64,000 bases of DNA, taken from the IMG/VR virus record IMGVR_UViG_3300005613_000046, positions 1 through 64,000 of that record, one strand, 5' to 3'. The translations under genes were made by a program, and so were the position numbers. The DNA is from a virus. This document shows, piece after piece, positions 1 to 64,000 of this stretch. A model generated the notes under the pieces. That model did no database searches, was not told the origin of the DNA, and saw only the letters and a program-made list of their open reading frames with translations. Within the stretch, counting starts at the first letter, position 1; each line of letters starts with the position of its first letter.

Positions 1-192
1 GTGACATGGTAATTTGTCTCTCATAACGCCAGTATTTAATAATACTTGAAATAACGCCGCTTGTCCTGGCATACATCTAACTGAAATTATAACACCTTCA
101 GTTAATTCTCCCATCCCTTTTTTCCCTTGATAAAAGTATTCATTTCTAACCCACACTTTCAATGGAAAGAAATTGTGTTCAATGTGTGCCAT
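1..192 (-). CDS. Partial gene of unknown function (3' end outside window)
   Basis: Sixty-four codons are visible before the gene leaves the window at base 1, so the C-terminus is missing. The protein starts MAHIEHNFFPLKVWVRNEYF and continues with a basic patch, then a Thr-Glu-Gly-Val-Ile-Ile-Ser-Val-Arg strand-like stretch. The start at 192 is chosen because its ATG overlaps the TAA of the upstream membrane microgene as TAATG, the coupling seen throughout this genome. I do not recognise the family. The even codon pattern without stops supports a real gene. Confidence 0.6.
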   Translation of the reverse strand, partial: MAHIEHNFFPLKVWVRNEYFYQGKKGMGELTEGVIISVRCMPGQAALFQVLLNTGVMRDKLPCH

Positions 193-320
193 TACTTTTT
201 CTTAAATTTGTTTTTTATTTTTTTTCGGTAATATCTATAACACAGATAAATAAATCCCGATATGGTTACAAGACCCACCGTGAGTAAATGAAGTAACGCT
301 TCAATTGATTTTCCTATCAT
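192..320 (-). CDS. 42-residue single-pass membrane microprotein
   Basis: This short frame encodes an amphipathic start (MIGKSIEALL), one hydrophobic segment at about residues 8-28 and a very basic tail rich in Lys and Arg. That is the layout of a small inner-membrane protein with a cytoplasmic C-terminus by the positive-inside rule. It is locked to both neighbours: its ATG overlaps the preceding TGA as ATGA, and its TAA overlaps the next ATG as TAATG. Function is unknown; small holin-like or host-membrane roles are possible but not shown. Confidence 0.6.
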   Translation of the reverse strand: MIGKSIEALLHLLTVGLVTISGFIYLCYRYYRKKIKNKFKKK

Positions 321-634
321 ATACTATATTTATAAACTCCTTCATCAAACTCAACATCCATTATACCATCATTTTCCAAAATCTTTTCAATTTGTTCTGA
401 GGTGAACTTTAAAGAACTTGGTTCCATAAAGATTTTAAATGCTTGATTTGATGATAATTTATTTTCAATCACAAGATTAAAAATTGTTTCGTTTTCTAAA
501 ACAACAATTGAAGGGTGTTGTCCTGCAACGGTAACAATAACTTTATCTTTAACTTCAGGTTTTTGTAAACTAACGACATATGGTGTTTCTTCAACCATAA
601 TCAATTTTACTTTTTGTTTTGTATTTTGTTCCAT
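317..634 (-). CDS. Conserved-looking hypothetical protein, 105 aa
   Basis: The start at 634 (MEQNTKQKVKLIMVEETPYV) is preferred over an in-frame ATG at 676, because the earlier one would overlap the upstream gene by 35 bases while 634 leaves a 7-base gap. The protein alternates beta-type stretches (VIVTVAG, SIVVLEN) with acidic helices, suggesting a small alpha/beta fold. No catalytic motif is seen. It ends in an ATGA overlap with the membrane microgene, so the genes are probably translated as a unit. Confidence 0.6.
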   Translation of the reverse strand: MEQNTKQKVKLIMVEETPYVVSLQKPEVKDKVIVTVAGQHPSIVVLENETIFNLVIENKLSSNQAFKIFMEPSSLKFTSEQIEKILENDGIMDVEFDEGVYKYSI

Positions 635-641
635 AATTTTT

Positions 642-953
642 TTAAAGATCAATTCTATAGACCCTTGAAACAACATTAAGGTATTTTTTCAAATTCTCAA
701 TAGCCTCCTTAAAATCAACAGGAGGTGTTTCTTTAAATCTTTCACTTATCATTTGATCTTCCAATGTTTTATTACAACTTTCATAGATGTCTTTAATTAT
801 TTGAAGATAAATGTTCTCTTTATCATAAGTATCATCAATATTTCTTTCCACGACTTTCCCTTCAAGTTCACGACAATATTCAATTAATTCATCCACTTCG
901 GGATGATCCATTAAAGATGTGTTATTTTTGAATATTTGATTTATATTCTTCAT
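642..953 (-). CDS. Hypothetical helical protein, 103 aa
   Basis: The protein starts MKNINQIFKNNTSLMDHPEV and is mostly charged helix (DELIEYCRELEGKVVERN, then KDIYESCNKTLEDQ). It has no signal peptide, membrane segment or known motif. The N-terminal half (hydrophobic helix, LMDHPEV, then an acidic helix) looks like a protein-interaction module. It overlaps the end of the upstream 58-residue gene by 32 bases. Function not recognised. Confidence 0.6.
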   Translation of the reverse strand: MKNINQIFKNNTSLMDHPEVDELIEYCRELEGKVVERNIDDTYDKENIYLQIIKDIYESCNKTLEDQMISERFKETPPVDFKEAIENLKKYLNVVSRVYRIDL

Positions 954-1098
954 TTGTTAAAAACTTAATAATCTTTTCTTTAATACCACTTTGTTTAATA
1001 CCTTCACTTGATCTTGGAGTTAATACGAAATTAGATAAACCAGGTTTCTTGTCAGATTCACCATCTGAAAAGTATTTTGATAAAAACTCAGAACTCAT
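922..1098 (-). CDS. Small hypothetical protein, 58 aa
   Basis: Start at 1098 (MSSEFLSKYFSDGESDKKPG) is preferred over an ATG two codons upstream because all internal features fit either and 1098 gives the simpler leader. It is hydrophilic, with a Lys-rich C-terminal helix, and its last 32 bases overlap the next gene. It is the first gene after the hairpins at 1154-1234, so it may head this small operon. No family recognised. Confidence 0.5.
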   Translation of the reverse strand: MSSEFLSKYFSDGESDKKPGLSNFVLTPRSSEGIKQSGIKEKIIKFLTNEEYKSNIQK

Positions 1099-1153
1099 GA
1101 TCAAGAAATAATATTGATTTCATAAAAAAAAGATACTAAAAATTTTTAATAAA

Positions 1154-1182
1154 AAAAGGGGGAGTAGCGAATTCCCCCTTTT
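1154..1182. terminator. Bidirectional intrinsic terminator
   Basis: A stem pairs AAAAGGGGGA with TCCCCCTTTT around a short GTAGCGAAT loop. It has T-runs in both directions, so it can end minus-strand transcripts from 1240-1968. Confidence 0.7.
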
Positions 1183-1210
1183 GATTGTTACCCTAACGGA
1201 TAACGGTCCT

Positions 1211-1234
1211 AAAAGCCCACCCTCAAGGAGTGGG
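1211..1234 (-). terminator. Intrinsic terminator-like hairpin after the duplicated zinc protein
   Basis: On the minus strand CCCAC/GTGGG pair around a nine-base loop and are followed by CTTTT, six bases after the stop codon of the 242-residue gene. Together with 1154-1182 it makes a tandem terminator. Confidence 0.5.
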
Positions 1235-1239
1235 GTCTC

Positions 1240-1968
1240 TTACAAGATCTCAAGTAAGAAGTTGGTGTCACCTTCCCAGTTCTTAAGTTGTGACTTAGGA
1301 ACCCAAAATTCCATAACTCCAATCTCCTCTACTCGTTTTAGGTAGTCCTGACGGAATCTTTCAGTTTGACTCTTGTCTTTGATGTATTCAACACCCATGT
1401 GTTTAGCACATGTCTTACCCATAGTAGTCAACATAGAAAACTCGTCAGTCAAGGTTTTTGCACAACACACACATACTTTAGCTCTCTTTACGGTCATCTT
1501 ACCTGCAAACTTTACAGCCTTAGGTGAGATTGCCAAGACTTTAGTTATGTCCAAAATAGTTGGGTTAAACTGAAGTCCGTAAGTCTCTTTCATTTGTTGA
1601 CCAATCTTACGTCCAACTTGAATGGTGTCACCTTCGGCAGGTATATTCATTTTCTTGGTAGCAGCTTTAGTCTCCTCTTTTTGAATTTGACTCAAGGCTG
1701 CTGACACTTGTTTGTCAGACAACTTACCATACTTCTCAAGTTTAGACTGGATCTCTTTAACAAAAGAGTTCTCACCAGTGTATGCCTGAATTTTTTTCAT
1801 GTCCTCAGTCAACTCAACCTGTTTCGCTTCAACAGGAGCATTTAAGATCTTTTCAACGGTAGCCGCTTGACTTACAGTCAGTTTACCGTATTTAGAAATT
1901 ACATCTTTCATTTTAAGGACGAAAGAGTTAGAACCTTGATAATTTTGAACGAGAGTTAAAGTAGACAT
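1240..1968 (-). CDS. Two-repeat protein with C-terminal zinc-knuckle domain (DUF6011-like)
   Basis: Two related N-terminal units of about 40 residues, near residues 9-44 and 63-97, share the pattern Y-x-G-x-NSFV...KYGKL(T/S)...Q followed by a helix. A C-terminal module near residues 165-195 carries C-x-C-C and GKTCAKHMG, which resembles the DUF6011-type zinc domain of phage proteins. I infer a nucleic-acid or protein-binding role, not an enzyme. The gene has its own full promoter at 1998-2027 and a double terminator, so it is a monocistronic unit. Its codons look less A+T-biased than those of its neighbours, which fits high expression. Confidence 0.75.
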   Translation of the reverse strand: MSTLTLVQNYQGSNSFVLKMKDVISKYGKLTVSQAATVEKILNAPVEAKQVELTEDMKKIQAYTGENSFVKEIQSKLEKYGKLSDKQVSAALSQIQKEETKAATKKMNIPAEGDTIQVGRKIGQQMKETYGLQFNPTILDITKVLAISPKAVKFAGKMTVKRAKVCVCCAKTLTDEFSMLTTMGKTCAKHMGVEYIKDKSQTERFRQDYLKRVEEIGVMEFWVPKSQLKNWEGDTNFLLEIL

Positions 1969-1997
1969 AGTGATGGTGTGTTTAATTGATTACACTA

Positions 1998-2027
1998 CAA
2001 AGATAGTAGTTTATTTCAATTCTACAA
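1998..2027 (-). promoter_or_regulatory. Bacteroidota-type promoter TTG-N19-TATCTTTG
   Basis: The minus strand reads TTG, 19 bases, TATCTTTG, matching the Bacteroidota housekeeping consensus TTG/TAnnTTTG. The -7 box lies 29 bases before the ATG at 1968. Confidence 0.75.
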
Positions 2028-2037
2028 CAACAATCAA

Positions 2038-2244
2038 TTATTTTTTTGAAAAAATTGTGTCTACAGAATAAAAACAATAATTTTCTTTTTCAATATGACA
2101 ATGTTCCACTTTAACGATCATTGAGTCGTTATCAATAACCCGACTATCTCCATAAGCATCACAACCTGGTTTTGACGATTTACAACTTGATAGTGTTACC
2201 GTAATGATGGTTGCAAGTAAAACCATCAAATAAATTTTATTCAT
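2038..2244 (-). CDS. Small lipoprotein, 68 aa
   Basis: The N-terminus MNKIYLMVLLATIITVTLSS followed by Cys-21 is a type II signal peptide with lipobox LSSC. The mature part is short and Cys-rich (GCDAYGD, VEHCHIE, ENYCFYS). It would be lipid-anchored in an outer or inner membrane. A small phage lipoprotein could be an o-spanin or a superinfection-exclusion protein; neither is proven, and no spanin-like partner is adjacent. Confidence 0.7.
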   Translation of the reverse strand: MNKIYLMVLLATIITVTLSSCKSSKPGCDAYGDSRVIDNDSMIVKVEHCHIEKENYCFYSVDTIFSKK

Positions 2245-2268
2245 ATATTTTTTTTTTAATTTTTTTAT

Positions 2269-3273
2269 TTATTTTCCAAATCCCATTTTTCCTGAACCCC
2301 TTACTGATGGAGCTCTTTTCAAACCTTCTAAATTATCCATTACTTCCTCAAACTCTCTACCCATAACAATAGTTGAAATTACAACTTCTTTCAAGTGTGA
2401 TAAAGACATTCCTTCAGTTCTTTTAACCCACTCTTGAATATCAACATTTTTAAGGTCTTCTTCTTTTAATTTGTGACGAATATAAGCTTCTCTAATTTCC
2501 TCATTAGGTAGTTCTACTTTATATCGTCTATCAAAACGAGATGGTCTATTTGTAATTCGTTCTTGTAGTTTTTCAGGATAGTTTGTTGTTGCAATATAAA
2601 CAACATCTTCTATTTGTTTTACACCATCAAGAATGTTTAATAATTTACTTGTGGAATAATTGCTTTCACCCGCAATTGAGTCTAAGTCTTCCAATAACAC
2701 AATTAAAGGTCTGTTTGGTTCAATTTTTCTAAAAGTTGAAATAAAATCAATAAAGAAATCAACATCATCATGGTCTTTAATGTTTAGAATGATTCCATTA
2801 TTTTCAATCAGTTGTTTTGCAATTAATTGAATAATACCTGATTTACCACATCCTGGTTCACCATACATTAAAATGCCACGCTTATGAACAAAATTATATT
2901 CTCTATATTTGTCTCTACGATCCCAAAAATCTTGAATGTCTTTAAGAATGTCTTGAATCTCATAAGAAGGTAATTGATATAATTCATCTGTTTTAAATGG
3001 TTGTTTTTTTAGTGTGATTTGACTTACATTTCGGTTATATTGTAGTTCATATATTCCTGATGGAACTTGATCTACCGATTTAAATGACGGAACAAACTCC
3101 TCATCTTGTAATGTTCCCCAACATGTCGGAGTTGCCGAGTTTATTTTATCATCAACTTTTTCATTACCACTTGTTGTTTCAATATCTTTTAAATCGGAGT
3201 TCATTTGTGTTGCTAAATCTTCCATCATTTGATCTAATTCATCGTCTTTAACCGTTTTAATTTTTCTTTTCAT
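2269..3273 (-). CDS. BCS1/FtsH-type AAA+ ATPase
   Basis: A 334-residue AAA+ protein. Walker A is GEPGCGKSG at residues 138-146, Walker B is IVLLEDLD at about 191-198, sensor 1 is TTN near 229-231, and the second region of homology is RPSRFDRR at 243-250, giving the arginine finger. The N-terminal 100 residues carry no protease or membrane domain, so this is a remodelling ATPase rather than FtsH. Such enzymes in large phages probably remodel protein or nucleoprotein complexes. Its start overlaps the upstream stop as ATGA. Only the AAA+ class is certain; the substrate is unknown. Confidence 0.9.
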   Translation of the reverse strand: MKRKIKTVKDDELDQMMEDLATQMNSDLKDIETTSGNEKVDDKINSATPTCWGTLQDEEFVPSFKSVDQVPSGIYELQYNRNVSQITLKKQPFKTDELYQLPSYEIQDILKDIQDFWDRRDKYREYNFVHKRGILMYGEPGCGKSGIIQLIAKQLIENNGIILNIKDHDDVDFFIDFISTFRKIEPNRPLIVLLEDLDSIAGESNYSTSKLLNILDGVKQIEDVVYIATTNYPEKLQERITNRPSRFDRRYKVELPNEEIREAYIRHKLKEEDLKNVDIQEWVKRTEGMSLSHLKEVVISTIVMGREFEEVMDNLEGLKRAPSVRGSGKMGFGK

Positions 3274-3515
3274 CTTACTAAAATTGGATGTATAATTATT
3301 AATATATCTTCAGTTTTTTCTTTTACTTTAACCACTCTGTCTTTATACAATTTCAAAGTTTCTTTTGGATTTTTACTCTTAAGATGTTCAAACTGAACTT
3401 TCATTTCTTCTCTCGCATCTTTTTGTTTTTTGAAGTATCCGAAGTAATCGTCACATCCACCAACACCTCTTGTTTTATCGTAAACCCCGTAAATCAGGTC
3501 GTTTTCTTCTGCCAT
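3270..3515 (-). CDS. Small protein, paralogue of the gene at 6299-6520
   Basis: The 81-residue protein contains IYGVYDKTRGVGGCDDYFGY, then a charged helix, and ends in IIIHPILVR. The 73-residue protein at 6299-6520 has the same architecture (IYGVCDKTGSCDSYFGFFK ... VIHQYVLR), so the two are paralogues that arose by duplication within this genome. The conserved G-V-x-D-K-T...C-D-x-Y-F-G-(Y/F)-F-K core may be a binding site. Function unknown. It is coupled to the AAA+ gene by ATGA. Confidence 0.7.
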   Translation of the reverse strand: MAEENDLIYGVYDKTRGVGGCDDYFGYFKKQKDAREEMKVQFEHLKSKNPKETLKLYKDRVVKVKEKTEDILIIIHPILVR

Positions 3516-3781
3516 TATAATTTATTTGCAATTTGTTTAATAATCTCTTCATCTTCGTTGGAAAGTCTAAAATGTCCGTCCCATAATTTCATAAGATTGT
3601 TTCTTAACTCATATTCTCCTGGTGATTCTTCATCGCTTCTAACAAGTTTTCTAATTTCAGGATTTGAGTGTGATTGCAAAATTCCATCATCATATAACCA
3701 TTCCGCCATCGTTTGTTTATCCCGTCTGTCCATCTCATTGTAGACCTCATCTAAATCTACGTCAATTCTTACGTAAGCCAT
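3515..3781 (-). CDS. Acidic hypothetical protein, 88 aa
   Basis: Starts MAYVRIDVDLDEVYNEMDRR, followed by a Trp-containing acidic helix and a C-terminal helix ending ANKL. The beginning resembles a beta strand leading into helices, a pattern seen in small phage proteins of unknown role. It joins the next gene by a TAATG overlap. No family recognised. Confidence 0.65.
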   Translation of the reverse strand: MAYVRIDVDLDEVYNEMDRRDKQTMAEWLYDDGILQSHSNPEIRKLVRSDEESPGEYELRNNLMKLWDGHFRLSNEDEEIIKQIANKL

Positions 3782-3825
3782 AATTTATTTGTTTTTAATA
3801 AGTTTAATAAAACTAAATGATTATA

Positions 3826-4950
3826 TCAATGTGAATCACCATAATTATGTTTTTCACTTGCTATCAAATATTCTGGATTGATAACCTTACCCACTTTGTG
3901 ACGCTCACCACTAACACACTTAACAACAACACCTTCATGTGGAACTTTGGATCCTTCAATAAAGTTGTTGAAGACGTATTTGTCTTGTTCTTCTTTTGAC
4001 CAGTTTCCACGATATAAAACTTCTACGGTTGGTAAATCCAAAGTTTGAAATATTCCTCTTTCAGTATTAAACCCTCTATAATTTCCATCAATCTCCACAT
4101 CAAAACCTGCGAACTTAATGTCTTTTAATCCGTAGTCATAATTTTTTTGAATTCCGTGTCCGTAGATTTCACCATATATGATTATACCACTTCCAAGTCT
4201 TTCAGGTGTAAAATATTCTTTGACATAACTCCATAACTTATCTTTGATTTTATATTCATCCGCAATAGTTTTCCACACATTAGTATCATAATAACCTTGA
4301 CTATCGGAACCTTTCTCAACATTATGACTACCCAAAACATAATCATAATTAACCCACTTGTTTCCAAACAATCTTTTAATACGATCCCATAAAGAGAGTT
4401 TAGTTTTTCGAATAATTCCAAAACGAGCATTTGTTCCGTGAAGTTTGCGAGTGATCACAACCTCATCTTCTTCGGTGAATAACTCAGGAACATTTTTCAA
4501 ATTAGGAAACTTGTAATAAACGTGGAAGTTAGGATTTTGGTGGTATTTTATTTTACGTCCACCAACACTTAACTGAACCATTTTAACAGGAGGTTCATAC
4601 TTGTAGATTTGAAGGATATCCATCATATCCATACCTTCACTTAAATCATCACTCCAAGCTAAAATATCCATACTGAGTATTAAACACTCAGAATAAACTT
4701 TACGAAGTTTTACGGTTCTAACTCGTTGACCTTTTCTTAAGTAACCAGTCACACCCATCGCATCAGATATTGCAACAGGAATAACCGCATCGGTGGTTGC
4801 CACAATAACCAACTCATCTACTTTGTATTGACCTTTTTTGGTTATGGCATGCCAACCATTAACGATAGTAAGTTCTATGTTATCTGCCCCTTCTATTGGT
4901 CGGATTTCACTGATCCTACCAACATAACATACACTATTTAAATTTTCCAT
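3826..4950 (-). CDS. ATP-dependent RNA ligase (TIGR02306/DRB0094-like)
   Basis: The protein is 374 residues long with an N-terminal OB-like region (residues 1-115) and a nucleotidyltransferase domain. Motif I is RKLHGTN, with Lys-169 as the predicted AMP-accepting residue. Later motifs include YGEIYG, FAGFDVEID and EGVVVK, the last supplying the motif IV/V region. The OB-first order and the KLHGTN motif fit the DRB0094 (Rnl5) group of RNA ligases, which seal 3'-OH/5'-phosphate ends. In a phage it probably repairs RNAs such as tRNAs cut by host defences. A cREC protein lies two genes upstream, and a phosphatase/kinase pair lies at 12.4-13.5 kb. Confidence 0.9.
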   Translation of the reverse strand: MENLNSVCYVGRISEIRPIEGADNIELTIVNGWHAITKKGQYKVDELVIVATTDAVIPVAISDAMGVTGYLRKGQRVRTVKLRKVYSECLILSMDILAWSDDLSEGMDMMDILQIYKYEPPVKMVQLSVGGRKIKYHQNPNFHVYYKFPNLKNVPELFTEEDEVVITRKLHGTNARFGIIRKTKLSLWDRIKRLFGNKWVNYDYVLGSHNVEKGSDSQGYYDTNVWKTIADEYKIKDKLWSYVKEYFTPERLGSGIIIYGEIYGHGIQKNYDYGLKDIKFAGFDVEIDGNYRGFNTERGIFQTLDLPTVEVLYRGNWSKEEQDKYVFNNFIEGSKVPHEGVVVKCVSGERHKVGKVINPEYLIASEKHNYGDSH

Positions 4951-4954
4951 TTTA

Positions 4955-4962
4955 CAAAAATA
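4955..4962 (-). promoter_or_regulatory. TAnnTTTG -7 box directly upstream of RNA ligase
   Basis: TATTTTTG ends four bases before the ATG, a spacing that would give a leaderless or near-leaderless mRNA. No clear -33 TTG is present. Confidence 0.4.
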
Positions 4963-4973
4963 ATAATATTTTT

Positions 4974-5498
4974 TTATTCGTCACTATCTTCTTCAGAATA
5001 TTCTTTTTTCATTGACCTAGGTTCAACAAAATCCCACTTGGTATTTTCAAACTCCTCAATCCATTCACTAACATCTTCTCTTGTCCAATATGGAGCAAAA
5101 GAAGGTCGATACTTAAATGGTAAATTTTTACTTTCATCCCACTCATCAAGTCGTTTTGTTACATCTTCAATAAGATTTTTAGTTTTAGTGTGTTTAATCC
5201 ACTCTCTGTAATCATACTCAGATTTAATAAACATAACGTCACCATAATTTTCAAACTCCATTTCGGGAAATTCTAAATTTGGGTTGTTGGTATAAACATC
5301 CACAATTCCATTGTCTCCGTAATAAGAATCACAAAGTTCTTTTAATGAATACAGACTGGTTGGTCTTTCTTCCCATACACTACCAAACTGACGGACAGAA
5401 CAAATGTATAAATAACCATCTTCATATGAATGAATAAGTCCTTCAATTTTATTTCTTAAAGAAATAAGTTCGTCCATTGTTAATTTAGTTAAATCCAT
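4974..5498 (-). CDS. Acidic hypothetical protein, 174 aa
   Basis: Starts MDLTKLTMDELISLRNKIEG, a helical N-terminus, followed by a mixed region rich in Tyr, Trp and acidic residues and a C-terminal tail ending EEDSDE. No catalytic motif is visible. It sits between the cREC gene and RNA ligase, so it may belong to the same transcription unit. Function not recognised. Confidence 0.65.
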   Translation of the reverse strand: MDLTKLTMDELISLRNKIEGLIHSYEDGYLYICSVRQFGSVWEERPTSLYSLKELCDSYYGDNGIVDVYTNNPNLEFPEMEFENYGDVMFIKSEYDYREWIKHTKTKNLIEDVTKRLDEWDESKNLPFKYRPSFAPYWTREDVSEWIEEFENTKWDFVEPRSMKKEYSEEDSDE

Positions 5499-5504
5499 TT
5501 TTTA

Positions 5505-5915
5505 TTATTTTTCTATTGTATAATCCCACTCAAGTCTAATGCAATTCTGTTTCAAACGATTAATGTGTCGGTAGTTATTAATATAACCCATCATATTACC
5601 ACTTCCGATTGCGTTGTGTGAATGAACCACAACATCAACAATTGGTTTACCATTCATCCATTCATTAACCAACCACTTAACACAATCCATACCGGTCTTT
5701 TCGGTAATATTATCGTAATTAATTGTGTAATTTGTATAAACATTTCTTTTCCATTCATCGATTGCAGTATCACCCAAATCATGATCTAAAGAAATTAACT
5801 CAATATTATTCAAACCAATCTCATTTATTTTTTCAACGAACTCATCGTAAGAACGAACAACAATCCATTCTTTATCAACTGGCGTTCTAACGTCATCTAA
5901 ATAAATCTTTTTCAT
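5505..5915 (-). CDS. Cyclic-phosphate-processing receiver-like (cREC) protein
   Basis: The 136 residues form a receiver-like domain with LDDVRTP at residues 6-12, SLDHDLG near 42-48, and HSHNAIGSGNM near 97-107. The LDDxRxP, DHDLG and H-S-x-N...N-M set is typical of the cREC family. Aravind and co-workers predicted that this family processes 2',3'-cyclic phosphate ends in RNA-repair systems. Its position two genes before the RNA ligase fits an RNA end-healing role. The catalytic activity is inferred from the family. Confidence 0.8.
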   Translation of the reverse strand: MKKIYLDDVRTPVDKEWIVVRSYDEFVEKINEIGLNNIELISLDHDLGDTAIDEWKRNVYTNYTINYDNITEKTGMDCVKWLVNEWMNGKPIVDVVVHSHNAIGSGNMMGYINNYRHINRLKQNCIRLEWDYTIEK

Positions 5916-5922
5916 AATAACA

Positions 5923-5930
5923 CAAATATA
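5923..5930 (-). promoter_or_regulatory. TAnnTTTG -7 box upstream of cREC gene
   Basis: TATATTTG lies seven bases before the ATG at 5915. A clear -33 TTG is not seen. Confidence 0.4.
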
Positions 5931-5950
5931 TAAATAATTTTTTAATAAAT

Positions 5951-6037
5951 CTATTTTTCTTTATCACCATTTTGAATGTCATCGTCAAACATTCCAAATA
6001 AAAGTTTCTCTAATTTTTTTCCTTTCGGGTTAATCAT
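5951..6037 (-). CDS. 28-residue microprotein
   Basis: A short frame starting MINPKGKKLEKLLFGMFDDD, then a polar Lys/Asp tail. It begins one base after the stop of the upstream membrane gene, which fits the compact operon style. Basic head and acidic tail suggest a small binding peptide. It is supported only by position and composition. Confidence 0.45.
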   Translation of the reverse strand: MINPKGKKLEKLLFGMFDDDIQNGDKEK

Positions 6038-6038
6038 T

Positions 6039-6299
6039 TTATTTTAGTATTTCAAAAAATATAATTGTTATTATTGATCCAATCAAATATCCAAGTCCTG
6101 AACATAGAGCCAATTTCAATCTTTCTTTCCATGTTTTTGACTCCACCATAAACCCTACAAATGGTAATGATAGAAATGGTCCAATGAATGCAAAAAACAT
6201 CATACCAAGATAGTTCTTATCTGATACCACACTAATATAAAAAGTGCTACCGATCTCAAGAACCGCAGCACTTAAAAATACGATAATATATTTTCTCAT
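6039..6299 (-). CDS. Three-pass membrane protein, 86 aa
   Basis: Hydrophobic segments lie near residues 3-24, 30-50 and 62-84, with a charged loop (ESKTWKERLK) between the last two. The ATG at 6299 is preferred to a GTG one codon upstream because it forms a TGATG overlap with the previous stop. Small polytopic phage proteins can be holins or exclusion factors; nothing here decides it. Confidence 0.65.
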   Translation of the reverse strand: MRKYIIVFLSAAVLEIGSTFYISVVSDKNYLGMMFFAFIGPFLSLPFVGFMVESKTWKERLKLALCSGLGYLIGSIITIIFFEILK

Positions 6300-6520
6300 C
6301 ACCTTAAAACATACTGGTGAATAACTATTACTAACTTACCTTCAACCAAAGCTCGGTCTGATTTGATTTCAATATCCATCATACCCAAGTCTTCTTTGAG
6401 TCGTTTTGCTTGAATTTCAACTTCGTGTTCCGCATCTGACTTGGTCTTAAAAAATCCAAAATACGAATCACAAGATCCTGTCTTATCACAAACTCCGTAA
6501 ATCATCTCCCTTTCTTTCAT
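6299..6520 (-). CDS. Small protein, paralogue of the gene at 3270-3515
   Basis: This 73-residue protein shares IYGVxDKT...CDxYFGxFK and the C-terminal VIHxxxLR with the product at 3270-3515. The aligned core puts the start at 6520, although this overlaps the upstream gene by 35 bases; a second ATG at 6505 would also preserve the core. The two copies are 3 kb apart in the same orientation, which points to tandem duplication followed by insertion or reshuffling. Confidence 0.7.
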   Translation of the reverse strand: MKEREMIYGVCDKTGSCDSYFGFFKTKSDAEHEVEIQAKRLKEDLGMMDIEIKSDRALVEGKLVIVIHQYVLR

Positions 6521-6704
6521 CTTTTAATCTTTTTTTTGATTCTTCTTTTAAACCTCTTAACAATCCTTTTTTGTATGCAATATAATCTTCCTCGTATTTA
6601 TATGGCCAAGCAACTAAATAAGTATCTCTTTCACTCTTTGGATAAGTAAATAAATCTTGTTTCAATTTCTTTTTAGTCTTTCTCGGTAATCTAAACTTTT
6701 TCAT
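6486..6704 (-). CDS. Very basic small protein, 72 aa
   Basis: Begins MKKFRLPRKTKKKLKQDLFT and ends in a Lys/Arg-Asp/Glu helix; the middle has SERDTYLVAWPYKYEEDY. The high positive charge suggests RNA or DNA binding. It overlaps both neighbours, which is common here. No family recognised. Confidence 0.6.
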   Translation of the reverse strand: MKKFRLPRKTKKKLKQDLFTYPKSERDTYLVAWPYKYEEDYIAYKKGLLRGLKEESKKRLKDERKGDDLRSL

Positions 6705-7005
6705 TTTTATATTTTCTTATTAACTTGAATATTTCTTTAATGTCTGTGAATTCTGAAGGTGGTGAGTCATTTCTTACCGGTAGAAATATTATAGTAAATC
6801 CGTGATTACCATCAAATTTTTCGGTCACTCTTTTACCACAGATTTCAGTAATGTAAACCCAAGGATAGTTTCCTGATAGTTTCACATCAATTCCAATTTT
6901 CTTTAATCTTTCAACAAATACATTGATCTTGTCGCCAGTTTTTTTTGTGCTTGTTTCTGTTTCAACATAATAAGTTCCAAATTTAGTTTTTACTTCTCCC
7001 TTCAT
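6691..7005 (-). CDS. Hypothetical protein, 104 aa
   Basis: Starts MKGEVKTKFGTYYVETETST. The pattern of short beta-type stretches (GTYYVETE, WVYITEICGK, FTIIFLPV) suggests a compact alpha/beta fold, and the order V-Y-I-T-E-I-C-G-K-R-V looks like a conserved core. It overlaps upstream and downstream genes by a few bases. Function unknown. Confidence 0.6.
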   Translation of the reverse strand: MKGEVKTKFGTYYVETETSTKKTGDKINVFVERLKKIGIDVKLSGNYPWVYITEICGKRVTEKFDGNHGFTIIFLPVRNDSPPSEFTDIKEIFKLIRKYKNEKV

Positions 7006-7211
7006 GATTTAATTACTTCGTCTCTAAAATAAACATCACTAATTACCATTCCGTCAATATTCTTACCATTACCAAGATGAATATAATTACCTTCAATTTT
7101 GGTAATCATACCATAATCTTCCACCAATCCTGTAATTCTATTAACCACCTTAACATAGTCACCTACTTTGATGTCCCTTCCGTTTTTATCTCTTGTCATT
7201 TCTACTTCCAT
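7002..7211 (-). CDS. Small SH3/KOW-like beta protein
   Basis: The core DKNGRDIKVGDYVKVVNR, then GMITKIEGNYIHLGNG, has the KVGDxVxV...GxIxxIxGNxIxL pattern of small SH3-like or KOW-like barrels. Two starts are possible, 7211 or an ATG at 7199. Both overlap the zinc-protein gene. Such barrels often bind RNA or protein partners; the role here is unknown. Confidence 0.65.
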   Translation of the reverse strand: MEVEMTRDKNGRDIKVGDYVKVVNRITGLVEDYGMITKIEGNYIHLGNGKNIDGMVISDVYFRDEVIKS

Positions 7212-7368
7212 AACACTCCAATTTTTTATCAGTTACATTCCACAAATCTTTTTTCCCTTCAGTCATATGACAGTTGTGTTTCTTTCCGGTTCTTTTACCG
7301 AACTCCACAATCATATCATTATGACGATTACGAATAAGGTGCGGGCATTCCTTACAAGGTTTTTTCAT
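7186..7368 (-). CDS. Small zinc-binding protein (DUF6283-like)
   Basis: Sixty residues with the likely metal ligands C-K-E-C-P at residues 5-9, H-N-C-H near 31-34 and a final C-Y-G. The order CxxCP...HxCH...CxG resembles the DUF6283 family of phage and actinobacterial proteins. A TATCTTTG box ends five bases before its ATG, so it probably heads the small operon that runs to the secreted AAA+/RNA-ligase region. Enzymatic function is not evident. Confidence 0.7.
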   Translation of the reverse strand: MKKPCKECPHLIRNRHNDMIVEFGKRTGKKHNCHMTEGKKDLWNVTDKKLECYGSRNDKR

Positions 7369-7372
7369 AAAA

Positions 7373-7380
7373 CAAAGATA
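7373..7380 (-). promoter_or_regulatory. TATCTTTG -7 box upstream of the zinc protein
   Basis: Perfect TAnnTTTG box four bases before the ATG at 7368; no good -33 TTG. It is another near-leaderless arrangement. Confidence 0.5.
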
Positions 7381-7385
7381 AGAAA

Positions 7386-7598
7386 TTAATTTGATTGAAA
7401 AAAATGATAGTGATAAAAAAAATTAAAAAAGTATATAATACTTTTATATGTCAAACAAAAAAATACAATAAATAAAATTAATAAGACATATATTGTTACT
7501 TTTTTGTTTTGGTTATATGCAAATCTTATTAATTCATAAATGTCAATAAAAAAATACTTAAAGAATAAAATAAGAAATACCAATATTAAAATTGTCAT
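7386..7598 (-). CDS. Two-pass small membrane protein, 70 aa
   Basis: Hydrophobic segments occur near residues 2-20 and 33-60, rich in Phe, Ile and Leu, separated by a short basic loop (RFAYNQNKKV). It begins in an ATGA-type overlap with the end of the large secreted-protein gene, so the two may be co-expressed. Composition is extreme (many Phe/Tyr), and function is unknown. Confidence 0.55.
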   Translation of the reverse strand: MTILILVFLILFFKYFFIDIYELIRFAYNQNKKVTIYVLLILFIVFFCLTYKSIIYFFNFFYHYHFFQSN

Positions 7599-10500
7599 CT
7601 AATCATTTGTTTAATAATTTCAGTTGATACGTCATTTGAAGTGATTGATATATAATATATCCCACTTGGTAAATTCAAGTTAGAAACATTAAATAGATTT
7701 ATACCTGATGATATTTTAATTTCTTTTGTTAATATTTCAGATCCTTTTGTGTCTTTAATCATAAGAGTTCCTTCACCAATTAGTTGTTTGTTATTTAATA
7801 TCACTTGAAAGTCTCCCGTGCTTGGATTTGGAAATATTGAAAAGTATCCCTTTGTATTTCCATTACAAATAACATTTATTGGTCCATACTCTTTAAATTG
7901 TCCGTCAATATCATACTGAATAAGTTTGTAATAATTATTCCCATCAATTGCGTTCCCGTCTTTTGTATTATATGTCAATTCTTGAGTTGAGTTACCAGCG
8001 GATTCCAAAGTTGTTAATGAAGACCAATTTTCACCATCCCTTGATTTTACAACTTCAAAATAGTCTGAGTTATGTTCGGTTGCGGTTTTCCACTCTAAAG
8101 ATATAATATTATTATTACAAGATCCATCAAATGATAATAACTCAACAGGAAGGGCTGACACTCTCGTTACGGTAATTGTTCTTAAATTATTATCCACACC
8201 ACAATTAGAATTTGTATTAACATGAATATAATAACTACCCGTTGCAGGTCCTGTAAATGAAACTGGTTGTGTTCCTTGAGTAACTAACGCTCCTTGTGGT
8301 TGTCCCATTCTTATTGTTAAATGATCCGTAGATACTGATGAGGTTGCAATGTATTGTTCGTTGTTAAACCCGTTATACCAATGAGCGTATTGACCTGATG
8401 GGTGTTGTGGTATTGTCATTGTTGGTTGTTGCATAATTGGCATTGCCTGTTGATTAAATTGTGTTGTATTTGAAACCGTAATCGGAAACGCTGCCAATGA
8501 AGATGAACAGGCACTTCCAACTTGATAACTAACAATCACTCTTGCGAAACTACCTGATAATCCACTATTGTTGTTTCTTAAACCAAAACAACTTGGTGGA
8601 TTTGTTATTCTAAATTGATTTGTCCCATTAGAAATGTAATTTGCTGGGTTCATATTCAACGTAAAAATTGGGTTTATACCGTTTGAACAACTACAATGAT
8701 TAAGAGTATTAAATGTTGGACCATTAACATTATTTAATGTGGTTGTTCTTGTTCCTGCTTGACATTCAACACCAACAGACAATTGAATTTGAACTGATGT
8801 AATTACGGCTCCTGCAGGTAAACTACTATTCCAATTAAACCCTGTTTGACCTGAACACCCATTATAATATGATCCGGTTCCACATGATGATGACATATTG
8901 AAAAGTGATCCTATTGAATTGATATTAATTGTTGTTGTTTGATTTTGAGGTTGACTTTGTATTCCAACATAATATGTCGTATTATTATTAAGTTGAGGTG
9001 TTGTATATGTCGCACCTGTCCCTAATTGTCCAGTTCCATTTGAATTTGAATACCAAACGATGTTGTTTCCTCCTGATGCGGTCAATGTTGTTGAATTACC
9101 TAAACACACCACAGAGTTTCCGTTTACCGTTGGTGCCGCCAATGGATTTACATTTACCGTAACTGGTGTTGATGAACTAACACAAGGACCGCTCGTTGAT
9201 GTTAAATAGTAAGTCGTGTTTGTAGTTAAATTTGGTGTTGTATATGAACTTCCAGTTCCAAGTGATGTTGTTAAATTTGAATTTGAATACCAAGTAATAG
9301 TTCCTGTTCCTGATGCATTTATTGTTGCTGGTGATCCACAACTTGTGGAAGCACCATTTGATGTTGGTGCCGATATTGGATTTACATTTACCGTATATGC
9401 CGTTGGTTGTGAATTACACCCACTTGAATATGGATATGTTATTGTAAAATACGCCTGAAATGAATATCCACAGATATTATTTACACTTGATGATGAGTTA
9501 AATGAGACTTGTATACTTCCGTTTGATGCCCACGAGTTTACGGTAGCTGCTGGTATACTATATGTTGCAGTTCTCCATGTAGATGAACATTGACCTCCAC
9601 CCCACACATTTCCTAAACTTCCTGACTCACCAATTACATTTACCCATTCTGTTGAGTTATCAATATCCCCTCTGATATAAACCGTAAGTGTTGCGTTACC
9701 TGAAGCGTTTGCCGGTGATGATGATACCAATGTTGTTACACTTCCAGGAGTGCTATATGATGTCATAATATTTGAGGATTGAGTATAAGTTCCACTACCT
9801 CCTGCCGCAGATCCTGATGTTACATAAACCGTTGAGTTAGATGTTGGTGTCGGTATTGTATAATTGTTTCCTGTTCCTAATAGTCCTGTTCCATTTGCGT
9901 TTGACCACCACTGATAATTTCCACTACCTCCTTGAGCATTTAAAGTTGTTGATTGTCCGCAAGTTGTATTAAATGATTGTGCTGTGGGTGCTTGTGGTCC
10001 GTTTGTGACCGTAATTGTGGTTGATGCACAAGTTGATGACCATAATCCATTCGCATAATTTCTTGCATAATATGTGGTTGTTGAATTGGGTGTCACATTT
10101 ACTGAAGATCCTGTTGCAAACTGACCTGTAGTTCCACAACCATTTGTAAACCAGTATGTTGTTCCGATAGAATTATTCGCAGTTAACGTTGTTGATTGAC
10201 CTTGACATATACTATTTGTATTTGATGATATTGAAGATGGTGGTTGTGTTTGAAGGGCCGAAGAACATGAATTTGGTGGATATGTCCAAACTGGAGGTGT
10301 TGAGTATGCGTTTGTTGCTAGTATAAGTGCTCCCGTAGCATTTGGTCCATTGTAAACTCTGTAATAGTTTTCATAAGACCATCCTCCACCATAATACCTA
10401 ATTGATATTGATTGTCCTTGAAAAACATTAAAGTTATAGGTCACCGGTCCGTATCCACTTGATAGTGTATAATTCCCATAAGTCATTACACCATTTAAGT

Positions 10501-10624
10501 ATATTCGAATATATCCGCCATTCCAACCATCACCATAGGTGTCTCTTAGTTGAACCGAATATGTGCATTGTGAAAAGACGAAACTTGTAAAAAAAACAAA
10601 AATCGATAATAATAAATTCTTCAT
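7595..10624 (-). CDS. Large secreted Ig-like repeat protein with type IX secretion sorting domain
   Basis: The 1009-residue product has a signal peptide (MKNLLLSIFVFFTSFVFSQ), then a D-x-YGDGWNGG domain at about residues 28-110. Several Ig-like units follow, with the recurring pattern C-x-G-x-(S/P)-x-T-L/I...WY/F-(S/T)N...TxTTYY. The last 80 residues (FSIFPNPSTGDFQV ... GIYYISI) form a type A C-terminal sorting domain used by the Bacteroidota type IX secretion system. Such proteins are exported to the cell surface or released. A phage-encoded copy suggests surface modification or adhesion of the infected cell, or display in the virion. Many Gly, Asn, Ser and Thr residues set it apart in composition. 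Confidence 0.88.
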   Translation of the reverse strand: MKNLLLSIFVFFTSFVFSQCTYSVQLRDTYGDGWNGGYIRIYLNGVMTYGNYTLSSGYGPVTYNFNVFQGQSISIRYYGGGWSYENYYRVYNGPNATGALILATNAYSTPPVWTYPPNSCSSALQTQPPSSISSNTNSICQGQSTTLTANNSIGTTYWFTNGCGTTGQFATGSSVNVTPNSTTTYYARNYANGLWSSTCASTTITVTNGPQAPTAQSFNTTCGQSTTLNAQGGSGNYQWWSNANGTGLLGTGNNYTIPTPTSNSTVYVTSGSAAGGSGTYTQSSNIMTSYSTPGSVTTLVSSSPANASGNATLTVYIRGDIDNSTEWVNVIGESGSLGNVWGGGQCSSTWRTATYSIPAATVNSWASNGSIQVSFNSSSSVNNICGYSFQAYFTITYPYSSGCNSQPTAYTVNVNPISAPTSNGASTSCGSPATINASGTGTITWYSNSNLTTSLGTGSSYTTPNLTTNTTYYLTSTSGPCVSSSTPVTVNVNPLAAPTVNGNSVVCLGNSTTLTASGGNNIVWYSNSNGTGQLGTGATYTTPQLNNNTTYYVGIQSQPQNQTTTININSIGSLFNMSSSCGTGSYYNGCSGQTGFNWNSSLPAGAVITSVQIQLSVGVECQAGTRTTTLNNVNGPTFNTLNHCSCSNGINPIFTLNMNPANYISNGTNQFRITNPPSCFGLRNNNSGLSGSFARVIVSYQVGSACSSSLAAFPITVSNTTQFNQQAMPIMQQPTMTIPQHPSGQYAHWYNGFNNEQYIATSSVSTDHLTIRMGQPQGALVTQGTQPVSFTGPATGSYYIHVNTNSNCGVDNNLRTITVTRVSALPVELLSFDGSCNNNIISLEWKTATEHNSDYFEVVKSRDGENWSSLTTLESAGNSTQELTYNTKDGNAIDGNNYYKLIQYDIDGQFKEYGPINVICNGNTKGYFSIFPNPSTGDFQVILNNKQLIGEGTLMIKDTKGSEILTKEIKISSGINLFNVSNLNLPSGIYYISITSNDVSTEIIKQMIR

Positions 10625-10784
10625 TGCGTATAAACTTGTTTAAGTAAATTTAACGCTCACTTGAAGAATCTTATTGGAAACCCCCATCTACCATGGGCCG
10701 GTCGAGACTACTAATAAATACGAAGAAATACGTAATAAGGATATATTACTTTAACTCTATTGAGCAAAACCAACTTTTGATTTA
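10625..10784. promoter_or_regulatory. Intergenic leader with hairpin before the secreted protein
   Basis: No convincing gene lies here. The minus strand carries GTATTTATTAG near 10706-10716, close to the late box of this genome, and a small CCCAT/ATGGG hairpin at 10683-10697. A transcript from the box would have a leader of roughly 80 bases. The box match is weaker than others. Confidence 0.3.
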
Positions 10785-11180
10785 TTATTTCTTTACTTTA
10801 ACAATTTCAACCGTGTCAACGGGTTCCAATGTTACGTCAATAACACCTCTTTTTAAGAAATTAAGTTGTTTTGCAGTTCCATAACTAAGATCAATAAGAA
10901 TTGATGATGACCTTGGAAGTCTATCATTTACCTTAACAAAACATACAGAGTCATTATTCAAATTAGTAACTTTTAGTATTGTTCCGAACTTAAAGTATTT
11001 GTGTGCTGCAGTCAAACTATCAGAATAAAACCTTTCACCAGACGCCGTAAGTCTTCCTGTCCAATGTTGTCCGTAGTATGTCGCCTTACCTTTATACACT
11101 ATCGGATCTGAAGAAACAAAAGAAATTAGAAAGGTTGATAATAAAATTAAAATTATTTTATTTAAAATTTTTGTAGTCAT
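10785..11180 (-). CDS. RlpA-like double-psi beta-barrel protein
   Basis: A signal peptide (TTKILNKIILILLSTFLI) is followed by the RlpA core: GKATYYG, GRLTASGERF, LTAAHKYFKFGT, VTNLNNDS, VKVNDRLP and IDLSYGTAKQL. RlpA proteins bind or cleave peptidoglycan glycan strands. The conserved D in VNDR and the H in TAAH are present. The start at 11180 is preferred to 11207 because it makes a clean signal peptide. In a phage it may help lysis or cell-wall remodelling. No SPOR domain is attached. Confidence 0.8.
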   Translation of the reverse strand: MTTKILNKIILILLSTFLISFVSSDPIVYKGKATYYGQHWTGRLTASGERFYSDSLTAAHKYFKFGTILKVTNLNNDSVCFVKVNDRLPRSSSILIDLSYGTAKQLNFLKRGVIDVTLEPVDTVEIVKVKK

Positions 11181-12411
11181 AAGTTGTAGATATTTTTCTT
11201 TTACCATATTTTTTTTCCATTATTTGTTGATGAAGATCCCAATTTAAAATTGATTCACTAACAGGTTGATCATCATCTTTCGCCATTGCATATAATTTTC
11301 CAATTTTCTTTAACATTTTGGTTGACACGTAATTAAATTTTTCAATTTCATCTTCAAAAAATTTGATCGGATTGTTTTCGTATTTAATTACATAGTTTAA
11401 AAACTTTTTTCTAATCTCATCCGTTTTTTCTAAAGCTTTAACTTTTTCTTCCGCTCCTGAAGGTAGTAAACCAAGTTGTCCTCCAAATCTTAAAATGTCA
11501 TCCATGGCATGTTCTGTCATTGCCATAAACATTTTCATTTTGTTATTTACTAGATCAATATAGACAAGTTCCAAAACCCGATTTATTTTTTCATCAATTG
11601 TCATATCAGACGGATCTTCACCTATATGATCAATTAGTGCATCTAATCTATCTTCACTTCCTTTTAATTGTGAAATAAAATCATCGAATGTAAAGTTTTT
11701 AATTTTTAACAATTCATTATATACTCTGTTGTTTTCTAAAAACTCTCTGAACTTTGATTTTGTGATATTTTTTCTTCTAAGTTCATAAGCAACTTCTGTT
11801 GGTCTAACAAGATTTTCAATTCCTGATATATAATACAGATATCTAAAGAAAACTCTATCAATCACCGGTATTCCAAAAGTTCCTCTTATTTGAGTTGCTT
11901 GGTATTCAGCATCAGGACCAATCAAACCATATAGTTTAGCTTGTTTATCGTATTTGTGTTTAATCTCATGAGCCAAAGAAGAAACATATTCATCTCTTTC
12001 TTCTTCCATTTTACGAATAAGACCTTCTGGTGACCAATTTTCACCAACAGCAAAAGTTATACTCAATTCCAATTTGGTTGATGGTTCGTTTTCTTTCATG
12101 AATTTATCCCTGTCGAACCCAAATCTTCCTCCCATTCCCATTTGAACGATGTCCAAAACTCCTTCTTCATCTTCAATCTCTTCAATAGTCACGGTAAGTT
12201 CATATGAATCCACTTTTATCTTCTTTTTATCACCTAACTCAAATTCAATATCACCATCAAATACATATTCATCTTGTATTGTGTCAATTGATTTAATGTC
12301 TTTTTCAACAACATCATATAACATGTCGGCAGCATCCAAAATATTATCAGGAACCCCTAACGCTTCAGTAATAAGTCTCAATTGACTTTCGGTGATTAAA
12401 ATATTTTTCAT
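11158..12411 (-). CDS. Putative HExxH metallopeptidase with virion-type N-terminal leader
   Basis: The protein begins MKNILITESQLRLITEALG, the leader shared with four other proteins here. A zincin-like motif LAHEIKHKYD (HExxH) lies near residues 146-155 within a helical region; downstream acidic helices could supply the third zinc ligand. The rest is helical and charged. If the leader is a capsid-targeting sequence, this would be a packaged protease delivered with the DNA or used in virion maturation. An ATATTTAT-type box sits at 12416-12423. The peptidase call rests on one short motif. Confidence 0.65.
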   Translation of the reverse strand: MKNILITESQLRLITEALGVPDNILDAADMLYDVVEKDIKSIDTIQDEYVFDGDIEFELGDKKKIKVDSYELTVTIEEIEDEEGVLDIVQMGMGGRFGFDRDKFMKENEPSTKLELSITFAVGENWSPEGLIRKMEEERDEYVSSLAHEIKHKYDKQAKLYGLIGPDAEYQATQIRGTFGIPVIDRVFFRYLYYISGIENLVRPTEVAYELRRKNITKSKFREFLENNRVYNELLKIKNFTFDDFISQLKGSEDRLDALIDHIGEDPSDMTIDEKINRVLELVYIDLVNNKMKMFMAMTEHAMDDILRFGGQLGLLPSGAEEKVKALEKTDEIRKKFLNYVIKYENNPIKFFEDEIEKFNYVSTKMLKKIGKLYAMAKDDDQPVSESILNWDLHQQIMEKKYGKRKISTTYDYKNFK

Positions 12412-12415
12412 AATA

Positions 12416-12423
12416 ATAAATAT
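12416..12423 (-). promoter_or_regulatory. ATATTTAT late-type box
   Basis: ATATTTAT on the minus strand ends four bases before the ATG at 12411; one member of the recurrent class described in the findings. Confidence 0.4.
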
Positions 12424-12437
12424 ATTGGGATTGTAAT

Positions 12438-13091
12438 TTAACCCACAACCCCAACTAATTCATCCAAATGATGATCAACATCTATTTCAGATTTTATCGG
12501 TCTTAGATCCATCATATGAACAATCTCGCTTAAACTATATGGGTGATAATTGTTTCCATCAACACCAACATCAAGTCGTTTACCTTGACCCCACTTATGT
12601 TTACTAGACAAATGAACGTGTCCGTGTAAGTGAATTGACCCTTTATTTAATTCATTCCAACTTGATAATGGATAATGACACATCACAAAGTTTTGTCCGT
12701 AAATTTTAACTTGTAGATAATCAGATACACTACTGAATCTTTCTTGAATATTTTCTCGATTGTTTCGTATATGATGATCGTGATTTCCTAATACAAGGTG
12801 AATATTTTTACAAATTAAACGATCTAAAAACTTACCAACATTTTCAAATCCACCAAAACTAATGTCACCCAACATAATTAATGTATCGTATTGTCCAACT
12901 TTTGAATTGATGTTATTTACCAATACGTCATTCATTTCGTCTATTGATTGAAAATCCCTTGTAGAGTTAATTGGAATTTGACCGTCTTGAGTTCTCCAAT
13001 TTGTTACACCTCTACAAATATTTTTATGACTATAGTGAATGTCTGAGGTAACCCAAACTTTTCCTGTTACTAATATATCATCAAATTTCAT
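12438..13091 (-). CDS. Calcineurin-like metallophosphoesterase
   Basis: All dimetal phosphoesterase motifs are visible in the 217 residues: TSDIHYSH (Asp-17, His-19), MLGDISF, LGNHDHH, the CHYPLSSW block and LHGHVH. This is the small single-domain type often seen in phages. It begins in an ATGA overlap with a P-loop kinase gene, so a phosphatase-kinase pair is made together. By analogy with T4 Pnkp and bacterial Pnkp/Hen1 systems it may remove 3' phosphates, but the substrate is unproven. Confidence 0.85.
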   Translation of the reverse strand: MKFDDILVTGKVWVTSDIHYSHKNICRGVTNWRTQDGQIPINSTRDFQSIDEMNDVLVNNINSKVGQYDTLIMLGDISFGGFENVGKFLDRLICKNIHLVLGNHDHHIRNNRENIQERFSSVSDYLQVKIYGQNFVMCHYPLSSWNELNKGSIHLHGHVHLSSKHKWGQGKRLDVGVDGNNYHPYSLSEIVHMMDLRPIKSEIDVDHHLDELVGVVG

Positions 13092-13480
13092 ACTAATTTA
13101 ATTTGGAATCGATTTTTCATTTGTTCTATTTTGTCTTCAGGAACTCCGTGTTGGTTGGTATTTCCATGACGATTTTCTACTATGACACTAAAGACCATAT
13201 ATCCATGTTCTTTTGCAAGTTCAAAATATGGTTCCATTTCCCACTCTTGTGTGAAGGTATTGGACACCGCAATTTTTTTAATACCCGATGTCATCGCATG
13301 TCCAACAAACTCTTGGCATTCTTTATGAGCCTCTTTTATTTCTGAGGGGACAAAATTATAATTACCATCATTATCATAAAAATAATGATCGGCTTCAAAT
13401 ACGTTTGCCGTCAATTGTTTTGCAAATGTAGTTTTACCTGAACCCGGTATTCCTCTAACTATGTATAGTATTTTTTCCAT
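13088..13480 (-). CDS. P-loop kinase (polynucleotide kinase/N4BP2-like)
   Basis: Walker A is GIPGSGKTT at residues 10-18, followed by EADHYFYDNDGNYNF, the D-x-(Y/F)-(Y/F) segment typical of AAA_33/N4BP2L1-type kinases, and a C-terminal ENRHGNTNQHGVPEDKI lid region. At 130 residues it is a minimal kinase domain. Pairing with a phosphoesterase suggests nucleic-acid 5' kinase activity, like the kinase half of T4 Pnkp. A TATATTTG box lies four bases before the ATG. Confidence 0.8.
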   Translation of the reverse strand: MEKILYIVRGIPGSGKTTFAKQLTANVFEADHYFYDNDGNYNFVPSEIKEAHKECQEFVGHAMTSGIKKIAVSNTFTQEWEMEPYFELAKEHGYMVFSVIVENRHGNTNQHGVPEDKIEQMKNRFQIKLV

Positions 13481-13484
13481 GATA

Positions 13485-13492
13485 CAAATATA
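13485..13492 (-). promoter_or_regulatory. TATATTTG -7 box upstream of kinase-phosphatase pair
   Basis: Perfect TAnnTTTG box four bases before the ATG at 13480, directly downstream of the terminator at 13512-13535. No -33 TTG is clear. Confidence 0.45.
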
Positions 13493-13511
13493 ATAAAAAA
13501 AATCGCATAAA

Positions 13512-13535
13512 AAAAGGGAGATTAATCTCCCTTTT
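13512..13535. terminator. Perfect palindromic terminator
   Basis: AAAAGGGAGATT pairs fully with AATCTCCCTTTT, giving T-runs in both directions. It separates the annexin-like gene from the kinase promoter. Confidence 0.8.
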
Positions 13536-13551
13536 AAACTAATTATTAAGA

Positions 13552-14442
13552 TTAAATATATTGATCAAACTGACTTGCATCAAACGATGATGTGCTCGTG
13601 TCGAAACCTCCACCACCTTTGAATTTCACTTCTTCAGGTTTTGAGGAATCTTTTGATGGTGTAGTTCCACAAATATTTTTAATAATATTTCCTGACAAAC
13701 TACCCTTTTCATCTTTATATTTCACACCTTCAATTTGGAATATTTTATTTTTACAACCAAACCATCCAAACCTTCCATCGGGTAATCTAAAACTAGCACC
13801 ATTTTTGTCTTGTTTAAATGCATATCCAGTCCCTTTTGGTATTTTTATAGTCGTTCCTTTTTCTGATTTAACAATATAATCATTTTTTTGACTATATGAT
13901 TTTCCACCACCAACAGCCTCAGCACCATAAGAGGTTTTTTTATCTTTTGATTGACTTTTTGCCAATTTGATTGCCGGTTCTAATGGTTTATAAACATATT
14001 CTCTCCATTCACTATCCATATCAATATCACCATCAATAGCATCAAATAAAGATTCCGCATAAGTATTTTTATATAAAAAACTTGCTCTACAAAGATCGGG
14101 AATTGTCTTAAATTTACCCAAATTTTGTTTTAACATATCTTCATTTGTTCCGGCCCCCTGTAATGATTGGAAAATAGAAACATTTATTTTTTCAAGTTCA
14201 CTATTGCTCATAGTTGGTTTTCCCATGTCTTTAGATCCACAAGATTTAAAAATCTTTTTAACACCTTCCATTGTTCCATCAGAACTTAAAAGATACACCA
14301 TAGCTGCGGGTCCTGGCATTGCTAATGCAAGAGTTCCTGTTACAGCGGTTCCTATAGCATCTTTCACATCACCTACACTATATTCTAATAATATAAATTT
14401 TAATTTATCGTATTGTCTTTCGGTTAGTATTATTTTTCTCAT
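13552..14442 (-). CDS. Leader-bearing protein with annexin-like GTNE motif
   Basis: Starts MRKIILTERQYDKLKFILLE, a member of the shared leader family. A Gly/Ala-rich hydrophobic stretch (about residues 30-52) could touch membranes. Residues 90-150 contain SIFQSLQGAGTNEDML, an RASFLYKNTY segment and ESLFDAIDGDID. Their order resembles an annexin repeat or the GTDE module found in some phage tail and lysis proteins. The C-terminal half is Gly/Ser/Lys-rich with FRLPDGRFGWFGCKNKIF. Likely a virion or lysis-associated protein; the annexin likeness is by eye only. Confidence 0.6.
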   Translation of the reverse strand: MRKIILTERQYDKLKFILLEYSVGDVKDAIGTAVTGTLALAMPGPAAMVYLLSSDGTMEGVKKIFKSCGSKDMGKPTMSNSELEKINVSIFQSLQGAGTNEDMLKQNLGKFKTIPDLCRASFLYKNTYAESLFDAIDGDIDMDSEWREYVYKPLEPAIKLAKSQSKDKKTSYGAEAVGGGKSYSQKNDYIVKSEKGTTIKIPKGTGYAFKQDKNGASFRLPDGRFGWFGCKNKIFQIEGVKYKDEKGSLSGNIIKNICGTTPSKDSSKPEEVKFKGGGGFDTSTSSFDASQFDQYI

Positions 14443-14453
14443 ATTTACATTAT

Positions 14454-15032
14454 TTAACTAAATGTCACATTTTTTTCATATGCGGTTAATGGTTCTGCCT
14501 TTGGTTCTTGAGTGTTTACATCTCCAACGTTAGAAACAACGGATTCTGGTTTTGCACCAACACCATGAATTTTTTTGGTTGGTGTTAATTTACCTTTACA
14601 AGATTCGAATGCGCTAATAGTTTTTGAACCAATTAAACCATCTTCAACTAATTTCACTTTTAATATTTCTGTCGGACATTCGTCGTTTAATCTCACTTGC
14701 ATTTTCAAAACTTTTTCATTACAGTTTGGTTTTTTTCCTGCACATGTCATTGTCGTATATCTACCTGAAGCGACGTTAGTCGTAGGTTGTCCTTGAGGTG
14801 GTGTAACAGTAACTGTTGGATTTTGAGCGGTATATTCAGCCGCTGTCGCTGGCTCAGAACCTAACGGTGGTGATTTATAACCAGTAAGTTTTATAACTTT
14901 TCCTGTTTGGTCTTTATAATATTGAACGGGTTCTTCTTGTTCAAAAACATAATTGTTTTTGGTTGCAGTTTCATGCATATTCAAAATTCGACTTCTTTCG
15001 TTTTCATTAATCACAAAAAGATTTTTTTTCAT
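14454..15032 (-). CDS. Leader-bearing protein with peptidoglycan-binding-like domain
   Basis: The N-terminus NENERSRILNMHETATKNNY followed by VFEQ matches the leader of the gene at 29885-30628. A Pro/Thr-rich linker leads to residues 95-155, where VLKMQVRLN...LVEDGLIGSKTISAFESC follows the PG_binding_1 pattern K-x-Q-x-x-L...DGxIGxxTxxA with flanking Cys pairs. A putative late box lies at 15048-15055. It may be a virion-associated wall-binding protein. Confidence 0.65.
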   Translation of the reverse strand: MKKNLFVINENERSRILNMHETATKNNYVFEQEEPVQYYKDQTGKVIKLTGYKSPPLGSEPATAAEYTAQNPTVTVTPPQGQPTTNVASGRYTTMTCAGKKPNCNEKVLKMQVRLNDECPTEILKVKLVEDGLIGSKTISAFESCKGKLTPTKKIHGVGAKPESVVSNVGDVNTQEPKAEPLTAYEKNVTFS

Positions 15033-15047
15033 ATTTGACTTTTTATA

Positions 15048-15055
15048 ATAAATAC
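15048..15055 (-). promoter_or_regulatory. Late-type box (GTATTTAT)
   Basis: GTATTTAT on the minus strand lies 15 bases before the ATG at 15032, the longer of the two spacings seen for this box. Confidence 0.4.
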
Positions 15056-15065
15056 AACAAAAACA

Positions 15066-15098
15066 AAAAAAGGTGAGTAATTCTCACCTTTTTTTTTT
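15066..15098. terminator. Bidirectional terminator
   Basis: AGGTGAG/CTCACCT stem at 15071-15089 with T-runs on both strands, downstream of the lipoprotein gene on the minus strand. A weaker GACAC/GTGTC hairpin lies at 15105-15119. Confidence 0.7.
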
Positions 15099-15155
15099 GA
15101 GTCGACACTGAATGTGTCATTTCTCCACCACTTTGTTTTTATTAGAACAAAGAAA

Positions 15156-15590
15156 CTATTGTCTTTCCATCCAAATTCTAATCGAATTTTGATTAGTAAA
15201 ATAATTCTTGAACTGACAATTTTCTAATAACCCTTGTGTTAAATTGTAATCATACATCGGACCACTTATATGTCCCCAAGGTGTATTGTTCAATGTCAAA
15301 GTAAAATTAAATTGACTTGGATAAAAATTATATGTTGACTGAACTCCGTTGAATGAATAAACAGAATTTGAAATAAAGACAAGAGTGTCAGATCTTAATT
15401 CCTGATTAAAACTCGTGTTCAATATTTTAGTTATAACCCACGTTTGACCCTTCAAAGACACCGTAGAATCAACTGAAGTTGTGTCAGTGATGATTGGTTG
15501 TGGACTCAAAGGTTGTTGAGGTGTAACGTCTTCTTTAACACAAGATGTGATTAAAGAAATTAAAATTATTAAAAATGATAAATATTTCAT
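15156..15590 (-). CDS. Lipoprotein with lipocalin-like mature domain
   Basis: MKYLSFLIILISLITSC is a lipoprotein signal with Cys-17. A Pro/Thr-rich tether (residues 22-45) leads to LKGQTWVITKILNTS and alternating polar/hydrophobic strands, a pattern typical of small lipocalin-like lipoproteins in Bacteroidota. It would sit on a cell envelope membrane and may be a host-surface modifier. The gene ends before a double hairpin terminator. Confidence 0.7.
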   Translation of the reverse strand: MKYLSFLIILISLITSCVKEDVTPQQPLSPQPIITDTTSVDSTVSLKGQTWVITKILNTSFNQELRSDTLVFISNSVYSFNGVQSTYNFYPSQFNFTLTLNNTPWGHISGPMYDYNLTQGLLENCQFKNYFTNQNSIRIWMERQ

Positions 15591-15591
15591 A

Positions 15592-15867
15592 CTATACTAA
15601 TGTTTCGATTTTATTTCTTACTTGTTCTCCTATTGACACTTCTTTAACGTTTGTTAAAATCAAAGACTCTTTTAAAATTTTATGAGGAATGTGAACCAAA
15701 AAGGTATTTCCATCAAAATAAGATAAGTCTTCTTTTAGATTTAAGGCACCATCAACCATTTTCAAAAAGATCTTAAATTGAATTGGATCCACAAAAGACT
15801 CATTTAAAAGGTCTCCGAATTTTTCATTAACGATCGTGATTGTATGTTGAAATGTTGATTTTATCAT
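15592..15867 (-). CDS. Hypothetical protein, 91 aa
   Basis: Starts MIKSTFQHTITIVNEKFGDL. It has alternating strands and helices and no recognised motif. A complete promoter (15883-15912) precedes it, so it likely leads the transcript that continues into the lipoprotein gene one base downstream. Confidence 0.65.
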   Translation of the reverse strand: MIKSTFQHTITIVNEKFGDLLNESFVDPIQFKIFLKMVDGALNLKEDLSYFDGNTFLVHIPHKILKESLILTNVKEVSIGEQVRNKIETLV

Positions 15868-15882
15868 GGTGTTTTATTTCTA

Positions 15883-15912
15883 CAAATATACTAATAAAAA
15901 GAATAACTACAA
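15883..15912 (-). promoter_or_regulatory. Bacteroidota-type promoter TTG-N19-TATATTTG
   Basis: The minus strand has TTG, 19 bases, then TATATTTG; the -7 box is 15 bases before the ATG at 15867. Confidence 0.65.
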
Positions 15913-15913
15913 A

Positions 15914-16330
15914 CTATTTTAAAACTTTTTTTAATAAGTCCAACAATTCTTTGTTTTCATCTTGTTGTGGAATATCACTTTGTTTGTGGTATTTACATGC
16001 GGTATGTTCAAACCCATCTTGAGCCATTTCTAAATCAGGATTTAATTCATCTTCGGTTTCTTTAAAGAATACAAACATATGTCCCTTTTTTGTCCCATCT
16101 TTTTTGAATTTATCAATAAACCCAACAAATTCTATTTTTGGATCTAATTCAATATTTGTTTCTTCATAAAATTCTCGAATAGCAGCTTGACCTGGTGATT
16201 CACCATCTTCAATCTTTCCTGATGGTATTGACCAAACATTTGGCATTGACTTATCAGGAGCTCTTTTACATAATAAAACTTCATCATTATGTTTTAATAT
16301 AATACCCGCCCATTTTTTAAAGTTAACCAT
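15914..16330 (-). CDS. Nudix hydrolase
   Basis: The 138-residue protein carries a full Nudix box, GKIEDGESPGQAAIREFYEE, at about residues 38-57 in the order G-x5-E-x7-R-E-x2-E-E. Nudix enzymes cleave nucleoside diphosphates linked to another group (NUDIX), such as oxidised dNTPs, NAD or capped RNA. WSIPSGK before the box resembles MutT-type members. The gene is divergent from the DUF192 gene across a 14-base gap. Confidence 0.88.
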   Translation of the reverse strand: MVNFKKWAGIILKHNDEVLLCKRAPDKSMPNVWSIPSGKIEDGESPGQAAIREFYEETNIELDPKIEFVGFIDKFKKDGTKKGHMFVFFKETEDELNPDLEMAQDGFEHTACKYHKQSDIPQQDENKELLDLLKKVLK

Positions 16331-16332
16331 AG

Positions 16333-16340
16333 ATATTTAT
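16333..16340 (+). promoter_or_regulatory. ATATTTAT late-type box (plus strand)
   Basis: ATATTTAT lies four bases before the ATG at 16345, inside the divergent Nudix/DUF192 gap. Confidence 0.4.
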
Positions 16341-16344
16341 AAAT

Positions 16345-16686
16345 ATGAAAGTAAAAATAAATAACAATCTTTTTGATGTTAAAACTTTATTAACTTCCAA
16401 AGATACTCAAAAAGGTATGATGGGTAAAAAATTTAATGGGTTTGACGGAATGTTATTCTTTATGAAAAAAGAACCACATTCTTTTTGGATGAAAAATTGT
16501 GTGGTTCATTTAGATATTATTTTTATTAATGATGATTCAATCGAAAAAATTCATCACAACTGTAAACCTTGTATGTCTGAAGACTGTGATCGTTATGATG
16601 GTTATGGTGATTTAATTTTGGAACTTCCTGGTGGAACTTGCAAAAAATATGACATCAAAGAAGGTGATAGTATAGATTTACTTTAA
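16345..16686 (+). CDS. DUF192 family protein
   Basis: The 113 residues carry the family marks GMMGKKF, GMLFFM, FWMKNCVVHLDIIFI, a P-C-x(5)-C loop, and LELPGG...EGDSIDL. DUF192 proteins are small beta proteins of unknown function, found in bacteria and in large phages. The C-terminal stop overlaps the convergent methyltransferase gene by nine bases. The gene stands alone on the plus strand. Confidence 0.85.
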   Translation: MKVKINNNLFDVKTLLTSKDTQKGMMGKKFNGFDGMLFFMKKEPHSFWMKNCVVHLDIIFINDDSIEKIHHNCKPCMSEDCDRYDGYGDLILELPGGTCKKYDIKEGDSIDLL

Positions 16687-17532
16687 TCCCTCTATTTTAA
16701 CTTGTTTTTTCTCATCAACAAATGACTGAACTCTTCCTCTTGCAACATCACAATAATTCGGTGAAAGTTCGATTCCCAACCAACGTCTGTCTAAAATTTC
16801 CGCGGCGACTAAACTAGTTCCGCTACCAGCGAACGGATCCAAAATTACATCGTTTTTATATGACAAGATTTTAATCGCCTTGGTCGGTATGTCCATTGAA
16901 AAGGTTGCCTTAGTCAAAGATTTAGTGTCGGCAAAATAATTCCACTGACCAAAGACAAGTTCCATAAACTCTTTTTTATCATTCTCACTATAAACCATTT
17001 TATTTCTTTTGGTTCCGTCTTCTTTTTCAACTTCAGTTAATTCACCAGTCCATTCGGGTTGTCCTTTAACTTTTTTAATATGTTGTTTTTTATATGCTAA
17101 AATAACACACTCCTTCGGGTTATAGATATAAGGACTTGATGGACTCATCCATGATCCCCAAGCTGTAGTCTTACTTCTATGTGGTGATTGTTCTTCTAAA
17201 TCAACGATCCCAAAAAAACCATAACCGATCTCTTGCATAATTCTCCACATCTCAGCCACAAAAAATATACGACCACCTTTTTTCTGTCTGTTAATTTCAT
17301 ATGGAATGTTAAGGGCAATTCTTCCATCATCTTTCAATAATCTATACGCCTCGCTCAACCAATTTTTTGCAAACTCTTGATAATCATTAAACTCCATATC
17401 ATCTTCATGAACATCATAGTCAATACCTACCCCATAAGGTGGTGAAGTCACTATAAGGTCAACTGATCCTTCAGGTAATGTTTTCATCACCTCAACACAA
17501 TCCCCATTTATTATTTTTTTTGTTTCTATCAT
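16678..17532 (-). CDS. DNA N4-cytosine (beta-class) methyltransferase
   Basis: In 284 residues the catalytic motif TSPPYG (residues 30-35) comes first, and the SAM-binding motif DPFAGSGTSLVAAE comes near the C-terminus. This is the beta-class order. SPPY is typical of N4-cytosine methylation, although some N6-adenine enzymes share it. No restriction partner is adjacent, so it is probably an orphan enzyme that shields phage DNA from host restriction or marks it for packaging or repair. Confidence 0.9.
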   Translation of the reverse strand: MIETKKIINGDCVEVMKTLPEGSVDLIVTSPPYGVGIDYDVHEDDMEFNDYQEFAKNWLSEAYRLLKDDGRIALNIPYEINRQKKGGRIFFVAEMWRIMQEIGYGFFGIVDLEEQSPHRSKTTAWGSWMSPSSPYIYNPKECVILAYKKQHIKKVKGQPEWTGELTEVEKEDGTKRNKMVYSENDKKEFMELVFGQWNYFADTKSLTKATFSMDIPTKAIKILSYKNDVILDPFAGSGTSLVAAEILDRRWLGIELSPNYCDVARGRVQSFVDEKKQVKIEGLK

Positions 17533-17536
17533 ATTC

Positions 17537-17782
17537 TTAAATTATTGTTGTTAACATTTGTGCCACTTTATATCCTGTGAAAGCTCCGGCCGCTGCAGAT
17601 CCAGGTAAAACGATAAACTTTCCAAGTATTGTGTCATATTTCTTTCTATTTACAATATAAGAAATCAATATGTAATAAACAATATAGTTGATTAAAACAA
17701 ATAAGTCCAGTTCTTTTGAAACAAAAACAACAATTGAATTTCCTAAAAAACCCCAAATAAAATTGATTAAAGTTTCTCTCAT
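17537..17782 (-). CDS. Small membrane protein, about 81 aa
   Basis: The frame is open further upstream but would overlap the DUF3310 gene, so the ATG at 17782 (MRETLINFIWGFLGNSIVVF) is chosen. Two or three hydrophobic segments follow, the last rich in Gly and Ala (PGSAAAGAFTGYKVA), which could form a membrane hairpin. Function unknown; a host-membrane or holin role is possible. Confidence 0.5.
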   Translation of the reverse strand: MRETLINFIWGFLGNSIVVFVSKELDLFVLINYIVYYILISYIVNRKKYDTILGKFIVLPGSAAAGAFTGYKVAQMLTTII

Positions 17783-17816
17783 CAATTCGTTTGGTGTTGT
17801 TATTGCACCTAAGACG

Positions 17817-18065
17817 TTAATCTCTCGATTCAGACTTGATTTTTTGTTTGAGTTGTTCGATGTGGTGGTCGAGATACCACTTTGCTTTGAGTAAATCCTC
17901 GAGTTCTTTGTTTTTTCCTTTTTTTCCTGCACGACTAATATATTTTATTGTATTTCCTAAACTAAATCCTAATTCCCAAGCATCTATCACTTTGATTGCT
18001 TCATATTCATTATTTTTTCCTCCGTAATGATCGGGGTGGTTTACTTGTTCTTTATTATTTTCCAT
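17817..18065 (-). CDS. DUF3310-like protein
   Basis: The 82-residue sequence has the family core VNHPDHYGG, then EAIKVIDAW, NTIKYISRAGKK and DLLKAKWYLDHHIE. DUF3310 proteins are frequent in phages and are sometimes called nucleotide-kinase-like, without a proven reaction. The match is essentially complete in length and motif order. Confidence 0.88.
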   Translation of the reverse strand: MENNKEQVNHPDHYGGKNNEYEAIKVIDAWELGFSLGNTIKYISRAGKKGKNKELEDLLKAKWYLDHHIEQLKQKIKSESRD

Positions 18066-18068
18066 AAC

Positions 18069-18419
18069 TTATTTCCAAAATAATTGTATTACTAATATTC
18101 CTAATGCTAATACCAAACAAACTATTGTCTTTAACGTCAACGGTTCTTTGAATATCAACCAACTTAACCATGTGAATACGACAGCTCCAATACTAAACCC
18201 TATAAGTCTTGACGGCCACATTTGACCATCAAAGGCTATTACCATATTCTTAACTGAATACATAAATAACATTGAAATTGGCATTCCCATTAAAACCAAA
18301 AACCAATAATGATTTTTGAACCATTCGTATTTTAAAGGTCCTTGTAGTTGAAAAAATGTTCCTATTTGTGCAAAAAACCCAAAAATAATTCCAACTACAA
18401 GTGCGACAATATTTGTCAT
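18069..18419 (-). CDS. Four-pass DMT/SMR-like membrane protein
   Basis: Four hydrophobic segments lie near residues 3-23, 38-58, 70-92 and 97-115. The end FKEPLTLKTIVCLVLALGIL recalls the last helix of EamA/SMR transporters (FxExLtlxxxxGxxLIxxGI). At 116 residues it is the size of one SMR subunit. Its start overlaps the glutamine synthetase stop as TAATG, so the two are translationally coupled, hinting at transport of a nitrogen metabolite. The substrate cannot be read from sequence. Confidence 0.65.
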   Translation of the reverse strand: MTNIVALVVGIIFGFFAQIGTFFQLQGPLKYEWFKNHYWFLVLMGMPISMLFMYSVKNMVIAFDGQMWPSRLIGFSIGAVVFTWLSWLIFKEPLTLKTIVCLVLALGILVIQLFWK

Positions 18420-19459
18420 TAATTTTTCTCCTCTTTATATTCTTTTAATAATTCTTCGGTTGTATCCAATGATTTAACAATTTCACGAATGATTTTATAT
18501 GGATCGGCATTTGATCCTGGTCTACGGTCTTCAACATAACCTTCCCAATTTTCTGCGGTGTCTTTTGGAACTCTAATTGATGCTCCACGATCAGACACAC
18601 CCCAACTGAACTTATTTATTGATTGAGTTTCATATTCACCGGTAAGTCTTAAATGATTTCCTGAACCATACGCTTTAATGTGATCGTTATGTCTTGCTTC
18701 AAATGCGTTGAATAGTGACATAAAATACTCTTCGTTTCCTTCATATCTCATAATACCCGTTGAGAAGTTTGTATGAAGACCTGATCCATTCCATTCTCCG
18801 TGAGTTAATGGTTTTGGATGAAGTTCAATATGGTATCCGTATTTTTCAGCAATCTTAAATAAGAAATAACGAGTCATCCAAAGATCATCACCACCTTTAT
18901 GTTTCCCTTGCGAGAACACTTGATATTCCCACTGACCTAATGCTACCTCAGCGTTTATTCCTGTAAGGTCAATTCCATAATTTAAACACATGTTCAAATG
19001 TTCGTCAACAAATGGACGACCCACCACATTATGCCCAACTCCACAATAGTATTCACCCTGTCCTTTTAGAATGTTTCTTTTATGACCCAAAATATTACCA
19101 TTAATTTCTTCACGAATAAAATACTCTTGTTCAAAACCAAACCAAAGATCTTCATGACCTTCAGTAATTTTTGATCTATAATTTGTTTCATGTGGAGTTC
19201 CATCAGGGTTTAATACCTCACATAAGACATAAACCGTTGATTGCATATCTTGAATATAATGTCTTACAGGTTTTAATAAAAGATCTGATTTTTCGGTATT
19301 TGCTTGTCCTGTTGATGATCCGTCAAAGTTCCACACCGGAAAACTATTGTCTAAAAACGCGGTGTCAATTGTTCCGTAATTAACAATTTTAACTTTACTT
19401 CTAAGGTTCGGTTCTGGTTTATACCCGTCTAACCAAACATATTCTAGTTTAATTTTCAT
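18419..19459 (-). CDS. Type II (eukaryotic-like) glutamine synthetase
   Basis: The 346-residue enzyme is full length for a GSII. Key marks are WNFDGSSTGQA (43-53), FGFEQEYF (107-114) with the metal-binding glutamates, HNVVGR (143-148), INAEVALGQWEYQ (168-180), HPKPLTHGEWNGSGLHTNFS (214-233) and SDRGASIRVP (289-298), then DRRPGSNADPY. It makes glutamine from glutamate, ammonia and ATP. Flavobacteria themselves encode GSII-like enzymes, so host capture is likely. As a phage metabolic gene it would feed purine, pyrimidine and amino-sugar synthesis. Confidence 0.95.
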   Translation of the reverse strand: MKIKLEYVWLDGYKPEPNLRSKVKIVNYGTIDTAFLDNSFPVWNFDGSSTGQANTEKSDLLLKPVRHYIQDMQSTVYVLCEVLNPDGTPHETNYRSKITEGHEDLWFGFEQEYFIREEINGNILGHKRNILKGQGEYYCGVGHNVVGRPFVDEHLNMCLNYGIDLTGINAEVALGQWEYQVFSQGKHKGGDDLWMTRYFLFKIAEKYGYHIELHPKPLTHGEWNGSGLHTNFSTGIMRYEGNEEYFMSLFNAFEARHNDHIKAYGSGNHLRLTGEYETQSINKFSWGVSDRGASIRVPKDTAENWEGYVEDRRPGSNADPYKIIREIVKSLDTTEELLKEYKEEKN

Positions 19460-19580
19460 TTTTTATATGTTTTCGGATTTTATTTTCAATATATAACCTT
19501 CTGATTTTTTTACCTAACTCGGTATCATTTGGTGTTTCTTTGATAAGTTTTTCTAAAACTTTTCTAATTTCTTTTTCCAT
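19449..19580 (-). CDS. 43-residue basic helical microprotein
   Basis: The frame begins one base after the upstream stop and ends 11 bases inside the glutamine synthetase gene. It reads MEKEIRKVLEKLIKETPNDT and continues with basic helix. One heptad-like helix suggests a small binding or regulatory peptide. It is too short for a family call, but its spacing fits this genome's operon style. Confidence 0.5.
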   Translation of the reverse strand: MEKEIRKVLEKLIKETPNDTELGKKIRRLYIENKIRKHIKNEN

Positions 19581-19581
19581 A

Positions 19582-20340
19582 TTATTTTCTAATACTTTCT
19601 TCTTTTTTTGTTTGTAATATTAGTCCTGCGATTCTTCTTTTAAACATTGGAAGTAAAGTTTCATTTATTGGGAAAATTCCACTTGATTCCATTTGAAAAA
19701 TGGGACTTGTTTTTTTGTCCACACTTGTGAACGAAGAAAATGTATTTATAATTTTTGGTATTGTCAAATCGTTTAATTGATCGTTATATATCAAATTAAC
19801 ATTTGTCATTTGTTGGGGATTGGTTTTGGTTTCTTTCTTTATTGAATACTCCCACACATAATGTTTTTTTTCGTGGTCAATAAAATAAAAAAATCCTTTG
19901 GGGTTAGTTATATTCTTTTTGTTTCTTCTTATTTTCATATCCAAAGAATCAAATACAATTGTCCATACAGATTTTGCAATATTGAAATATTCCATTATTC
20001 TTGGTGCCGAATACGATAAAATTTGTCTAAACTCTTTTTGTTCGTCTTCTGTTAATTTTGGCATTTCTTTAATTTTAAGATCTTTAACCAAAATTTCGTC
20101 ATCAATATTTATCAATTTTTTATCTGTGTAAATAATTTTTTGATCTCTAATCAATGCTTGAACATTCATTAAATGTAATGACAATTCTATGAAGCCAGGA
20201 TATAACTCAAGATTATCAAGTTTTTCACCCATTTTTTGAAAATAAGACAGTAATTTATACTCCTTATACTCGCTATCAATTGGTTTTTCAAACATCCAAT
20301 CTGTGTTCAATAAAAATTCAATTTTTTTTCTTCTTGCCAT
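19582..20340 (-). CDS. Hypothetical protein, about 252 aa
   Basis: Start at 20340 (MARRKKIEFLLNTDWMFEKP) is preferred over an ATG at 20373 that adds an unusual 11-residue extension. The N-terminal part (LLNTDWMFEKPIDSEYKEYK, then LYPGFIELSLHLMN) is mixed alpha/beta; the C-terminal half contains FYFIDHEKKHYVWEY. It is separated from the upstream acidic gene by only about 40 bases. I recall no name for the family; a virion or assembly role is possible. Confidence 0.65.
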   Translation of the reverse strand: MARRKKIEFLLNTDWMFEKPIDSEYKEYKLLSYFQKMGEKLDNLELYPGFIELSLHLMNVQALIRDQKIIYTDKKLINIDDEILVKDLKIKEMPKLTEDEQKEFRQILSYSAPRIMEYFNIAKSVWTIVFDSLDMKIRRNKKNITNPKGFFYFIDHEKKHYVWEYSIKKETKTNPQQMTNVNLIYNDQLNDLTIPKIINTFSSFTSVDKKTSPIFQMESSGIFPINETLLPMFKRRIAGLILQTKKEESIRK

Positions 20341-20381
20341 ATGTTTTAAAACATACAACAAATTGTTTGACAAATAAAGAC

Positions 20382-21596
20382 CTAAGAGACCCTTAATACA
20401 TAATACTCGGTTCCATTTATGTTATATGTATCGTAGTCTCCATCGTAAGAGTTAAGTATTGAACCGTAACCATCTGAATTAACTACTGTGTCTACAATAT
20501 CATCAGTATTAATAAAATCCATAATAAAGTCTTTATCGTAACCAAACATACTAATAAAACCTTTTATGTCGTCTTCATATTCACTAACTCTATCGTTTAT
20601 TTCGTTTTCAATTACACTTTCATCGTAATCACCTTGAGGATCATCATTAATTTCTTGAATTGTTTCTTCTAAACCTTCAATTTTTAACTCAAGAGCTTCG
20701 TATTGGTCATCAGGTAAATCTTCATTTTCTAATCTTTTATTTAAAGAGTCTAAGGTTAGTTGAAGTTGTTGAACTTGTCTCATTTGTTGTTGTGTTAGTT
20801 CTAATGGAATATCATAATTATCAGGTTCGTCTCTTATTATGTCATCGTAAAAATCATATAACCAACTTCTCCAACTTTGTGTATCTAAAGCACCTTCAAA
20901 AACCCACTCTGAAAACGACTCAATTCCCATGTCGTCTAACATTTGTTCAACCGCAACTTTTGCTGCGTCATTGGCTTCCTCTTCTGTGTAAACATCATAG
21001 GAATTAGGATTAAATCCATTATCACCACCTAACCATTCGTATTGTTTTCCATACCCATAGGTCGCTCTTCCACTTGGGTAAATATAATACTTGTCTTCGG
21101 GAACCTCATTTCCTTCTTCATCTTCAACCGTGTCAACATAACCATTTTGTTCTAAGTGTTCATATAGAGCTTCAGTTCTTTCTGAATCGTCATCTTCATT
21201 TTCAACATCCCATTCACCTTCTTGTCTTTTTTCATCTAACTCAGCAAGTTTTTGATCCAATTTTGCTTGTTCCTTTATTTTCCACATAGAAGATCCGTAG
21301 TCACTAATATAACGATCTACAGTAATTCCGTTTAAGTTTGGAACATTAGTGTTAGAAATATCAAGTCTACCCATTACTCTTACAACACCGGTAAGTGGAC
21401 CAACATTTTTGTATTTACCAAGATTTAAGTCTCCAGTAATTACAATACCTTTACCTCTATATGGTTTAAGTCTTGTTATTCTTTCAGCAATACCACCAAC
21501 ATCATCCAATAACTCTAAGTATTCGTCAGGTGAAATTGAAACAAGGTTCTCATCTTGTTCTAAAATATAATTTTTAAAAAACTTTTTTAATGACAT
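20382..21596 (-). CDS. Acidic protein with LRR-like solenoid and leader-type N-terminus
   Basis: Begins MSLKKFFKNYILEQDENLVS, a basic amphipathic leader ending in I-L-E. Residues 45-90 carry VITGDLNLGKYKNVGPLTGV and GRLDISNTNVPNLNG, the repeated GDLxLS/NT...LxG pattern of short leucine-rich phage solenoids. The rest is strongly acidic with coiled-coil segments (QQQMRQVQQLQLTLDSL) and Tyr/Asp-rich tails. A late-type box is at 21602-21609. Likely a virion-associated or internal protein. Confidence 0.65.
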   Translation of the reverse strand: MSLKKFFKNYILEQDENLVSISPDEYLELLDDVGGIAERITRLKPYRGKGIVITGDLNLGKYKNVGPLTGVVRVMGRLDISNTNVPNLNGITVDRYISDYGSSMWKIKEQAKLDQKLAELDEKRQEGEWDVENEDDDSERTEALYEHLEQNGYVDTVEDEEGNEVPEDKYYIYPSGRATYGYGKQYEWLGGDNGFNPNSYDVYTEEEANDAAKVAVEQMLDDMGIESFSEWVFEGALDTQSWRSWLYDFYDDIIRDEPDNYDIPLELTQQQMRQVQQLQLTLDSLNKRLENEDLPDDQYEALELKIEGLEETIQEINDDPQGDYDESVIENEINDRVSEYEDDIKGFISMFGYDKDFIMDFINTDDIVDTVVNSDGYGSILNSYDGDYDTYNINGTEYYVLRVS

Positions 21597-21601
21597 ATGT
21601 T

Positions 21602-21609
21602 ATAAATAT
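21602..21609 (-). promoter_or_regulatory. ATATTTAT late-type box
   Basis: ATATTTAT on the minus strand lies five bases before the ATG at 21596. A matching box on the plus strand follows at 21664, giving divergent late-type control. Confidence 0.4.
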
Positions 21610-21663
21610 ACGAATAAAATATAATTGATTTTTTTTATTTAGTGATTAAAGTTTAGTTAGTTG

Positions 21664-21671
21664 ATATTTAT
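21664..21671 (+). promoter_or_regulatory. ATATTTAT late-type box (plus strand)
   Basis: ATATTTAT lies 30 bases before the ATG of the Gln-rich microgene, the longest spacing in the class. Confidence 0.35.
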
Positions 21672-21701
21672 AGACAAATAAACCACTTAAAAATAATTAA
21701 T

Positions 21702-21851
21702 ATGGGCTGCGGATGCAAAAACAAAGGACAGGCACAACAACCTCAAACTCAAACACAAACTCAACAACAAGCGTCTCAAACAAACGCTCAGACAAAATCT
21801 AATGTTCAAGAGAATGTGAAAAAAGTGATTTCAAAATATTATAGAAGATAA
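21702..21851 (+). CDS. 49-residue Cys/Gln-rich microprotein
   Basis: The frame reads MGCGCKNKGQAQQPQTQTQT, then more Gln/Thr/Ser and a short basic helix (VQENVKKVISKYY). The GCGCK start could bind metal or be acylated, and the Gln-Thr stretch is a disordered linker. It is followed by a clear terminator (21874-21903), so it forms its own transcription unit behind a late-type box. Confidence 0.65.
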   Translation: MGCGCKNKGQAQQPQTQTQTQQQASQTNAQTKSNVQENVKKVISKYYRR

Positions 21852-21873
21852 TATTTGTTGTGTGAAAAATTAT

Positions 21874-21903
21874 AGGTGTTCTAATCGGACACCTTTTTTT
21901 TTA
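21874..21903 (+). terminator. Intrinsic terminator
   Basis: AGGTGT pairs with ACACCT around a nine-base loop and is followed by nine or more T residues on the plus strand. Confidence 0.75.
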
Positions 21904-21907
21904 TTTG

Positions 21908-21915
21908 ATATTTAT
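21908..21915 (+). promoter_or_regulatory. ATATTTAT late-type box (plus strand)
   Basis: ATATTTAT lies seven bases before the ATG at 21923, directly after the terminator of the previous unit. Confidence 0.4.
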
Positions 21916-21922
21916 TAAAGGT

Positions 21923-23047
21923 ATGAGTTTAGAAAGAGTAAAGAATTTAATTCAGTCATTTAACGATGGTGACTACGATGATGATATTGAACCGTATTTC
22001 AATACCTTAATGAATTTTTTAAACTTTGTTAAAAAATATGGTTTATTAGATGAACTTGATTTAGGACAAATATCATCAAGAGAGTTTGATGATGAACTTT
22101 TTAACTTCTTTAAAGAAAATGGTGTTGTATCAAACATGGATTACGATAACATGCCAGAACAATTCAAAAATAACTTTTTACTTTATGGTTTAGAAAACAA
22201 CTATGAAAACACAATGTGGTTTATTACACATAATCTTATTACTGATGTAGTTATTAAACCAGACGGTTTTTATCTTCATTTAAGAGATAGAGAAGAACTG
22301 GAGATTTTATTTTGTGGTAATAGACGAGGTGAAGGTGCAAGATATGTTGCAAAAATTGTTTTAAGTGAAGATGGTTTAGGTCATGATTGGTATTATGACA
22401 ATAGTGTAAACCCACATCAAGTTGTTGAAGAACTGGATGACGCAAACATTACAGCACTTAAAGATATTATTTTTAAAGAAATCGGAGATAAAGAATTATC
22501 CTTAGAAGATTACAACTCTGACTTTTTTGAAGAACTTTCTGAAGAACAAGGAACTGAAGGTTATTTTAGATTAAGAGCCCAAGACTTAGAAGGTTTAGTA
22601 AAAGATGAAGAGGCCTTTAACGAGTTATGTGAAAGTGAGTTAGACGATTTAGGTCAGAATTTGAAAAGTTTATATTGGAATTCTGAAAATCAAGCATATG
22701 AAGATGAGGCATACGATTTAGTTTATGGTGGTTTAGAGGAATACTTTGAAGGAAGAATTAGTGAGGTTCCAAGAGAGGTAACCAGAACTGATGGGTCTAA
22801 AATAACAAGATACGATCAATATATTAAAGTAAGAAACTTTCCAAATATAATTACGACTTTTTTAGAATCTAACAAGGGTGGTTATTGGAATGATTCTCAT
22901 TTAGAATATTATGGTGGTTTAATTTCGTTAATGACTGGAATGATGAATAACGACGATATTGATTGTATTGATTTTAGAGCTCCTGATTATCCTGATTGGA
23001 ATAGAACAAGAAAGAATATTAACGAAAACTTCTCTGAATACCTCTAA
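21923..23047 (+). CDS. Large acidic hypothetical protein, 374 aa
   Basis: Start at 21923 (MSLERVKNLIQSFNDGDYDD) is preferred over an ATG at 21905, because that codon would sit on the late-type box. The product is strongly acidic and helical, with an F-N-x-L-x-N-F-L-N-F-V pattern near the N-terminus and a Trp/Tyr-rich end (GGYWNDSHLEYYGG). Its composition resembles the divergent gene at 20382-21596, though I see no clear homology. Probably a virion or assembly protein. Confidence 0.65.
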   Translation: MSLERVKNLIQSFNDGDYDDDIEPYFNTLMNFLNFVKKYGLLDELDLGQISSREFDDELFNFFKENGVVSNMDYDNMPEQFKNNFLLYGLENNYENTMWFITHNLITDVVIKPDGFYLHLRDREELEILFCGNRRGEGARYVAKIVLSEDGLGHDWYYDNSVNPHQVVEELDDANITALKDIIFKEIGDKELSLEDYNSDFFEELSEEQGTEGYFRLRAQDLEGLVKDEEAFNELCESELDDLGQNLKSLYWNSENQAYEDEAYDLVYGGLEEYFEGRISEVPREVTRTDGSKITRYDQYIKVRNFPNIITTFLESNKGGYWNDSHLEYYGGLISLMTGMMNNDDIDCIDFRAPDYPDWNRTRKNINENFSEYL

Positions 23048-23096
23048 CTATTTATAGTTTCATTTATTTCTCATATACATTTTAAAAACCAAAAAT

Positions 23097-23792
23097 ATGA
23101 GAAAATTAGAAAAAAACACAAGACGGTATTTTGTAAATCTATTTGCCGACTACATCTTATCTAAATTCGACAAATCAGAAAACACAATTATTCAAGTAAC
23201 CGACTTTGAAAACTTTGTTGTTGTAAATGGTCAAACAACAAGTTCAAATGTTTTAGAAATGCTTGAACTAAAATCTGAATTTATTGAGTCAAATAAAGAA
23301 TTATTTAATTCTTTGGATAAGAAGGATCTGAATGTAATTGATATTATCAAATACGATCAAGAAATAACAGATCTAAAACGAGGATGGATCAACGTAAACA
23401 AATCTTTATATGTTGATCAACATGATCCCATTTCAGAGATAAACATTTCATCAGAATTTCCATATGGACATAGTTTAGGGTGTGGAAGAGGAATGTTTTA
23501 CTACTCACACTATATCTTTAATCACATGCATTCTTTATTGGGTGTAGACAAGTTATATTTTCATTATTCAAGTGAACTTGATGAAAATGAAGACTACGAT
23601 ATTAAAGTTGTGTCTGATTCAAGATATTCAAAAAGTCAGATCACTAATCTTGTATTGGATGTGTTTGATATGGATCTAACCGAATTTAAAGAAAGACTAT
23701 CAAATTACAATTTTACAGAAGATATTACAAATCCGTCATTAGACAAACCATACTTAGTTCAAGACCGACTAATAGATGTGGTTTTAGTATAA
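23097..23792 (+). CDS. Hypothetical alpha/beta protein, 231 aa
   Basis: Begins MRKLEKNTRRYFVNLFADYI; it has strand-like FENFVVVNGQTTSSNVLEML and a striking central block FPYGHSLGCGRGMFYYSHYI with Gly, Cys and His that looks like an active or metal site. I do not recognise the family. It is the last gene of this plus-strand block and ends before a bidirectional terminator. Confidence 0.65.
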   Translation: MRKLEKNTRRYFVNLFADYILSKFDKSENTIIQVTDFENFVVVNGQTTSSNVLEMLELKSEFIESNKELFNSLDKKDLNVIDIIKYDQEITDLKRGWINVNKSLYVDQHDPISEINISSEFPYGHSLGCGRGMFYYSHYIFNHMHSLLGVDKLYFHYSSELDENEDYDIKVVSDSRYSKSQITNLVLDVFDMDLTEFKERLSNYNFTEDITNPSLDKPYLVQDRLIDVVLV

Positions 23793-23797
23793 AAAAG

Positions 23798-23826
23798 AAA
23801 CCCCACTTTAAAGGTGGGGTTTTTTG
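23798..23826. terminator. Bidirectional terminator between convergent genes
   Basis: A CCCCACTTT/AAAGGTGGGG stem lies at about 23800-23820 with T-runs on both strands. Confidence 0.8.
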
Positions 23827-24114
23827 TTACTTTTCATAAAATTCTTTAATGATTTTTAAACCGTGTTCAATATCTTCAAAATCTCGATCAGGAGCAAATA
23901 AACCTGTTTTTGGGACTTCACTTTCAAAATCTTCAATTAACATAAATGCCGGAACAAAATCGTTTCCTGTTGCTTCAACAAACATATCGTATTCTTCTTC
24001 AAACTCTTCAATGTCTCGATCAACATATATAATGTCTTCTTTATCCAACATTTCTTTTAACATGACACAAAATGGACATGACTTCATTGTAAATAAAACG
24101 GCTACCTTATCCAT
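23827..24114 (-). CDS. Glutaredoxin-like protein
   Basis: The 95-residue thioredoxin-fold protein has the dithiol motif CPFC at residues 13-16 and a GNDFVPAF segment near 51-58 with the cis-proline. The reaction is reduction of disulfides or supply of electrons to ribonucleotide reductase. Its start overlaps the thioredoxin gene's end by eight bases, so the two redox proteins are co-expressed. Confidence 0.85.
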   Translation of the reverse strand: MDKVAVLFTMKSCPFCVMLKEMLDKEDIIYVDRDIEEFEEEYDMFVEATGNDFVPAFMLIEDFESEVPKTGLFAPDRDFEDIEHGLKIIKEFYEK

Positions 24115-24421
24115 TGATTAATTCTGTTACTAAACCTTTTATTTGTCCTTCAGAAAGAACACCAACTTTTGTTTCAACCACTTCACCTTTATTGAATACT
24201 TTAATAGTAGGAACGCTTCTAATTCCAAGACTAATTGCAATCTCTCTATTAAGATCAACATCCATTGTATACATTTGAACTTCCGAGGTATTCTCGGTAG
24301 TTAATTTTTCAAATATTGGTTTCATCATAGAGCAGGGGCGGCACCATTGGGCATGGAAGTCCACTATAACTTTTTCCCCGTTATTTATCTTTTGTTGTAA
24401 ATCTACACTACTAATTTCCAT
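24107..24421 (-). CDS. Thioredoxin
   Basis: The 104-residue protein has AQWCRPCSMMKP with the WCRPC active site near residues 26-30, preceded by VDFHAQ, and a cis-proline in RSVPTIKVFNKG. Length is normal for thioredoxin. The usual WCGPC has Arg in place of Gly, which alters the redox potential in other thioredoxins. With the glutaredoxin it likely supports phage dNTP synthesis or protein folding. Confidence 0.9.
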   Translation of the reverse strand: MEISSVDLQQKINNGEKVIVDFHAQWCRPCSMMKPIFEKLTTENTSEVQMYTMDVDLNREIAISLGIRSVPTIKVFNKGEVVETKVGVLSEGQIKGLVTELING

Positions 24422-24755
24422 CTTTTTTTAATTTTTTTAAGTTTAATATAAAGAACTCAACATCTTTTTTCTTTCTAATAGGATAATATATTTTACAAGA
24501 AAAAGAAGAGATCATTGGCTCTAATTTTGATAAATATATATAAATGTCATTATCAAAAACAAAAATTGAATCTGAATAATGTGTTCCGTCAACATAATTT
24601 ATCCCCTCTAAAAAGTATGGTGTAAACTTTGGTTTATCCATTAAAGTTCCAGATGTTAATCCATGTCCATCTGTTAATTCGGTAATTGAGTAGAACTCCC
24701 CTGTCTTTTCGGTTATTAGTTCTAAAAATCGTTCTTCGTGTTTAAATGTTTCCAT
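24411..24755 (-). CDS. Hypothetical protein, 114 aa
   Basis: Starts METFKHEERFLELITEKTGE. Alternating strands (SIFVFDNDIYIYLSKLE) and a Lys-rich C-terminal helix suggest a small alpha/beta protein. It opens the redox operon and begins just after the hairpin at 24766-24782. No family recognised. Confidence 0.6.
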   Translation of the reverse strand: METFKHEERFLELITEKTGEFYSITELTDGHGLTSGTLMDKPKFTPYFLEGINYVDGTHYSDSIFVFDNDIYIYLSKLEPMISSFSCKIYYPIRKKKDVEFFILNLKKLKKDGN

Positions 24756-24765
24756 AAGTAGAAAT

Positions 24766-24790
24766 GGGGGTCAGTGACCCCCGTTTTTTT
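24766..24790. terminator. Strong GC-rich hairpin
   Basis: GGGGGTCA pairs with TGACCCCC. The T-run follows on the plus strand; on the minus strand the tail is ATTTC, so it may act as a weak terminator or RNA stabiliser between the DUF932 gene and the redox operon. Confidence 0.5.
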
Positions 24791-24793
24791 GTT

Positions 24794-25555
24794 TTATACC
24801 AATACCAACTCTTCAGCCGCTTCCCAAAGTTTGGTGTTTAGGTTGTGTGAAGCTTGAATGCTCTTGATCCCACGAAGTTTGGTTGTTCGTCCTCGTGGTG
24901 TTTGATAAGAAAATCCACCTCTCATCATTTTCTCTTGAATCACATTAAATACGGTCCAAAGATCACTTCCCTCATCCTCAGGACGAAATGGTGTTAGAAG
25001 ATCACTTACGTCAATTGACGCTGGAGCATTTCCAACAGCCCATCGGATTTGAACCGCTCGTTTGATTAAACGAAGTTTTTCTTTTTCGGTCAATTCTTTT
25101 TCCATCATTCTGGAAACTGACTCTTCAATTTTTGGAAGTTTTTTTGAAAAGTCCTCGGCTAAACCTTTAACCTCATCTAAAGAGAAATGGTTATGACGAA
25201 GTGAAAATCTTTCAGCAACTGAGGTGGGAACCGTAAGTCCGTTGGAACAAACTAGTCTAAAGAGTCCTGCTCCCATAGAGAAAGTTGCTGATCCATCGTG
25301 AGAGTTACGAATAATTGCTTCAACCACAGTGTCACCAACTTTAGGAAGTTGTCCATTTCGGTATTTCAACTCGTGAACAGAATGAATTCCACGACCTGTT
25401 TGTTTTACTGACGAAAGTTGCCAACCTTCACGATCAAACATCTCCATTACTTCGTTGGTTGGGACAAACTCATATTTGTTTGTCATTTTTGAAGATGGTG
25501 ATGTGGCGAATACTGCCGGAGCAATTGATTTGATTAATTCTGGTGTATATATCAT
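24794..25555 (-). CDS. DUF932 phage/plasmid-like protein
   Basis: The 253-residue protein contains NSHDGSATFSMGAGLFRLVC, then SNGLTVP and a C-terminal KLWEAAEELV. The order NSHDGS...GLFRLVCSNGL is diagnostic for the DUF932 (TIGR03299) family of plasmids and phages, whose function is unknown. Its codons look more G+C-rich than the neighbours. A 38-residue basic gene precedes it in the same operon, with a full promoter upstream. Confidence 0.9.
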   Translation of the reverse strand: MIYTPELIKSIAPAVFATSPSSKMTNKYEFVPTNEVMEMFDREGWQLSSVKQTGRGIHSVHELKYRNGQLPKVGDTVVEAIIRNSHDGSATFSMGAGLFRLVCSNGLTVPTSVAERFSLRHNHFSLDEVKGLAEDFSKKLPKIEESVSRMMEKELTEKEKLRLIKRAVQIRWAVGNAPASIDVSDLLTPFRPEDEGSDLWTVFNVIQEKMMRGGFSYQTPRGRTTKLRGIKSIQASHNLNTKLWEAAEELVLV

Positions 25556-25558
25556 AGT

Positions 25559-25675
25559 TTAATTATTTTCTTTGTTTTTGTGTTTTGTTTTTCTAGTATA
25601 GTTTTTCTTACTTTTTTGAATAGAAGGTCTTGTCGCCTGCCATATTTCATTCATAGTAAGTTCAATCTTTTTCAT
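25559..25675 (-). CDS. 38-residue basic microprotein upstream of DUF932
   Basis: The frame reads MKKIELTMNEIWQATRPSIQ followed by a highly basic tail of Lys, Arg and Asn. It ends three bases before the DUF932 start, and it is the first gene after the promoter. The basic tail suggests nucleic-acid binding or an interaction with the DUF932 product. Strong position evidence, no family. Confidence 0.6.
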   Translation of the reverse strand: MKKIELTMNEIWQATRPSIQKSKKNYTRKTKHKNKENN

Positions 25676-25698
25676 TTTGTTTCTCGTTTATCACAATA

Positions 25699-25728
25699 CA
25701 AAGATATGTAATTTTTGATAAATACCAA
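25699..25728 (-). promoter_or_regulatory. Bacteroidota-type promoter of the DUF932 operon
   Basis: TTG, 19 bases, TATCTTTG. The -33 and spacer (TTTGGTATTTATCAAAAATT) nearly repeat those at 28279-28309, pointing to a shared promoter design. Confidence 0.75.
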
Positions 25729-25740
25729 ATATTTTAGAAA

Positions 25741-25770
25741 AAAAAAAACCACAGTTTTCTGACTGTGGTT
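25741..25770 (-). terminator. Intrinsic terminator of the 25.8-26.2 kb operon
   Basis: AACCACAGT pairs with ACTGTGGTT and is followed on the minus strand by a long T-run. Confidence 0.75.
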
Positions 25771-25798
25771 AAATTAATTGTATTCTGACAATTAATTC

Positions 25799-25876
25799 TT
25801 AATTTAAATCACACCAACCAAAACAAATTTTACCGAATGTGATTTTTTTTACTAACAAACAAATCTTTTTTTTCAT
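25799..25876 (-). CDS. 25-residue Cys-containing microprotein
   Basis: The frame starts MKKKICLLVKKITFGKICFG and ends in a W-C-D-L-N tail. It lies 13 bases after the stop of the 98-residue gene and before the terminator, so it is transcribed. The KKITFGKxCxxW pattern is reminiscent of tiny phage peptides I have seen in related genomes, but I cannot name a family. Length makes this tentative. Confidence 0.4.
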   Translation of the reverse strand: MKKKICLLVKKITFGKICFGWCDLN

Positions 25877-25889
25877 TTTTATTTTTTTT

Positions 25890-26186
25890 TTAGTTTAGAA
25901 TTATATTACCCCATTTTGTTTTTTGAATAAACCCTTGAATTCTTTCAATAGACTCTTCGGTGCTTACTATCTCAGGCATTTTAAGTTGTATAACAATATC
26001 AACCATCTGTTGTCGAGTAATTATGTGATCATCACTTTCTTTTGAATTTTTTTCACATTGTTCTCTTAACTTATCAAAAAACTCTCGTTTTTGAACCGAC
26101 CCGATTAAATCCATTAAATCGTTTGGGTTATTCTCAAAAAAAGTAATAAGTTGTCTTAAATAAACTTCACAATCTACATTTCCCAT
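25890..26186 (-). CDS. Hypothetical helical protein, 98 aa
   Basis: Begins MGNVDCEVYLRQLITFFENN and continues DLMDLIGSVQKREFFDKLRE, an all-helical pattern, then ITRQQMVDIVIQLKMPEI. The C-terminal QMVDIVIQL... could be a helix-turn-helix-like unit, but no clear match is visible. A complete promoter ends five bases before its ATG, giving a near-leaderless mRNA. Confidence 0.65.
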   Translation of the reverse strand: MGNVDCEVYLRQLITFFENNPNDLMDLIGSVQKREFFDKLREQCEKNSKESDDHIITRQQMVDIVIQLKMPEIVSTEESIERIQGFIQKTKWGNIILN

Positions 26187-26191
26187 AACAA

Positions 26192-26222
26192 CAAATATAA
26201 TTTTTTATTAACTTAAAGTCAA
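26192..26222 (-). promoter_or_regulatory. Bacteroidota-type promoter TTG-N20-TATATTTG
   Basis: Full promoter directly abutting the gene: the -7 box ends five bases before the ATG at 26186, so transcription likely starts at or next to the AUG. Confidence 0.65.
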
Positions 26223-26225
26223 AAA

Positions 26226-27470
26226 TTAAAGACCTAAATCACTTAAATCAACATCATCATATCCTTCATCTTCATCCTCATCATCATAACCCATAGCATC
26301 TTTATAATCTTGTTCTTTCAATTCTTTAACAATTTCATTTACCATTTGTTGAATGATTTGTTGTCCTTTTGGATCATCACTTAAAATCAATTTTGCCAAC
26401 TTCATAAACTCATTAGCACTTAATGCTGAAAAACGCATAAACAAATAATGTTGGATGTGTTTCATGTCATCTTCAAACAATTCCATAGGATATGTTGCCA
26501 CAAATTTTTCCCAAAATACAGGACCTAATCTAGAGTCCCAAATCTCAGAAGGAAGTGAATCCTCAGCTCCTAAGACCATTTCAGCTTGTCTTGGGTCATC
26601 AGGTAGTCCGTGTGTTCCAAACACCTCGTAAACTCCTTTAACTAACTCGTGAACAAGAAGTGGAAATGTAACGGCTCTTGCTTTAACCGTTGGTGGATCT
26701 GTTTGATCGTCAAATTCAGATTGTCCCATTTGACCACCACCACTTCCGGCCATTCCTTCCATGTCAGGAAATATCCAATAAGCGTGTTCCATAAGCGCTT
26801 GAGTAACGGCATATAGGTTCATTAATTGTGGGTTGATGTCGTTAATCTCGTCTCTAACAAGATTATACATGTGTCCTCCTTTAAATGCCGCTCCTTGAAT
26901 AAGTGAGTTGATAAATCTTCTTTTTGCTCTTTCTAAATTGAAATTCTCAATATCACCCATAAGTTCTTCAACTTCTTCTTCACTTGGCATCTCAGGTTCG
27001 CTTTTCATACCTTCAGCAGCACCCATAGGTTGCATTACAAGTTGAGCGTCAAATTGCATTGCCCCTTCAGGAATACCCAATTCTTTTACAACTAATTCAA
27101 CTGCTAAATCTTCCAATTCTTCTTTATTTTGAGATTGGATCATTACAAGTCTTTGCATTGCTTGACCAACGGTCATCATAAGTTGCATAAGAGCGTTTCC
27201 TCCTTGAATGGTTCTTGTATCTCCCATCGCCATTCTAACTTTTTCAACTGAGTCTTTAAATCTTTTAGAAGATATCAACTCAACAAAGTCTCTATCCATT
27301 TTTGGCATTGCAGGAAAATTAGAATAAGGTGTTTGTTTTCCTAATATTTTTCTTTCTACATCACCGGCCATTCTTTCAGGACCTTCGTAGTCAATTGGAG
27401 CTTCCATAAGTTTGATAAACTCTTTTTTGGAAATACCTTCCGTAAATAATCTTTTTTTAATATTTTTCAT
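26226..27470 (-). CDS. Putative virion structural or internal protein, 414 aa
   Basis: The ATG at 27470 is preferred over a TTG at 27479. The start MKNIKKRLFTEGISKKEFIK followed by LMEAP is a basic leader with L-M-E just before Ala-Pro, which fits a prohead-protease site. The body is helical, rich in Met and Gln (ALMQLMMTVGQAMQRLVMIQ), and ends in an acidic Asp/Glu tail. It follows the acidic 161-residue gene with no gap. I infer a late virion component; no name can be given. Confidence 0.6.
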   Translation of the reverse strand: MKNIKKRLFTEGISKKEFIKLMEAPIDYEGPERMAGDVERKILGKQTPYSNFPAMPKMDRDFVELISSKRFKDSVEKVRMAMGDTRTIQGGNALMQLMMTVGQAMQRLVMIQSQNKEELEDLAVELVVKELGIPEGAMQFDAQLVMQPMGAAEGMKSEPEMPSEEEVEELMGDIENFNLERAKRRFINSLIQGAAFKGGHMYNLVRDEINDINPQLMNLYAVTQALMEHAYWIFPDMEGMAGSGGGQMGQSEFDDQTDPPTVKARAVTFPLLVHELVKGVYEVFGTHGLPDDPRQAEMVLGAEDSLPSEIWDSRLGPVFWEKFVATYPMELFEDDMKHIQHYLFMRFSALSANEFMKLAKLILSDDPKGQQIIQQMVNEIVKELKEQDYKDAMGYDDEDEDEGYDDVDLSDLGL

Positions 27471-27471
27471 C

Positions 27472-27957
27472 TTATTCAAAATCTATTCCTAGTTCATCAA
27501 AGGTCAACCAAGTTGGCATATCACCTTTTCTTTTTCTTGCCTTTGGATCTGGCTTAGGTCCTGGTTTGGGACTATAAGGAGTTTTAGGTTTTTTTTCTTT
27601 TGTTCTTTCCTTTTCCTTAGTTCTTTCTTTTTCTTTTGTCCCAGGTAACATAACAGGAAGATCCATTTCTTCATCAAGTTCCATATCATCCATAGATGTG
27701 TCAAATTCTTCCATATCTTCATCATCCATAGATGTATCAAATTCTTCTTGGTTATTTTTTAATCTTTGACTATACATACTTTCCACTTCACGAGGGTCAA
27801 TACCCATAAGAGCAGCTTCCGCTCCGTATTTTTGATTTAGTCTATCAAATTCTTCTTGGTCATCTTCAAATAATTGTTGTTCTGAAATCACACGACCTCT
27901 ATCATAGTTAAAAAGATATTTAATATCTTTTAATTCTTCATTTAAATTCTTTTTCAT
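27472..27957 (-). CDS. Acidic/basic low-complexity protein with leader-like N-terminus
   Basis: The second ATG (27957) is chosen because it leaves 15 bases to the late-type box, as in other members. The N-terminus MKKNLNEELKDIKYLFNYDR leads to I-S-E and L-F-E sites. An acidic repeat follows (FDTSMDDEDMEEFDTSMDDM), then a Lys-Glu-Arg-Thr repeat and a Pro/Lys-rich tail. This is an unusual two-block charged protein, probably a scaffold or internal protein. Confidence 0.55.
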   Translation of the reverse strand: MKKNLNEELKDIKYLFNYDRGRVISEQQLFEDDQEEFDRLNQKYGAEAALMGIDPREVESMYSQRLKNNQEEFDTSMDDEDMEEFDTSMDDMELDEEMDLPVMLPGTKEKERTKEKERTKEKKPKTPYSPKPGPKPDPKARKRKGDMPTWLTFDELGIDFE

Positions 27958-27972
27958 GATCATTTTTATTTA

Positions 27973-27980
27973 ATAAATAT
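27973..27980 (-). promoter_or_regulatory. ATATTTAT late-type box
   Basis: ATATTTAT on the minus strand lies 15 bases before the ATG at 27957, and 9 before the alternative ATG at 27963. Confidence 0.4.
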
Positions 27981-27989
27981 CATAAACTT

Positions 27990-28274
27990 TTATTCTGTCA
28001 CCAAATAATAGTTGAACCCCATAGAATAATATAAGAATTGCCCTTTATTTTTTAAAAGTTCGTTAATTTTTTCTTTTTCAAACAATTTAGCTCCAACAAT
28101 TTTTTGATTCTTATTCAATTTTCTACCGGTATGGGTATTGATTGTCCCTTCGACAGGATCCAAATAGTATTTAAGTTTTTTAATTAAAGTTTTTTTATCA
28201 CCAACGGTTCCAATTCCGTATTTTTTACAAAGTGATTTTATTTCAGTAAGTTCTAGTGTATTAAGGTCATTCAT
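27990..28274 (-). CDS. SAP-domain protein
   Basis: Residues 7-38 (LELTEIKSLCKKYGIGTVGD, then KKTLIKKLKYYL) form a typical SAP domain, a 35-residue helix-extended-helix fold that binds DNA in chromatin and repair proteins. The remaining 55 residues are basic and end in aromatic strands (FLYYSMGFNYYLV). It has its own promoter with near-leaderless spacing, so it is likely expressed early. Likely binds phage or host DNA. Confidence 0.7.
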   Translation of the reverse strand: MNDLNTLELTEIKSLCKKYGIGTVGDKKTLIKKLKYYLDPVEGTINTHTGRKLNKNQKIVGAKLFEKEKINELLKNKGQFLYYSMGFNYYLVTE

Positions 28275-28278
28275 AATA

Positions 28279-28309
28279 CAAAGATAAGAAAATTTTAGAT
28301 AAACACCAA
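28279..28309 (-). promoter_or_regulatory. Bacteroidota-type promoter TTG-N20-TATCTTTG
   Basis: The -33 and spacer (TTTGGTGTTTATCTAAAATT) closely match those at 25699-25728. The -7 box ends four bases before the SAP-gene ATG. Confidence 0.75.
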
Positions 28310-28311
28310 AA

Positions 28312-28536
28312 TTATTTTTTTAACCGACTCATGTTTGGATACTTTCTTTGATAGTAATTCCAATTTAATCCTTTATTTTTTTCTTTATCAGAAAATCCGT
28401 GAAAATAAGCTTCATTTACAATCTTTTTTTCAAGTTCAGATACTTCTTCTTTTAAATTAAAAAGGATTTCTAATGTCTCTAAGTTATTTGATTGTTCTTT
28501 GATTAAAGAATCTATTTTTTTCTCAATTGGTCCCAT
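28312..28536 (-). CDS. Small coiled-coil protein, 74 aa
   Basis: Starts MGPIEKKIDSLIKEQSNNLE and has a predicted coiled coil through residue 45, then a basic, aromatic tail (KGLNWNYYQRKYPNMSRLKK). Function unknown; the coiled coil suggests oligomerisation. A GTATATTTAAA sequence precedes the ATG, close to but not matching the late box. Confidence 0.55.
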   Translation of the reverse strand: MGPIEKKIDSLIKEQSNNLETLEILFNLKEEVSELEKKIVNEAYFHGFSDKEKNKGLNWNYYQRKYPNMSRLKK

Positions 28537-28549
28537 GATTTTAAATATA

Positions 28550-29155
28550 CTAATCTAAATTTTCTAATTCAACCTCAACATCAATAGGAATTCCATATTT
28601 TTCTAATAATTTGTAGAAAAAATCATAACATTGGTAATTTAGTGCACCAAAAAAGTCACCAGTTTCATACGCTTCTTGAGCTTCATAGAGTGCATCCCAA
28701 AGACTACCATTAACCAAACTTTGTTCCTCAGTGTCAGGATCAAGGAAATCATAACTTACTGTTCCGTTACCATCAATCTCAACTAATAGAACGACAACAT
28801 CGTATTTATAACCCCCTCCTTTTACTTCCTCAATATTAGTGACTTTAATTTCAGTGTCTAAGTCTATTTCAGGGACAAAAAGTCTAAAAGTTTTATCTAA
28901 GACCTCTTCTGTTAATTTTTCAAATAGATTATTAAAACCTCCGTTATACCTATACCAAATAGGTCTTATTTTTTGAAAGTCTTCGTTTGTATTTTTTTGA
29001 ATTCCAGAAATATCATAAATAATATCATCAAGATGAGGTTCTTCACCCATCTTTTTTTGTTTGTCCCAAATTTTATAACAAAACTTGCGAAGATTTTCTT
29101 CGGTAAGATTTTCCGAAATCAAATTTTGTTGTCTTTCTGATATTATTATTTTCAT
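28550..29155 (-). CDS. Leader-bearing protein, 201 aa
   Basis: Begins MKIIISERQQNLISENLTEE, in the same family as the leaders at 29152, 29448, 11158 and 13552. After the leader come helical segments (RKFCYKIWDKQKKMGEE) and a beta-rich, acidic half. Start is exact because ATG overlaps the next gene's stop. If I-S-E after the leader is a protease site, the mature protein would begin near residue 17. Function unknown. Confidence 0.6.
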   Translation of the reverse strand: MKIIISERQQNLISENLTEENLRKFCYKIWDKQKKMGEEPHLDDIIYDISGIQKNTNEDFQKIRPIWYRYNGGFNNLFEKLTEEVLDKTFRLFVPEIDLDTEIKVTNIEEVKGGGYKYDVVVLLVEIDGNGTVSYDFLDPDTEEQSLVNGSLWDALYEAQEAYETGDFFGALNYQCYDFFYKLLEKYGIPIDVEVELENLD

Positions 29156-29448
29156 CTTCTTTTTTTAACTTTATTAAAACCATTTCTAATTTTTTCATTA
29201 AACTGACCACTAGATAACAATAAAAAATCAAATTTATCGGGTGTTATCTTAGGATTTCTATACTCAAACTCCCTTCTAACTCTACTAATAAGCCGATTCT
29301 CATAAACCCCAAAATTATCAGGTTTATTACCTGGTCCTCCTTTTTTAATATCATTATTAAGTTCAATAATAACCTCATCAATGATTTGACCTATTTCGGT
29401 TAATCTTCTTAATAATTTTATTTGATCTTCTGTTATTAATATTTTCAT
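29152..29448 (-). CDS. Leader-bearing protein, 98 aa
   Basis: Begins MKILITEDQIKLLRRLTEIG, the leader in its clearest form (MK-I-x-I-T-E-x-Q-x-x-L). The body is basic, with YRNPKITPDKFDFLLLS and a Lys-rich end. Its TAATG-type overlap with the downstream and upstream leader genes shows that three leader-bearing genes are one tight operon. Function unknown. Confidence 0.6.
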   Translation of the reverse strand: MKILITEDQIKLLRRLTEIGQIIDEVIIELNNDIKKGGPGNKPDNFGVYENRLISRVRREFEYRNPKITPDKFDFLLLSSGQFNEKIRNGFNKVKKRR

Positions 29449-29822
29449 TATCCTATGTTTGCACCACTTACTTCTTTTATTTCTACATCAGGGAATAATT
29501 TTTTGAAGTAGTCATATACTGCGTGTTTGATGTGTCTTGATACAATATGGTATGGTATTACCTCTTCCATCTGCTCATCAACAGAATAATCATAATATAA
29601 GGTTTTAGATTCTTTTCTATACACAAATAGTAAATTACCATTTTCACCCATTAAGTATATTGACCCATGACTGTCGCCGTAAGACTTAACATCCTGTTTT
29701 ACCATCTTTATAAACAACTTCTTATACTTCGGGTATTCATCAATATACTCCGCATCGAAACGATCTCTATTGTAGTCTTCGTTGATTAACCTTAACTGAT
29801 CTTCAGTGATTATGATTTTCAT
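29448..29822 (-). CDS. Leader-bearing protein, 124 aa
   Basis: The second methionine (29822) is chosen because it begins the family leader MKIIITEDQLRLINEDYNRD and lies four bases after a late-type box; the earlier ATG (29855) would put 11 extra residues before it. The body has beta-strand-like GSIYLMGENGNLLFVYRKES and an amphipathic end. I-N-E in the leader is a candidate cleavage site. Function unknown. Confidence 0.6.
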   Translation of the reverse strand: MKIIITEDQLRLINEDYNRDRFDAEYIDEYPKYKKLFIKMVKQDVKSYGDSHGSIYLMGENGNLLFVYRKESKTLYYDYSVDEQMEEVIPYHIVSRHIKHAVYDYFKKLFPDVEIKEVSGANIG

Positions 29823-29826
29823 AATA

Positions 29827-29834
29827 ATAAATAC
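29827..29834 (-). promoter_or_regulatory. Late-type box (GTATTTAT)
   Basis: GTATTTAT on the minus strand, four bases before the ATG at 29822. Confidence 0.4.
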
Positions 29835-29842
29835 CTTGTAAA

Positions 29843-29871
29843 ATAAAAAACCCACCTTTATGTGGTGGGTT
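29843..29871 (-). terminator. Intrinsic terminator of the gene at 29885-30628
   Basis: ACCCACC/GGTGGGT stem with a T-run following on the minus strand. Confidence 0.75.
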
Positions 29872-29884
29872 AAATTTGTTGTTT

Positions 29885-30628
29885 TTAAGCTTTATTAACC
29901 TGAACTATTAAATCAGCAATTTTACTTTCGTAAGATTTTTTAACATCTGGTGTCATTTTAGGAAGTAATCGTTGATAAGTAGATTGTAAATTTTTCAACT
30001 CTTGTTCTAATTGTTTTTTATCCTTTTTTACTTGTCTTGCACCTTGTCTTTCCTGTCTTTGTTGTTGTCTATAATCTTGTCTTATTTCTTTTCCAGTTTT
30101 AAGTGGTGTTGTTGCTGATGCTCCCGCCGCTGTTGTTGGTGTCGTTTGTGTTTGTGTATTGGATAATGAAGTGGCCGGCGTGACAGCTCCTGTAACCGCA
30201 GTTCCTTGATTACCTGTCACCGCATCAGGTCCTGTTGTTGGAGCCGTTGCGGTATTTGTTGTTTGAACAGGTGGTTCAAATGTCTCATCTGATCCGTCTG
30301 TCGCTTCTGGTTTTGGTGCTACGGCCTGAAATGGTAATTTTTTAATTGCGTCAAGTCCAGGACCAGATTTTGCTTCAGTCCAATTTATGAATTTTTTTTG
30401 TGCTAAAAAAGATTTTGCCTTTTCACTTTTAGGGGTTGCTTTTAACTTAAAGAAATATTTATCACCTTCTTTTTTGTAGTCGTAATCTTTGTCGTTATTA
30501 TACATTTCGACATTTTTACCTTCAGCATCCATTCTCTGCTCAAACAAAAATTCTTTTTTAATTGCGGATTTATGTAAATTTAAAATACGACTTTTTTCAG
30601 ATTCTGTTAGATTTAATAAATTTTTCAT
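29885..30628 (-). CDS. Leader-bearing Thr/Pro/Ala-rich protein
   Basis: Its N-terminus NLTESEKSRILNLHKSAIKK, then EFLFEQ, matches that of the 14454-15032 product (NENERSRILNMHETATK...FEQ). A long Thr/Pro/Ala/Gln-rich disordered region is followed by a basic coiled coil (QQRQERQGARQVKKDKKQ) and a C-terminal helix. The leader ends at L-F-E-Q. Probably a virion-internal or structural protein; the coiled coil may bind DNA. Confidence 0.6.
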   Translation of the reverse strand: MKNLLNLTESEKSRILNLHKSAIKKEFLFEQRMDAEGKNVEMYNNDKDYDYKKEGDKYFFKLKATPKSEKAKSFLAQKKFINWTEAKSGPGLDAIKKLPFQAVAPKPEATDGSDETFEPPVQTTNTATAPTTGPDAVTGNQGTAVTGAVTPATSLSNTQTQTTPTTAAGASATTPLKTGKEIRQDYRQQQRQERQGARQVKKDKKQLEQELKNLQSTYQRLLPKMTPDVKKSYESKIADLIVQVNKA

Positions 30629-30630
30629 AA

Positions 30631-32010
30631 TTAAGTAAATAAGTTGAAGTCTTCGTCCTCCTCAGCTCTTCTTAGAACTGAATCAGGGATTATGTTTTTA
30701 CCTTCAGCACCTGGTATATTCAACACCATTAGATTTGGCATATCACCAATACACTCAGGAAGTCTTTGAAGGTTTTTATTATCAACCAAAGATAAATATT
30801 GTAGGTTTGATAAAGAACATATTGCTTCAGGAAGTGATACAATACAATTAACAAAGTTAAGTGCTTGTAGTTGTTTAAATCTACTAATGTCGTTTGGTAT
30901 ATTCAAAGCTATATTGTCCCCTCCTCTTGAAGTGTTTTTGAATGTAAATCTTTTAAGATTTTCAGGTAATGTTGCAAATAACTCATCAAACCCATAAAGA
31001 GCAACGAATTTAGATGCCGAGTCACCAGGATAGTCAATAATAACTTTATCACCTTTATCACCTGACAATGATTTCATAAACTCAGGTTTGAAGAATGTTT
31101 TAAGACCTTCTTCATTTGTGTTTAAGAAGTCAACCAAATTAATTTGTCTATCAGATGGATCCATGTATTGATTAGAAGGGAAATGGAACTGATAACGAAG
31201 TGCTGGAAGACCAGATACATCACCATATTCTTTTTCACCTCTATGTTTTTGACCTTTATTAGGTATAACAACATATAAAGGACCATCTTTGATATAACGA
31301 TCAAACCAAGTTAATCCTGGTGAAGATGTGCACCATCTTGTTTCACCTTTACCCTCTTCTTGGTATGAACCTCCGTAAAAACAAGCGGCGTCCTTACCAA
31401 GTTGTCCTTTATCTTCAATTTTTGCAACCGTCCAATCTTGACCACGATAAACGATTTCAGCTCCAGGGTGTTGATATGTTTTAGACGCTTCTTTCTTTTC
31501 GTCTTTAGTTGCTTTAGTTTTTTCTAAACTAAAATCCTTAACATTATCATATAATGTATCAGGAGTTAATTTATTAATATCACGAAACTCTTGAGGTAAT
31601 CTATTTTTGAATTTTTCAAATTTTTTAAGGTCACCAGTCACTTTATATAAATCTTCCATAAACAAATTTTGGAATTCTTTAAGTGCTGATTTATACTGAC
31701 CTGATTGAGGATCTACAATATTTAATGGGTGATCTGAAGGTAACTTTGGTGTTACAAAGTTTTTTAATAACCACTGAGAGTATTTTCCGATTTTAACTCG
31801 GTCCATATCTTGTGGTTTTATATTATTAATATCCATTCCTTCAGGAAACCTTGAAGTTGGATCGGCAGCGATTAAAGCAATTAAAGTTTCAAACGGCATA
31901 ATACCTTTTTGACCCTTATCTTTTGGTTTTACGAACTTATCAAAAAGGACTTGAAATCTTGAACTTTCAACAATAAGATCTTTTAAAATATTTGTAAATC
32001 TAAGTGACAT
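30631..32010 (-). CDS. Leader-like protein with RWCTSSPG domain and leucine-rich repeats
   Basis: Starts MSLRFTNILKDLIVESSRFQ, with I-V-E before Ser-Ser. A central block (about residues 180-275) has GKGETRWCTSSPGLTWFDRY and DGPLYVVIPNKG. I have seen this RWCT...F-x-x-Y...GPLYVI pattern in large-phage proteins without a function. About four leucine-rich repeats follow at the C-terminus (LQALNFVNCIVSLPEAICSL, LSNLQYLSLVDNK). Late-type box at 32027-32034. Possible virion or host-interaction protein. Confidence 0.65.
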   Translation of the reverse strand: MSLRFTNILKDLIVESSRFQVLFDKFVKPKDKGQKGIMPFETLIALIAADPTSRFPEGMDINNIKPQDMDRVKIGKYSQWLLKNFVTPKLPSDHPLNIVDPQSGQYKSALKEFQNLFMEDLYKVTGDLKKFEKFKNRLPQEFRDINKLTPDTLYDNVKDFSLEKTKATKDEKKEASKTYQHPGAEIVYRGQDWTVAKIEDKGQLGKDAACFYGGSYQEEGKGETRWCTSSPGLTWFDRYIKDGPLYVVIPNKGQKHRGEKEYGDVSGLPALRYQFHFPSNQYMDPSDRQINLVDFLNTNEEGLKTFFKPEFMKSLSGDKGDKVIIDYPGDSASKFVALYGFDELFATLPENLKRFTFKNTSRGGDNIALNIPNDISRFKQLQALNFVNCIVSLPEAICSLSNLQYLSLVDNKNLQRLPECIGDMPNLMVLNIPGAEGKNIIPDSVLRRAEEDEDFNLFT

Positions 32011-32026
32011 AGTGATTTTTTTATTA

Positions 32027-32034
32027 ATAAATAT
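32027..32034 (-). promoter_or_regulatory. AATATTTAT late-type box
   Basis: ATATTTAT on the minus strand, 16 bases before the ATG at 32010. Confidence 0.4.
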
Positions 32035-32051
32035 TTGTAAATGCGAAAAAA

Positions 32052-32891
32052 TTAATAATTCATGATAAGTAATTCCTCACCCATGTTTTGTTTCTCACCT
32101 TTTTTGGCTGAAGCCGCCTTTGCGAACTCCTTTCTTACCCAAGTGTATTGATCTTCAGGGAACCATTCGTGAAGTAATTCAAAGTCATAATACGACAATG
32201 AAAACTTACCTTGAACTCCGTGTAGAACATTTGCCAACCTTTCATGATCCTGTCTGTCAAAATCGTGGTTGGAGTAATAGTTTTCCGTTTTCCAATAAGG
32301 TGGATCCAAATAAATGTATGTAGATGGTGAATCGTATTTTTGAATTACGTCAGCAAAATCCATGTTCTCAACGTCTGTAATCTTCAAAAAGTGATCCACC
32401 CAATCAGGTTTAGATAATTTATCTCTAAATGTAAGATACTTTGATTTGTATTTTCCTTTAAGGTCAATAAAGTTTGATGTTTCAGGTTTTGAACCACTAA
32501 AAACTTGGGTTAGAATATAAACATATTTAGCGGCCACTTCATAATCTCCAGCCTCTACGTTAAAACTTTTATTAAAAATTTCAGCCTGAAAGTTTACAAA
32601 TTGTTCACGATATATTTCAGGTGTAACATCTACACCTTGTTTTTGACAATCAATAGAATTGATTGCTCGTAGTAATTCTGTTGGGTTTTGAACACACTTG
32701 AATAGATTATAATTCAACGGGTTAAAGTCGTTGTAAACCACTTTATTTAGATTGGGGAATTGTTTTAGATCCATGTTATAGAAACACCAATACATACCTC
32801 CAAAAGTCTCAAGATAGACTTCCATATTTTTATCATAGAAAGGGACGATCCACTTTCCAATTTTACTCTTACCACCAATGTATGAAACCAA
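32052..32891 (-). CDS. DNA adenine methylase (Dam/D12 class)
   Basis: The 279-residue enzyme starts YIGGKSKIGKWIVPFY, the D12-class N-terminal motif, has the glycine-rich FGGMYWCFYN segment, and the catalytic TYIYLDPPYWKT near residues 194-205. It methylates the N6 of adenine, probably at a short site such as GATC. No restriction partner is adjacent. The homing endonuclease gene ends six bases upstream. The role is probably protection from host restriction. Confidence 0.9.
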   Translation of the reverse strand: MVSYIGGKSKIGKWIVPFYDKNMEVYLETFGGMYWCFYNMDLKQFPNLNKVVYNDFNPLNYNLFKCVQNPTELLRAINSIDCQKQGVDVTPEIYREQFVNFQAEIFNKSFNVEAGDYEVAAKYVYILTQVFSGSKPETSNFIDLKGKYKSKYLTFRDKLSKPDWVDHFLKITDVENMDFADVIQKYDSPSTYIYLDPPYWKTENYYSNHDFDRQDHERLANVLHGVQGKFSLSYYDFELLHEWFPEDQYTWVRKEFAKAASAKKGEKQNMGEELLIMNY

Positions 32892-32896
32892 AATAT

Positions 32897-33580
32897 TTAT
32901 TTTTTTCTGTATTTATATTTTTCTCTGATTATATCAATAACCTCATCAAAGATAATTTTTTTTCTAATTAAAAACAAGTCTGTATCAGAATAAAATCCAT
33001 TGTAGATTTGTTCAATATCCGACATACCCGCCCAACCAACAAACTTATATTGTTTATTTTTTGGCCCATAAAGTTTGTTTACATTAACCCCAAATAGTTT
33101 ACCCATTCTTTCATTTAAAGTTTCTATAAACTTAACTGAACCTCCAACAATTCTTAAATCTCCTCGTTTAGATTGATCCCGTTTATCTTCATTAATTCTA
33201 ATACATCCATCACCATCAAAATATCCTCGTAAAAAATGTTTTTCAAGTTTTTCATCAATTTTGGGGTATTCTATTGTGTATGTTTTATTTTGATGTATTC
33301 CAAGATTCTTTAAATCATTTATCATTTTTTTACTGGAAAATCCAACTTCAGAAATATCTCTATTTTTACTTCTCCATATTTCAACCTCACTATCTAATAG
33401 AGATATAAATCTTTCAAGTATATCTTCATCTTTATTATGAATCTTAATAACTAATTTATACCTATATTCTTTTGGGTTATCAATTAAACACCCGTCCGCA
33501 AAAATAAAACCAAGAAAATATGCCTTTTCAGGTGTGTCTATTACTTCAAAATAATCTTCATTAAATTTCTTTCTTTTCAT
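32897..33580 (-). CDS. LAGLIDADG homing endonuclease (freestanding)
   Basis: Both catalytic LAGLIDADG helices are recognisable: AYFLGFIFADGCL near residues 19-31 and FLRGYFDGDGCI near 116-127, with the acidic residue at the helix end. In between are basic DNA-contact loops. At 227 residues it is a normal monomeric enzyme. No intron or intein surrounds it, so it is a freestanding mobile gene inserted upstream of Dam. It overlaps a small RHH gene. Confidence 0.88.
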   Translation of the reverse strand: MKRKKFNEDYFEVIDTPEKAYFLGFIFADGCLIDNPKEYRYKLVIKIHNKDEDILERFISLLDSEVEIWRSKNRDISEVGFSSKKMINDLKNLGIHQNKTYTIEYPKIDEKLEKHFLRGYFDGDGCIRINEDKRDQSKRGDLRIVGGSVKFIETLNERMGKLFGVNVNKLYGPKNKQYKFVGWAGMSDIEQIYNGFYSDTDLFLIRKKIIFDEVIDIIREKYKYRKK

Positions 33581-33725
33581 AATACTCCTTAACTAAATTT
33601 TGTATGAATTTAGAAACACTAACTTTTTCTTCTTTCATTTTATCAAAAAGATATCGGTCAATACTAATTCCGTATTTAACTTTTTTATCTTTATCGTCTT
33701 TATAAGGTTTTCCTTTTGTTGCCAT
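33561..33725 (-). CDS. Ribbon-helix-helix-like small protein
   Basis: Start at 33725 (MATKGKPYKDDKDKKVKYGI) is preferred because it follows a late-type box at 33733-33740; an earlier ATG at 33746 would precede it. Residues 18-50 (KYGISIDRYLFDKMKEEKVS, then VSKFIQNLVKEYYEK) fit a ribbon-helix-helix DNA-binding domain. It overlaps the homing endonuclease start, suggesting a repressor that co-mobilises with or controls the endonuclease. Confidence 0.65.
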   Translation of the reverse strand: MATKGKPYKDDKDKKVKYGISIDRYLFDKMKEEKVSVSKFIQNLVKEYYEKKEI

Positions 33726-33732
33726 ATATAAT

Positions 33733-33740
33733 ATAAATAT
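33733..33740 (-). promoter_or_regulatory. ATATTTAT late-type box
   Basis: ATATTTAT on the minus strand lies seven bases before the RHH gene start at 33725. Confidence 0.35.
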
Positions 33741-33822
33741 ACTCAAACCTAAGAAAAGTGCGTCGAAAGTAAATTATTTTTTTATTATTTATTTTCAACT
33801 GACTAATAATTAAATTATAGGT

Positions 33823-33984
33823 ATGGAAGAGAAAAAAGCAACAGAAGTAAAATGTAAAACTTGTGAAGAAAGTAGACAAGTTAAAAACACACAAAAATTC
33901 GTTTTGATTTTTGGTGGAGTGTTCACCTTTTTTGCCCTTTATGGGTTTGTATCAGCAATTAAAGATTTAATAAGTCTTTTTTAA
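33823..33984 (+). CDS. 53-residue membrane microprotein with CxxC motif
   Basis: The frame reads [20 protein letters not shown], a polar zinc-like CKTC head, then one hydrophobic helix ([19 protein letters not shown]). It ends with a stop that overlaps the convergent DnaJ gene by four bases. Topology suggests an N-in cytoplasmic metal-binding head. Function unknown. Confidence 0.6.
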
Positions 33985-34892
33985 TCCCGTTGAAACTTAA
34001 CGAATTGATTAATAATCAAATCGCCAACCGTATCTAATTTAAACCCTTTAGATTTAATTCTTAAGGGTTTTGACGTATCCACTTGTTTAGGTAATTTAAC
34101 GTTTAACGAACCATCAGGATGAGGAATTGTTATACCACCACTTTGTAGGTCATTTAAATTCATAAAAGAATCATATACCAAATGATTTCCAACTTTGGTA
34201 AACCCATTTTGAGGTTGTAAGTCAACTTTGACAATTAAATCACCATACATACCATTTTTAAAGTCCCCCATTTCTGAAAGTCGTAAAAATTGACCATTAT
34301 CGATTCCATGTGGTAATGAAACATCTAAAGATTTCATTTCAGGTTTAGATCCGACACCTTTACATAAAAAACATGGATTTATTAAAAAATAACCTCGTCC
34401 TTGGCAACTCTCACAAACAGATTGTGCCAGTTGGACAAACATACCTGATCCAAATTGTTTAACTATAACTCCGGATCCCGAACAAACATTACAGGTTCTT
34501 TTATCACCACCTGAACCATTGCAAGGATCACATTTAACTTGTCGTCTATATGATAGTGTGTGTTTTCCTCCGGTATATGAATTTAGTGTTCCAATATTTA
34601 CGGTAATATTTGATGTATGAGCCGGTCTATTTTGTCGGTTCATAGAATTAACAAAACTATTGAAGTTAAATGACCCTCCTCCAAATGGATTCTTTCTTTG
34701 TTGATCGTATGAACTTCTTTTACTTTCATCACCTAATGTGTCATAAGCCAATGATATTTTTTTAAAAAGGTCTTCATTACCACCAGTGTCTGGATGATTT
34801 TCTTTCGCTAACTTTCTATATTTTTTTTTAATGTCTTCTTGTGTTGCATTTTCGTCAACCCCTAAAACATCATATAAATTTTCATTATTCAT
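33981..34892 (-). CDS. dnaJ: DnaJ (Hsp40) co-chaperone
   Basis: The 303 residues show a J-domain at 1-70 with the HPD motif (ENHPDTGG), a short Gly/Phe linker, and a zinc region with four CxxCxGxG-type units: [24 protein letters not shown] and [10 protein letters not shown]-terminal substrate-binding region follows. It stimulates DnaK ATPase. The protein is shorter than bacterial DnaJ (about 375), mostly in the G/F and C-terminal parts. Phage J-proteins recruit host DnaK for virion assembly or replication. Confidence 0.95.
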
Positions 34893-34921
34893 TTATTTAT
34901 GTATGATCTTATAATTTAATT

Positions 34922-35563
34922 ATGAATTACCTCGTGGTATTGTTTAAAAATAAAGAAAGAAAAAAAATAATCAACAAGTTTAAGACCTTAAAGAATGCTC
35001 AAGATTTTTTTGACAAAAAAATTGATGATAGTTCAAAAGTTATTTTTGGTAAAGAGATTGAAAATGCGTCCGATTGTTTTTTTGAGTTGGCTCTTTTAAA
35101 AAGAAGAGATGATAATTTTGAAACTATGTTTGTTAGAGATGATTATGGAAGACAGGTTAAGATTGAAACAGATGATCCTGACTACAAAATCATAAAAATT
35201 TCAAAATATTTAGTTGAGGAAAAAATTTTTGACATATCGAAAAATAAAAAGATTTCAGTTAACGATTTTATTAAAACTTATCTTCCAAAAAATTCAATAA
35301 AACTTATTTCATCTTTAAATAATAAAATTATTGTTCAAAACGACAATTTAATTAATTTATTTTCACTAAAAAATGAAATGGAATCTAAAAGGTTTTTAGA
35401 TAGTTTAAGTGATTACTTTCAAAAGGAAGGAAGAATTGATTCTATTATTGTTAGTGAATCCTCAAAAGAACAGAAAAAATATTTATATGATCTACTTTGT
35501 TCTTCAGGAATTGATAAACAAACACTATATCGAAGATCAACGACCTTTAAAAAAAGAAATTAA
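34922..35563 (+). CDS. Hypothetical protein, 213 aa
   Basis: Begins MNYLVVLFKNKERKKIINKF, a strand plus basic helix, then DCFFELALLKRRDDNFETMF. The C-terminal half is Lys/Ser/Leu-rich helices. It is divergent from dnaJ across a 29-base gap and overlaps the convergent 35537-35857 gene by 27 bases. No family recognised. Confidence 0.65.
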   Translation: MNYLVVLFKNKERKKIINKFKTLKNAQDFFDKKIDDSSKVIFGKEIENASDCFFELALLKRRDDNFETMFVRDDYGRQVKIETDDPDYKIIKISKYLVEEKIFDISKNKKISVNDFIKTYLPKNSIKLISSLNNKIIVQNDNLINLFSLKNEMESKRFLDSLSDYFQKEGRIDSIIVSESSKEQKKYLYDLLCSSGIDKQTLYRRSTTFKKRN

Positions 35564-35857
35564 TTTTTCTCTTATGGTTTTTTTTGGTTCTACTTTTGGT
35601 TCCTCAACGATATTATCATATTTTTGATTCGCAATTTCCTCGTGAATAAACACATGTTGAACTCCTGAAATATCTATAGAAAACTTTTTATGTTGATTAT
35701 CAATTTTTCTAAAATTGCTTTGGACTTTTTTAAAATCATCGTCATTCAATTCATATACACAAATCATTTTACCATCTTCAAAAAGAGTTTGAAGAGCGTC
35801 TGTTATAAGAGCAAGATTTTCTAAGACCCCATCAACACTTTTTTTACCCTCTTCCAT
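35537..35857 (-). CDS. Hypothetical protein, 106 aa
   Basis: Starts MEEGKKSVDGVLENLALITD; helical with a central acidic ICVYELNDDDFKKVQSNF segment and a basic tail (KKTIREKLISFFKGR) that looks like a membrane- or nucleic-acid-binding end. It overlaps two neighbours. Function unknown. Confidence 0.6.
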   Translation of the reverse strand: MEEGKKSVDGVLENLALITDALQTLFEDGKMICVYELNDDDFKKVQSNFRKIDNQHKKFSIDISGVQHVFIHEEIANQKYDNIVEEPKVEPKKTIREKLISFFKGR

Positions 35858-36021
35858 AATGTTAATTTTTCTTTTTTAATGACAATTTCATCTTTTTTAA
35901 AGTCTTTTAAAGATTCTATCATCCTTAATTTTTCAATTTCCAACTCTTTTTTATCCTTTTCTAACTCACTCTTCAACCAATCTATCGCTTGCTCCTCTCG
36001 GGTCAATAACTTCTTCTCCAT
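35821..36021 (-). CDS. Small coiled-coil protein, 66 aa
   Basis: The sequence MEKKLLTREEQAIDWLKSEL and the following Lys/Glu-rich stretch form an unbroken amphipathic helix, with a basic end. It overlaps both neighbours by 37-56 bases, as is common in this operon. Likely oligomerises or pairs with the next protein; no known family. Confidence 0.55.
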   Translation of the reverse strand: MEKKLLTREEQAIDWLKSELEKDKKELEIEKLRMIESLKDFKKDEIVIKKEKLTLWKRVKKVLMGS

Positions 36022-36394
36022 CGTTTAATTTCTCTTCTAAAATATCAAATTTTAATTGTTGTAAATTTTCTAAGTTTTCTTTTTCAAATATTCTTTTAAG
36101 TTCATCAATTTTTTGTTTTAATAAACTTTCTTTCATTTCAATTTCTTTGTTGTATGAAACAATATTTTTGATATTTGAAACGGTATTGTTTAATTCAGAT
36201 TCATTAAATTCAGATACAAATGAAAAAAATCTTTTGTCGTCATGAACTTTTTGATTTTCGACAATTTTATCTTCTCTAACAAATTTTTTGGGTATTTTCC
36301 AATGTATTGGGAATTCAATATCTATGGATAAATAACTTTTTAATTTTCTTACTGAAACAAGGTATTGAAATACGTCTTTTAGTTCTTGATACAT
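35966..36394 (-). CDS. Helical hypothetical protein, 142 aa
   Basis: Starts MYQELKDVFQYLVSVRKLKS, contains IEFPIHWKIPKKFV in the N-terminal third, and a long coiled coil in the middle and end (KESLLKQKIDELKRIFEKEN). It overlaps the downstream coiled-coil gene. Function not recognised. Confidence 0.6.
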   Translation of the reverse strand: MYQELKDVFQYLVSVRKLKSYLSIDIEFPIHWKIPKKFVREDKIVENQKVHDDKRFFSFVSEFNESELNNTVSNIKNIVSYNKEIEMKESLLKQKIDELKRIFEKENLENLQQLKFDILEEKLNDGEEVIDPRGASDRLVEE

Positions 36395-36395
36395 A

Positions 36396-36596
36396 TTATA
36401 TTATTTTAATTAAAATATAGGTTATTAAATACGAAATAAAAAAATAGTTGGATATTTTTTCCCATATTCCGTAGACCAAATGTCTTGGGTTTTCACTTAA
36501 TATGTTTTTAACAATACCAAAAATTGAATTAACAACATATAGTATTGATAAAACAAAAAAGAACAGAGAAAAAATATCCATAACTATCATAATCAT
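36396..36596 (-). CDS. Two-pass membrane protein, 66 aa
   Basis: Hydrophobic segments near residues 5-28 and 47-64 with a short polar loop (SENPRHLVYGIWEK). The ATG at 36596 overlaps the preceding TGA as ATGA. It belongs to an operon with the Hc1-like gene. Function unknown. Confidence 0.6.
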   Translation of the reverse strand: MIMIVMDIFSLFFFVLSILYVVNSIFGIVKNILSENPRHLVYGIWEKISNYFFISYLITYILIKII

Positions 36597-36763
36597 TTTT
36601 TTCTTTCTTCAAGAATTTCAGTTCTTAATTGTTGTAAAAGGGACTTAATGTCTTGAGAAGTTTTTCTTGCTCTTGTTCCGGCACTTTTGTTTCCAGCGTA
36701 AAATTTAGTAACATCTACACTTAATTGTTCAGCAAGCTCCTTAAATTTTTCTAATGTTTCCAT
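36593..36763 (-). CDS. Histone H1-like (Hc1-type) DNA-binding protein, 56 aa
   Basis: The frame encodes METLEKFKELAEQLSVDVTK, then FYAGNKSAGTRARKTSQDIK and a basic amphipathic end. The order DVxKFY...GNKxAGTRxRKxxQDIK is the diagnostic core of Bacteroidota/Chlamydia Hc1 histone-like proteins. It lacks the long Lys/Ala/Pro-rich C-terminal tail. Hc1 proteins bind and condense DNA, here possibly in packaging or in control of host nucleoid structure. It is coupled to the next gene by ATGA. Confidence 0.8.
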   Translation of the reverse strand: METLEKFKELAEQLSVDVTKFYAGNKSAGTRARKTSQDIKSLLQQLRTEILEERKK

Positions 36764-36824
36764 TTTCTTAAAAATTATAGTTTATTTGTATGTATAATAC
36801 TTGTCCTTAACGGTATTGTAAAGA
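36764..36824. other. Short intergenic region before the Hc1 gene
   Basis: It holds A+T-rich sequence with no perfect TAnnTTTG or ATATTTAT box; GTATTATACATACAAATA lies about 20-40 bases upstream of the Hc1 start. I see no other feature. Confidence 0.2.
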
Positions 36825-37292
36825 CTATAGTATTAGATTTTTATCTAAAGACTTATAGATATTATAGATTAAATCTAAATCCACTTGAGTGAAAGGTTTA
36901 TCTCTATTAAATAAGTCGTTGAAAAAAACGTCAATCGAATTTCTTATCTCCTCTTTTGATTGTTTATAAAAAATTTCATCAAATAGATTTAAAAAATATT
37001 TGTAATGATCTCCGTCTAAATTAAAATTTATATTTTCTTTTTTGAAGTTTTCTATTGTTTTAGTCCAACACCATTCAAAATGGTTTAAATCGTCTTCATC
37101 TGTTGTATTTATTTGGGTTTCACTTTTTTCATTTATAGATCCCAAATATGTTGTTTTAATTAATAAAAATAAACTATATGAAAAATCATAATATAACTCC
37201 ATTTTTTCAGGAATTATATAATTTGACCTAAACCAAAGATCAACGTCTTCGGGGTTTAAATTTTTAGTTATGTAGTTAAAAAAATTATCCAT
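36825..37292 (-). CDS. Hypothetical protein, 155 aa; start codon inside a terminator hairpin
   Basis: Begins MDNFFNYITKNLNPEDVDLW, followed by NYIIPEKMELYYDFSYSLF and DLNHFEWCWTKTIENFKKEN, a mostly helical, aromatic protein. The ATG lies in the 3' arm of an 11-bp inverted repeat (37284-37315). That repeat is followed by a T-run, so the terminator of the upstream gene overlaps this gene's start. A later ATG exists at codon 31. Function unknown. Confidence 0.6.
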   Translation of the reverse strand: MDNFFNYITKNLNPEDVDLWFRSNYIIPEKMELYYDFSYSLFLLIKTTYLGSINEKSETQINTTDEDDLNHFEWCWTKTIENFKKENINFNLDGDHYKYFLNLFDEIFYKQSKEEIRNSIDVFFNDLFNRDKPFTQVDLDLIYNIYKSLDKNLIL

Positions 37293-37315
37293 AGCTATTA
37301 CTAACTATGGATAAT
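37277..37315 (-). terminator. Terminator-like hairpin overlapping a start codon
   Basis: On the minus strand ATTATCCATAG pairs with CTATGGATAAT around a ten-base loop and is followed by TTTTTT. The ATG of the 155-residue gene is in the 3' arm. Confidence 0.6.
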
Positions 37316-37340
37316 ATAAGTTAAGGTCTTTTTTTGTAAA

Positions 37341-39068
37341 TTATTGAGTCTTTCTGTTGTAACCCATAAGTGATTGAATTCTATCAAACTCCTCATTTAA
37401 TTTAACATCTTTCTTTGTTTCTACAGACTCTTCTAATTTATTTAAAATACTTTGAGATGTTTTTTTACCACGTTTAGATTTTAATGATCCTCTTTCAGTA
37501 TGTTCACCTGCTTGATCAACAGGTTGTGGTTGTCTTTTATAAGACGCTTTTTGTTGTTCTTGACCGTAAAGATTATCTTTAAAGTTTTTATAGAATTTTT
37601 CACCTGTTTCGCTTGGAACAACATTACCTAATGCGTTTCCGTCTTTATCTACTTGAGCGTTTCCAGTTCTTGAGGAACCTTTCAATAAATCTTCGATCCA
37701 TTCGTCATTTGGTTTAATTTCATCATATACCAAATTAGTTTGTCCGGGATAAGAAAACGCATCCACATACTCGTCAACAGCATCAGATGGTGTGTATTTC
37801 TTTCTATTACCTTTTTTCATTCCACCATTTTCAGTTGGGAATTTTTTGGTTTCTTTCATCTCATATTTTGACCCATCATCAGACATACCTTTTAAATAGT
37901 CTGTCATTTTTTTAGCAACGCTTTTCAAATAATCGTCATTCTCTTTTTTGTCCGCCTTATGAGCTCTTTCGTATTCTCTATAACCTTTTGGTTCTGATTT
38001 ATTAAATTTTGTTTCTTCAACAACTATATTTTCAATAAGATCAATTAAGTCCGACTCAGTGTAAAGAATTGATTCTTTAACTTTAGCTTTACCCTTTCCT
38101 TTCCATCCTTGTTTCGCTCTTTTGGCAAAATATAATTGACTCATCTTGGTTCTATTTTTTTGTGGAACTTTTTTTCCGTCTTCCTTGAACTTGTCATTTT
38201 GTTTTTTCAATTTACTAATTGCTGAGTTTAACTCTTCAATTGACATGTCTGAATATTCACCAGTTTGTTCTACCTCGACATCTCCTTCCCATTTTTCATT
38301 TACTTGATATTTTTTTCCGTCAACTTCAAAGGTATCTTTTCCTTCTATCTCTCTGTCAAATTCAACTTCATAAAGTTGTTCAGTTTCATCTTGTTGTTTT
38401 CTTAACATTTTGAAGTCTTCTTTATCTATTCTTCCGTTTTTGTTTCTATCTAACTTATGTTGCTTACCGTATAATTTCTCATCTAATTCTTCTTCAGATA
38501 AATCTAATTCGAAATCAAATTCTTCATCATCACCTTCTTTTTTTGCTATTTCTTTCTCTCCACCACTTACAAGTTTATCTTGATATGCCCATAACTCATC
38601 TTCACTACCAAAATTACGCATTCTTTCATATTCATCATGTGAATACCAACTTTCATCTAATTCGAAATCATCATCTCTTTTATTTCTTTTTCTTGGTTTG
38701 TAATCCTCCTCATCATCTTCGTCTTCATCTTCCATTCCGTATAACAAGTCTTCCATTTGTTTTTTAGTTAACTTTGAAAGATTTTTGTCTCCAAACTTAG
38801 GATGAGAATCTTCCATACCTCCAAGCTCCATGACTTCCCCTTTTCCACCACATTGTTCACATGTTTCACCTTCTTTTATTTCACCACCACACTGTTCACA
38901 TGTTTCACCTTCATTCATTTCCTCTTCAACGTAATCAAATTCATTTTCAGGGTATAGTTCAGTTTCTTCATCGTAATTTAATTTTGTCATTAAAGAATCC
39001 GCCTTCTCTTGAAGACTTTCTCTAAGAATTTTTTTAAATCTTGATATTACAAATTGTTCTTTATTCAT
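37341..39068 (-). CDS. Leader-bearing zinc/EF-hand protein, 575 aa
   Basis: The start MNKEQFVISRFKKILRESLQ is a basic leader with L-R-E before Ser. Residues 55-80 carry two zinc-like pairs (CEQCGGEIKEGETCEQCGG). An EF-hand loop DRNKNGRIDKEDF lies near residue 215. The rest is a highly charged disordered polymer of Glu, Asp and Lys. A late-type box is at 39083-39090. Probably a virion-internal or scaffold protein with metal sites. The size and composition point to a capsid cargo. Confidence 0.65.
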   Translation of the reverse strand: MNKEQFVISRFKKILRESLQEKADSLMTKLNYDEETELYPENEFDYVEEEMNEGETCEQCGGEIKEGETCEQCGGKGEVMELGGMEDSHPKFGDKNLSKLTKKQMEDLLYGMEDEDEDDEEDYKPRKRNKRDDDFELDESWYSHDEYERMRNFGSEDELWAYQDKLVSGGEKEIAKKEGDDEEFDFELDLSEEELDEKLYGKQHKLDRNKNGRIDKEDFKMLRKQQDETEQLYEVEFDREIEGKDTFEVDGKKYQVNEKWEGDVEVEQTGEYSDMSIEELNSAISKLKKQNDKFKEDGKKVPQKNRTKMSQLYFAKRAKQGWKGKGKAKVKESILYTESDLIDLIENIVVEETKFNKSEPKGYREYERAHKADKKENDDYLKSVAKKMTDYLKGMSDDGSKYEMKETKKFPTENGGMKKGNRKKYTPSDAVDEYVDAFSYPGQTNLVYDEIKPNDEWIEDLLKGSSRTGNAQVDKDGNALGNVVPSETGEKFYKNFKDNLYGQEQQKASYKRQPQPVDQAGEHTERGSLKSKRGKKTSQSILNKLEESVETKKDVKLNEEFDRIQSLMGYNRKTQ

Positions 39069-39082
39069 TTTTACTTTTTTTT

Positions 39083-39090
39083 ATAAATAT
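39083..39090 (-). promoter_or_regulatory. ATATTTAT late-type box
   Basis: ATATTTAT on the minus strand lies 14 bases before the ATG at 39068. Confidence 0.4.
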
Positions 39091-39092
39091 CT

Positions 39093-39851
39093 TTATCTTT
39101 TTGTTTTTCTGACTTCTTGGTATATTATTTCAGAAATAAACTCTTTATCCAAATTATAAGTTTTCGAGACACTTTCAATTGCGTTTTGAACTGATTGGTT
39201 TTCAAAAATTTTAAGTGCGTTTATGTCACCTTGATTACAATAAGGAAACTTCTTACACTTCTTTTTTACTTGAACAAACTTTCCACCTTTATATAGTGGT
39301 TTAGAATAACCTCTGAAATCTTTTTTATTTAAAGACTTTGCCCAAATTGCGGGTGATGAATATTGACCAGATGATGCCGATGTTGTTGCCTCTTTTGTTT
39401 CAACTTTTTTAACATCATCATCATCCAATTCCTCTCTAACTGTTTTCACTCCTTTAACAATATCCCCTTTTGTGGTTGAAAATAATGGTGCTGAGTATCC
39501 ACCAGCAGAAGCTGCTCCCATAGCCTCTTTAGACTCTTCTTTTTTTGTTGTTTTTGAATTTAGTATTGATTCCAAAAAATCATTTAGTTTTTCAGGTTCC
39601 TTTAAGAATTTTCTAAGTTTTTCTTTAATTTGGTTATTTGATAGTTTTTTATTTTTTATCGTTTTGTAAACATCAATAACATCTTCATCTTGTTTTAAAT
39701 ATCTTAAATAAGATGGTTTTTTTTTGTTTTCAGTTTCTTTAAACTCCTCTTTTGATTTTTCAATATTGGAAATGACATTTCTTCTTTGTTCAGGATTACC
39801 TGCCAATGAACTTGTAACTGCGTCAATTAAATTACTAGTAATATCTTTCAT
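39093..39851 (-). CDS. Protein with duplicated Ala/Ser/Gly-Tyr-Ser motif, 252 aa
   Basis: Two copies of E-A-(M/T)-x-x-A-S-x-G-x-Y-S-(A/S)-P occur: EAMGAASAGGYSAPLF near residue 109 and EATTSASSGQYSSPAIWAKS near 153. A basic C-terminal half (KFVQVKKKCKKFPYC, then helices) follows. The repeated motif looks like a virion assembly or cleavage signal. It overlaps the upstream gene by one base. Function unknown. Confidence 0.6.
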   Translation of the reverse strand: MKDITSNLIDAVTSSLAGNPEQRRNVISNIEKSKEEFKETENKKKPSYLRYLKQDEDVIDVYKTIKNKKLSNNQIKEKLRKFLKEPEKLNDFLESILNSKTTKKEESKEAMGAASAGGYSAPLFSTTKGDIVKGVKTVREELDDDDVKKVETKEATTSASSGQYSSPAIWAKSLNKKDFRGYSKPLYKGGKFVQVKKKCKKFPYCNQGDINALKIFENQSVQNAIESVSKTYNLDKEFISEIIYQEVRKTKR

Positions 39852-40096
39852 TATACACTTCTAAATTTTTGTTCCCAAAATCCTCTTTGTTGATACATCA
39901 CGGTGAAATATTCTTGAAAAGATTTTAACACAATATCCTTCACGTCACCTTTTAATTTACCTTTTTTTATTTCTTGAGAAAGTTTATCTATTAATTTTTT
40001 TTCAAATTGTTTTGCGTTATTTGAATCAAAAAAATCTTTAATTTCTTTTCTAATCATTACTTCAATTTCTTTTTTATCTGTTTGTGTTAAAGCCAT
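39851..40096 (-). CDS. Basic helical protein, 81 aa
   Basis: Starts MALTQTDKKEIEVMIRKEIK, followed by KKLIDKLSQEIKKGKLKGDV; the whole is one or two basic amphipathic helices. TAATG-type joins with both neighbours. It may be a coiled-coil partner of an adjacent virion protein. Function unknown. Confidence 0.6.
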   Translation of the reverse strand: MALTQTDKKEIEVMIRKEIKDFFDSNNAKQFEKKLIDKLSQEIKKGKLKGDVKDIVLKSFQEYFTVMYQQRGFWEQKFRSV

Positions 40097-40509
40097 TATT
40101 TTGTTATTGCTAAGTATGTTAATGGAACAATTATAATTGCCGATATTATATTATATAAACCATTTTTGGTTTTAAGTCTTTTGTTTTCTTTTTTTAAATC
40201 TTCATTTTCAGATTTATAAATGTCGATTGCTTTGTTTTTTTCAGAAATAATTTCCCGATTTAAATTATCTTCTTTCTCCCATGATTCATTTTCTTTTTTT
40301 AATAAATCAACTTTTTTACTTAATTGGTAGGTTTCTTCTTTATATGTTTTCGACACCTCTTGAAGTTTGTCGTAGTTGTTTAGATCAATAAGAATTTTTT
40401 TAGCAACAGAATATGGAATACACATTTCAGTTGTATCTGAATTAGTTTTTTGTGAAAATACCAATACATTCACAAATAAGACCATTAAAAATATTATGTT
40501 TTTTTTCAT
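40096..40509 (-). CDS. Spanin-like protein with signal peptide, coiled coil and C-terminal membrane helix
   Basis: The ATG at 40509 gives a signal peptide (MKKNIIFLMVLFVNVLVFSQ); an earlier in-frame ATG at 40563 adds an unlikely polar extension. Residues 45-115 are coiled coil (KKENESWEKEDNLN...), and the end has a hydrophobic helix (LYNIISAIIIVPLTYLAI). A periplasmic coiled coil anchored at both ends fits a lysis or envelope-spanning role. It lies next to the type II membrane protein at 40511. Confidence 0.6.
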   Translation of the reverse strand: MKKNIIFLMVLFVNVLVFSQKTNSDTTEMCIPYSVAKKILIDLNNYDKLQEVSKTYKEETYQLSKKVDLLKKENESWEKEDNLNREIISEKNKAIDIYKSENEDLKKENKRLKTKNGLYNIISAIIIVPLTYLAITK

Positions 40510-40510
40510 A

Positions 40511-40864
40511 TTAAAAGTTATATCGTGTTTTAAATAAACTATCAATTTTTTTCTTGTCGGCACTTTTAATCTCGTCTTCTTTAATTGTATAATAATTATT
40601 TATTTCATTTCTTTGTAATCTAATTTTAGATATTTTACCGTCAATTTCCATAATTTGTGTTCTATAAACTTTAATAGAATCTTTTAAATCTTTTTGTAAT
40701 TTTTCAATATTTTTAACTTTTTCATCGATTTGGTCTAATTTATATTGATTCAACTCACTATGGTTCGGTGTTGGTGTAAAAACTCTAATTAATAAATAAA
40801 TAAAAATAACACCCAATATTGTTAGAGTAATTGTTTTCCAATTATATGTTAAAAAGTCTTTCAT
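40511..40864 (-). CDS. Type II membrane coiled-coil protein (i-spanin-like)
   Basis: One N-terminal membrane helix (ITLTILGVIFIYLLIRVF) precedes a long periplasmic coiled coil with KNIEKLQKDLKDSIKVYRTQ, ending KKIDSLFKTRYNF. This matches the layout of inner-membrane spanins (Rz-like). It is immediately upstream of a signal-peptide coiled-coil gene and 600 bases after the endolysin gene. The spanin role is inferred from layout, not homology. Confidence 0.6.
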   Translation of the reverse strand: MKDFLTYNWKTITLTILGVIFIYLLIRVFTPTPNHSELNQYKLDQIDEKVKNIEKLQKDLKDSIKVYRTQIMEIDGKISKIRLQRNEINNYYTIKEDEIKSADKKKIDSLFKTRYNF

Positions 40865-41436
40865 TAATTTTCTAATCTTGAAGCAACTATTTTACTCCAT
40901 TTTGTTTTAAATTTTTCGTAAAATGACTGAAGTTTTGGGATCATCTCTAAATATTTCTCGTCCAATTTCATCATATCACCGTTTATGTATATTCCATTTG
41001 GTTCTTTAATTGTAAAGAAGAATTCTAAATCCAATTCTAAGATTTTACCTGACCATTCAACGTTGTCATGATAAACATTTAATTTATCAAACTCAGATAG
41101 CTCGGCAACATCATTTCTAAACTCATCAACACTTTCAACAAACGCATTTTTTTCATCAGTTGTTAGTTGAATGTCTGACTTAGATTTTCCGTGTAGAATA
41201 ATAAGATTTCCTTGAACTTTATATGCCTTTTGTTTGTCCTTTGGTTTTCCAATTTCATCCGAATCTTTTTTTGGTCCATTTTCATCTTCAGTTTCAAATT
41301 CAACTTTTTCAGTCATTTGTTCATTCAACAATCCATATTGTCTTCTAATTTGAGACTTAGAACTTTCATTAATGTTTTTAGATAAAGCTCTTCTTGAAGC
41401 TTCAATCAAATTTTTTATTTCTTCGTAATTACTCAT
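40864..41436 (-). CDS. Putative virion protein with leader-like N-terminus, 190 aa
   Basis: Begins MSNYEEIKNLIEASRRALSK and reaches L-L-N-E-Q near residue 39, again an L-x-E site. A disordered acidic stretch (DENGPKKDSDEIGKPKDKQK) leads to a beta-rich domain with YKVQGNLIILHGKSKSDIQL and LNVYHDNVEWSGKILELDLEF. The end is basic helix. The fold and family are not identified; I infer a virion part because of the leader and neighbours. Confidence 0.55.
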   Translation of the reverse strand: MSNYEEIKNLIEASRRALSKNINESSKSQIRRQYGLLNEQMTEKVEFETEDENGPKKDSDEIGKPKDKQKAYKVQGNLIILHGKSKSDIQLTTDEKNAFVESVDEFRNDVAELSEFDKLNVYHDNVEWSGKILELDLEFFFTIKEPNGIYINGDMMKLDEKYLEMIPKLQSFYEKFKTKWSKIVASRLEN

Positions 41437-42022
41437 TTTCTAATAATTTATTAAATTTTTCAAAATCAAAAGCCGGACTGATGTCGGTGGCATATGAATC
41501 AAAATTAGATCTTGTTATAATACCCATAAAAGTTTCAATCCCTTTTATTTTGGTGTTATGTCCAACAAAATTCAAATTTATATTATGTTTCTTTGACAAT
41601 TCTTTACACAACTCACTAGTCTTTTCTAATTGTATGTCGGTATATGGTTGCCAAAAATAATAATCCCTCCACTTTCTATCTACTATCTTTTCTTTATAAA
41701 TATTACCAATCCAGTTTGAGTAATAATTTTTTAACGGAACTTTTTCTAACCACCCAAGATTTTCTAATGATATGATAATTGATTTATAGTTTAGTGTAAC
41801 ACTATTAAAATAATTACTATCAAGATTTTCTTCTAACAACTTTAAAATTTTTCCATCTCTACTCACAATATAATGTGGTAATCTTGGTGGTTTTCCTAAA
41901 AATCTATACCTTAAAGAGACCATATAATCGATCAATGTTCGTGATGTATGAACAAGAATTATTTGAGTTTTCTTGTCGACCTTTGAATAGTTTACCTCGA
42001 ACTTTTGCTCTATTACATTCAT
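41429..42022 (-). CDS. N-acetylmuramoyl-L-alanine amidase (endolysin)
   Basis: The 197 residues match the amidase_2/PGRP fold: VHTSRT with zinc ligand His-25, RLPHYIVSRDGKI, SIIISLENLGW, and NFVGHNTKIKG with His-155, then ATDISPAF with Asp-180 as the third ligand. The usual GHR/DPG signature is altered but the three metal ligands remain. It cleaves between muramic acid and the peptide. There is no signal peptide, so it needs a holin. The spanin-like genes next to it complete a lysis cassette. Confidence 0.85.
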   Translation of the reverse strand: MNVIEQKFEVNYSKVDKKTQIILVHTSRTLIDYMVSLRYRFLGKPPRLPHYIVSRDGKILKLLEENLDSNYFNSVTLNYKSIIISLENLGWLEKVPLKNYYSNWIGNIYKEKIVDRKWRDYYFWQPYTDIQLEKTSELCKELSKKHNINLNFVGHNTKIKGIETFMGIITRSNFDSYATDISPAFDFEKFNKLLENE

Positions 42023-42025
42023 ATA

Positions 42026-43372
42026 TTACTTTTTATATGATAATACTCTTGTGTTTTCTTCTTCTTTAGATTCTTCTGGAGTGACTCTAACTTCAATTAT
42101 CTTTTCAACTTCTTTGATTACTTCAACAGGAACCTCAACGATCTTTTCAACCTCAACAATTCTATCAACAGGAACCTCAACGATCTTTTCAACCTCAACA
42201 ATTTTATCTACAGGAATGTGAATAATTTTTTCAACCTCAGTTGGGACTTCAACGATCTTTTCAACTTCTCTAATAACTTCAAAGGGAACTTCACGAACAA
42301 CTTCAACAACTCTATCAACAGGAACTTCACGAACTACTTCAACAACTCTATCTACAGGAACTTCAACTATTTTTTCAACTTCCACAATCTTTTCAACCTC
42401 AACGATTCTATCAACAGGAACCTCAACAATCTTCTCAACTTCCACAATTTTTTCAATAACTTCAGGTTCAACTTGTGGTGTATCGATGGGATAAAAATAA
42501 CTTTCAGGAACCTCAACTTCATCTTGAAACGGGTATTCTTCATATTCAGGTTTAATCTCGTCCTCTTCTTTTCTTCTGAAATGTTTGAATGCTTGGTTTG
42601 TTGAAATCACAAGGGCTATTGCCAAAGGATCGAAAACAAAAATCAAAGTTAGAATAAAGAAGTTTGCGGTTTTTTTAATTTCCCATCCTGTAATTTCACT
42701 TAGATATTTAATGGCTCCTAACTCACCAGTTTCAATTTCTTTTGACGAAATGTCCAAAATCTGAATATCCAAATTTGTAATACTATCATTTAACGCATCA
42801 ATTCTTGATGTAATAGTATCTCTATTTTGTTGAGCAATTTTTAATTGTGATTCAAAAGCTCTTCTATTTCCAGCATTTGCTCTTGTCACAACTTGACCTG
42901 ATTGTCTATCTACACTTTGTGTTGTTGTATTTGTTGAAAGGGCGTTTCTTAAACTTGTTATATCTTTATCTAACCCTTTCTTTTCTTTTTGATATTCTTT
43001 TTTGATTTCTTCAAATCTTCCTTTTTTTACCTCAATATTTTCAACTTTTTTATTGTTAATCTCAAGACCCGCAATACTTTTTTGAAACCCTGTCGCCAAA
43101 AGTCCGTAAATACCTATGGAAGTTAAAATCGATAATGTGACAAGTGCCAATGTTAGATATGTTTTTAACACACCATAAACTTTAGTCCAACTATCGTGAA
43201 GATAAGTGGCGATCGCCATTTTGGATATTTCTAAAAATGATCCCATTATAATCACAGGGATTGCAACTCCTGAAAATATGATTGAAAGTCCGTATACACT
43301 ATAATATGCCGCAGTTCCTGATAGTCCAAGTGCGCAGAACAATAAGAGCCATGGTAAAAATTTACTATTCAT
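42026..43372 (-). CDS. Four-pass membrane protein with VEKIVEVP repeat tail
   Basis: Residues 5-25, 30-50 and 70-95 are hydrophobic helices, a coiled coil lies near 110-200, and a fourth helix lies near 240-262. The last 140 residues are a tandem repeat of the type VEKIVEVPVDRIVEV, with 4-residue charge periodicity. The repeats are shared with the gene at 52809-53780, but nothing else is. The tail would lie in the cytoplasm or the periplasm and could be a beta-rich or coiled spacer. The late-type box is at 43385-43392. I do not know its role; it may anchor a phage structure to the membrane. Confidence 0.7.
   Translation of the reverse strand: MNSKFLPWLLLFCALGLSGTAAYYSVYGLSIIFSGVAIPVIIMGSFLEISKMAIATYLHDSWTKVYGVLKTYLTLALVTLSILTSIGIYGLLATGFQKSIAGLEINNKKVENIEVKKGRFEEIKKEYQKEKKGLDKDITSLRNALSTNTTTQSVDRQSGQVVTRANAGNRRAFESQLKIAQQNRDTITSRIDALNDSITNLDIQILDISSKEIETGELGAIKYLSEITGWEIKKTANFFILTLIFVFDPLAIALVISTNQAFKHFRRKEEDEIKPEYEEYPFQDEVEVPESYFYPIDTPQVEPEVIEKIVEVEKIVEVPVDRIVEVEKIVEVEKIVEVPVDRVVEVVREVPVDRVVEVVREVPFEVIREVEKIVEVPTEVEKIIHIPVDKIVEVEKIVEVPVDRIVEVEKIVEVPVEVIKEVEKIIEVRVTPEESKEEENTRVLSYKK
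42086..42480 (-). repeat. Tandem coding repeats for VEKIVEVPVDRIVEV units
   Basis: Reading the minus strand, GAA/GTT/ATT-rich codons repeat in units of about 24-45 bases. The underlying DNA is similar but not identical, and the plus strand appears as TTCAACAATTT-like repeats. This should not be read as CRISPR. Confidence 0.7.
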
Positions 43373-43384
43373 TGTTTTTATTTT

Positions 43385-43392
43385 ATAAATAT
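43385..43392 (-). promoter_or_regulatory. ATATTTAT late-type box
   Basis: ATATTTAT on the minus strand lies 12 bases before the ATG at 43372. Confidence 0.4.
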
Positions 43393-43483
43393 CAAAATAA
43401 TTAATTTGACATGAAATATAAACCCTATAAAGATAGAATTGGGGTTTACCTTGGTGAGTTCATTATTTAATAATTTTTTTAAG

Positions 43484-43491
43484 ATATTTAT
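43484..43491 (+). promoter_or_regulatory. ATATTTAT late-type box (plus strand)
   Basis: ATATTTAT lies five bases before the ATG at 43497; with 43385 it makes a divergent late-type control region. Confidence 0.4.
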
Positions 43492-43496
43492 TTTAT

Positions 43497-44120
43497 ATGA
43501 AAAATTTAATTAAAAATATTTTAAATGAATATTTTAATGAAAAAAATATAATATTACGTGAGATAAATTTACCTGATAGAATTTTTAATTTATTAATCAC
43601 AGAAGGAACTGCCACAGTAAAGATACCAGAAGGGTTGGAGTCTTCATTAAAAAAATACATTTCTAAAAAATTTAATTGGCCTCCCACTGTCGATTCAAAA
43701 TGGTGTAGTGATATAAAAGAAAAAATTAATAAAGATGGGAGACTAGTTAAATCTTGTAATAAAATATTCGAAATTGAATTGACTAATCATTGGTTAAAAA
43801 GACTTTTTAGAAAAAACGAACCTGAATACCAAAAAGGCGGAAAATTTCAAAATAAAAAATTTGAAAACCCAAAGAAAACCGAGGGTATTGATTTATTTTT
43901 CAATAGTTCCAAAAAAATAAATGATTTTATAGATAATTCTCATAATTGGCAAGTCAATGATTCAAAACTTATATTATTAACTGATTTAAGTAATAAGTAT
44001 CAAGTTATAATAGAGTTAAAAAAAGAAAAAAGATCAAATTATATTGCAAGGTTTATAACACAAATTAAGGGTGAAAAATTTTTCGATACACCAGAATTAA
44101 GAAAATCAATAAGATTATAA
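43497..44120 (+). CDS. Leader-like protein with I-T-E-G site, 207 aa
   Basis: The N-terminus MKNLIKNILNEYFNEKNIIL then LLITEGTATV contains an I-T-E before Gly, a perfect T4 gp21-type site (I/L-x-E then G/A). The protein is basic, and its middle holds DLFFNSSKKINDFID and a ELKKEKRSNYIARFITQIKG block. A terminator-like hairpin follows the stop, but its T-run lies on the opposite strand. Function unknown. Confidence 0.6.
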   Translation: MKNLIKNILNEYFNEKNIILREINLPDRIFNLLITEGTATVKIPEGLESSLKKYISKKFNWPPTVDSKWCSDIKEKINKDGRLVKSCNKIFEIELTNHWLKRLFRKNEPEYQKGGKFQNKKFENPKKTEGIDLFFNSSKKINDFIDNSHNWQVNDSKLILLTDLSNKYQVIIELKKEKRSNYIARFITQIKGEKFFDTPELRKSIRL

Positions 44121-44146
44121 AAAAAGGGTGGATTTTACTCCACCCT
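44118..44146 (-). terminator. Intrinsic terminator of the 44.1-44.36 kb unit
   Basis: On the minus strand AGGGTGGA pairs with TCCACCCT and is followed by a seven-T run. This end, with the promoter at 44328, bounds a short minus-strand transcript. Confidence 0.75.
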
Positions 44147-44255
44147 AATTGATTTCATATCGAGAAATCGGTCGTCCATTGGGCTGTGTATGGATAAGCC
44201 GGTGATCACCACATTTCTGTGTATTCAGTGAATGTCCCTCTTTTTCGATCACCAT
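44145..44255 (-). CDS. 36-residue sORF in the promoter/terminator-bounded unit
   Basis: The frame reads MVIEKEGHSLNTQKCGDHRL followed by IHTQPNGRPISRYEIN. A GGTAGGGTT sequence gives an unusual purine-rich RBS three bases before the ATG. The stop sits inside the terminator hairpin. The RNA is about 200 bases, so it may equally be a structured noncoding RNA. The conservation of this peptide would settle which. Confidence 0.45.
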   Translation of the reverse strand: MVIEKEGHSLNTQKCGDHRLIHTQPNGRPISRYEIN

Positions 44256-44327
44256 AACCCTACCTAAGCAGGATTATGAAACTTTTTTAATGGAAAGCCA
44301 CAAAACCAATTGTCTAATTCAACACTA
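44148..44327 (-). ncRNA. Candidate short RNA or small mRNA leader (see finding)
   Basis: The minus strand between the 44328 promoter and the 44118 terminator yields a roughly 200-base transcript. It contains GTGATC...GATCACC (pairing of distant halves) and several short stems, but no tRNA, tmRNA or 6S signature that I recognise. Its only ORF is the 36-residue frame. Assignment as RNA gene is inferred from bounds, not family. Confidence 0.35.
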
Positions 44328-44357
44328 CAAAGATAATACAATTTTTTAAACCGCCAA
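44328..44357 (-). promoter_or_regulatory. Bacteroidota-type promoter TTG-N19-TATCTTTG
   Basis: TTG, 19 bases, TATCTTTG, and ACACTACAAAGATA on the plus strand, identical to the segment at 1994-2005. It points into the 44.1-44.3 kb unit. Confidence 0.75.
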
Positions 44358-44365
44358 AAATTATT

Positions 44366-45166
44366 TTATAAATAGTCAAATAATTCAGAAGAGTCGTTTC
44401 GTAGTCGACGAAGAGCCTTTTCTTTGATCTGACGAACTCTTTCTTTGGTTAGACCAAAGTCTGAACCAATGTCCTCCAAAGTTCGTGGTGTCCCACTTAA
44501 ACCAAAGTAATCGGCTACGATAACCTTCTCACGATCATCCAATACGTGTAAAAGTTTCATTAACTTATCTTTTAGAACATCTTTGGTGTCAAATACCGCA
44601 TCAGGTAATTCGGCATCCTTATTCTCAATCATATCAATCAAAGTATCACCATCTTCATTAATATTCATATCAAGATCTATTATTGAAGGTAGTGTTGAAA
44701 ACTTATCCTCAAGTTTTTTTCCTGATTGTTCCACCTCTTTTTTTGCCCTTTGTAGATCTTGAACTACATTGACCGGTAGACGAATTGTTCTTGCGTTATC
44801 ATTTAACGATTGAATGATTGATTGTTTGATCCACCATACACCATAAGAAATGAAACGTAAATCTTTGTTCCAATCAAAGTTTTTAATCGCCTTCATAAGT
44901 CCAAGGTTTCCTTCAGCAATAAGATCTGACATATCAAGTCCTTGATTTTGATATTGTTTTGCAACCGTAATAACAAAACGAAGATTTCCTTCAATAAGTT
45001 CCCTTTCTATTCTTTTTCGTTCAGATGTGGGAGTATCTTCTGACTTCATTTTTTTTGCCAGTTCTCGCTCTCGTTCTGCAGTCATTACCTTAATTTTTCT
45101 AATGTCTCTAAGGTAGTGTTGAAGTTCGTCTTGATTAATGTGTGCTCCTGTGTTTTTGTCTTTCAT
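44366..45166 (-). CDS. RNA polymerase sigma-70 family factor (RpoD/SigA-like, phage-encoded)
   Basis: The 266 residues contain region 1.2 (ELQHYLRDIRKIKVMTAERE), region 2 from about 56-125 with DLIAEGNLGLMKAIKNFDW and YGVWWIKQSIIQSL (2.4), region 3, and region 4 with RTLEDIGSDFGLTKERVRQI and KALRRLR. Region 1.1 is missing, as in small sigma factors. It would direct the host RNA polymerase to phage promoters. The ATATTTAT class seen here is the natural candidate. The gene ends just downstream of the promoter for the 44-kb RNA. Confidence 0.93.
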   Translation of the reverse strand: MKDKNTGAHINQDELQHYLRDIRKIKVMTAERERELAKKMKSEDTPTSERKRIERELIEGNLRFVITVAKQYQNQGLDMSDLIAEGNLGLMKAIKNFDWNKDLRFISYGVWWIKQSIIQSLNDNARTIRLPVNVVQDLQRAKKEVEQSGKKLEDKFSTLPSIIDLDMNINEDGDTLIDMIENKDAELPDAVFDTKDVLKDKLMKLLHVLDDREKVIVADYFGLSGTPRTLEDIGSDFGLTKERVRQIKEKALRRLRNDSSELFDYL

Positions 45167-45175
45167 GTATTTGTA

Positions 45176-45700
45176 TTATAGTGATTTTGAGTATTCTTCT
45201 AACTTTTGTTTTTCTAATTCCGATAATGAGTCCATTCCTTCTTGACTGATCTTATCAAGTAATTCGTCAAGTGTCATATTACATACTTCATTTTTTTTAA
45301 TATTTAATATGAAATCCGCAATATCAAAAAACCCATCAGGATTTTTATTAAGATCAATTTTTGGTATTCTTAATTTTTTTTGTTTTGGTTTTGGCGTGGT
45401 ATTCTTTAACGATAATAAATCGTTTAGGTTGTCTTCGTCCAAATTTGAAACCGTTTTTGTTGGTTTTTTGGTTAAAAAATATTCAAACCCTCCCACTTCT
45501 TCATTAATAAAGAATAATACATCTTGGATATCCTCAATTGGTCCTTTAGCATCAAAATGAAAAATGGCGTGTTTTGGTCCATACAAGAACTTAACAGTTC
45601 CTGATGCCAAATTTTCTGAGATCATTGTTGCAATTTGTTGTGTTTTGTTTTCAGAGTCCTCAATCGTCTCGTCGTAATAAGAAAAAAGTAAGTAATTCAT
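45176..45700 (-). CDS. Hypothetical protein with C-terminal DUF6576-like motif
   Basis: Starts MNYLLFSYYDETIEDSENKT. The final 35 residues, TLDELLDKISQEGMDSLSEL and then EKQKLEEYSKSL, match the widespread Bacteroidota motif LDxILDKIxxxGxxSLTxxExxxLxxxS (DUF6576-like), which binds proteins at membranes or ribosomes in other contexts. The first 100 residues may be a separate alpha/beta domain. It is transcribed from a promoter at 45722 and probably with the sigma factor. Its role is unknown. Confidence 0.65.
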   Translation of the reverse strand: MNYLLFSYYDETIEDSENKTQQIATMISENLASGTVKFLYGPKHAIFHFDAKGPIEDIQDVLFFINEEVGGFEYFLTKKPTKTVSNLDEDNLNDLLSLKNTTPKPKQKKLRIPKIDLNKNPDGFFDIADFILNIKKNEVCNMTLDELLDKISQEGMDSLSELEKQKLEEYSKSL

Positions 45701-45721
45701 GTGTGTTTTTTAATTGTTCTA

Positions 45722-45754
45722 CAAATATACGAATAAAATTCAGTTTTGTTTCAA
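45722..45754 (-). promoter_or_regulatory. Bacteroidota-type promoter TTG-N22-TATATTTG
   Basis: -7 TATATTTG, with a TTG at a 22-base spacing. It drives the gene at 45176 and probably the sigma factor after it. Confidence 0.55.
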
Positions 45755-45771
45755 CTGATTGACATTTTTTT

Positions 45772-46191
45772 TTACTCAAATGAGTAATCATATGTTAAAG
45801 CATCGTGACAAACAATATTCTTGTTTACGATCTCTAATATTTCAGGTGTCGGTTCAGGACCTGCCAGTCGTTTTCTACATTCAATAACATTATCTTCCAT
45901 AAGTTCAACACCATATGTGGTTCTAAGGGCCTGTTCTATAGAACATCCACTTCGTTCCATCTTTCTAATAACAACCTCAGATAAGAATTGTCCATCACCA
46001 CATGAGTTATCTAAGAATGTTTTATTTGGGTCTGAAAATAAAGTGGGATCACTTTCTTCTAACTTATCTAACATTTCTTGAACTAAGTGTTGTGGTGTAA
46101 AAACTTCTGCAGTTTGTTTTATACGAAGTTTGTCACGATCAACACCTGACATATATACTCTATTTCTAATATGTTGGGTGTAACTATTCAT
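45772..46191 (-). CDS. N6-methyltransferase-like fragment lacking the NPPY motif
   Basis: The ATG at 46191 (MNSYTQHIRNRVYMSGVDRD) is chosen because it overlaps the end of the next methyltransferase gene. FTPQHLVQEMLDKL and FLDNSCGDGQFLSEVV are the SAM-binding motifs X and I of an N6 DNA methyltransferase, but the chain ends at NIVCHDALTY before a catalytic NPPY would appear. It is probably a truncated or split methyltransferase, or a SAM-binding partner of the 404-residue protein. Confidence 0.7.
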   Translation of the reverse strand: MNSYTQHIRNRVYMSGVDRDKLRIKQTAEVFTPQHLVQEMLDKLEESDPTLFSDPNKTFLDNSCGDGQFLSEVVIRKMERSGCSIEQALRTTYGVELMEDNVIECRKRLAGPEPTPEILEIVNKNIVCHDALTYDYSFE

Positions 46192-47398
46192 CAATAAACT
46201 CCCTCCAAAAATCTTTTCTAAATTTAGAAACAACTTTATGATTAACAGTCAACTGACCAACAGCACACAACTCCATTAGATCTTTAAACTTTTTACTGTC
46301 AAGTGCCTTTTTAATATTAGATAAATTTCCAACATCATCGACGATTGCGTATGCAAATTGTGTTAATCCATATTCGCCAGTTTCATCCACGTAATTACCA
46401 ATAGATGAAATACGACCATTACTCCAAATAACTTTTGGTTTACCAAAATGACCTTTTTGATTAGTTGATGAATAATAAAAAGTTGGTTGACTTAAATAAT
46501 CAACAGTATAAACAATAGGATAGATATAATCATCTGTTTGAGTTTTTGACATCCATTTTTTACGAGTTTCATAATCAGAATAACTATGAATCATTTCAAC
46601 GGTTTTTTCACCTTCTTTTGCAAATAAAATAGATAATAAATCGATTCCCCCATTTGGTATAAACTCTAATTCGTCCAAAACTAATTGTTTAACTTGACCA
46701 TCTTGAAATCTAACAGTAGTTTCCGATCCATTATTTGGTGTGTTTTGGAGTACGTAATAATCATAACGTGTTTCCGCTCCAAATGTTTTCATACCATCTT
46801 TTTCATTATGAATTGATAAGAATGACACTTTTTTAGATCGTATTACTTCTTGAACGTCTTTAAATTTACCTGTAATATTTCTCCAACCGGATGGATGAAT
46901 TAGTGATAGATAACCCCCTTCAGTTAATAAATCTATAGATATGTGAAAAAATTTATTCCACAATGGTTCTGTTTTTTTAGGTCCCACTTTTTCTTGATAT
47001 GGCGAATTTCCAATTACAACATCAAATCTCATTTTAGTCTTATACAATAAGTAATCCCCTTCGATTACATTTATAAATCCCTGTCTACGTAATTGTCGAC
47101 AGAGCCACGGGTTTATTTCATTTAAGTATAACATATTTTCTAAAATATGTCTACTTCTTTCCTCATTATTTATAAATATCGTTGAAAGTCCTTCCATGTA
47201 TCTCCAATAAAGAATGATGGCATGTGTTCCGTGACCCGCAGCGGGTATTAACCATTTTGTATTTGGAATGGTATAATCACACGGTATCTTATCTATTTGA
47301 TTCTCACATAACCAAATAGGTGTAGGTCCATCAATACCTTCAAATCCCCTGAAGTATTCAGAGTTACGATCGGATTTAAGTTTATCAATTGTAATCAT
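46184..47398 (-). CDS. N6-adenine DNA methyltransferase, Eco57I-like
   Basis: Motif I is PNTKWLIPAAGHGTHA near residues 47-62, and motif IV is FDVVIGNSPYQE near 125-136 (NSPY variant of NPPY). A long C-terminal region without known catalytic residues could serve target recognition (LIHPSGWRNITGKFKDVQEV). The class fits Eco57I-type or other type II/IIG enzymes. A helicase gene lies upstream and a second methyltransferase-like fragment overlaps the end. The group may modify phage DNA. Confidence 0.8.
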   Translation of the reverse strand: MITIDKLKSDRNSEYFRGFEGIDGPTPIWLCENQIDKIPCDYTIPNTKWLIPAAGHGTHAIILYWRYMEGLSTIFINNEERSRHILENMLYLNEINPWLCRQLRRQGFINVIEGDYLLYKTKMRFDVVIGNSPYQEKVGPKKTEPLWNKFFHISIDLLTEGGYLSLIHPSGWRNITGKFKDVQEVIRSKKVSFLSIHNEKDGMKTFGAETRYDYYVLQNTPNNGSETTVRFQDGQVKQLVLDELEFIPNGGIDLLSILFAKEGEKTVEMIHSYSDYETRKKWMSKTQTDDYIYPIVYTVDYLSQPTFYYSSTNQKGHFGKPKVIWSNGRISSIGNYVDETGEYGLTQFAYAIVDDVGNLSNIKKALDSKKFKDLMELCAVGQLTVNHKVVSKFRKDFWREFIDE

Positions 47399-47402
47399 AC
47401 TA

Positions 47403-47410
47403 CAAATATA
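47403..47410 (-). promoter_or_regulatory. TATATTTG -7 box at the methyltransferase start
   Basis: TAnnTTTG box four bases before the ATG at 47398, in the tail of the helicase gene; no clear -33. Confidence 0.35.
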
Positions 47411-47415
47411 TAAAA

Positions 47416-49701
47416 TTAAAATTTCTCAGCATAATTTTTGAAATAGAAGTCCATTTCATATTGATCAATAAAACCAACATTATTCCAATATTTTTCAAAT
47501 GTAGATTGAGAAATACCAAAAGCACCTAGAAACATTCCTTCCAAATCTCGGTAAGTATCTAATAAACCATTTAAAGTTTCACACCCTTCAGATTTTAAAA
47601 CATAGGGGACACGCGACATAATCGTAGCCCATTTTTCTTTAATGTCCTCAAATTCCTGTTTAGTAATATTTTTAACTTCGGTATTAGTATTAATATTCTT
47701 ATTGTTTTTACCACCATCAATCCCATTATTATTTAGTACGAGAGATTCTTTTGAAGAGTTCTTTTTTTCAACATTACTTAAATCCGAAGTCATATTCTCC
47801 AAATCAATACCGTCCCAAGACATCAAATACCCGATTGATCTCATCATATTACCAAAGTTGTAAGATTCGGTTTTAAGAGTATCAAAATTAACATCAACCA
47901 TTTCATTTACGGCACCTCCAATCATGATGTTAAAGTTCTTATACCATTGACGGAGAATATTGTCTTTTTCTTCACCTTTTAATCCATTAATTTTCATTCT
48001 TTCATTCTGAATTAAAAAATGACGCTGAGGATTCATGTCATAGAAATAAGCCCTTTTATTTGGATTATTACTATCGGGATTAGTTGGTCTGAAAGCAAAT
48101 TGTAGATATTTGAACATTGATGTCCCATCTGACATATTAATGGCACAATCCCACTCAGGAACAGTTTCACCTTCAATCAACATGTCCGAAAGAAGAGTAA
48201 TAGTTTTTTTACCACTCAAAAGAGCCTTATCCAATTGACTTCTATTAAAGGTTTTACCTGTTGCCGCAACAATAACATAATCCTCATTTAACTCTGAACC
48301 ATCCAAAAGTTGTTTAACCATTTTCGTACCGTCTACATTTGAAGGCATCATGATAACAACGTGATTGTGTTTACCAAAAAAATTATATGTATCATCAAAT
48401 TTGTTAGTATAACCAAAAAAATCCTTAAAAAATTTCAGAACAGATTGGTGATAAATTAAACCATTCTTGTTATTCGAAAAAAACTTTGTAAATGTAAAAT
48501 ATCCTGTTTCATCATTTACACATTTTTTGTAGTCACCGACACTAACCTCTGAAAGTTTAATGAGTTGAGTTTTTAAAATAATAGCATCACTCCAAACACC
48601 ATTCTTTTTATCTTCTTTCTGAGATACTTCATCGTAGATGAACGTATTTTCATCATTGAACTGTAACTTACCCGTTTGTTTCTGTGGAGTACCTGAGATA
48701 AATATCTTACGGGTTTCTTTAAATTTATTAAGAAACTTTTGTCCTTTTTCGGTTTCTACACCATTATGTGATTCATCAATAATAATAAAATCCCAGTCTT
48801 GGTTCTCAATAAAAATTAACACATCTTCGTTCTTATCATTTTCCAATAATTGTTTACTAGCGGTAACGATACATTTATTTGGTAAATCTTTGATGTCCTT
48901 TGATAATTTTAATGAAACATATTCATAGTCCGAAAACTTAATATGGTTATTAACGTCAGTCTCAAGTGAACGAAAAACACCAGGTTTATTAGTCCATACA
49001 AGAATACGTGCGGTTGTATTTTTCTTCAGAATCTCAACAACTGAATAAAGAAATGTAAAGTTTTTACCAAATCTCATAATTGCACCCAAAAGAAATTCTT
49101 TATACATTCCTTTAGTAAATGCATTAACCATCTTTTCAATCGCATGTTTTTGCGGAATACGAGGTTCATACGTTTCTTTTTTTCCACCATCAAAAAGGTA
49201 ATTATACACCAACTCAATAAGTTCATCAAGATTTTTATTCAACCAATATTCATCACCATCAAAACCATCGTGTGAGATAAACCCATTGTCTTTTCGGATT
49301 TTCTCTTCAAGTTGTCTTACTGTTTTAACCCCAAATTTATTCAAAATATCATTACTTACCGTAATAACATCAATAACAACAAAAGGGTCTTTAATATTGT
49401 AACGGTCACGAGACGAACCAATGGTTTCACCAATAGGTAATTCAGCCTTACCTAATTTAGGTACCGATTTACCCATATATTTTTTCAATTGTGATAATGG
49501 AACACCAATGTAAAGATATTTCCCTTTTGAATGGAAACAATCATTATTTGGGTCCATAGTGGTTAAGACACGACCATTTGATTTAGGTACAGTTACCAAA
49601 CCTAACATTCCTCTTTCGACTTTTGAAAGTAAGTCTTTGATTCTTTTAGTTCTTTCTGCGGAACGTTGTTTTTGTGTTGGTTTGTGTTTAGATTTCGTCA
49701 T
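47416..49701 (-). CDS. SF2 DEAD/DEAH-type helicase (restriction-like)
   Basis: The ATG at 49701 (MTKSKHKPTQKQRSAERTKR) lies downstream of the -7 box at 49725; a hydrophobic extension from 49752 is unlikely. Helicase motifs: I GAIMRFGKNFT (K but Asn for Thr/Ser), II DFIIIDESHN and III FISGTPQK. The motif V/VI region contains YLQFAFRPTNP. Type I/III restriction helicases and phage Dda-like enzymes share this pattern. Immediately downstream is an N6-methyltransferase, so this may be an R-M-like or DNA-remodelling island, not a host-nuclease partner. Confidence 0.75.
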   Translation of the reverse strand: MTKSKHKPTQKQRSAERTKRIKDLLSKVERGMLGLVTVPKSNGRVLTTMDPNNDCFHSKGKYLYIGVPLSQLKKYMGKSVPKLGKAELPIGETIGSSRDRYNIKDPFVVIDVITVSNDILNKFGVKTVRQLEEKIRKDNGFISHDGFDGDEYWLNKNLDELIELVYNYLFDGGKKETYEPRIPQKHAIEKMVNAFTKGMYKEFLLGAIMRFGKNFTFLYSVVEILKKNTTARILVWTNKPGVFRSLETDVNNHIKFSDYEYVSLKLSKDIKDLPNKCIVTASKQLLENDKNEDVLIFIENQDWDFIIIDESHNGVETEKGQKFLNKFKETRKIFISGTPQKQTGKLQFNDENTFIYDEVSQKEDKKNGVWSDAIILKTQLIKLSEVSVGDYKKCVNDETGYFTFTKFFSNNKNGLIYHQSVLKFFKDFFGYTNKFDDTYNFFGKHNHVVIMMPSNVDGTKMVKQLLDGSELNEDYVIVAATGKTFNRSQLDKALLSGKKTITLLSDMLIEGETVPEWDCAINMSDGTSMFKYLQFAFRPTNPDSNNPNKRAYFYDMNPQRHFLIQNERMKINGLKGEEKDNILRQWYKNFNIMIGGAVNEMVDVNFDTLKTESYNFGNMMRSIGYLMSWDGIDLENMTSDLSNVEKKNSSKESLVLNNNGIDGGKNNKNINTNTEVKNITKQEFEDIKEKWATIMSRVPYVLKSEGCETLNGLLDTYRDLEGMFLGAFGISQSTFEKYWNNVGFIDQYEMDFYFKNYAEKF

Positions 49702-49724
49702 CTTTTGTTTATTTAATGGTATTA

Positions 49725-49732
49725 CAAAGATA
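49725..49732 (-). promoter_or_regulatory. TATCTTTG -7 box upstream of helicase
   Basis: Perfect TAnnTTTG box; -33 is weak (ATG at the expected spacing). The box lies 23 bases before the ATG at 49701. Confidence 0.45.
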
Positions 49733-49733
49733 T

Positions 49734-49764
49734 ATAAAAAAACCAAACTCACATGAATTTGGTT
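49734..49764 (-). terminator. Intrinsic terminator of the SbcC-end operon
   Basis: AACCAAA pairs with TTTGGTT on the minus strand and is followed by TTTTTTT, overlapping the helicase promoter region. Confidence 0.65.
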
Positions 49765-49788
49765 AAAAAATTTAAATAATTTTTTAAT

Positions 49789-52161
49789 TTACAAAACTTT
49801 AGAGAGATTATTCTCTTTTTTAATTTTAACTACATAATCATTCATCTGAGTCACTAATGGATTATGACTTATAATAAAAATTTTATCAAAATATTCTTTA
49901 ATTTTAACAAAAAACTCGGTAACCATTTCAAGGTTTTCATTACTTATTTTACCAAACACCTCATCGAATACAATAATCCCGGGATGTGGTAAAGTACATA
50001 TCTTACTAAGTACCGATCTCAATGCCAAAGACGATATTGTTTTTTCAAATCCCGAACCACTGGTCATTAACTTCTCAATTCCCGTGCCATTGTCAATTTG
50101 AACAAATTCAACTTCATTTTTGTCAGATATTCTAATTTCAAGTTTGAAATAACAAGAGTCTTCCATTAGTCGTTGGAGTTCTGAGTTGATTAAAGGCATC
50201 ATGGTTTTCATTATGATTTTAGAAACGCCATTTTTACCAAAAGCTTCAAGATAGATTTTATAAATCTTTTCTTTCTCTTCTTCCTCTTTGATTTTAACAA
50301 TCATCTTCTTATTGTTTTCAATCTTCTCTTCTAACGAAGAAATGGAAACTTTGTTACCAGAAATTAAAGAATTTATTTTTGTTTTTTCTCTTTCAAGTTC
50401 CTCAAGTCTTAAATCCGCCTTAATCAACTGACCTTCAATTTTTTGATTTTCAGAAATCTTGTCCTGAATTTCTTCCCACCTTTTAAGTTTGTCTTTCAAC
50501 GAACTTATTTTCAAATCACAACTTTCAACTGAAATTTCATACTTTTCTTTAACTAGTTTGTTTTTTTCATATTCATCAAACTCCTTTTTTAACTGAACAA
50601 AACTTTGTTCTTTGACGGATAATTCCGTCATAAGTGTCGTTTTTGTGGTTTTTTGCACAATTAACCCATCTAACTCCGCAATTTTAGAATTTGTGATTGC
50701 TGCGTTCATTAACTCAATTCCGCAGTGAGCACATTTAATTCCGCCCTCTACTTCAGACTTTAATTTATTAATTGATGAAATTTCCGTATCAATCTGAATG
50801 ATCTCTTTATAAACCTCGTTGTATTGTTCTTTAACCTCATCGTGTTTATCCTCGTGATAATACTCACTTGGTTCAACAACTTTAAGTTCGTTGATTTTAG
50901 AAATATAACCCTTCTTTTCAAAATCAATCGTGTTGATCTCTTCTTGAACTTGAGTCGGATTTAATCTACTAATTTCTTGATCAATGTTGGAATGTTTTTT
51001 CTTTAACATGTCATCACGATAAGTTTTACCTTTGGTGATTGCATCTTCAACATTAGATAATTCTTTTTTACTATCCTCTATTTGAGTGTTAAGTGTTTGA
51101 ATTGATGTTTGGTGAGTTGTGATATCATCTTTTAATTGTTCAGATGAATATACATTTGACAATTTTTGCTTTGAGAACTCTCCGTAGATTTCTTTTGCAA
51201 CTTCTTCTTTCTTTTTTAAAAACTCAAGTCCCATAAATCTTGATAATACCTGACCCCGAGCAGTTGGCTTTGACTCCAACAATTCTTCAAGGTTTGATCC
51301 TGTTGTTAGAATTGTCATTAAGAAGTCTTCTTTAGTTCCGATTGATGTTTTGATAAACGCTTCGGTTTCTCTTCTTTGTTCTCCTGTAAAGTTCAATAAA
51401 GTTCCATCAGATAGTTTTTTAAAGAAGTCCAATTCGGTTTTAACATTCCATTCACCCTTTTTGGACATCTTTCTTTCAATGTTTCTAACAATCACATAAT
51501 CTTCACCATCAATTGTGATTTCACCTTTCACATGAACTTTATCTTTGTTTGAAAATCTGTTGAATATCTCTTCAGCCTTTGTTGTCTTTGTTGTTTCATT
51601 AAAGAATAAGAACATTAAAAGATCCACCGTTAATACGGTTTTACCCCCGAAATTTGGTGGATCTGACTCTACCACTACAATACCATTTAACTTATCAAAA
51701 TCTAATCTTTGATTTTCACCATAAGATAAAAAGTTTGAGAACTCAATGTTTCTAATATACCACTTTTTAAACTGAGACTGGTTTTCTTCATCACCATTCA
51801 TTTTGTTTTCAACCATTCTGTTGATTGACAAAATATCATCAGTCTTATCTTTGTGTCCTTTTGACTCAATGAAGTTCTTTAATAGATCCAATTGATAGTT
51901 TGCATCACTGATGTTTACTGAAACATCAATAGATTGCATATCCTCAGTTTGAGTTGTTTTTGCTTTCGTTAAAACATTCACATTGGTTGTGTTATACTTT
52001 TTTGAAAAGTAATGTTTAACACTTTTGATTTTATCTTGTGTGAAGTTTTCTGCGAAGTCTTCCCAAACAACTTGTATAATGGGATTTTCAAAACTTGAAA
52101 AGTCCAAATCTTTTATCATGATTTTATAATTAAATAATTTTGGCGGATTAAATAAATCCAT
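49789..52161 (-). CDS. SbcC/gp46-like recombination endonuclease ATPase subunit
   Basis: The 790-residue SMC-like protein has a head starting near residue 132 (FKKWYIRNIEFSNFLSYGEN), Walker A SDPPNFGGKTVL at 166-177, a long coiled coil, a zinc hook CAHC near residue 475, signature ATSGSGFEKTISSLALRSVL-like region and Walker B IIVFDEVFG near the end. T4 gp46 begins with the head, whereas here about 130 residues precede it. It works with the SbcD/gp47 nuclease (53752-54531) in DNA end resection. The extension may carry an added domain. Confidence 0.9.
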   Translation of the reverse strand: MDLFNPPKLFNYKIMIKDLDFSSFENPIIQVVWEDFAENFTQDKIKSVKHYFSKKYNTTNVNVLTKAKTTQTEDMQSIDVSVNISDANYQLDLLKNFIESKGHKDKTDDILSINRMVENKMNGDEENQSQFKKWYIRNIEFSNFLSYGENQRLDFDKLNGIVVVESDPPNFGGKTVLTVDLLMFLFFNETTKTTKAEEIFNRFSNKDKVHVKGEITIDGEDYVIVRNIERKMSKKGEWNVKTELDFFKKLSDGTLLNFTGEQRRETEAFIKTSIGTKEDFLMTILTTGSNLEELLESKPTARGQVLSRFMGLEFLKKKEEVAKEIYGEFSKQKLSNVYSSEQLKDDITTHQTSIQTLNTQIEDSKKELSNVEDAITKGKTYRDDMLKKKHSNIDQEISRLNPTQVQEEINTIDFEKKGYISKINELKVVEPSEYYHEDKHDEVKEQYNEVYKEIIQIDTEISSINKLKSEVEGGIKCAHCGIELMNAAITNSKIAELDGLIVQKTTKTTLMTELSVKEQSFVQLKKEFDEYEKNKLVKEKYEISVESCDLKISSLKDKLKRWEEIQDKISENQKIEGQLIKADLRLEELEREKTKINSLISGNKVSISSLEEKIENNKKMIVKIKEEEEKEKIYKIYLEAFGKNGVSKIIMKTMMPLINSELQRLMEDSCYFKLEIRISDKNEVEFVQIDNGTGIEKLMTSGSGFEKTISSLALRSVLSKICTLPHPGIIVFDEVFGKISNENLEMVTEFFVKIKEYFDKIFIISHNPLVTQMNDYVVKIKKENNLSKVL

Positions 52162-52163
52162 TT

Positions 52164-52448
52164 TTATTCTTCTGTCGGTAGTTCCTCTTCAAATTCTTTA
52201 TTAATTTTTGCCGAGGCTTCTTCATTTGGTGTAAATTTGAATGCGTGTTCGATAGCCTTATCTTCAACAACTTCAAAGTTGACTTCCTGACCTTTATTTT
52301 CAATCGTGAAGTCTTTTTCTTCTTTCATTTTTTCTAATTGTTGCTGAAGAAGTAAATCAAATGCTTTTTGCATTCCTGATTTTTGTTGTTTAATTTTTGC
52401 ATTTCTTTTTGCAACTTTTGCTCTGTGTTCTTTTGCCGCTTTTCCCAT
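52164..52448 (-). CDS. Lys-rich coiled-coil protein, 94 aa
   Basis: The ATG at 52448 (MGKAAKEHRAKVAKRNAKIK) is chosen because the membrane-protein gene ends at 52462. The N-terminal half is strongly basic (AKRNAKIKQQKSGMQKAF) and helical, the C-terminal half acidic. It precedes SbcC by two bases, so it is likely co-translated. It may bind DNA or the SbcC coiled coil; no family recognised. Confidence 0.6.
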   Translation of the reverse strand: MGKAAKEHRAKVAKRNAKIKQQKSGMQKAFDLLLQQQLEKMKEEKDFTIENKGQEVNFEVVEDKAIEHAFKFTPNEEASAKINKEFEEELPTEE

Positions 52449-52461
52449 TTTGTTTTGATTA

Positions 52462-52812
52462 TTAATTATTACTTGGTCTATTTTCTTCAAACCATTCGAT
52501 TATTCCGTTAATTGCCCATACCGCCCCTGCAGAAGTGATACCGTCAAAAAACCAAGAATACCAAATTGGTGTGTTAAACATATGATTTGTAGGTGAAAAA
52601 ATCAATAAGGATAAAACAAATCCTCCCCATGTTGAAAAACATAAAGGGCAATTTATAATCCCTGATAAAAATTTTCCAAGAAAACTGAAAGGTAAATTTT
52701 GTCCGTCTCTCCATCTTCCTAAAAAATCTCTTAGTCCTTGAAATATTGATCCGTAGACCATAATGTTCATTAATCCATAACTCATGATGAACCATACTAA
52801 AACTTGTGTCAT
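52462..52812 (-). CDS. Membrane protein, DUF1360-like
   Basis: Hydrophobic segments near residues 5-28, 62-80 and 93-110. A CPLCFSTWGGFVLSLL segment, with C-x-x-C before a transmembrane helix, and the earlier RDFLGRWRDG resemble DUF1360 proteins. The function of that family is unknown. The gene sits between SbcD and SbcC and its first codon overlaps the repeat-gene stop. Confidence 0.6.
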   Translation of the reverse strand: MTQVLVWFIMSYGLMNIMVYGSIFQGLRDFLGRWRDGQNLPFSFLGKFLSGIINCPLCFSTWGGFVLSLLIFSPTNHMFNTPIWYSWFFDGITSAGAVWAINGIIEWFEENRPSNN

Positions 52813-53780
52813 ATTCGTCTATTTAAATTTGATCCCCTAAGTAGATAAGCCTGATTTTGGTTACCATTCAAAAGGTCTCGGTTTATTTTTTCTAATTCTT
52901 TTATTTGTTCGTTTTTTTGTTGTAATTCACCTCTTATATTTTGAATTGTTTGTTGAAGTAATTTTACCTTGTCGTTATCTTCTTTAATGTCTAACTTTTG
53001 TCTAAGTTCGTCTAAAGTTTGGCTAAGTTCATCTAGTTCTTCGTTCTTTTTAGCTGTTTCATTTTCCAACTGTTCGATTTTTCCGAATAGTTCATTTTCA
53101 ATTTTTTGGTCACGAATGTATTCTATATTTGTGACAATTTTTTCAACTGGAACTTCAACAATCTTTTCAACTTCTTTAACGATCTCAACAATTCTATCCA
53201 CCGGAACTTCAACAATCTTTTCTATTGGTGGTTTATTCTGTAGTCGTTCAATCTTATTTGATAGTTCTTTTATTTGTTCATCGTCCGTAATGTAAATTTC
53301 TTTTTCAATTACTCGATCAACAGGGACTTCTTTTATAACCTCTTGAATAACGACTTTTTCAACAGGTATTTCTTTGGTCACTTCAACTATCTTTTCGACT
53401 ATTCTATCAATTGGAACTTCAACGATTTTTTCAACTTCTTTGATTACTTCCACCGGAACTTCTTTGATAATCTCAACTGGGACTTCAACTTCTTTAACAA
53501 CTTCAACAATTCTATCAACAGGAACCTCAACAATTTTCTCTACCTCTTTTATCACTTCAACAGGTATTTCTACTCGTTTTTCAACAATTACCTCTTTAAT
53601 TAAGTCTTTTTCACCATCATTAAGTGTTTTTCCTAAAAGTCCATATCTTTTAATATCGAACCCTTGTTTAAAACATAGATACATGAAGTTATCCACATCT
53701 TTAATTTCTTGTGATTCACAAAATGCAGACACTGCCTGCATTATTTCTTTATTAAAGATTTTGGAGTTTTTCGATTCCAT
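52809..53780 (-). CDS. VEKIVEVP repeat protein in the SbcCD operon
   Basis: The ATG at 53780 (MESKNSKIFNKEIMQAVSAF) is preferred over 53786. After a helical head (residues 1-60), residues 70-215 are repeats of the VPVEVIKEVEKIVEVPVDRI type, and residues 225-300 form a coiled coil (EDNDKVKLLQQTIQNIRGEL). The repeat type is shared with the membrane protein at 42026-43372. Its end overlaps the membrane gene start. It may form an elongated strut or multimerisation module linked to the SbcCD proteins. Confidence 0.7.
   Translation of the reverse strand: MESKNSKIFNKEIMQAVSAFCESQEIKDVDNFMYLCFKQGFDIKRYGLLGKTLNDGEKDLIKEVIVEKRVEIPVEVIKEVEKIVEVPVDRIVEVVKEVEVPVEIIKEVPVEVIKEVEKIVEVPIDRIVEKIVEVTKEIPVEKVVIQEVIKEVPVDRVIEKEIYITDDEQIKELSNKIERLQNKPPIEKIVEVPVDRIVEIVKEVEKIVEVPVEKIVTNIEYIRDQKIENELFGKIEQLENETAKKNEELDELSQTLDELRQKLDIKEDNDKVKLLQQTIQNIRGELQQKNEQIKELEKINRDLLNGNQNQAYLLRGSNLNRRI
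53140..53580 (-). repeat. Tandem coding repeats for VEKIVEVP-type units
   Basis: The DNA repeats GAA/GTT/ATT-rich units of about 24-45 bases on the minus strand. The repeat is coding, not a CRISPR array. Confidence 0.65.
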
Positions 53781-54531
53781 TTTCAATATCTTCGAATGAC
53801 TTTATGGAGAATTTCATAAATGGTTTTGGGTTTGGTAGATCAACATAAGAATATTCTTTTGTTTCAACATCATAAATTCCATAACCATGTCTTCCAATAC
53901 TTTCTCCAATGTTCTGTTGAATTGGTGAACCGATCATATATCCCTTCCCTGTTTTGAATTTGAACTCTTGGCGTTTATGAATATCACCACATAATACTGC
54001 TTCAAGTCCATCAAACTTTTCAACGTCATATGCCTCTTCACCAAAATCAAAACCAAGATCAGTTTTCATTCCTTGTATTGGTCCGTGAAATAAACCAATT
54101 CTCACACCTTTAGCATCTGTAATGTCAGGTGGAATGTTTCCTTGATATTGTGAATATACACACCAACTAATATTATCATCTTCATAAACACCTCTATCTT
54201 TATAATAAACAATATTTTTACTATTAAGTGAGTTAATAATTGGTGATAGAGCATCCAATCTTTCAGTATTATTTACCAAAAAGTCGTGATTACCAGGTAT
54301 GATAATTGTTTTTGCAATAAACGAACATTCAGTTAAAATCCAACTAACCATTTCAATAAGTTCAGGTGTCATTTGGTTTTTAGAATGAACCAAATCGCCC
54401 GTAAAAACGATGCGATCAGGTTCTAATTCTCTCCATTGTTCAATTGCGGTTTCTAAAATAGACTTATATAGATCGTGATCTTTGAATAGTCTAATGTGTA
54501 GATCAGAAAAATGTATTAGTTTTTTAATCAT
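53752..54531 (-). CDS. SbcD/gp47-like recombination endonuclease
   Basis: All calcineurin-type nuclease motifs are seen in the 259-residue protein: FSDLHIR (Asp-9, His-11), FTGDLVHS, PGNHDF, LFHGPIQG and CGDIHKRQ. It is shorter than T4 gp47 (about 340), lacking the extra C-terminal part. It partners with the SbcC-like ATPase encoded 1.6 kb downstream. In T4 the pair degrades host DNA and resects phage DNA ends. The start follows the Api92-like gene by ten bases. Confidence 0.9.
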   Translation of the reverse strand: MIKKLIHFSDLHIRLFKDHDLYKSILETAIEQWRELEPDRIVFTGDLVHSKNQMTPELIEMVSWILTECSFIAKTIIIPGNHDFLVNNTERLDALSPIINSLNSKNIVYYKDRGVYEDDNISWCVYSQYQGNIPPDITDAKGVRIGLFHGPIQGMKTDLGFDFGEEAYDVEKFDGLEAVLCGDIHKRQEFKFKTGKGYMIGSPIQQNIGESIGRHGYGIYDVETKEYSYVDLPNPKPFMKFSIKSFEDIENGIEKLQNL

Positions 54532-54540
54532 AATTTTTAA

Positions 54541-55308
54541 TTAAAACGGATAACAATTCTCAACCATTTCATATTTTTTATTCGCAATTTTTTTAACTTT
54601 TGAAACTGGGAAATCAAAATCTTCTGTTTCAATCGCTTCTTCACAAGAGTAATACATTGATTCTTGACGATCTGTAATATGATCCCACTTACCCTCTTGT
54701 TTCCAATCTTGGAATAATTCTCTTAATCTTTCTTCGTCCATTTCTTCAACTTCTTCAGCTTTAGTATATGAATTTTCGTTTATCTCACCTAAAATCCATT
54801 CTTTAACATCTTCAATGTCTTCATCACCAGTAACTTCATAACCCGGATCAAACATTCCTTCAGATTCAATGGTTTCTTCATCTTCGGCGTAAACTCCGTT
54901 CCAAACAACTGCGGTTCCAATATTAGTTTCAAATTCATCATACCATTTACAGGTAATTCTAACGTCCTCAAATTCAGAAATACAAATTGAGTAAAGTTTA
55001 ATTAAAAATCCATCAGGAATATAAGAAGGAGTTTCTAATTTAATAATATCGTCAACACCTCCAGTGATCCATTTAGTTCCAACATTATCATAAAGCCATC
55101 CATGATTTACACCTGAATCTGTAATTGGATATTCAGTTTCACCATTGTTATAAGGTTTTTTAAGTTCATCTTCGGTGTAAAATGTTTGAACAATAACTTT
55201 TGTTTCTTGTCCGTATTCTGCTTTTGGCATGTTGTCAAACATGTTACAGATTTTATCCATTGCCTCTTCGGGTTCAATAGTTACTTGTGAATAAATAAAA
55301 TTTGCCAT
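54541..55308 (-). CDS. YubB/Api92-like ferredoxin-fold protein
   Basis: The 255-residue product begins MANFIYSQVTIEPEEAMDKI, similar to the typical start MxNWxxNxVxIxG, and has GWLYDNVGTKWITGGVDD near residue 70, fitting the W-x-x-x-x-W-G-T-K motif of the Api92 ferredoxin-like domain of phage and plasmid proteins. A strongly acidic middle (EEVEEMDEERLRELFQDWKQ) follows. Its role is unknown; binding of RNA or protein is likely. Confidence 0.75.
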   Translation of the reverse strand: MANFIYSQVTIEPEEAMDKICNMFDNMPKAEYGQETKVIVQTFYTEDELKKPYNNGETEYPITDSGVNHGWLYDNVGTKWITGGVDDIIKLETPSYIPDGFLIKLYSICISEFEDVRITCKWYDEFETNIGTAVVWNGVYAEDEETIESEGMFDPGYEVTGDEDIEDVKEWILGEINENSYTKAEEVEEMDEERLRELFQDWKQEGKWDHITDRQESMYYSCEEAIETEDFDFPVSKVKKIANKKYEMVENCYPF

Positions 55309-55319
55309 TTTTGTTTTTT

Positions 55320-55559
55320 TTAATCGTTTAATTGTTGTTTATTTTCAAATGTAATATCCCAAGATGGTGATATTGGGTCATGTTTAGGTATTGGGTTAAC
55401 AGGAACTGGTATCTGCTCAAATTGTCTAATTGACACCTGTGGTTTTTCATCAACAACCAAATTCATTTTTTCAACGATCGGCGTAATTTCAATCTGTTTA
55501 TTTTCAAGTTTACCGGTTAAATAACCTTCTAACCACGCAAAAAATTCTTTATGTGTCAT
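55320..55559 (-). CDS. Hypothetical protein, 79 aa
   Basis: Begins MTHKEFFAWLEGYLTGKLEN. It is an amphipathic N-terminal helix followed by a Pro/Ile/Val-rich extended region (SIRQFEQIPVPVNPIPKHDP). The N-terminal helix resembles small phage proteins linked to replication. Its start overlaps the 48-residue gene as ATGA. Function unknown. Confidence 0.6.
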   Translation of the reverse strand: MTHKEFFAWLEGYLTGKLENKQIEITPIVEKMNLVVDEKPQVSIRQFEQIPVPVNPIPKHDPISPSWDITFENKQQLND

Positions 55560-55702
55560 CTTAATTCTCTACTATAAAGGTTTGCCAAAATAATTCTTGC
55601 GAATTTAAATTCTTTTGATCTGTTTAATCTCAAACCATAAGTTGATGCAATACTGTTCAAATAAGGCATCGCCTGAGATATTGTCATTTTACCTATTTCC
55701 AT
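55556..55702 (-). CDS. 48-residue basic microprotein
   Basis: The frame starts MEIGKMTISQAMPYLNSIAS and then has basic helix RLNRSKEFKFARIILANLYS. It ties the zinc-ribbon gene and the next gene together by TAATG and ATGA overlaps, so it is almost surely translated. Role unknown. Confidence 0.65.
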   Translation of the reverse strand: MEIGKMTISQAMPYLNSIASTYGLRLNRSKEFKFARIILANLYSRELR

Positions 55703-55920
55703 TAGTCAATGAATAATTCAAAATCACCATTAACATGTCCACATTCATTACACATGTATGTTGGAAATGGAACAATTGTGTCTTCGTGACTTCCTGTTAA
55801 TAATTTAGGAACTTTTTTTAACATAGTTACTTCTTTGAAGAATCTTGACTCACACTTTTCGCATTTAATCGTTTCTTGTTCTTTCAAATTAATTTTTGGT
55901 CTGATAATATCGTCGCTCAT
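55702..55920 (-). CDS. Zinc-ribbon protein, 72 aa
   Basis: Two Cys pairs, IKCEKCESRF at residues 18-27 and YMCNECGHVN near 56-64, form a treble-clef or ribbon metal site. The rest is short polar strands. It starts where a 30-residue frame ends (ATGA). Possible functions include transcription or replication accessory, unproven. Confidence 0.75.
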   Translation of the reverse strand: MSDDIIRPKINLKEQETIKCEKCESRFFKEVTMLKKVPKLLTGSHEDTIVPFPTYMCNECGHVNGDFELFID

Positions 55921-56009
55921 TTTGTTATATATTTTATGTTTATTTTAATTGTTGATATATGATCCCAACTAGTTGTCGTGACCCATATTGGTGTAATTGT
56001 ATTTTCCAT
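55917..56009 (-). CDS. 30-residue microprotein
   Basis: The frame encodes MENTITPIWVTTTSWDHIST, ending in a Lys-Ile-rich tail. It overlaps the zinc-ribbon start as ATGA. The neighbouring spacing supports translation, but it is short and could be chance. Confidence 0.4.
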   Translation of the reverse strand: MENTITPIWVTTTSWDHISTIKINIKYITK

Positions 56010-56022
56010 AATAAATTATAGT

Positions 56023-56886
56023 TTATTTTTTAATTTTAGTCAAATACTTTTCCATCTCCATTTCAAGTATTGTGTTCATAGTTTTTTTAGAAACACGATA
56101 TTCGTGATACTCTCTTTCATCGGTTATTAAAACAACAATACAACCTAAAAGTGATATGTCTTCATATTTGGTTCCTTCCAACATCTTTAATAATAACTTA
56201 CCATAAAAAGGTAATTGAGTGTTGTAGTGACCAAGAGCATTATCAGGTAAATCTTGAAATGGTGCTTTCATTTTTTTGGTATAACGAGTGGTCTCAAAGT
56301 TCTTGGGTTTATTACTTTTCCAATCAGTAATTAATATTCCAATTTTACCATTTGTTCCGACAACTAACCAAACCTTATCGGGTTGTCCTGTATAACCTAA
56401 CTCAGGATGACCTAAAACCATCTCCGTATCAATCAACACACATCCTCTCTCTTTTAAAAGATCAATATATCTTTTACCTGCAACAATCATAGAATCACTT
56501 TTAATAATCTGTTCGGCATCACAATCAAATATTGGTTGACGAACTTCTTTTTCTATACCAAACTCTTTAAGGGTGTGTTCCTCTAAAATGAAGTGACAAC
56601 GAGAACCTAAGTTTGTTGATTTTCTACCTAGTTCTGCCCATTCATTTATTAGTCGTTCAGCTTCGTCAGGATCTCCACCGGCTTTATTATACGCCGCTTG
56701 TTCTGTTGGAAATTCGTCATAAAAGATTTTCATGACTTTTGAAACGGATGGGAAATCACTTTTTAATTCACCATTCAAATTTAACATTGTGTATGTATGA
56801 CTTTCTTCCTCAAAAGTGAGTTGGAATTCTTTTTGTTTTTGAGATATAATTTCTCTAATTTCTTGTGCTATTTTTTTTAAATCCAT
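56023..56886 (-). CDS. PD-(D/E)XK nuclease (RecB/Cas4-like)
   Basis: The 287-residue protein has GSRCHFILEE, then YTGQPDKVWL (the G-x-x-D motif) and ILITDWKSNK (D-x-K), the PD-(D/E)XK catalytic order. A C-terminal basic helix follows. Such nucleases in phages take part in DNA end processing, often linked to primase and helicase genes. The primase starts one base upstream. Confidence 0.85.
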   Translation of the reverse strand: MDLKKIAQEIREIISQKQKEFQLTFEEESHTYTMLNLNGELKSDFPSVSKVMKIFYDEFPTEQAAYNKAGGDPDEAERLINEWAELGRKSTNLGSRCHFILEEHTLKEFGIEKEVRQPIFDCDAEQIIKSDSMIVAGKRYIDLLKERGCVLIDTEMVLGHPELGYTGQPDKVWLVVGTNGKIGILITDWKSNKPKNFETTRYTKKMKAPFQDLPDNALGHYNTQLPFYGKLLLKMLEGTKYEDISLLGCIVVLITDEREYHEYRVSKKTMNTILEMEMEKYLTKIKK

Positions 56887-57785
56887 TATCTAATAATATA
56901 ATAATATTCATCTTTTATTTCACCCCTAAGATCAGCGATATCCTTATCATCGGGTAACTTTATTAATTTAATTCTACCCCAAAGTTCACCACCATGTAGT
57001 TCGTGATAAAGATTAACGGCATTTTGCCAAGCGTCAGCGTCTAAACAGATAATAACATCACCTTTAGCCTTTTTGTATATTGTATTAAATAAAAGTTCTG
57101 ACATATGTTTACCTAACATTGGAATTGAGTTTTCCACAAACAACCCATCAAAAGCCCCTTCAACTAAATAAATGTCTTTATTCCAATCAATAAGATTCTC
57201 CCAAAATATGATTTTATCTTTCTCTGCTTCAGGATTCTTGTATTTGGCTCGTGACATTGGATTCCAACTTCTTGCAATATAATAGTTTAATTCACCATTA
57301 CTATTGTATGATGGAATTACAATACGACCAGCATGATCACCCTTATCACAGAACCCAATTTGATATTTTTCAATCATTAAATCGGTAATTCCCCGATTAT
57401 GTAAGTAATTTATGGCAGCCCTTCTAACAGGATAAACCAAACTTGAGTCTTTAAATAAGGTAAACCCTTCAGGAAGTTTAAGTTGTTTTTTTGGTTTTTC
57501 ACGTTTAACAACCGTTTCAGGTTTTAATACTTGATAAAGTTTTTTTTGTTTTTTATTTCCGTATTTATCAAATAATTTCCCCAAAGGTCCGTGAGTTCCG
57601 TCACTATCACCACACGACCAACATTTATAAACATTATCTACGTAATTAACTTCTAAATTATGTTTATTTCTATCATCATCACACACCGGGCAGTTGAAAG
57701 ATATCTGCCCACGATTTGGGTAGTGAAGTCCGTGGTCACCCAAAACATCCTCTAATAACTCAACTAACGCTTCATTTTCATCCAT
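56886..57785 (-). CDS. DnaG-type primase (zinc and TOPRIM domains)
   Basis: Zinc-binding residues CPVCDDD near 29-35 and CWSCGD near 53-58 form the N-terminal zinc domain, with GxNxxVN-like spacing. The TOPRIM domain shows YLVEGAFDGL near 198-207, DVIICLDADA near 240-249 and PDDKDIADL near 277-285. The 299 residues match a small DnaG-like primase without a helicase domain. It synthesises RNA primers for phage replication. It leads the operon with the nuclease and overlaps it by one base. Confidence 0.9.
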   Translation of the reverse strand: MDENEALVELLEDVLGDHGLHYPNRGQISFNCPVCDDDRNKHNLEVNYVDNVYKCWSCGDSDGTHGPLGKLFDKYGNKKQKKLYQVLKPETVVKREKPKKQLKLPEGFTLFKDSSLVYPVRRAAINYLHNRGITDLMIEKYQIGFCDKGDHAGRIVIPSYNSNGELNYYIARSWNPMSRAKYKNPEAEKDKIIFWENLIDWNKDIYLVEGAFDGLFVENSIPMLGKHMSELLFNTIYKKAKGDVIICLDADAWQNAVNLYHELHGGELWGRIKLIKLPDDKDIADLRGEIKDEYYYIIR

Positions 57786-57877
57786 CCCTTACAATATAAT
57801 TAAAAACTTTCAATCAATCAACTACACAAAGTTTTATATTTTTTTTACATTTATTTTAGTTATATACCAAACTTAAA
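57786..57877. promoter_or_regulatory. Divergent intergenic region with repeated CACAAAGTTTTAT motif
   Basis: The sequence ACTACACAAAGTTTTAT (57821-57837) is repeated at 58427-58443, each upstream of a plus-strand gene and near an ATTTATT motif. For the primase, the boxes are weak; no TAnnTTTG match is clear. Confidence 0.4.
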
Positions 57878-58093
57878 ATGAAAAACACAAGAAATACCAT
57901 ATTAGACTTTTTGGCGAGTCTTCTTATAGTATTTGTTTTTTTATCGCTATTTTGGTATTTGATTTCAGAATATGTAGACTTAATTAAAAATAAACAAACA
58001 AGGACGGTAACATTAATAACAACCATTATCACAATTATTTTAATGGTTTTAATTTATAATAACCCAGAATTTGTTAAATCAATACTTAAATAA
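57878..58093 (+). CDS. Two-pass small membrane protein, 71 aa
   Basis: Hydrophobic segments near residues 9-32 and 44-62, with a basic loop (IKNKQTRTV) between and an acidic end. It is the first gene of the plus-strand cluster and is followed after one base by the next gene. Function unknown. Confidence 0.65.
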   Translation: MKNTRNTILDFLASLLIVFVFLSLFWYLISEYVDLIKNKQTRTVTLITTIITIILMVLIYNNPEFVKSILK

Positions 58094-58094
58094 G

Positions 58095-58412
58095 ATGTTA
58101 GAAAAAGGATTCAATACAATAAGAAAAGGATTATGGATATGGGGAGCGTTTATCATTTTAAAAGCCATTATAGAAGAAATAATTTTTTTTAAACAAAAAA
58201 AAGAAATGAGAAAATTACCAAAATATTTTAAATACATTGGTAAATACACTGAAGGTGGATTCACACCAAATAAAATATATAAATGTTTAAACCCATCAAA
58301 CATAAATGCCGAAGCAAATTTCATTGACGATCATGGCGATATTAATGGATATTGCGGATTTAACGATAAAATGTTTGTTGAATCCACAAAAGAAGAATTT
58401 CTAAAACAATAA
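58095..58412 (+). CDS. Single-pass membrane protein, 105 aa
   Basis: The ATG at 58095 follows the upstream stop by one base. Residues 12-36 (GLWIWGAFIILKAIIEEIIF) form a membrane helix, and the soluble part holds YFKYIGKYTEGGFTPNKIYK and DGHGDINGYC-like acidic sequences. The extracellular or cytoplasmic domain is unidentified. It is co-transcribed with the two-pass protein. Confidence 0.6.
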   Translation: MLEKGFNTIRKGLWIWGAFIILKAIIEEIIFFKQKKEMRKLPKYFKYIGKYTEGGFTPNKIYKCLNPSNINAEANFIDDHGDINGYCGFNDKMFVESTKEEFLKQ

Positions 58413-58426
58413 ATTATAATCTAACC

Positions 58427-58443
58427 ACTACACAAAGTTTTAT
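58427..58443 (+). repeat. Copy of the ACTACACAAAGTTTTAT motif
   Basis: A 17-base exact copy of 57821-57837 (CACAAAGTTTTAT core), here 24 bases before the gene at 58467. Confidence 0.55.
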
Positions 58444-58451
58444 CATCTTTT

Positions 58452-58459
58452 ATATTTAT
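58452..58459 (+). promoter_or_regulatory. ATATTTAT late-type box (plus strand)
   Basis: ATATTTAT lies seven bases before the ATG at 58467, downstream of the CACAAAGTTTTAT repeat. Confidence 0.45.
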
Positions 58460-58466
58460 TGATGAT

Positions 58467-58685
58467 ATGCCAACACAAATTACAATATCATCACTTTCGG
58501 GATCATCACCTTTTGATGTTTACGCCTGTGATACGGGTTATACTACTTGTATATATATTAATACAATAACCCCAAGTCAAATTCCCTATACATTTAACTT
58601 ACCTCCGATTATGGAAAGTTTGGAGTTTTTTGATATTAAAGTTGTTGATAATAATGATTGTGTCATATCTGAAACTTTAACATAA
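58467..58685 (+). CDS. Small structural-type protein, 72 aa
   Basis: Begins MPTQITISSLSGSSPFDVYA and is rich in Thr, Ser and beta strands. It has a YACDTGYTTCIYI pair of Cys and ends with DNDCVISETLT-like strand. It precedes the large fibre gene by one base and may be its attachment unit or a chaperone. Confidence 0.6.
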   Translation: MPTQITISSLSGSSPFDVYACDTGYTTCIYINTITPSQIPYTFNLPPIMESLEFFDIKVVDNNDCVISETLT

Positions 58686-58686
58686 T

Positions 58687-60177
58687 ATGGCTTGTAATAA
58701 TTTAGGAGTATTTGCGATTGACACCTCCGCTAGTTTGGATCTTTGTCTTTCAGCACAAACGGACACCGTATATGGTGATAGTTTGGATATTGGTCAAGAA
58801 TTATATCTTGATTCAGGTTGCACCCTCTCTTTATCATTAACTTATTTAAGTAATGGCGTTAATTTATATGAAACAGATTTGGCAGGAGAAATTATCGGTA
58901 TATCAGGTTGCACTTGTGATTTTTTAGGGACATTTGCCGCAGCTTCGGATCCCGATGTAACTTGTTTATCCCCATTATCCATCGATTTATATGGAACCGA
59001 TCTAAATATTGGAAGTATTGTGTATACAGACTCTGCTTGCACCTCAACAGCGTTATTATCATACTACTCAGATGGTGTAACGGTTTATGATGTTGACGGT
59101 GCTGGAGAGATTTTGGGTTTATCTGCCTGCACCTGTCCAGGTATATTTTGTGTTCAAAATGACACAACTTATGATGATACTTATTATATTGCAGGAACTT
59201 ATGATGGTGAGTCTTATTATACGGGTGAATCGACAAGTTATGTAATATATTATTCAACAGGTGAAACTAGATGGTGTTTGGCACAAAATCTTGGTGATCC
59301 GTGTGATCAGTTTGGTCCTTATGGTAGCACAAGCACTTGTCCTGATTTAGATGATAGTGTTGTTTATTTTGGTGTTTGTACGACAACCACAACAACAATT
59401 AACCCCTGTTCTACATTAGATTTGGAGGCCGTTTTTGATTGTTATGTCACACCAACTCCTACGGTGACACCTTCTAACACTCCAACACCAACTCCAACTC
59501 CAACACCGACAACTTCAAATATTTGTGGTGGTGTTTCTATGATTGTAAGTGCTTCAGGGGTAACACCAACACCGACACCTTCATTTACACCATCTCCAAC
59601 ACCAACACCGGTGGTTGAGCGTCCTTGTAATTTTTCAGGTGAGGTAATATTTAATCAATTCTCAGAAATTATTCAATGTTCTAATAGTAAAAAATTCAGA
59701 GATTGTTTAACAGGTATTCAATATTTTACTTCAGATTTAGTCTTGGTTTCAGGAACAACATCACCAAAAGAAGGTTATGTTTATAATGCAATTATTAATG
59801 GTCAAGGTTATTGTGTGATATATGATGGTTTGTTTGAAAATATAAGTGGTGTTGATACTATTGATTTAATTACTGAAATCGGTTCTACTGTGGACGGAGC
59901 CTGTTTAGACTGTATTCCTAATCTAACTCAAACACCAACTCCAACACCGACAAATACACCAACACCAACACCTAGTCCATCTCCTTGTGTTCAATTTGAA
60001 TATTTGGTTTCAAACATAAGTGAATCTATGATCAAAATAAGTTACTCAACTTGTGATGGAGGATCTCAAACAATATCTTTAAATGGTGGTTTATCAATCA
60101 TTTTATGTTCTTCAACAACCCCAATTTCAAATAATCCTCAGAGCGTAGAGGTTCAAAATACAGGATTTGTATGTTAA
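58687..60177 (+). CDS. Tail-fibre-like Thr-Pro repeat protein, 496 aa
   Basis: The N-terminal 140 residues contain two related units of about 55 residues, each with DTxYGDSLDIGxxLYxDSxC...GVxxYExxxAGEIIG and SGCTC. Then come Cys/Tyr-rich beta segments, several Thr-Pro linkers (TPTPTPTP) near 250-300 and 410-430, and a C-terminal beta domain. The repeats, Cys pairs and Thr-Pro linkers suggest an elongated virion fibre or tail appendage. It has a terminator at 60182. Confidence 0.7.
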   Translation: MACNNLGVFAIDTSASLDLCLSAQTDTVYGDSLDIGQELYLDSGCTLSLSLTYLSNGVNLYETDLAGEIIGISGCTCDFLGTFAAASDPDVTCLSPLSIDLYGTDLNIGSIVYTDSACTSTALLSYYSDGVTVYDVDGAGEILGLSACTCPGIFCVQNDTTYDDTYYIAGTYDGESYYTGESTSYVIYYSTGETRWCLAQNLGDPCDQFGPYGSTSTCPDLDDSVVYFGVCTTTTTTINPCSTLDLEAVFDCYVTPTPTVTPSNTPTPTPTPTPTTSNICGGVSMIVSASGVTPTPTPSFTPSPTPTPVVERPCNFSGEVIFNQFSEIIQCSNSKKFRDCLTGIQYFTSDLVLVSGTTSPKEGYVYNAIINGQGYCVIYDGLFENISGVDTIDLITEIGSTVDGACLDCIPNLTQTPTPTPTNTPTPTPSPSPCVQFEYLVSNISESMIKISYSTCDGGSQTISLNGGLSIILCSSTTPISNNPQSVEVQNTGFVC

Positions 60178-60181
60178 AAAA

Positions 60182-60207
60182 AAATATCGTCTAAAAAGAC
60201 GATATTT
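60182..60207. terminator. Bidirectional terminator between convergent genes
   Basis: AAATATCGTCT pairs with AGACGATATTT around a four-A loop, right after the fibre gene stop. Confidence 0.7.
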
Positions 60208-60232
60208 CACATAATCGGTATATTAAACGATA

Positions 60233-60838
60233 TTACTCCCAAACACCTTTAAATCTCATAAATCCTAATACACAAGTATAAGCATCTGTTTGGTCAAAGT
60301 TTTCTTTCTTAAGAGTATTATTTCTTGTATAATGCCATTTAATTTGTGGTTCTCGTTTTGCAACCTTTTCCCATATAATCATTTTCTTATCAACATCTTT
60401 TGGTAAACCACCAAATAAAACATGTTTTTTCTTATCATTTTCTTGAACTAAATCAGGAAATGCAAATTTTCTTGAGTTATATGTTGATATAAATTCAGGG
60501 ACTATTCCTAATATGTTATATACTTCTTTGAATACGAAGCTATTAAATCTAAGTAATGTTTGAATGGTGTATACGTTATTTGAATTAAGTAATGGTTCTT
60601 CAATCACAACTCTTACAATACCTAAGTTTTTATATTCTTTTAATTTCTCTGCGAATATCTCAGACTTTAATAAAAGTTCTTTAATCTTATCTTCATCTTT
60701 ATCTACTTTTGGTCTTGGTGATACATGGGTTAATTCCAATAATTCTTGTGTGACAATGTCAAATAAGGCCCATCCAATTGTTTTGGTTGATATATCAAGA
60801 CCAAGGACTTTTGGGCTGTTTTTTAGATTTTTTCTCAT
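60233..60838 (-). CDS. RuvC-like Holliday-junction resolvase
   Basis: Three acidic active-site motifs of the RNase H fold are visible: GLDISTKTIGWAL near residues 13-25, VVIEEP near 77-82 and DQTDAYTCV near 181-189. At 201 residues it is longer than E. coli RuvC (173). It cuts branched DNA and would help resolve replication or packaging intermediates. The gene runs towards the fibre gene and away from the structural gene at 60895. Confidence 0.85.
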   Translation of the reverse strand: MRKNLKNSPKVLGLDISTKTIGWALFDIVTQELLELTHVSPRPKVDKDEDKIKELLLKSEIFAEKLKEYKNLGIVRVVIEEPLLNSNNVYTIQTLLRFNSFVFKEVYNILGIVPEFISTYNSRKFAFPDLVQENDKKKHVLFGGLPKDVDKKMIIWEKVAKREPQIKWHYTRNNTLKKENFDQTDAYTCVLGFMRFKGVWE

Positions 60839-60894
60839 AAACTATTTGTTATACTTAATTATTATAAGTCAAAAGAATTAAAATTAAAGTTTTG

Positions 60895-63384
60895 CTAAAA
60901 ATCTAACTTAACAACGTATTGTTGAATGCCTTGTCGAAGAACTGGTGATTGTAATTTTGACATAACCATAATATCTTGATTTTCGTCTAATAAAGCAATT
61001 TCAGTAACATAAGATTGAGTTCCTTTAGTCCATGTTGGGTTCTGTGAAACTAAAAACTCAGATGAACTTAGATTTATCTTATATTTCATTTCATAAATCG
61101 TAGCTTGTATATCTGTTTCTAAATTACCATAGAAATAATATTCATCACCAAAGTTTAATTTTTGACCCGTTTCACCATTAGAAACTAATGGAACAAAATT
61201 ATTAAGATTATAGAATGGTGCTGCTGAATAATTTTCAGAAGTTATTACAAATGTAGTTGCCGTTAAAGATTCTTGGGTTACATATCCATTAACAAAGAAA
61301 CTACTTGCTTGATCGGTAAAATCTATTAGTCTCCACGCTTCAGGTGTTGGTCTTTGTCCTGATGGAACTTTTTGAGCTAATACTTGGAATTCATTAGCGT
61401 AAAAACCTTGTGGGACTACGCAAGTTGGACAAGAAGTAGTTGTAGTCGTTACAAATTGTGTTGTTGTTGTAGTTGTAGGACTTATTGTAGTTGTAGTGGT
61501 TGTTGGTGAAAATCCTGGTTGAACTAAACAATTAAAGTCTCCACCAAATCTAACCGCAACATTTTTAGGGGTTTCAGGACTACAAACATTTTCGGTTCCA
61601 ACAACATTAACATAATAATTACAATGTAATGAATTTGTAAAGAAGTTTGAATTGGACAATCTATAAGTCACCCACATTGTTTCTCCACCACCCGTTAAAA
61701 CTCCTGTGGTGTTTGAAACTCCACAAGTATTTGGTGTTAATAATGAAACTTGAGGTGCTGGTAAAGTCCAGTTTCTATTAGATTTATATGAAAGAGCTGC
61801 AACCAATTCCTCATCGTCAATGATAATTAATTTTGAATCAGGATAAACTTTACCAATTCTACTTGGAAGTCCGTTAGGTTGAGCGAAAGTGTCCCATAAG
61901 TTATAATATCTAAGACCTGGCTTATTCATATTTGTCGAAACACTTGATTTAGTGTATTGAACTTGGAATAAGTTTTTACCTTCAAATCCTGGAGGATCCA
62001 CCCAAAATGTTTGACCAAAACAACATTCAGGATTTTTATGCCACATTATTGTTGGCATATGTAGTTTAAAGTTTCTTGCCTGACCTTGTGTATTTTCAGG
62101 ATTTTGAGTGTCGTATGGTTGTAATGCGAATTTTTCACCGTAGAAAAAGTCTATTGTTTGATTAGTATAGTGAATTATTGCAATCGCTTTTTGATCTTTC
62201 GGTTCAACAACATTTTTTTCACCAAATGAATTATAGTAATAAACATCATCTGTGGATGTTTGAGCACTTGTTGTATATCCAAAATATTCTTTTTGTCCAA
62301 TATAATTAACTGAACCAAATTTTGTATAATCTTGATATTGTGAAGATATTAATCCCGCTGGACTTTCAGTCCACGGAATGTTCATATTCCATATTTTAAC
62401 ATCAAATTGATCTGTATCACAAACTGATTCAAAATCAATTACGTTTTGACTCCAATGTTGTTCAGGTGTAAAACTATCATATAAAGGAACCATTTGTGGT
62501 GGATATATAATTGTTCTAGCAATACAATCACTCGCCAAATTTGTAAAATCAGGTGTTGGTCTATCTAATGTTAATTTATCACCACAAACATCAATAATTC
62601 TGTATGTTAAAATTGAAAAACATGATATAACATCTGTTAAACAATCTGGCGGTGGTGGTAACGGACACTGAGCACTTGGCGTTGGTGTTAAACACGGAGT
62701 TTGTGTTGGTGATGGTGTAGGTGTAGGTGATGCGCAAATATCTGAAGTTGTGCTCGAAGGTGTTGGTGTTGGTGTAGGAGTTTGTCCCACAGACGCACTT
62801 GGTGTTGGTGTTGGGAAATTAGAACAAGAACAATTTGTTTTTGCTCTACCGTCGTAATAAATTGTAATAAAATCACCAATTTGAGGTGTGTTATTATTAA
62901 ATTCATTACAATCTAATCTATAAACATTTATTTCATTAGTTCCGTTTAATGTTGACATGTTCACAACATAATTAGGGGTAACAACATAAGTGTTATTAAC
63001 TAACGCTTTCCAATCAACCGTAGATGCTGTTGTATTTCCTGTGAAAAATCCTCTCATTGCGGCTCTATTATAAACCGACTCAATTTGAGAATCCATAAAT
63101 GGTATTCCAAAAATATTTGTTTGTCCCTCATCAACTAAATAAGGATACTTAATGTATTGTCTGTTTGATTCAGGAACACCGCTACTATTTTGTGAATTAA
63201 ATTGTGGTTCTAATACAACAGTGTTTGATTGATTATATGTTGAGGGTAATTTGTTATATGATATTTCACTATCTCCAATTGCAAAATAGGAAATTCTAAA
63301 ATTACCTTCAGATAATCTTTGTCTACCTGTGTCAGTAACACGGGTGTTAACTAATCCTGATGTATTTTTTATTATGTATGCCAT
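60895..63384 (-). CDS. Large virion (tail or baseplate) structural protein, 829 aa
   Basis: Begins MAYIIKNTSGLVNTRVTDTG and then GRQRLSEGNFRISYFAIGDSEI, a start pattern shared with structural proteins of related large phages by my recollection. It holds Thr-Pro linkers near residues 200-240 (PTPTPTPSST) and a Thr-rich stretch near 630-650. Many Cys pairs and beta strands indicate an extended surface protein. A late-type box is at 63392-63399. Probably part of the tail or a fibre. Confidence 0.75.
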   Translation of the reverse strand: MAYIIKNTSGLVNTRVTDTGRQRLSEGNFRISYFAIGDSEISYNKLPSTYNQSNTVVLEPQFNSQNSSGVPESNRQYIKYPYLVDEGQTNIFGIPFMDSQIESVYNRAAMRGFFTGNTTASTVDWKALVNNTYVVTPNYVVNMSTLNGTNEINVYRLDCNEFNNNTPQIGDFITIYYDGRAKTNCSCSNFPTPTPSASVGQTPTPTPTPSSTTSDICASPTPTPSPTQTPCLTPTPSAQCPLPPPPDCLTDVISCFSILTYRIIDVCGDKLTLDRPTPDFTNLASDCIARTIIYPPQMVPLYDSFTPEQHWSQNVIDFESVCDTDQFDVKIWNMNIPWTESPAGLISSQYQDYTKFGSVNYIGQKEYFGYTTSAQTSTDDVYYYNSFGEKNVVEPKDQKAIAIIHYTNQTIDFFYGEKFALQPYDTQNPENTQGQARNFKLHMPTIMWHKNPECCFGQTFWVDPPGFEGKNLFQVQYTKSSVSTNMNKPGLRYYNLWDTFAQPNGLPSRIGKVYPDSKLIIIDDEELVAALSYKSNRNWTLPAPQVSLLTPNTCGVSNTTGVLTGGGETMWVTYRLSNSNFFTNSLHCNYYVNVVGTENVCSPETPKNVAVRFGGDFNCLVQPGFSPTTTTTTISPTTTTTTQFVTTTTTSCPTCVVPQGFYANEFQVLAQKVPSGQRPTPEAWRLIDFTDQASSFFVNGYVTQESLTATTFVITSENYSAAPFYNLNNFVPLVSNGETGQKLNFGDEYYFYGNLETDIQATIYEMKYKINLSSSEFLVSQNPTWTKGTQSYVTEIALLDENQDIMVMSKLQSPVLRQGIQQYVVKLDF

Positions 63385-63391
63385 TTATAGA

Positions 63392-63399
63392 ATAAATAT
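63392..63399 (-). promoter_or_regulatory. AATATTTAT late-type box
   Basis: ATATTTAT on the minus strand lies seven bases before the ATG at 63384. Confidence 0.4.
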
Positions 63400-63412
63400 T
63401 GTTTTATTACTT

Positions 63413-64000
63413 TTATGTAATCGGAGGTGCCGGATTTAATTTTGGGTTAAGTAAAAATACAGAACAACATTCACAATTTTCAATTATAGGTGTCATCATC
63501 ATCAAATTATATGATCCAACCGCATTTTCACATCGTCCTGTTGGGTCGTTTATTATTGAATTTGTGGTTGATCCTGTTACCACCTGATTACTTGTAAGGG
63601 TTATTGTGTTGGTATATGTATTTGTAGTTTGACTAATTCCAATTGATCCATCTGAAGTGCAAGGTCCTGATAATGGTGTAATGTTTAACGTTGTATTTGT
63701 TAAAGTCATCGGGCCAATACCACTTATTGTTGTTGTATTATTATATATTGGTTGTGGTGTTAATGTTGTGGGATAAAAACTAAATGTAGATGTCATTAAT
63801 AAACTTAATGATATTGTAACTCCACTTGGTAAAGTAGGTGCTGTTATAGAAAATAATCCAGTAACATAATTAACATTTAAAGTCACAGAATAAATTGTTG
63901 GTGAAACATTCCCAACAACGACAGGATTCAGTGTTCCGATCACATTTAAGGAGTCTTTAACTGAAACTGAATATGTTCCTGGTGTTAAATTATTAAATAT
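63413..64000 (-). CDS. Partial structural protein with repeat domain (5' end outside window)
   Basis: The frame runs past base 64000, with no stop before the edge, so the N-terminus is missing. It opens with IFNNLTPGTYSVSVKDSLNV, a T-P-G-T-Y-x-V-x-V-x-D pattern typical of repeats in Bacteroidota surface and phage structural proteins, and continues in Thr/Ile/Val-rich strands. The C-terminal third has Cys pairs (NCECCSVFLL). Probably a multi-repeat fibre or tail protein. Confidence 0.65.
   Translation of the reverse strand: MFNNLTPGTYSVSVKDSLNVIGTLNPVVVGNVSPTIYSVTLNVNYVTGLFSITAPTLPSGVTISLSLLMTSTFSFYPTTLTPQPIYNNTTTISGIGPMTLTNTTLNITPLSGPCTSDGSIGISQTTNTYTNTITLTSNQVVTGSTTNSIINDPTGRCENAVGSYNLMMMTPIIENCECCSVFLLNPKLNPAPPIT

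What the first reader, a model, noticed from the sequence alone, without database searches (positions are those of the whole stretch)
44118..44357. Promoter- and terminator-bounded 200-base unit with no known gene
A full TTG-N19-TATCTTTG promoter at 44328-44357 points to a minus-strand region of about 200 bases that ends in a perfect intrinsic terminator at 44118-44146, just downstream of the sigma factor gene. Its sequence is less A+T-rich than its surroundings. It holds one 36-residue ORF with an AGGG site before the ATG, but also several inverted-repeat segments. It could be a phage small RNA, perhaps acting on RNA polymerase or ribosomes, or a microprotein mRNA.
Basis: partly seen in the sequence, partly recalled or inferred. 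Interest (0 to 1): 0.65.

Follow-up and report, generated by a model that had tools for sequence, protein, structure and literature searches.

The report
Phage pseudoknot RNA beside RelE-like gene
A large phage of aquatic Bacteroidota carries a small structured RNA gene of an apparently undescribed family, often found tail-to-tail with a gene for a protein that looks like an RNA-cutting toxin, so it may be the RNA half of a new kind of toxin-antitoxin pair.

Summary
The unit is real: a perfect Bacteroidota promoter (44358-44328, minus strand), about 206 nt, and a terminator (44146-44118). It is a non-coding RNA gene; the 36-residue ORF is not conserved. Homologues were found in about 20 large-phage contigs and one Flavobacteriales MAG. 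They share a stem (P3) enclosing a GAAUAC linker and a small hairpin (P3b), followed by an H-type pseudoknot. Covariation is very strong: on 14 distinct sequences, 97.5% of cells pair and 16 of 20 pairs change on both sides; slid controls give 28-46% and 1-5. No Rfam family matches. Every relative found of the neighbouring 207-aa gene (43497-44120 +), on 14 contigs in about 7 lineages, has this RNA convergent across a terminator hairpin; the RNA also occurs without the protein. The protein's C-terminal domain is predicted with a RelE-like topology (best solved match, not significant, is HigBA2) and has conserved H-R-R and QxKG residues. Its N-terminus resembles a T4 capsid-targeting peptide. 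Best mechanism: the RNA binds and restrains this toxin-like protein, like a type III antitoxin but with different architecture; inferred, not shown. Orphan copies may counter host toxins. Sigma genes adjoin the RNA in two unrelated phage groups, so a transcription role remains a rival.

The parts
44328..44358 (-). Bacteroidota sigma-A-type promoter TTTG-N19-TATCTTTG; predicted +1 near 44323
   Evidence: consensus from PMC9723704; conserved upstream of homologues L061, L088, L098, L121, L133, L155
44118..44323 (-). structured non-coding RNA gene, about 206 nt (ends predicted, not mapped)
   Evidence: homologues and covariation
44291..44308 (-). 5' hairpin H1 (UGG/CCA around UUUUGUGGCUUU); absent from the core-only subtype L121/L133
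   Evidence: alignments A7, A9; by inspection
44254..44278 (-). hairpin H2 (CAUAAUCC...GGGUUAU); variable between homologues
   Evidence: fold of the strand; by inspection of homologues
44201..44253 (-). P3 stem (44253-44247 with 44207-44201) enclosing the GAAUAC linker (44226-44221) and hairpin P3b CACA-GAAA-UGUG (44221-44210)
   Evidence: 6 of 7 P3 pairs and 2 of 4 P3b pairs change on both sides
44175..44200 (-). H-type pseudoknot: S1 GGCU 44200-44197 with AGCC 44185-44182; S2 UCCAU 44194-44190 with AUGGA 44179-44175
   Evidence: 3 of 4 S1 pairs and 5 of 5 S2 pairs change on both sides; 98% of cells paired
44151..44169 (-). 3' hairpin GAUUUC-UCGAUAU-GAAAUC
   Evidence: equivalent hairpins with other stem sequences in L061, L088, L104, L159 (by inspection)
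44118..44146 (-). intrinsic terminator, directly beyond the stop codon of the convergent gene
   Evidence: same placement in 8 loci inspected
43497..44120 (+). convergent 207-aa protein gene: N-terminal MKNLIKNILNE (capsid-targeting-like), C-terminal RelE-like domain (residues 84-207)
   Evidence: 14 of 14 contigs with a homologue have the RNA convergent; AlphaFold2 model of the C-terminal domain pLDDT 88; Foldseek top match HigBA2 complex chain, E 0.17, not significant
43483..43491 (+). GATATTTAT motif upstream of the 207-aa gene, a putative phage promoter element
   Evidence: ATATTTAT lies within 45 nt upstream of 11 of 69 ORFs, 0.5 expected; GATATTTAT 9 in window, 2.1 expected
44366..45166 (-). 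phage sigma-70-like factor gene, upstream neighbour of the RNA
   Evidence: Pfam

Best explanation
The region is an independent small-RNA gene of an apparently undescribed family. The RNA folds into a stem-enclosed junction followed by an H-type pseudoknot. Shown by sequence comparison: the gene, its promoter and terminator, the fold, and its consistent tail-to-tail pairing with the 207-aa gene. Inferred: the 207-aa protein is a RelE/HigB-fold ribonuclease-like toxin or effector, and the RNA binds and restrains it, working like a type III RNA antitoxin though not a member of that class. The RNA is read from a host-type promoter, so it should be made early and abundantly; the protein is preceded by a phage promoter-like motif and carries a capsid-targeting-like leader. 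RNA copies without the protein are either what remains after toxin loss or decoys against related host toxins.
For: Homologues and structure; pair counts 97.5% paired, 16 of 20 pairs with double changes, slid controls 28-46%. Pairing: all 14 contigs with a protein homologue carry the RNA convergent. A diverged protein (20% identical over the C-terminal domain) lies beside a diverged core-only RNA; it was recognised first in L133, and searching with it gave L165 and L166, both with the RNA in place. Asymmetry: RNA occurs without protein (L008, L100, L155, L104, L121, L134, L141), the reverse was never seen; in L133 the protein gene has an in-frame stop while the RNA is intact. Fold: beta-helix-helix-helix-beta-beta-beta, pLDDT 88; toxin-antitoxin (HigBA2 and a pneumococcal module) chains are Foldseek ranks 1, 16 and 26. 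Invariant H, R, R, Q and K residues.
Against: No transcript, toxicity or binding data. Foldseek matches are not significant (best E 0.17), and no Pfam, NCBIfam, PHROGs or PADLOC family matches the protein. The convergent layout and the long single RNA units differ from type III systems. The 14 contigs represent only about 7 protein lineages, so hitchhiking as a mobile cassette is possible. Several RNA sites have no protein, and two unrelated ones adjoin sigma genes.
Confidence: 0.48

Rival explanations
1. Anti-defence decoy: the RNA acts in trans on a host toxin or nuclease (as pseudo-ToxI of phage PhiTE does on ToxN), and the neighbouring protein is incidental or a captured relative of the target.
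For: RNA without protein in several phages (L008, L100, L155, L121); tandem diverged copies in L095-L097 and L104, as expected if several targets are met; the MAG copies lie near type I restriction and GmrSD genes. Precedent: PMC3475682.
Against: The protein was never found without the RNA, which a decoy alone does not predict. No matching host toxin was identified. Only 1 of about 400 Flavobacteriales genomes holds the RNA.
Confidence: 0.2
2. Transcription regulator: the RNA binds RNA polymerase or a phage sigma factor, 6S-like in effect.
For: It follows the sigma-70-like gene in the window and L008, and is convergent with a gp55-like late sigma gene (PHROG 234, E 3.4e-7) in L100 and L155. 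Another pseudoknot RNA (type A) sits directly after the same sigma gene in 35 of 80 related loci.
Against: No 6S match in Rfam and no rod with a central bubble. Other copies sit in a tRNA cluster or next to DUF932/thioredoxin-like genes. The sigma neighbourhood was noticed after the fact.
Confidence: 0.13
3. Mobile RNA-protein cassette with no direct interaction: both genes share a terminator and move together between intergenic slots.
For: The cassette is found after sigma, after a DNA methyltransferase gene, next to the 96-aa and DUF932-like genes, and elsewhere.
Against: The RNA also persists alone; its structure is under strong constraint; RNA subtype and protein subtype diverge together.
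Confidence: 0.12
4. mRNA for a 36-residue microprotein.
For: ORF of 36 codons.
Against: The frame is closed or start-less in L008, L088, L100 and L121; variation follows base pairing.
Confidence: 0.01

Closest known systems
Type III toxin-antitoxin systems (ToxIN, CptIN, TenpIN)
   Same: Pseudoknotted non-coding RNA genetically coupled to a putative ribonuclease; phage-linked; a terminator between RNA and toxin gene
   Different: Convergent rather than one operon with the RNA upstream; about 200-nt RNA units, each with its own terminator, instead of short repeats; protein is RelE-like by predicted topology and matches no ToxN-type model
pseudo-ToxI RNA of phage PhiTE (PMC3475682)
   Same: Phage-borne structured RNA that mimics an antitoxin; a precedent for orphan copies
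   Different: No sequence relation seen; this RNA has its own promoter and is conserved over several phage lineages
AbiF with its RNA antitoxin RCd22 (PMC12373285)
   Same: Phage-encoded RNA with own promoter and terminator beside a toxin gene; RCd22 binds the protein and acts in trans
   Different: RCd22 is about 100 nt, upstream and co-directional, with AbiF motifs (RF03085); our RNA has no Rfam match
RelE/HigB toxins
   Same: Predicted beta-alpha-beta3 topology of the C-terminal domain; HigBA2 complex is the best Foldseek match
   Different: Match not significant; the usual antitoxin is a protein; extra N-terminal domain and leader
Phage T4 internal proteins with capsid-targeting sequence
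   Same: Short N-terminal M(K/R)xLI(R/K)xILxE-like segment; relatives encode a T4-type prohead protease
   Different: Resemblance only; cleavage and packaging untested

Membership tests
Type III toxin-antitoxin | non-coding RNA with pseudoknot | tested here: met
   S1 and S2 covary, 98% of cells paired
Type III toxin-antitoxin | bicistronic operon, RNA repeats upstream of the toxin gene under one promoter | tested here: not met
   RNA and protein genes are convergent in all loci inspected; definition from PMC5086642
Type III toxin-antitoxin | antitoxin made of short tandem repeats | tested here: not met
   single about 200-nt unit in the window; two diverged units in L095-L097 and L104
Type III toxin-antitoxin | toxin of the ToxN/CptN/TenpN families | tested here: not met
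   no Pfam, NCBIfam or PADLOC match
Type III toxin-antitoxin | toxin neutralised by direct RNA binding | not testable with these tools
   needs experiment
RelE/HigB (BECR) toxin fold | beta-alpha-alpha-beta3 core | tested here: inconclusive
   model topology agrees, pLDDT 88; Foldseek E 0.17 to the HigBA2 complex
6S RNA | Rfam 6S model match | tested here: not met
   no gathering match; none in the permissive search
Any Rfam family | score at or above the gathering threshold | tested here: not met
   window and related loci; only tRNAs matched
Small-protein mRNA | reading frame conserved in homologues | tested here: not met
T4 internal proteins (capsid-targeting sequence) | N-terminal peptide cleaved by the prohead protease, packaging into the head | tested here: inconclusive
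   similar N-terminus in all homologues; protease in relatives G004, G008, G798 but not in the 72-kb fragment G000; packaging not testable

The most novel reading that the evidence does not exclude
A two-gene system in which a large phage packs a RelE-like nuclease into its head and injects it into the next host, while a pseudoknotted RNA, read from a host-type promoter on the opposite strand, keeps the protein inactive during production: a convergent RNA antitoxin for a virion-borne toxin.
Probability: 0.13. Interest if true: 0.88.

Novelty: new variant of a known kind. Interest (0 to 1): 0.62.

Why it matters
Few phage non-coding RNA families are known beyond tRNAs, and RNA antitoxins are known only in a few layouts. 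A covarying pseudoknot RNA that accompanies every known copy of a RelE-like gene, tail to tail, would add a new architecture for RNA control of a toxin. The pair is compact and directly testable in a laboratory strain. The related finding that different structured RNAs occupy the same slots around phage sigma genes suggests that aquatic Bacteroidota phages carry more undescribed RNAs.

Tried and rejected
Microprotein: rejected, frame not conserved. Known RNA family: none at gathering threshold; permissive hits such as istR (19 bits, cut-off 45) look like chance. tRNA or tmRNA in the window: none. E. coli-type promoter scan: uninformative for this phylum. Pattern hit L082 (GGTGATCACCGGCTTATCC) is a coincidence in unrelated sequence. 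Most hits of pattern AATACRTCTNANGATGGTGG lie in unrelated, apparently protein-coding sequence; only L121/L134/L147, L129, L133, L141, L155 and the L095/L100 group are real. Annotated phage records: no RNA homologue and no 207-aa homologue. Whole-protein fold search: nothing significant. Flavobacteriales and Bacteroidia genomes: only the one MAG. MAFFT misplaces one base of P3 in core-only sequences, so a hand-segmented count was made as well.

Full report
Setting. The window is 64,000 bases of a 72,051-base IMG/VR virus record. The unit lies between a phage sigma-70-like gene (44366-45166 minus) and a 207-aa gene of unknown family on the other strand (43497-44120 plus).

Check of the observation. 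TATCTTTG at 44335-44328 fits the flavobacterial sigma-A -7 box TAnnTTTG at -12 to -5 (PMC9723704), giving +1 near 44323 and an RNA of about 206 nt. The generic scans do not exceed shuffles. The Bacteroidota pattern occurs 7 times against 2.0 expected; the two other TATCTTTG copies precede protein genes. The fold alone has z -2.4. The evidence that matters is comparative.

Homologues. Eighty IMG/VR loci with the sigma gene were fetched. L007 and L008 carry an 84% identical copy after sigma; L061 and L064 a roughly 70% copy about 1.8 kb away. Patterns from the conserved loop and the pseudoknot, and a search with the neighbouring protein, gave L084, L086, L088, L095-L099, L100 and a Flavobacteriales MAG contig, L104. 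The pseudoknot pattern found almost nothing else in IMG/VR or in about 85,000 genomes. A covariance model found all of these and no further copy in the sigma loci, plus a diverged core-only copy in the 282-kb record G008; further searches gave L129, L133, L134, L141, L155 and L159.

Structure. Fourteen distinct cores were aligned. P3, P3b and both pseudoknot stems were tested: 97.5% of 280 cells pair, 16 of 20 pairs change on both sides, 59 cells have double changes, covariation score 0.695; no shuffle of 500 reaches these values (the count of further pair types is not unusual, 105 of 500). Sliding one side by 1 to 3 columns gives 28-46% paired and 1-5 such pairs. A hand-segmented count agrees. 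The pseudoknot is S1 (4 bp), 2 nt, S2 (5 bp), 4 nt (AUAC-like), S1', 2 nt, S2', CG. L008 is the exception: its -7 box reads TATTTTTT and it has mismatches in P3, S1 and S2, so it may be decaying. No Rfam family matches the RNA in the window or in related loci.

Not a coding unit. The 36-codon frame is closed or lacks a start in L008, L088, L100 and L121. Bacteroidota lack Shine-Dalgarno sequences (PMC6847099), so the AGGG two bases before the ATG carries little weight.

Partner gene. Homologues of the 207-aa protein were found in L088, the L061 group, L095-L098 and L159. Each has the RNA convergent, separated by a terminator hairpin directly after the stop codon, apparently bidirectional in most. 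Beside the core-only RNA in L133 lies a diverged homologue, split by an in-frame stop, whose two halves rank just below the true family in a profile search (E 0.03 and 0.042). A search with it returned L165 and L166, with open frames and the RNA in the same place. That makes 14 contigs, about 7 protein lineages, with no exception. RNA without protein is common: L008, L100, L155, L104, L121, L134, L141.

The protein. No library identifies it. The full-length model (pLDDT 79) has no significant structural match. The C-terminal domain model (pLDDT 88) has strand, three helices, three strands, as in RelE toxins, and its best solved match is the HigBA2 complex, E 0.17, not significant; a HigBA complex of Shigella (E 2.0, full-length model) and a pneumococcal toxin-antitoxin module also appear. 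His, two Arg and QxKG are invariant even in the diverged L133 copy. The N-terminus M(K/R)xLI(R/K)xILxE recalls the capsid-targeting peptide of T4 internal proteins (the likeness rests on general knowledge; its role is in PMC3012670), and relatives encode a T4-type prohead protease. The gene is preceded by GATATTTAT, a motif enriched upstream of ORFs in the window (11 against 0.5 expected), whereas the RNA has a host-type promoter.

Mechanism. The asymmetry (RNA alone, never protein alone), the co-divergence and the toxin-like predicted fold favour an RNA that restrains the protein. Type III systems are one operon with short repeats upstream of the toxin gene (PMC5086642); these features were tested and not met, so this is not filed as a member, only as working like one. 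RCd22/AbiF (PMC12373285) and pseudo-ToxI (PMC3475682) are precedents for phage-borne RNAs acting this way. Shown: gene, fold, pairing. Inferred: toxicity, binding, timing, packaging.

Rivals. The RNA adjoins sigma-70-like genes in one phage group and a gp55-like late sigma gene in another, so a transcription role stays open. Orphan and tandem copies suit a decoy role. A mobile cassette without interaction cannot be excluded: L088, L159 and L133 have it among similar neighbours, the window and L061 at other sites.

Limits. No expression data were available; boundaries are predicted. IMG/VR contigs are often fragments, and related contigs are not independent. The library of papers held only open-licence work, so prior description of this RNA cannot be ruled out.

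Noticed in passing
L010:5341-5480 and 46 other sigma-gene loci (alignment A11): A different pseudoknot RNA ('type A', GGGTTGAACCGAGATTACCC...) begins 6-21 nt after the sigma stop codon in 35 of 80 loci and lies elsewhere, sometimes with its own promoter, in 12 more. Hairpins covary; no Rfam match. It takes the same slots (after sigma, after the methyltransferase gene) as the window RNA.
   Followed up: partly
L003:5842-6180, L020:5996-6130, L002:5649-5790: Two more promoter-led RNA-like units (types B and C) follow the sigma gene in other relatives; neither matched Rfam where scanned.
   Followed up: no
L100:6200-6634 (-) and L155:4270-4635 (+): gp55-like late sigma factor gene (PHROG 234) convergent with the RNA; a homing endonuclease gene lies next to it in L155.
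   Followed up: partly
L122:10984-11347 (-): Two tandem copies of different subtypes in a Flavobacteriales MAG, near type I restriction (HsdM, HsdR) and GmrSD genes; could be a host element or a misbinned contig.
   Followed up: partly
L147:5850-6080: Core-only copy inside a tRNA gene cluster of a 282-kb phage record that also holds tandem full-length copies.
   Followed up: no
window 11158-12411, 28550-29155, 29448-29822, 37341-39068: Several window proteins begin with short leaders ending in (L/I)xE, such as MKIIITEDQLRLINE and MNKEQFVISRFKKILRE, possibly capsid-targeting peptides.
   Followed up: partly
window 16332, 21907, 27973, 39083, 43385, 43483 and others: GATATTTAT/ATATTTAT motif upstream of many ORFs, a likely phage-specific promoter element.
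   Followed up: partly
window 25575-25675 (-): Small basic protein (MKKIELTMNEIWQATRPSIQKSKKNYTRKTKHKNKENN) behind a TATCTTTG promoter; relatives flank the RNA cassette on both sides in L088.
   Followed up: no
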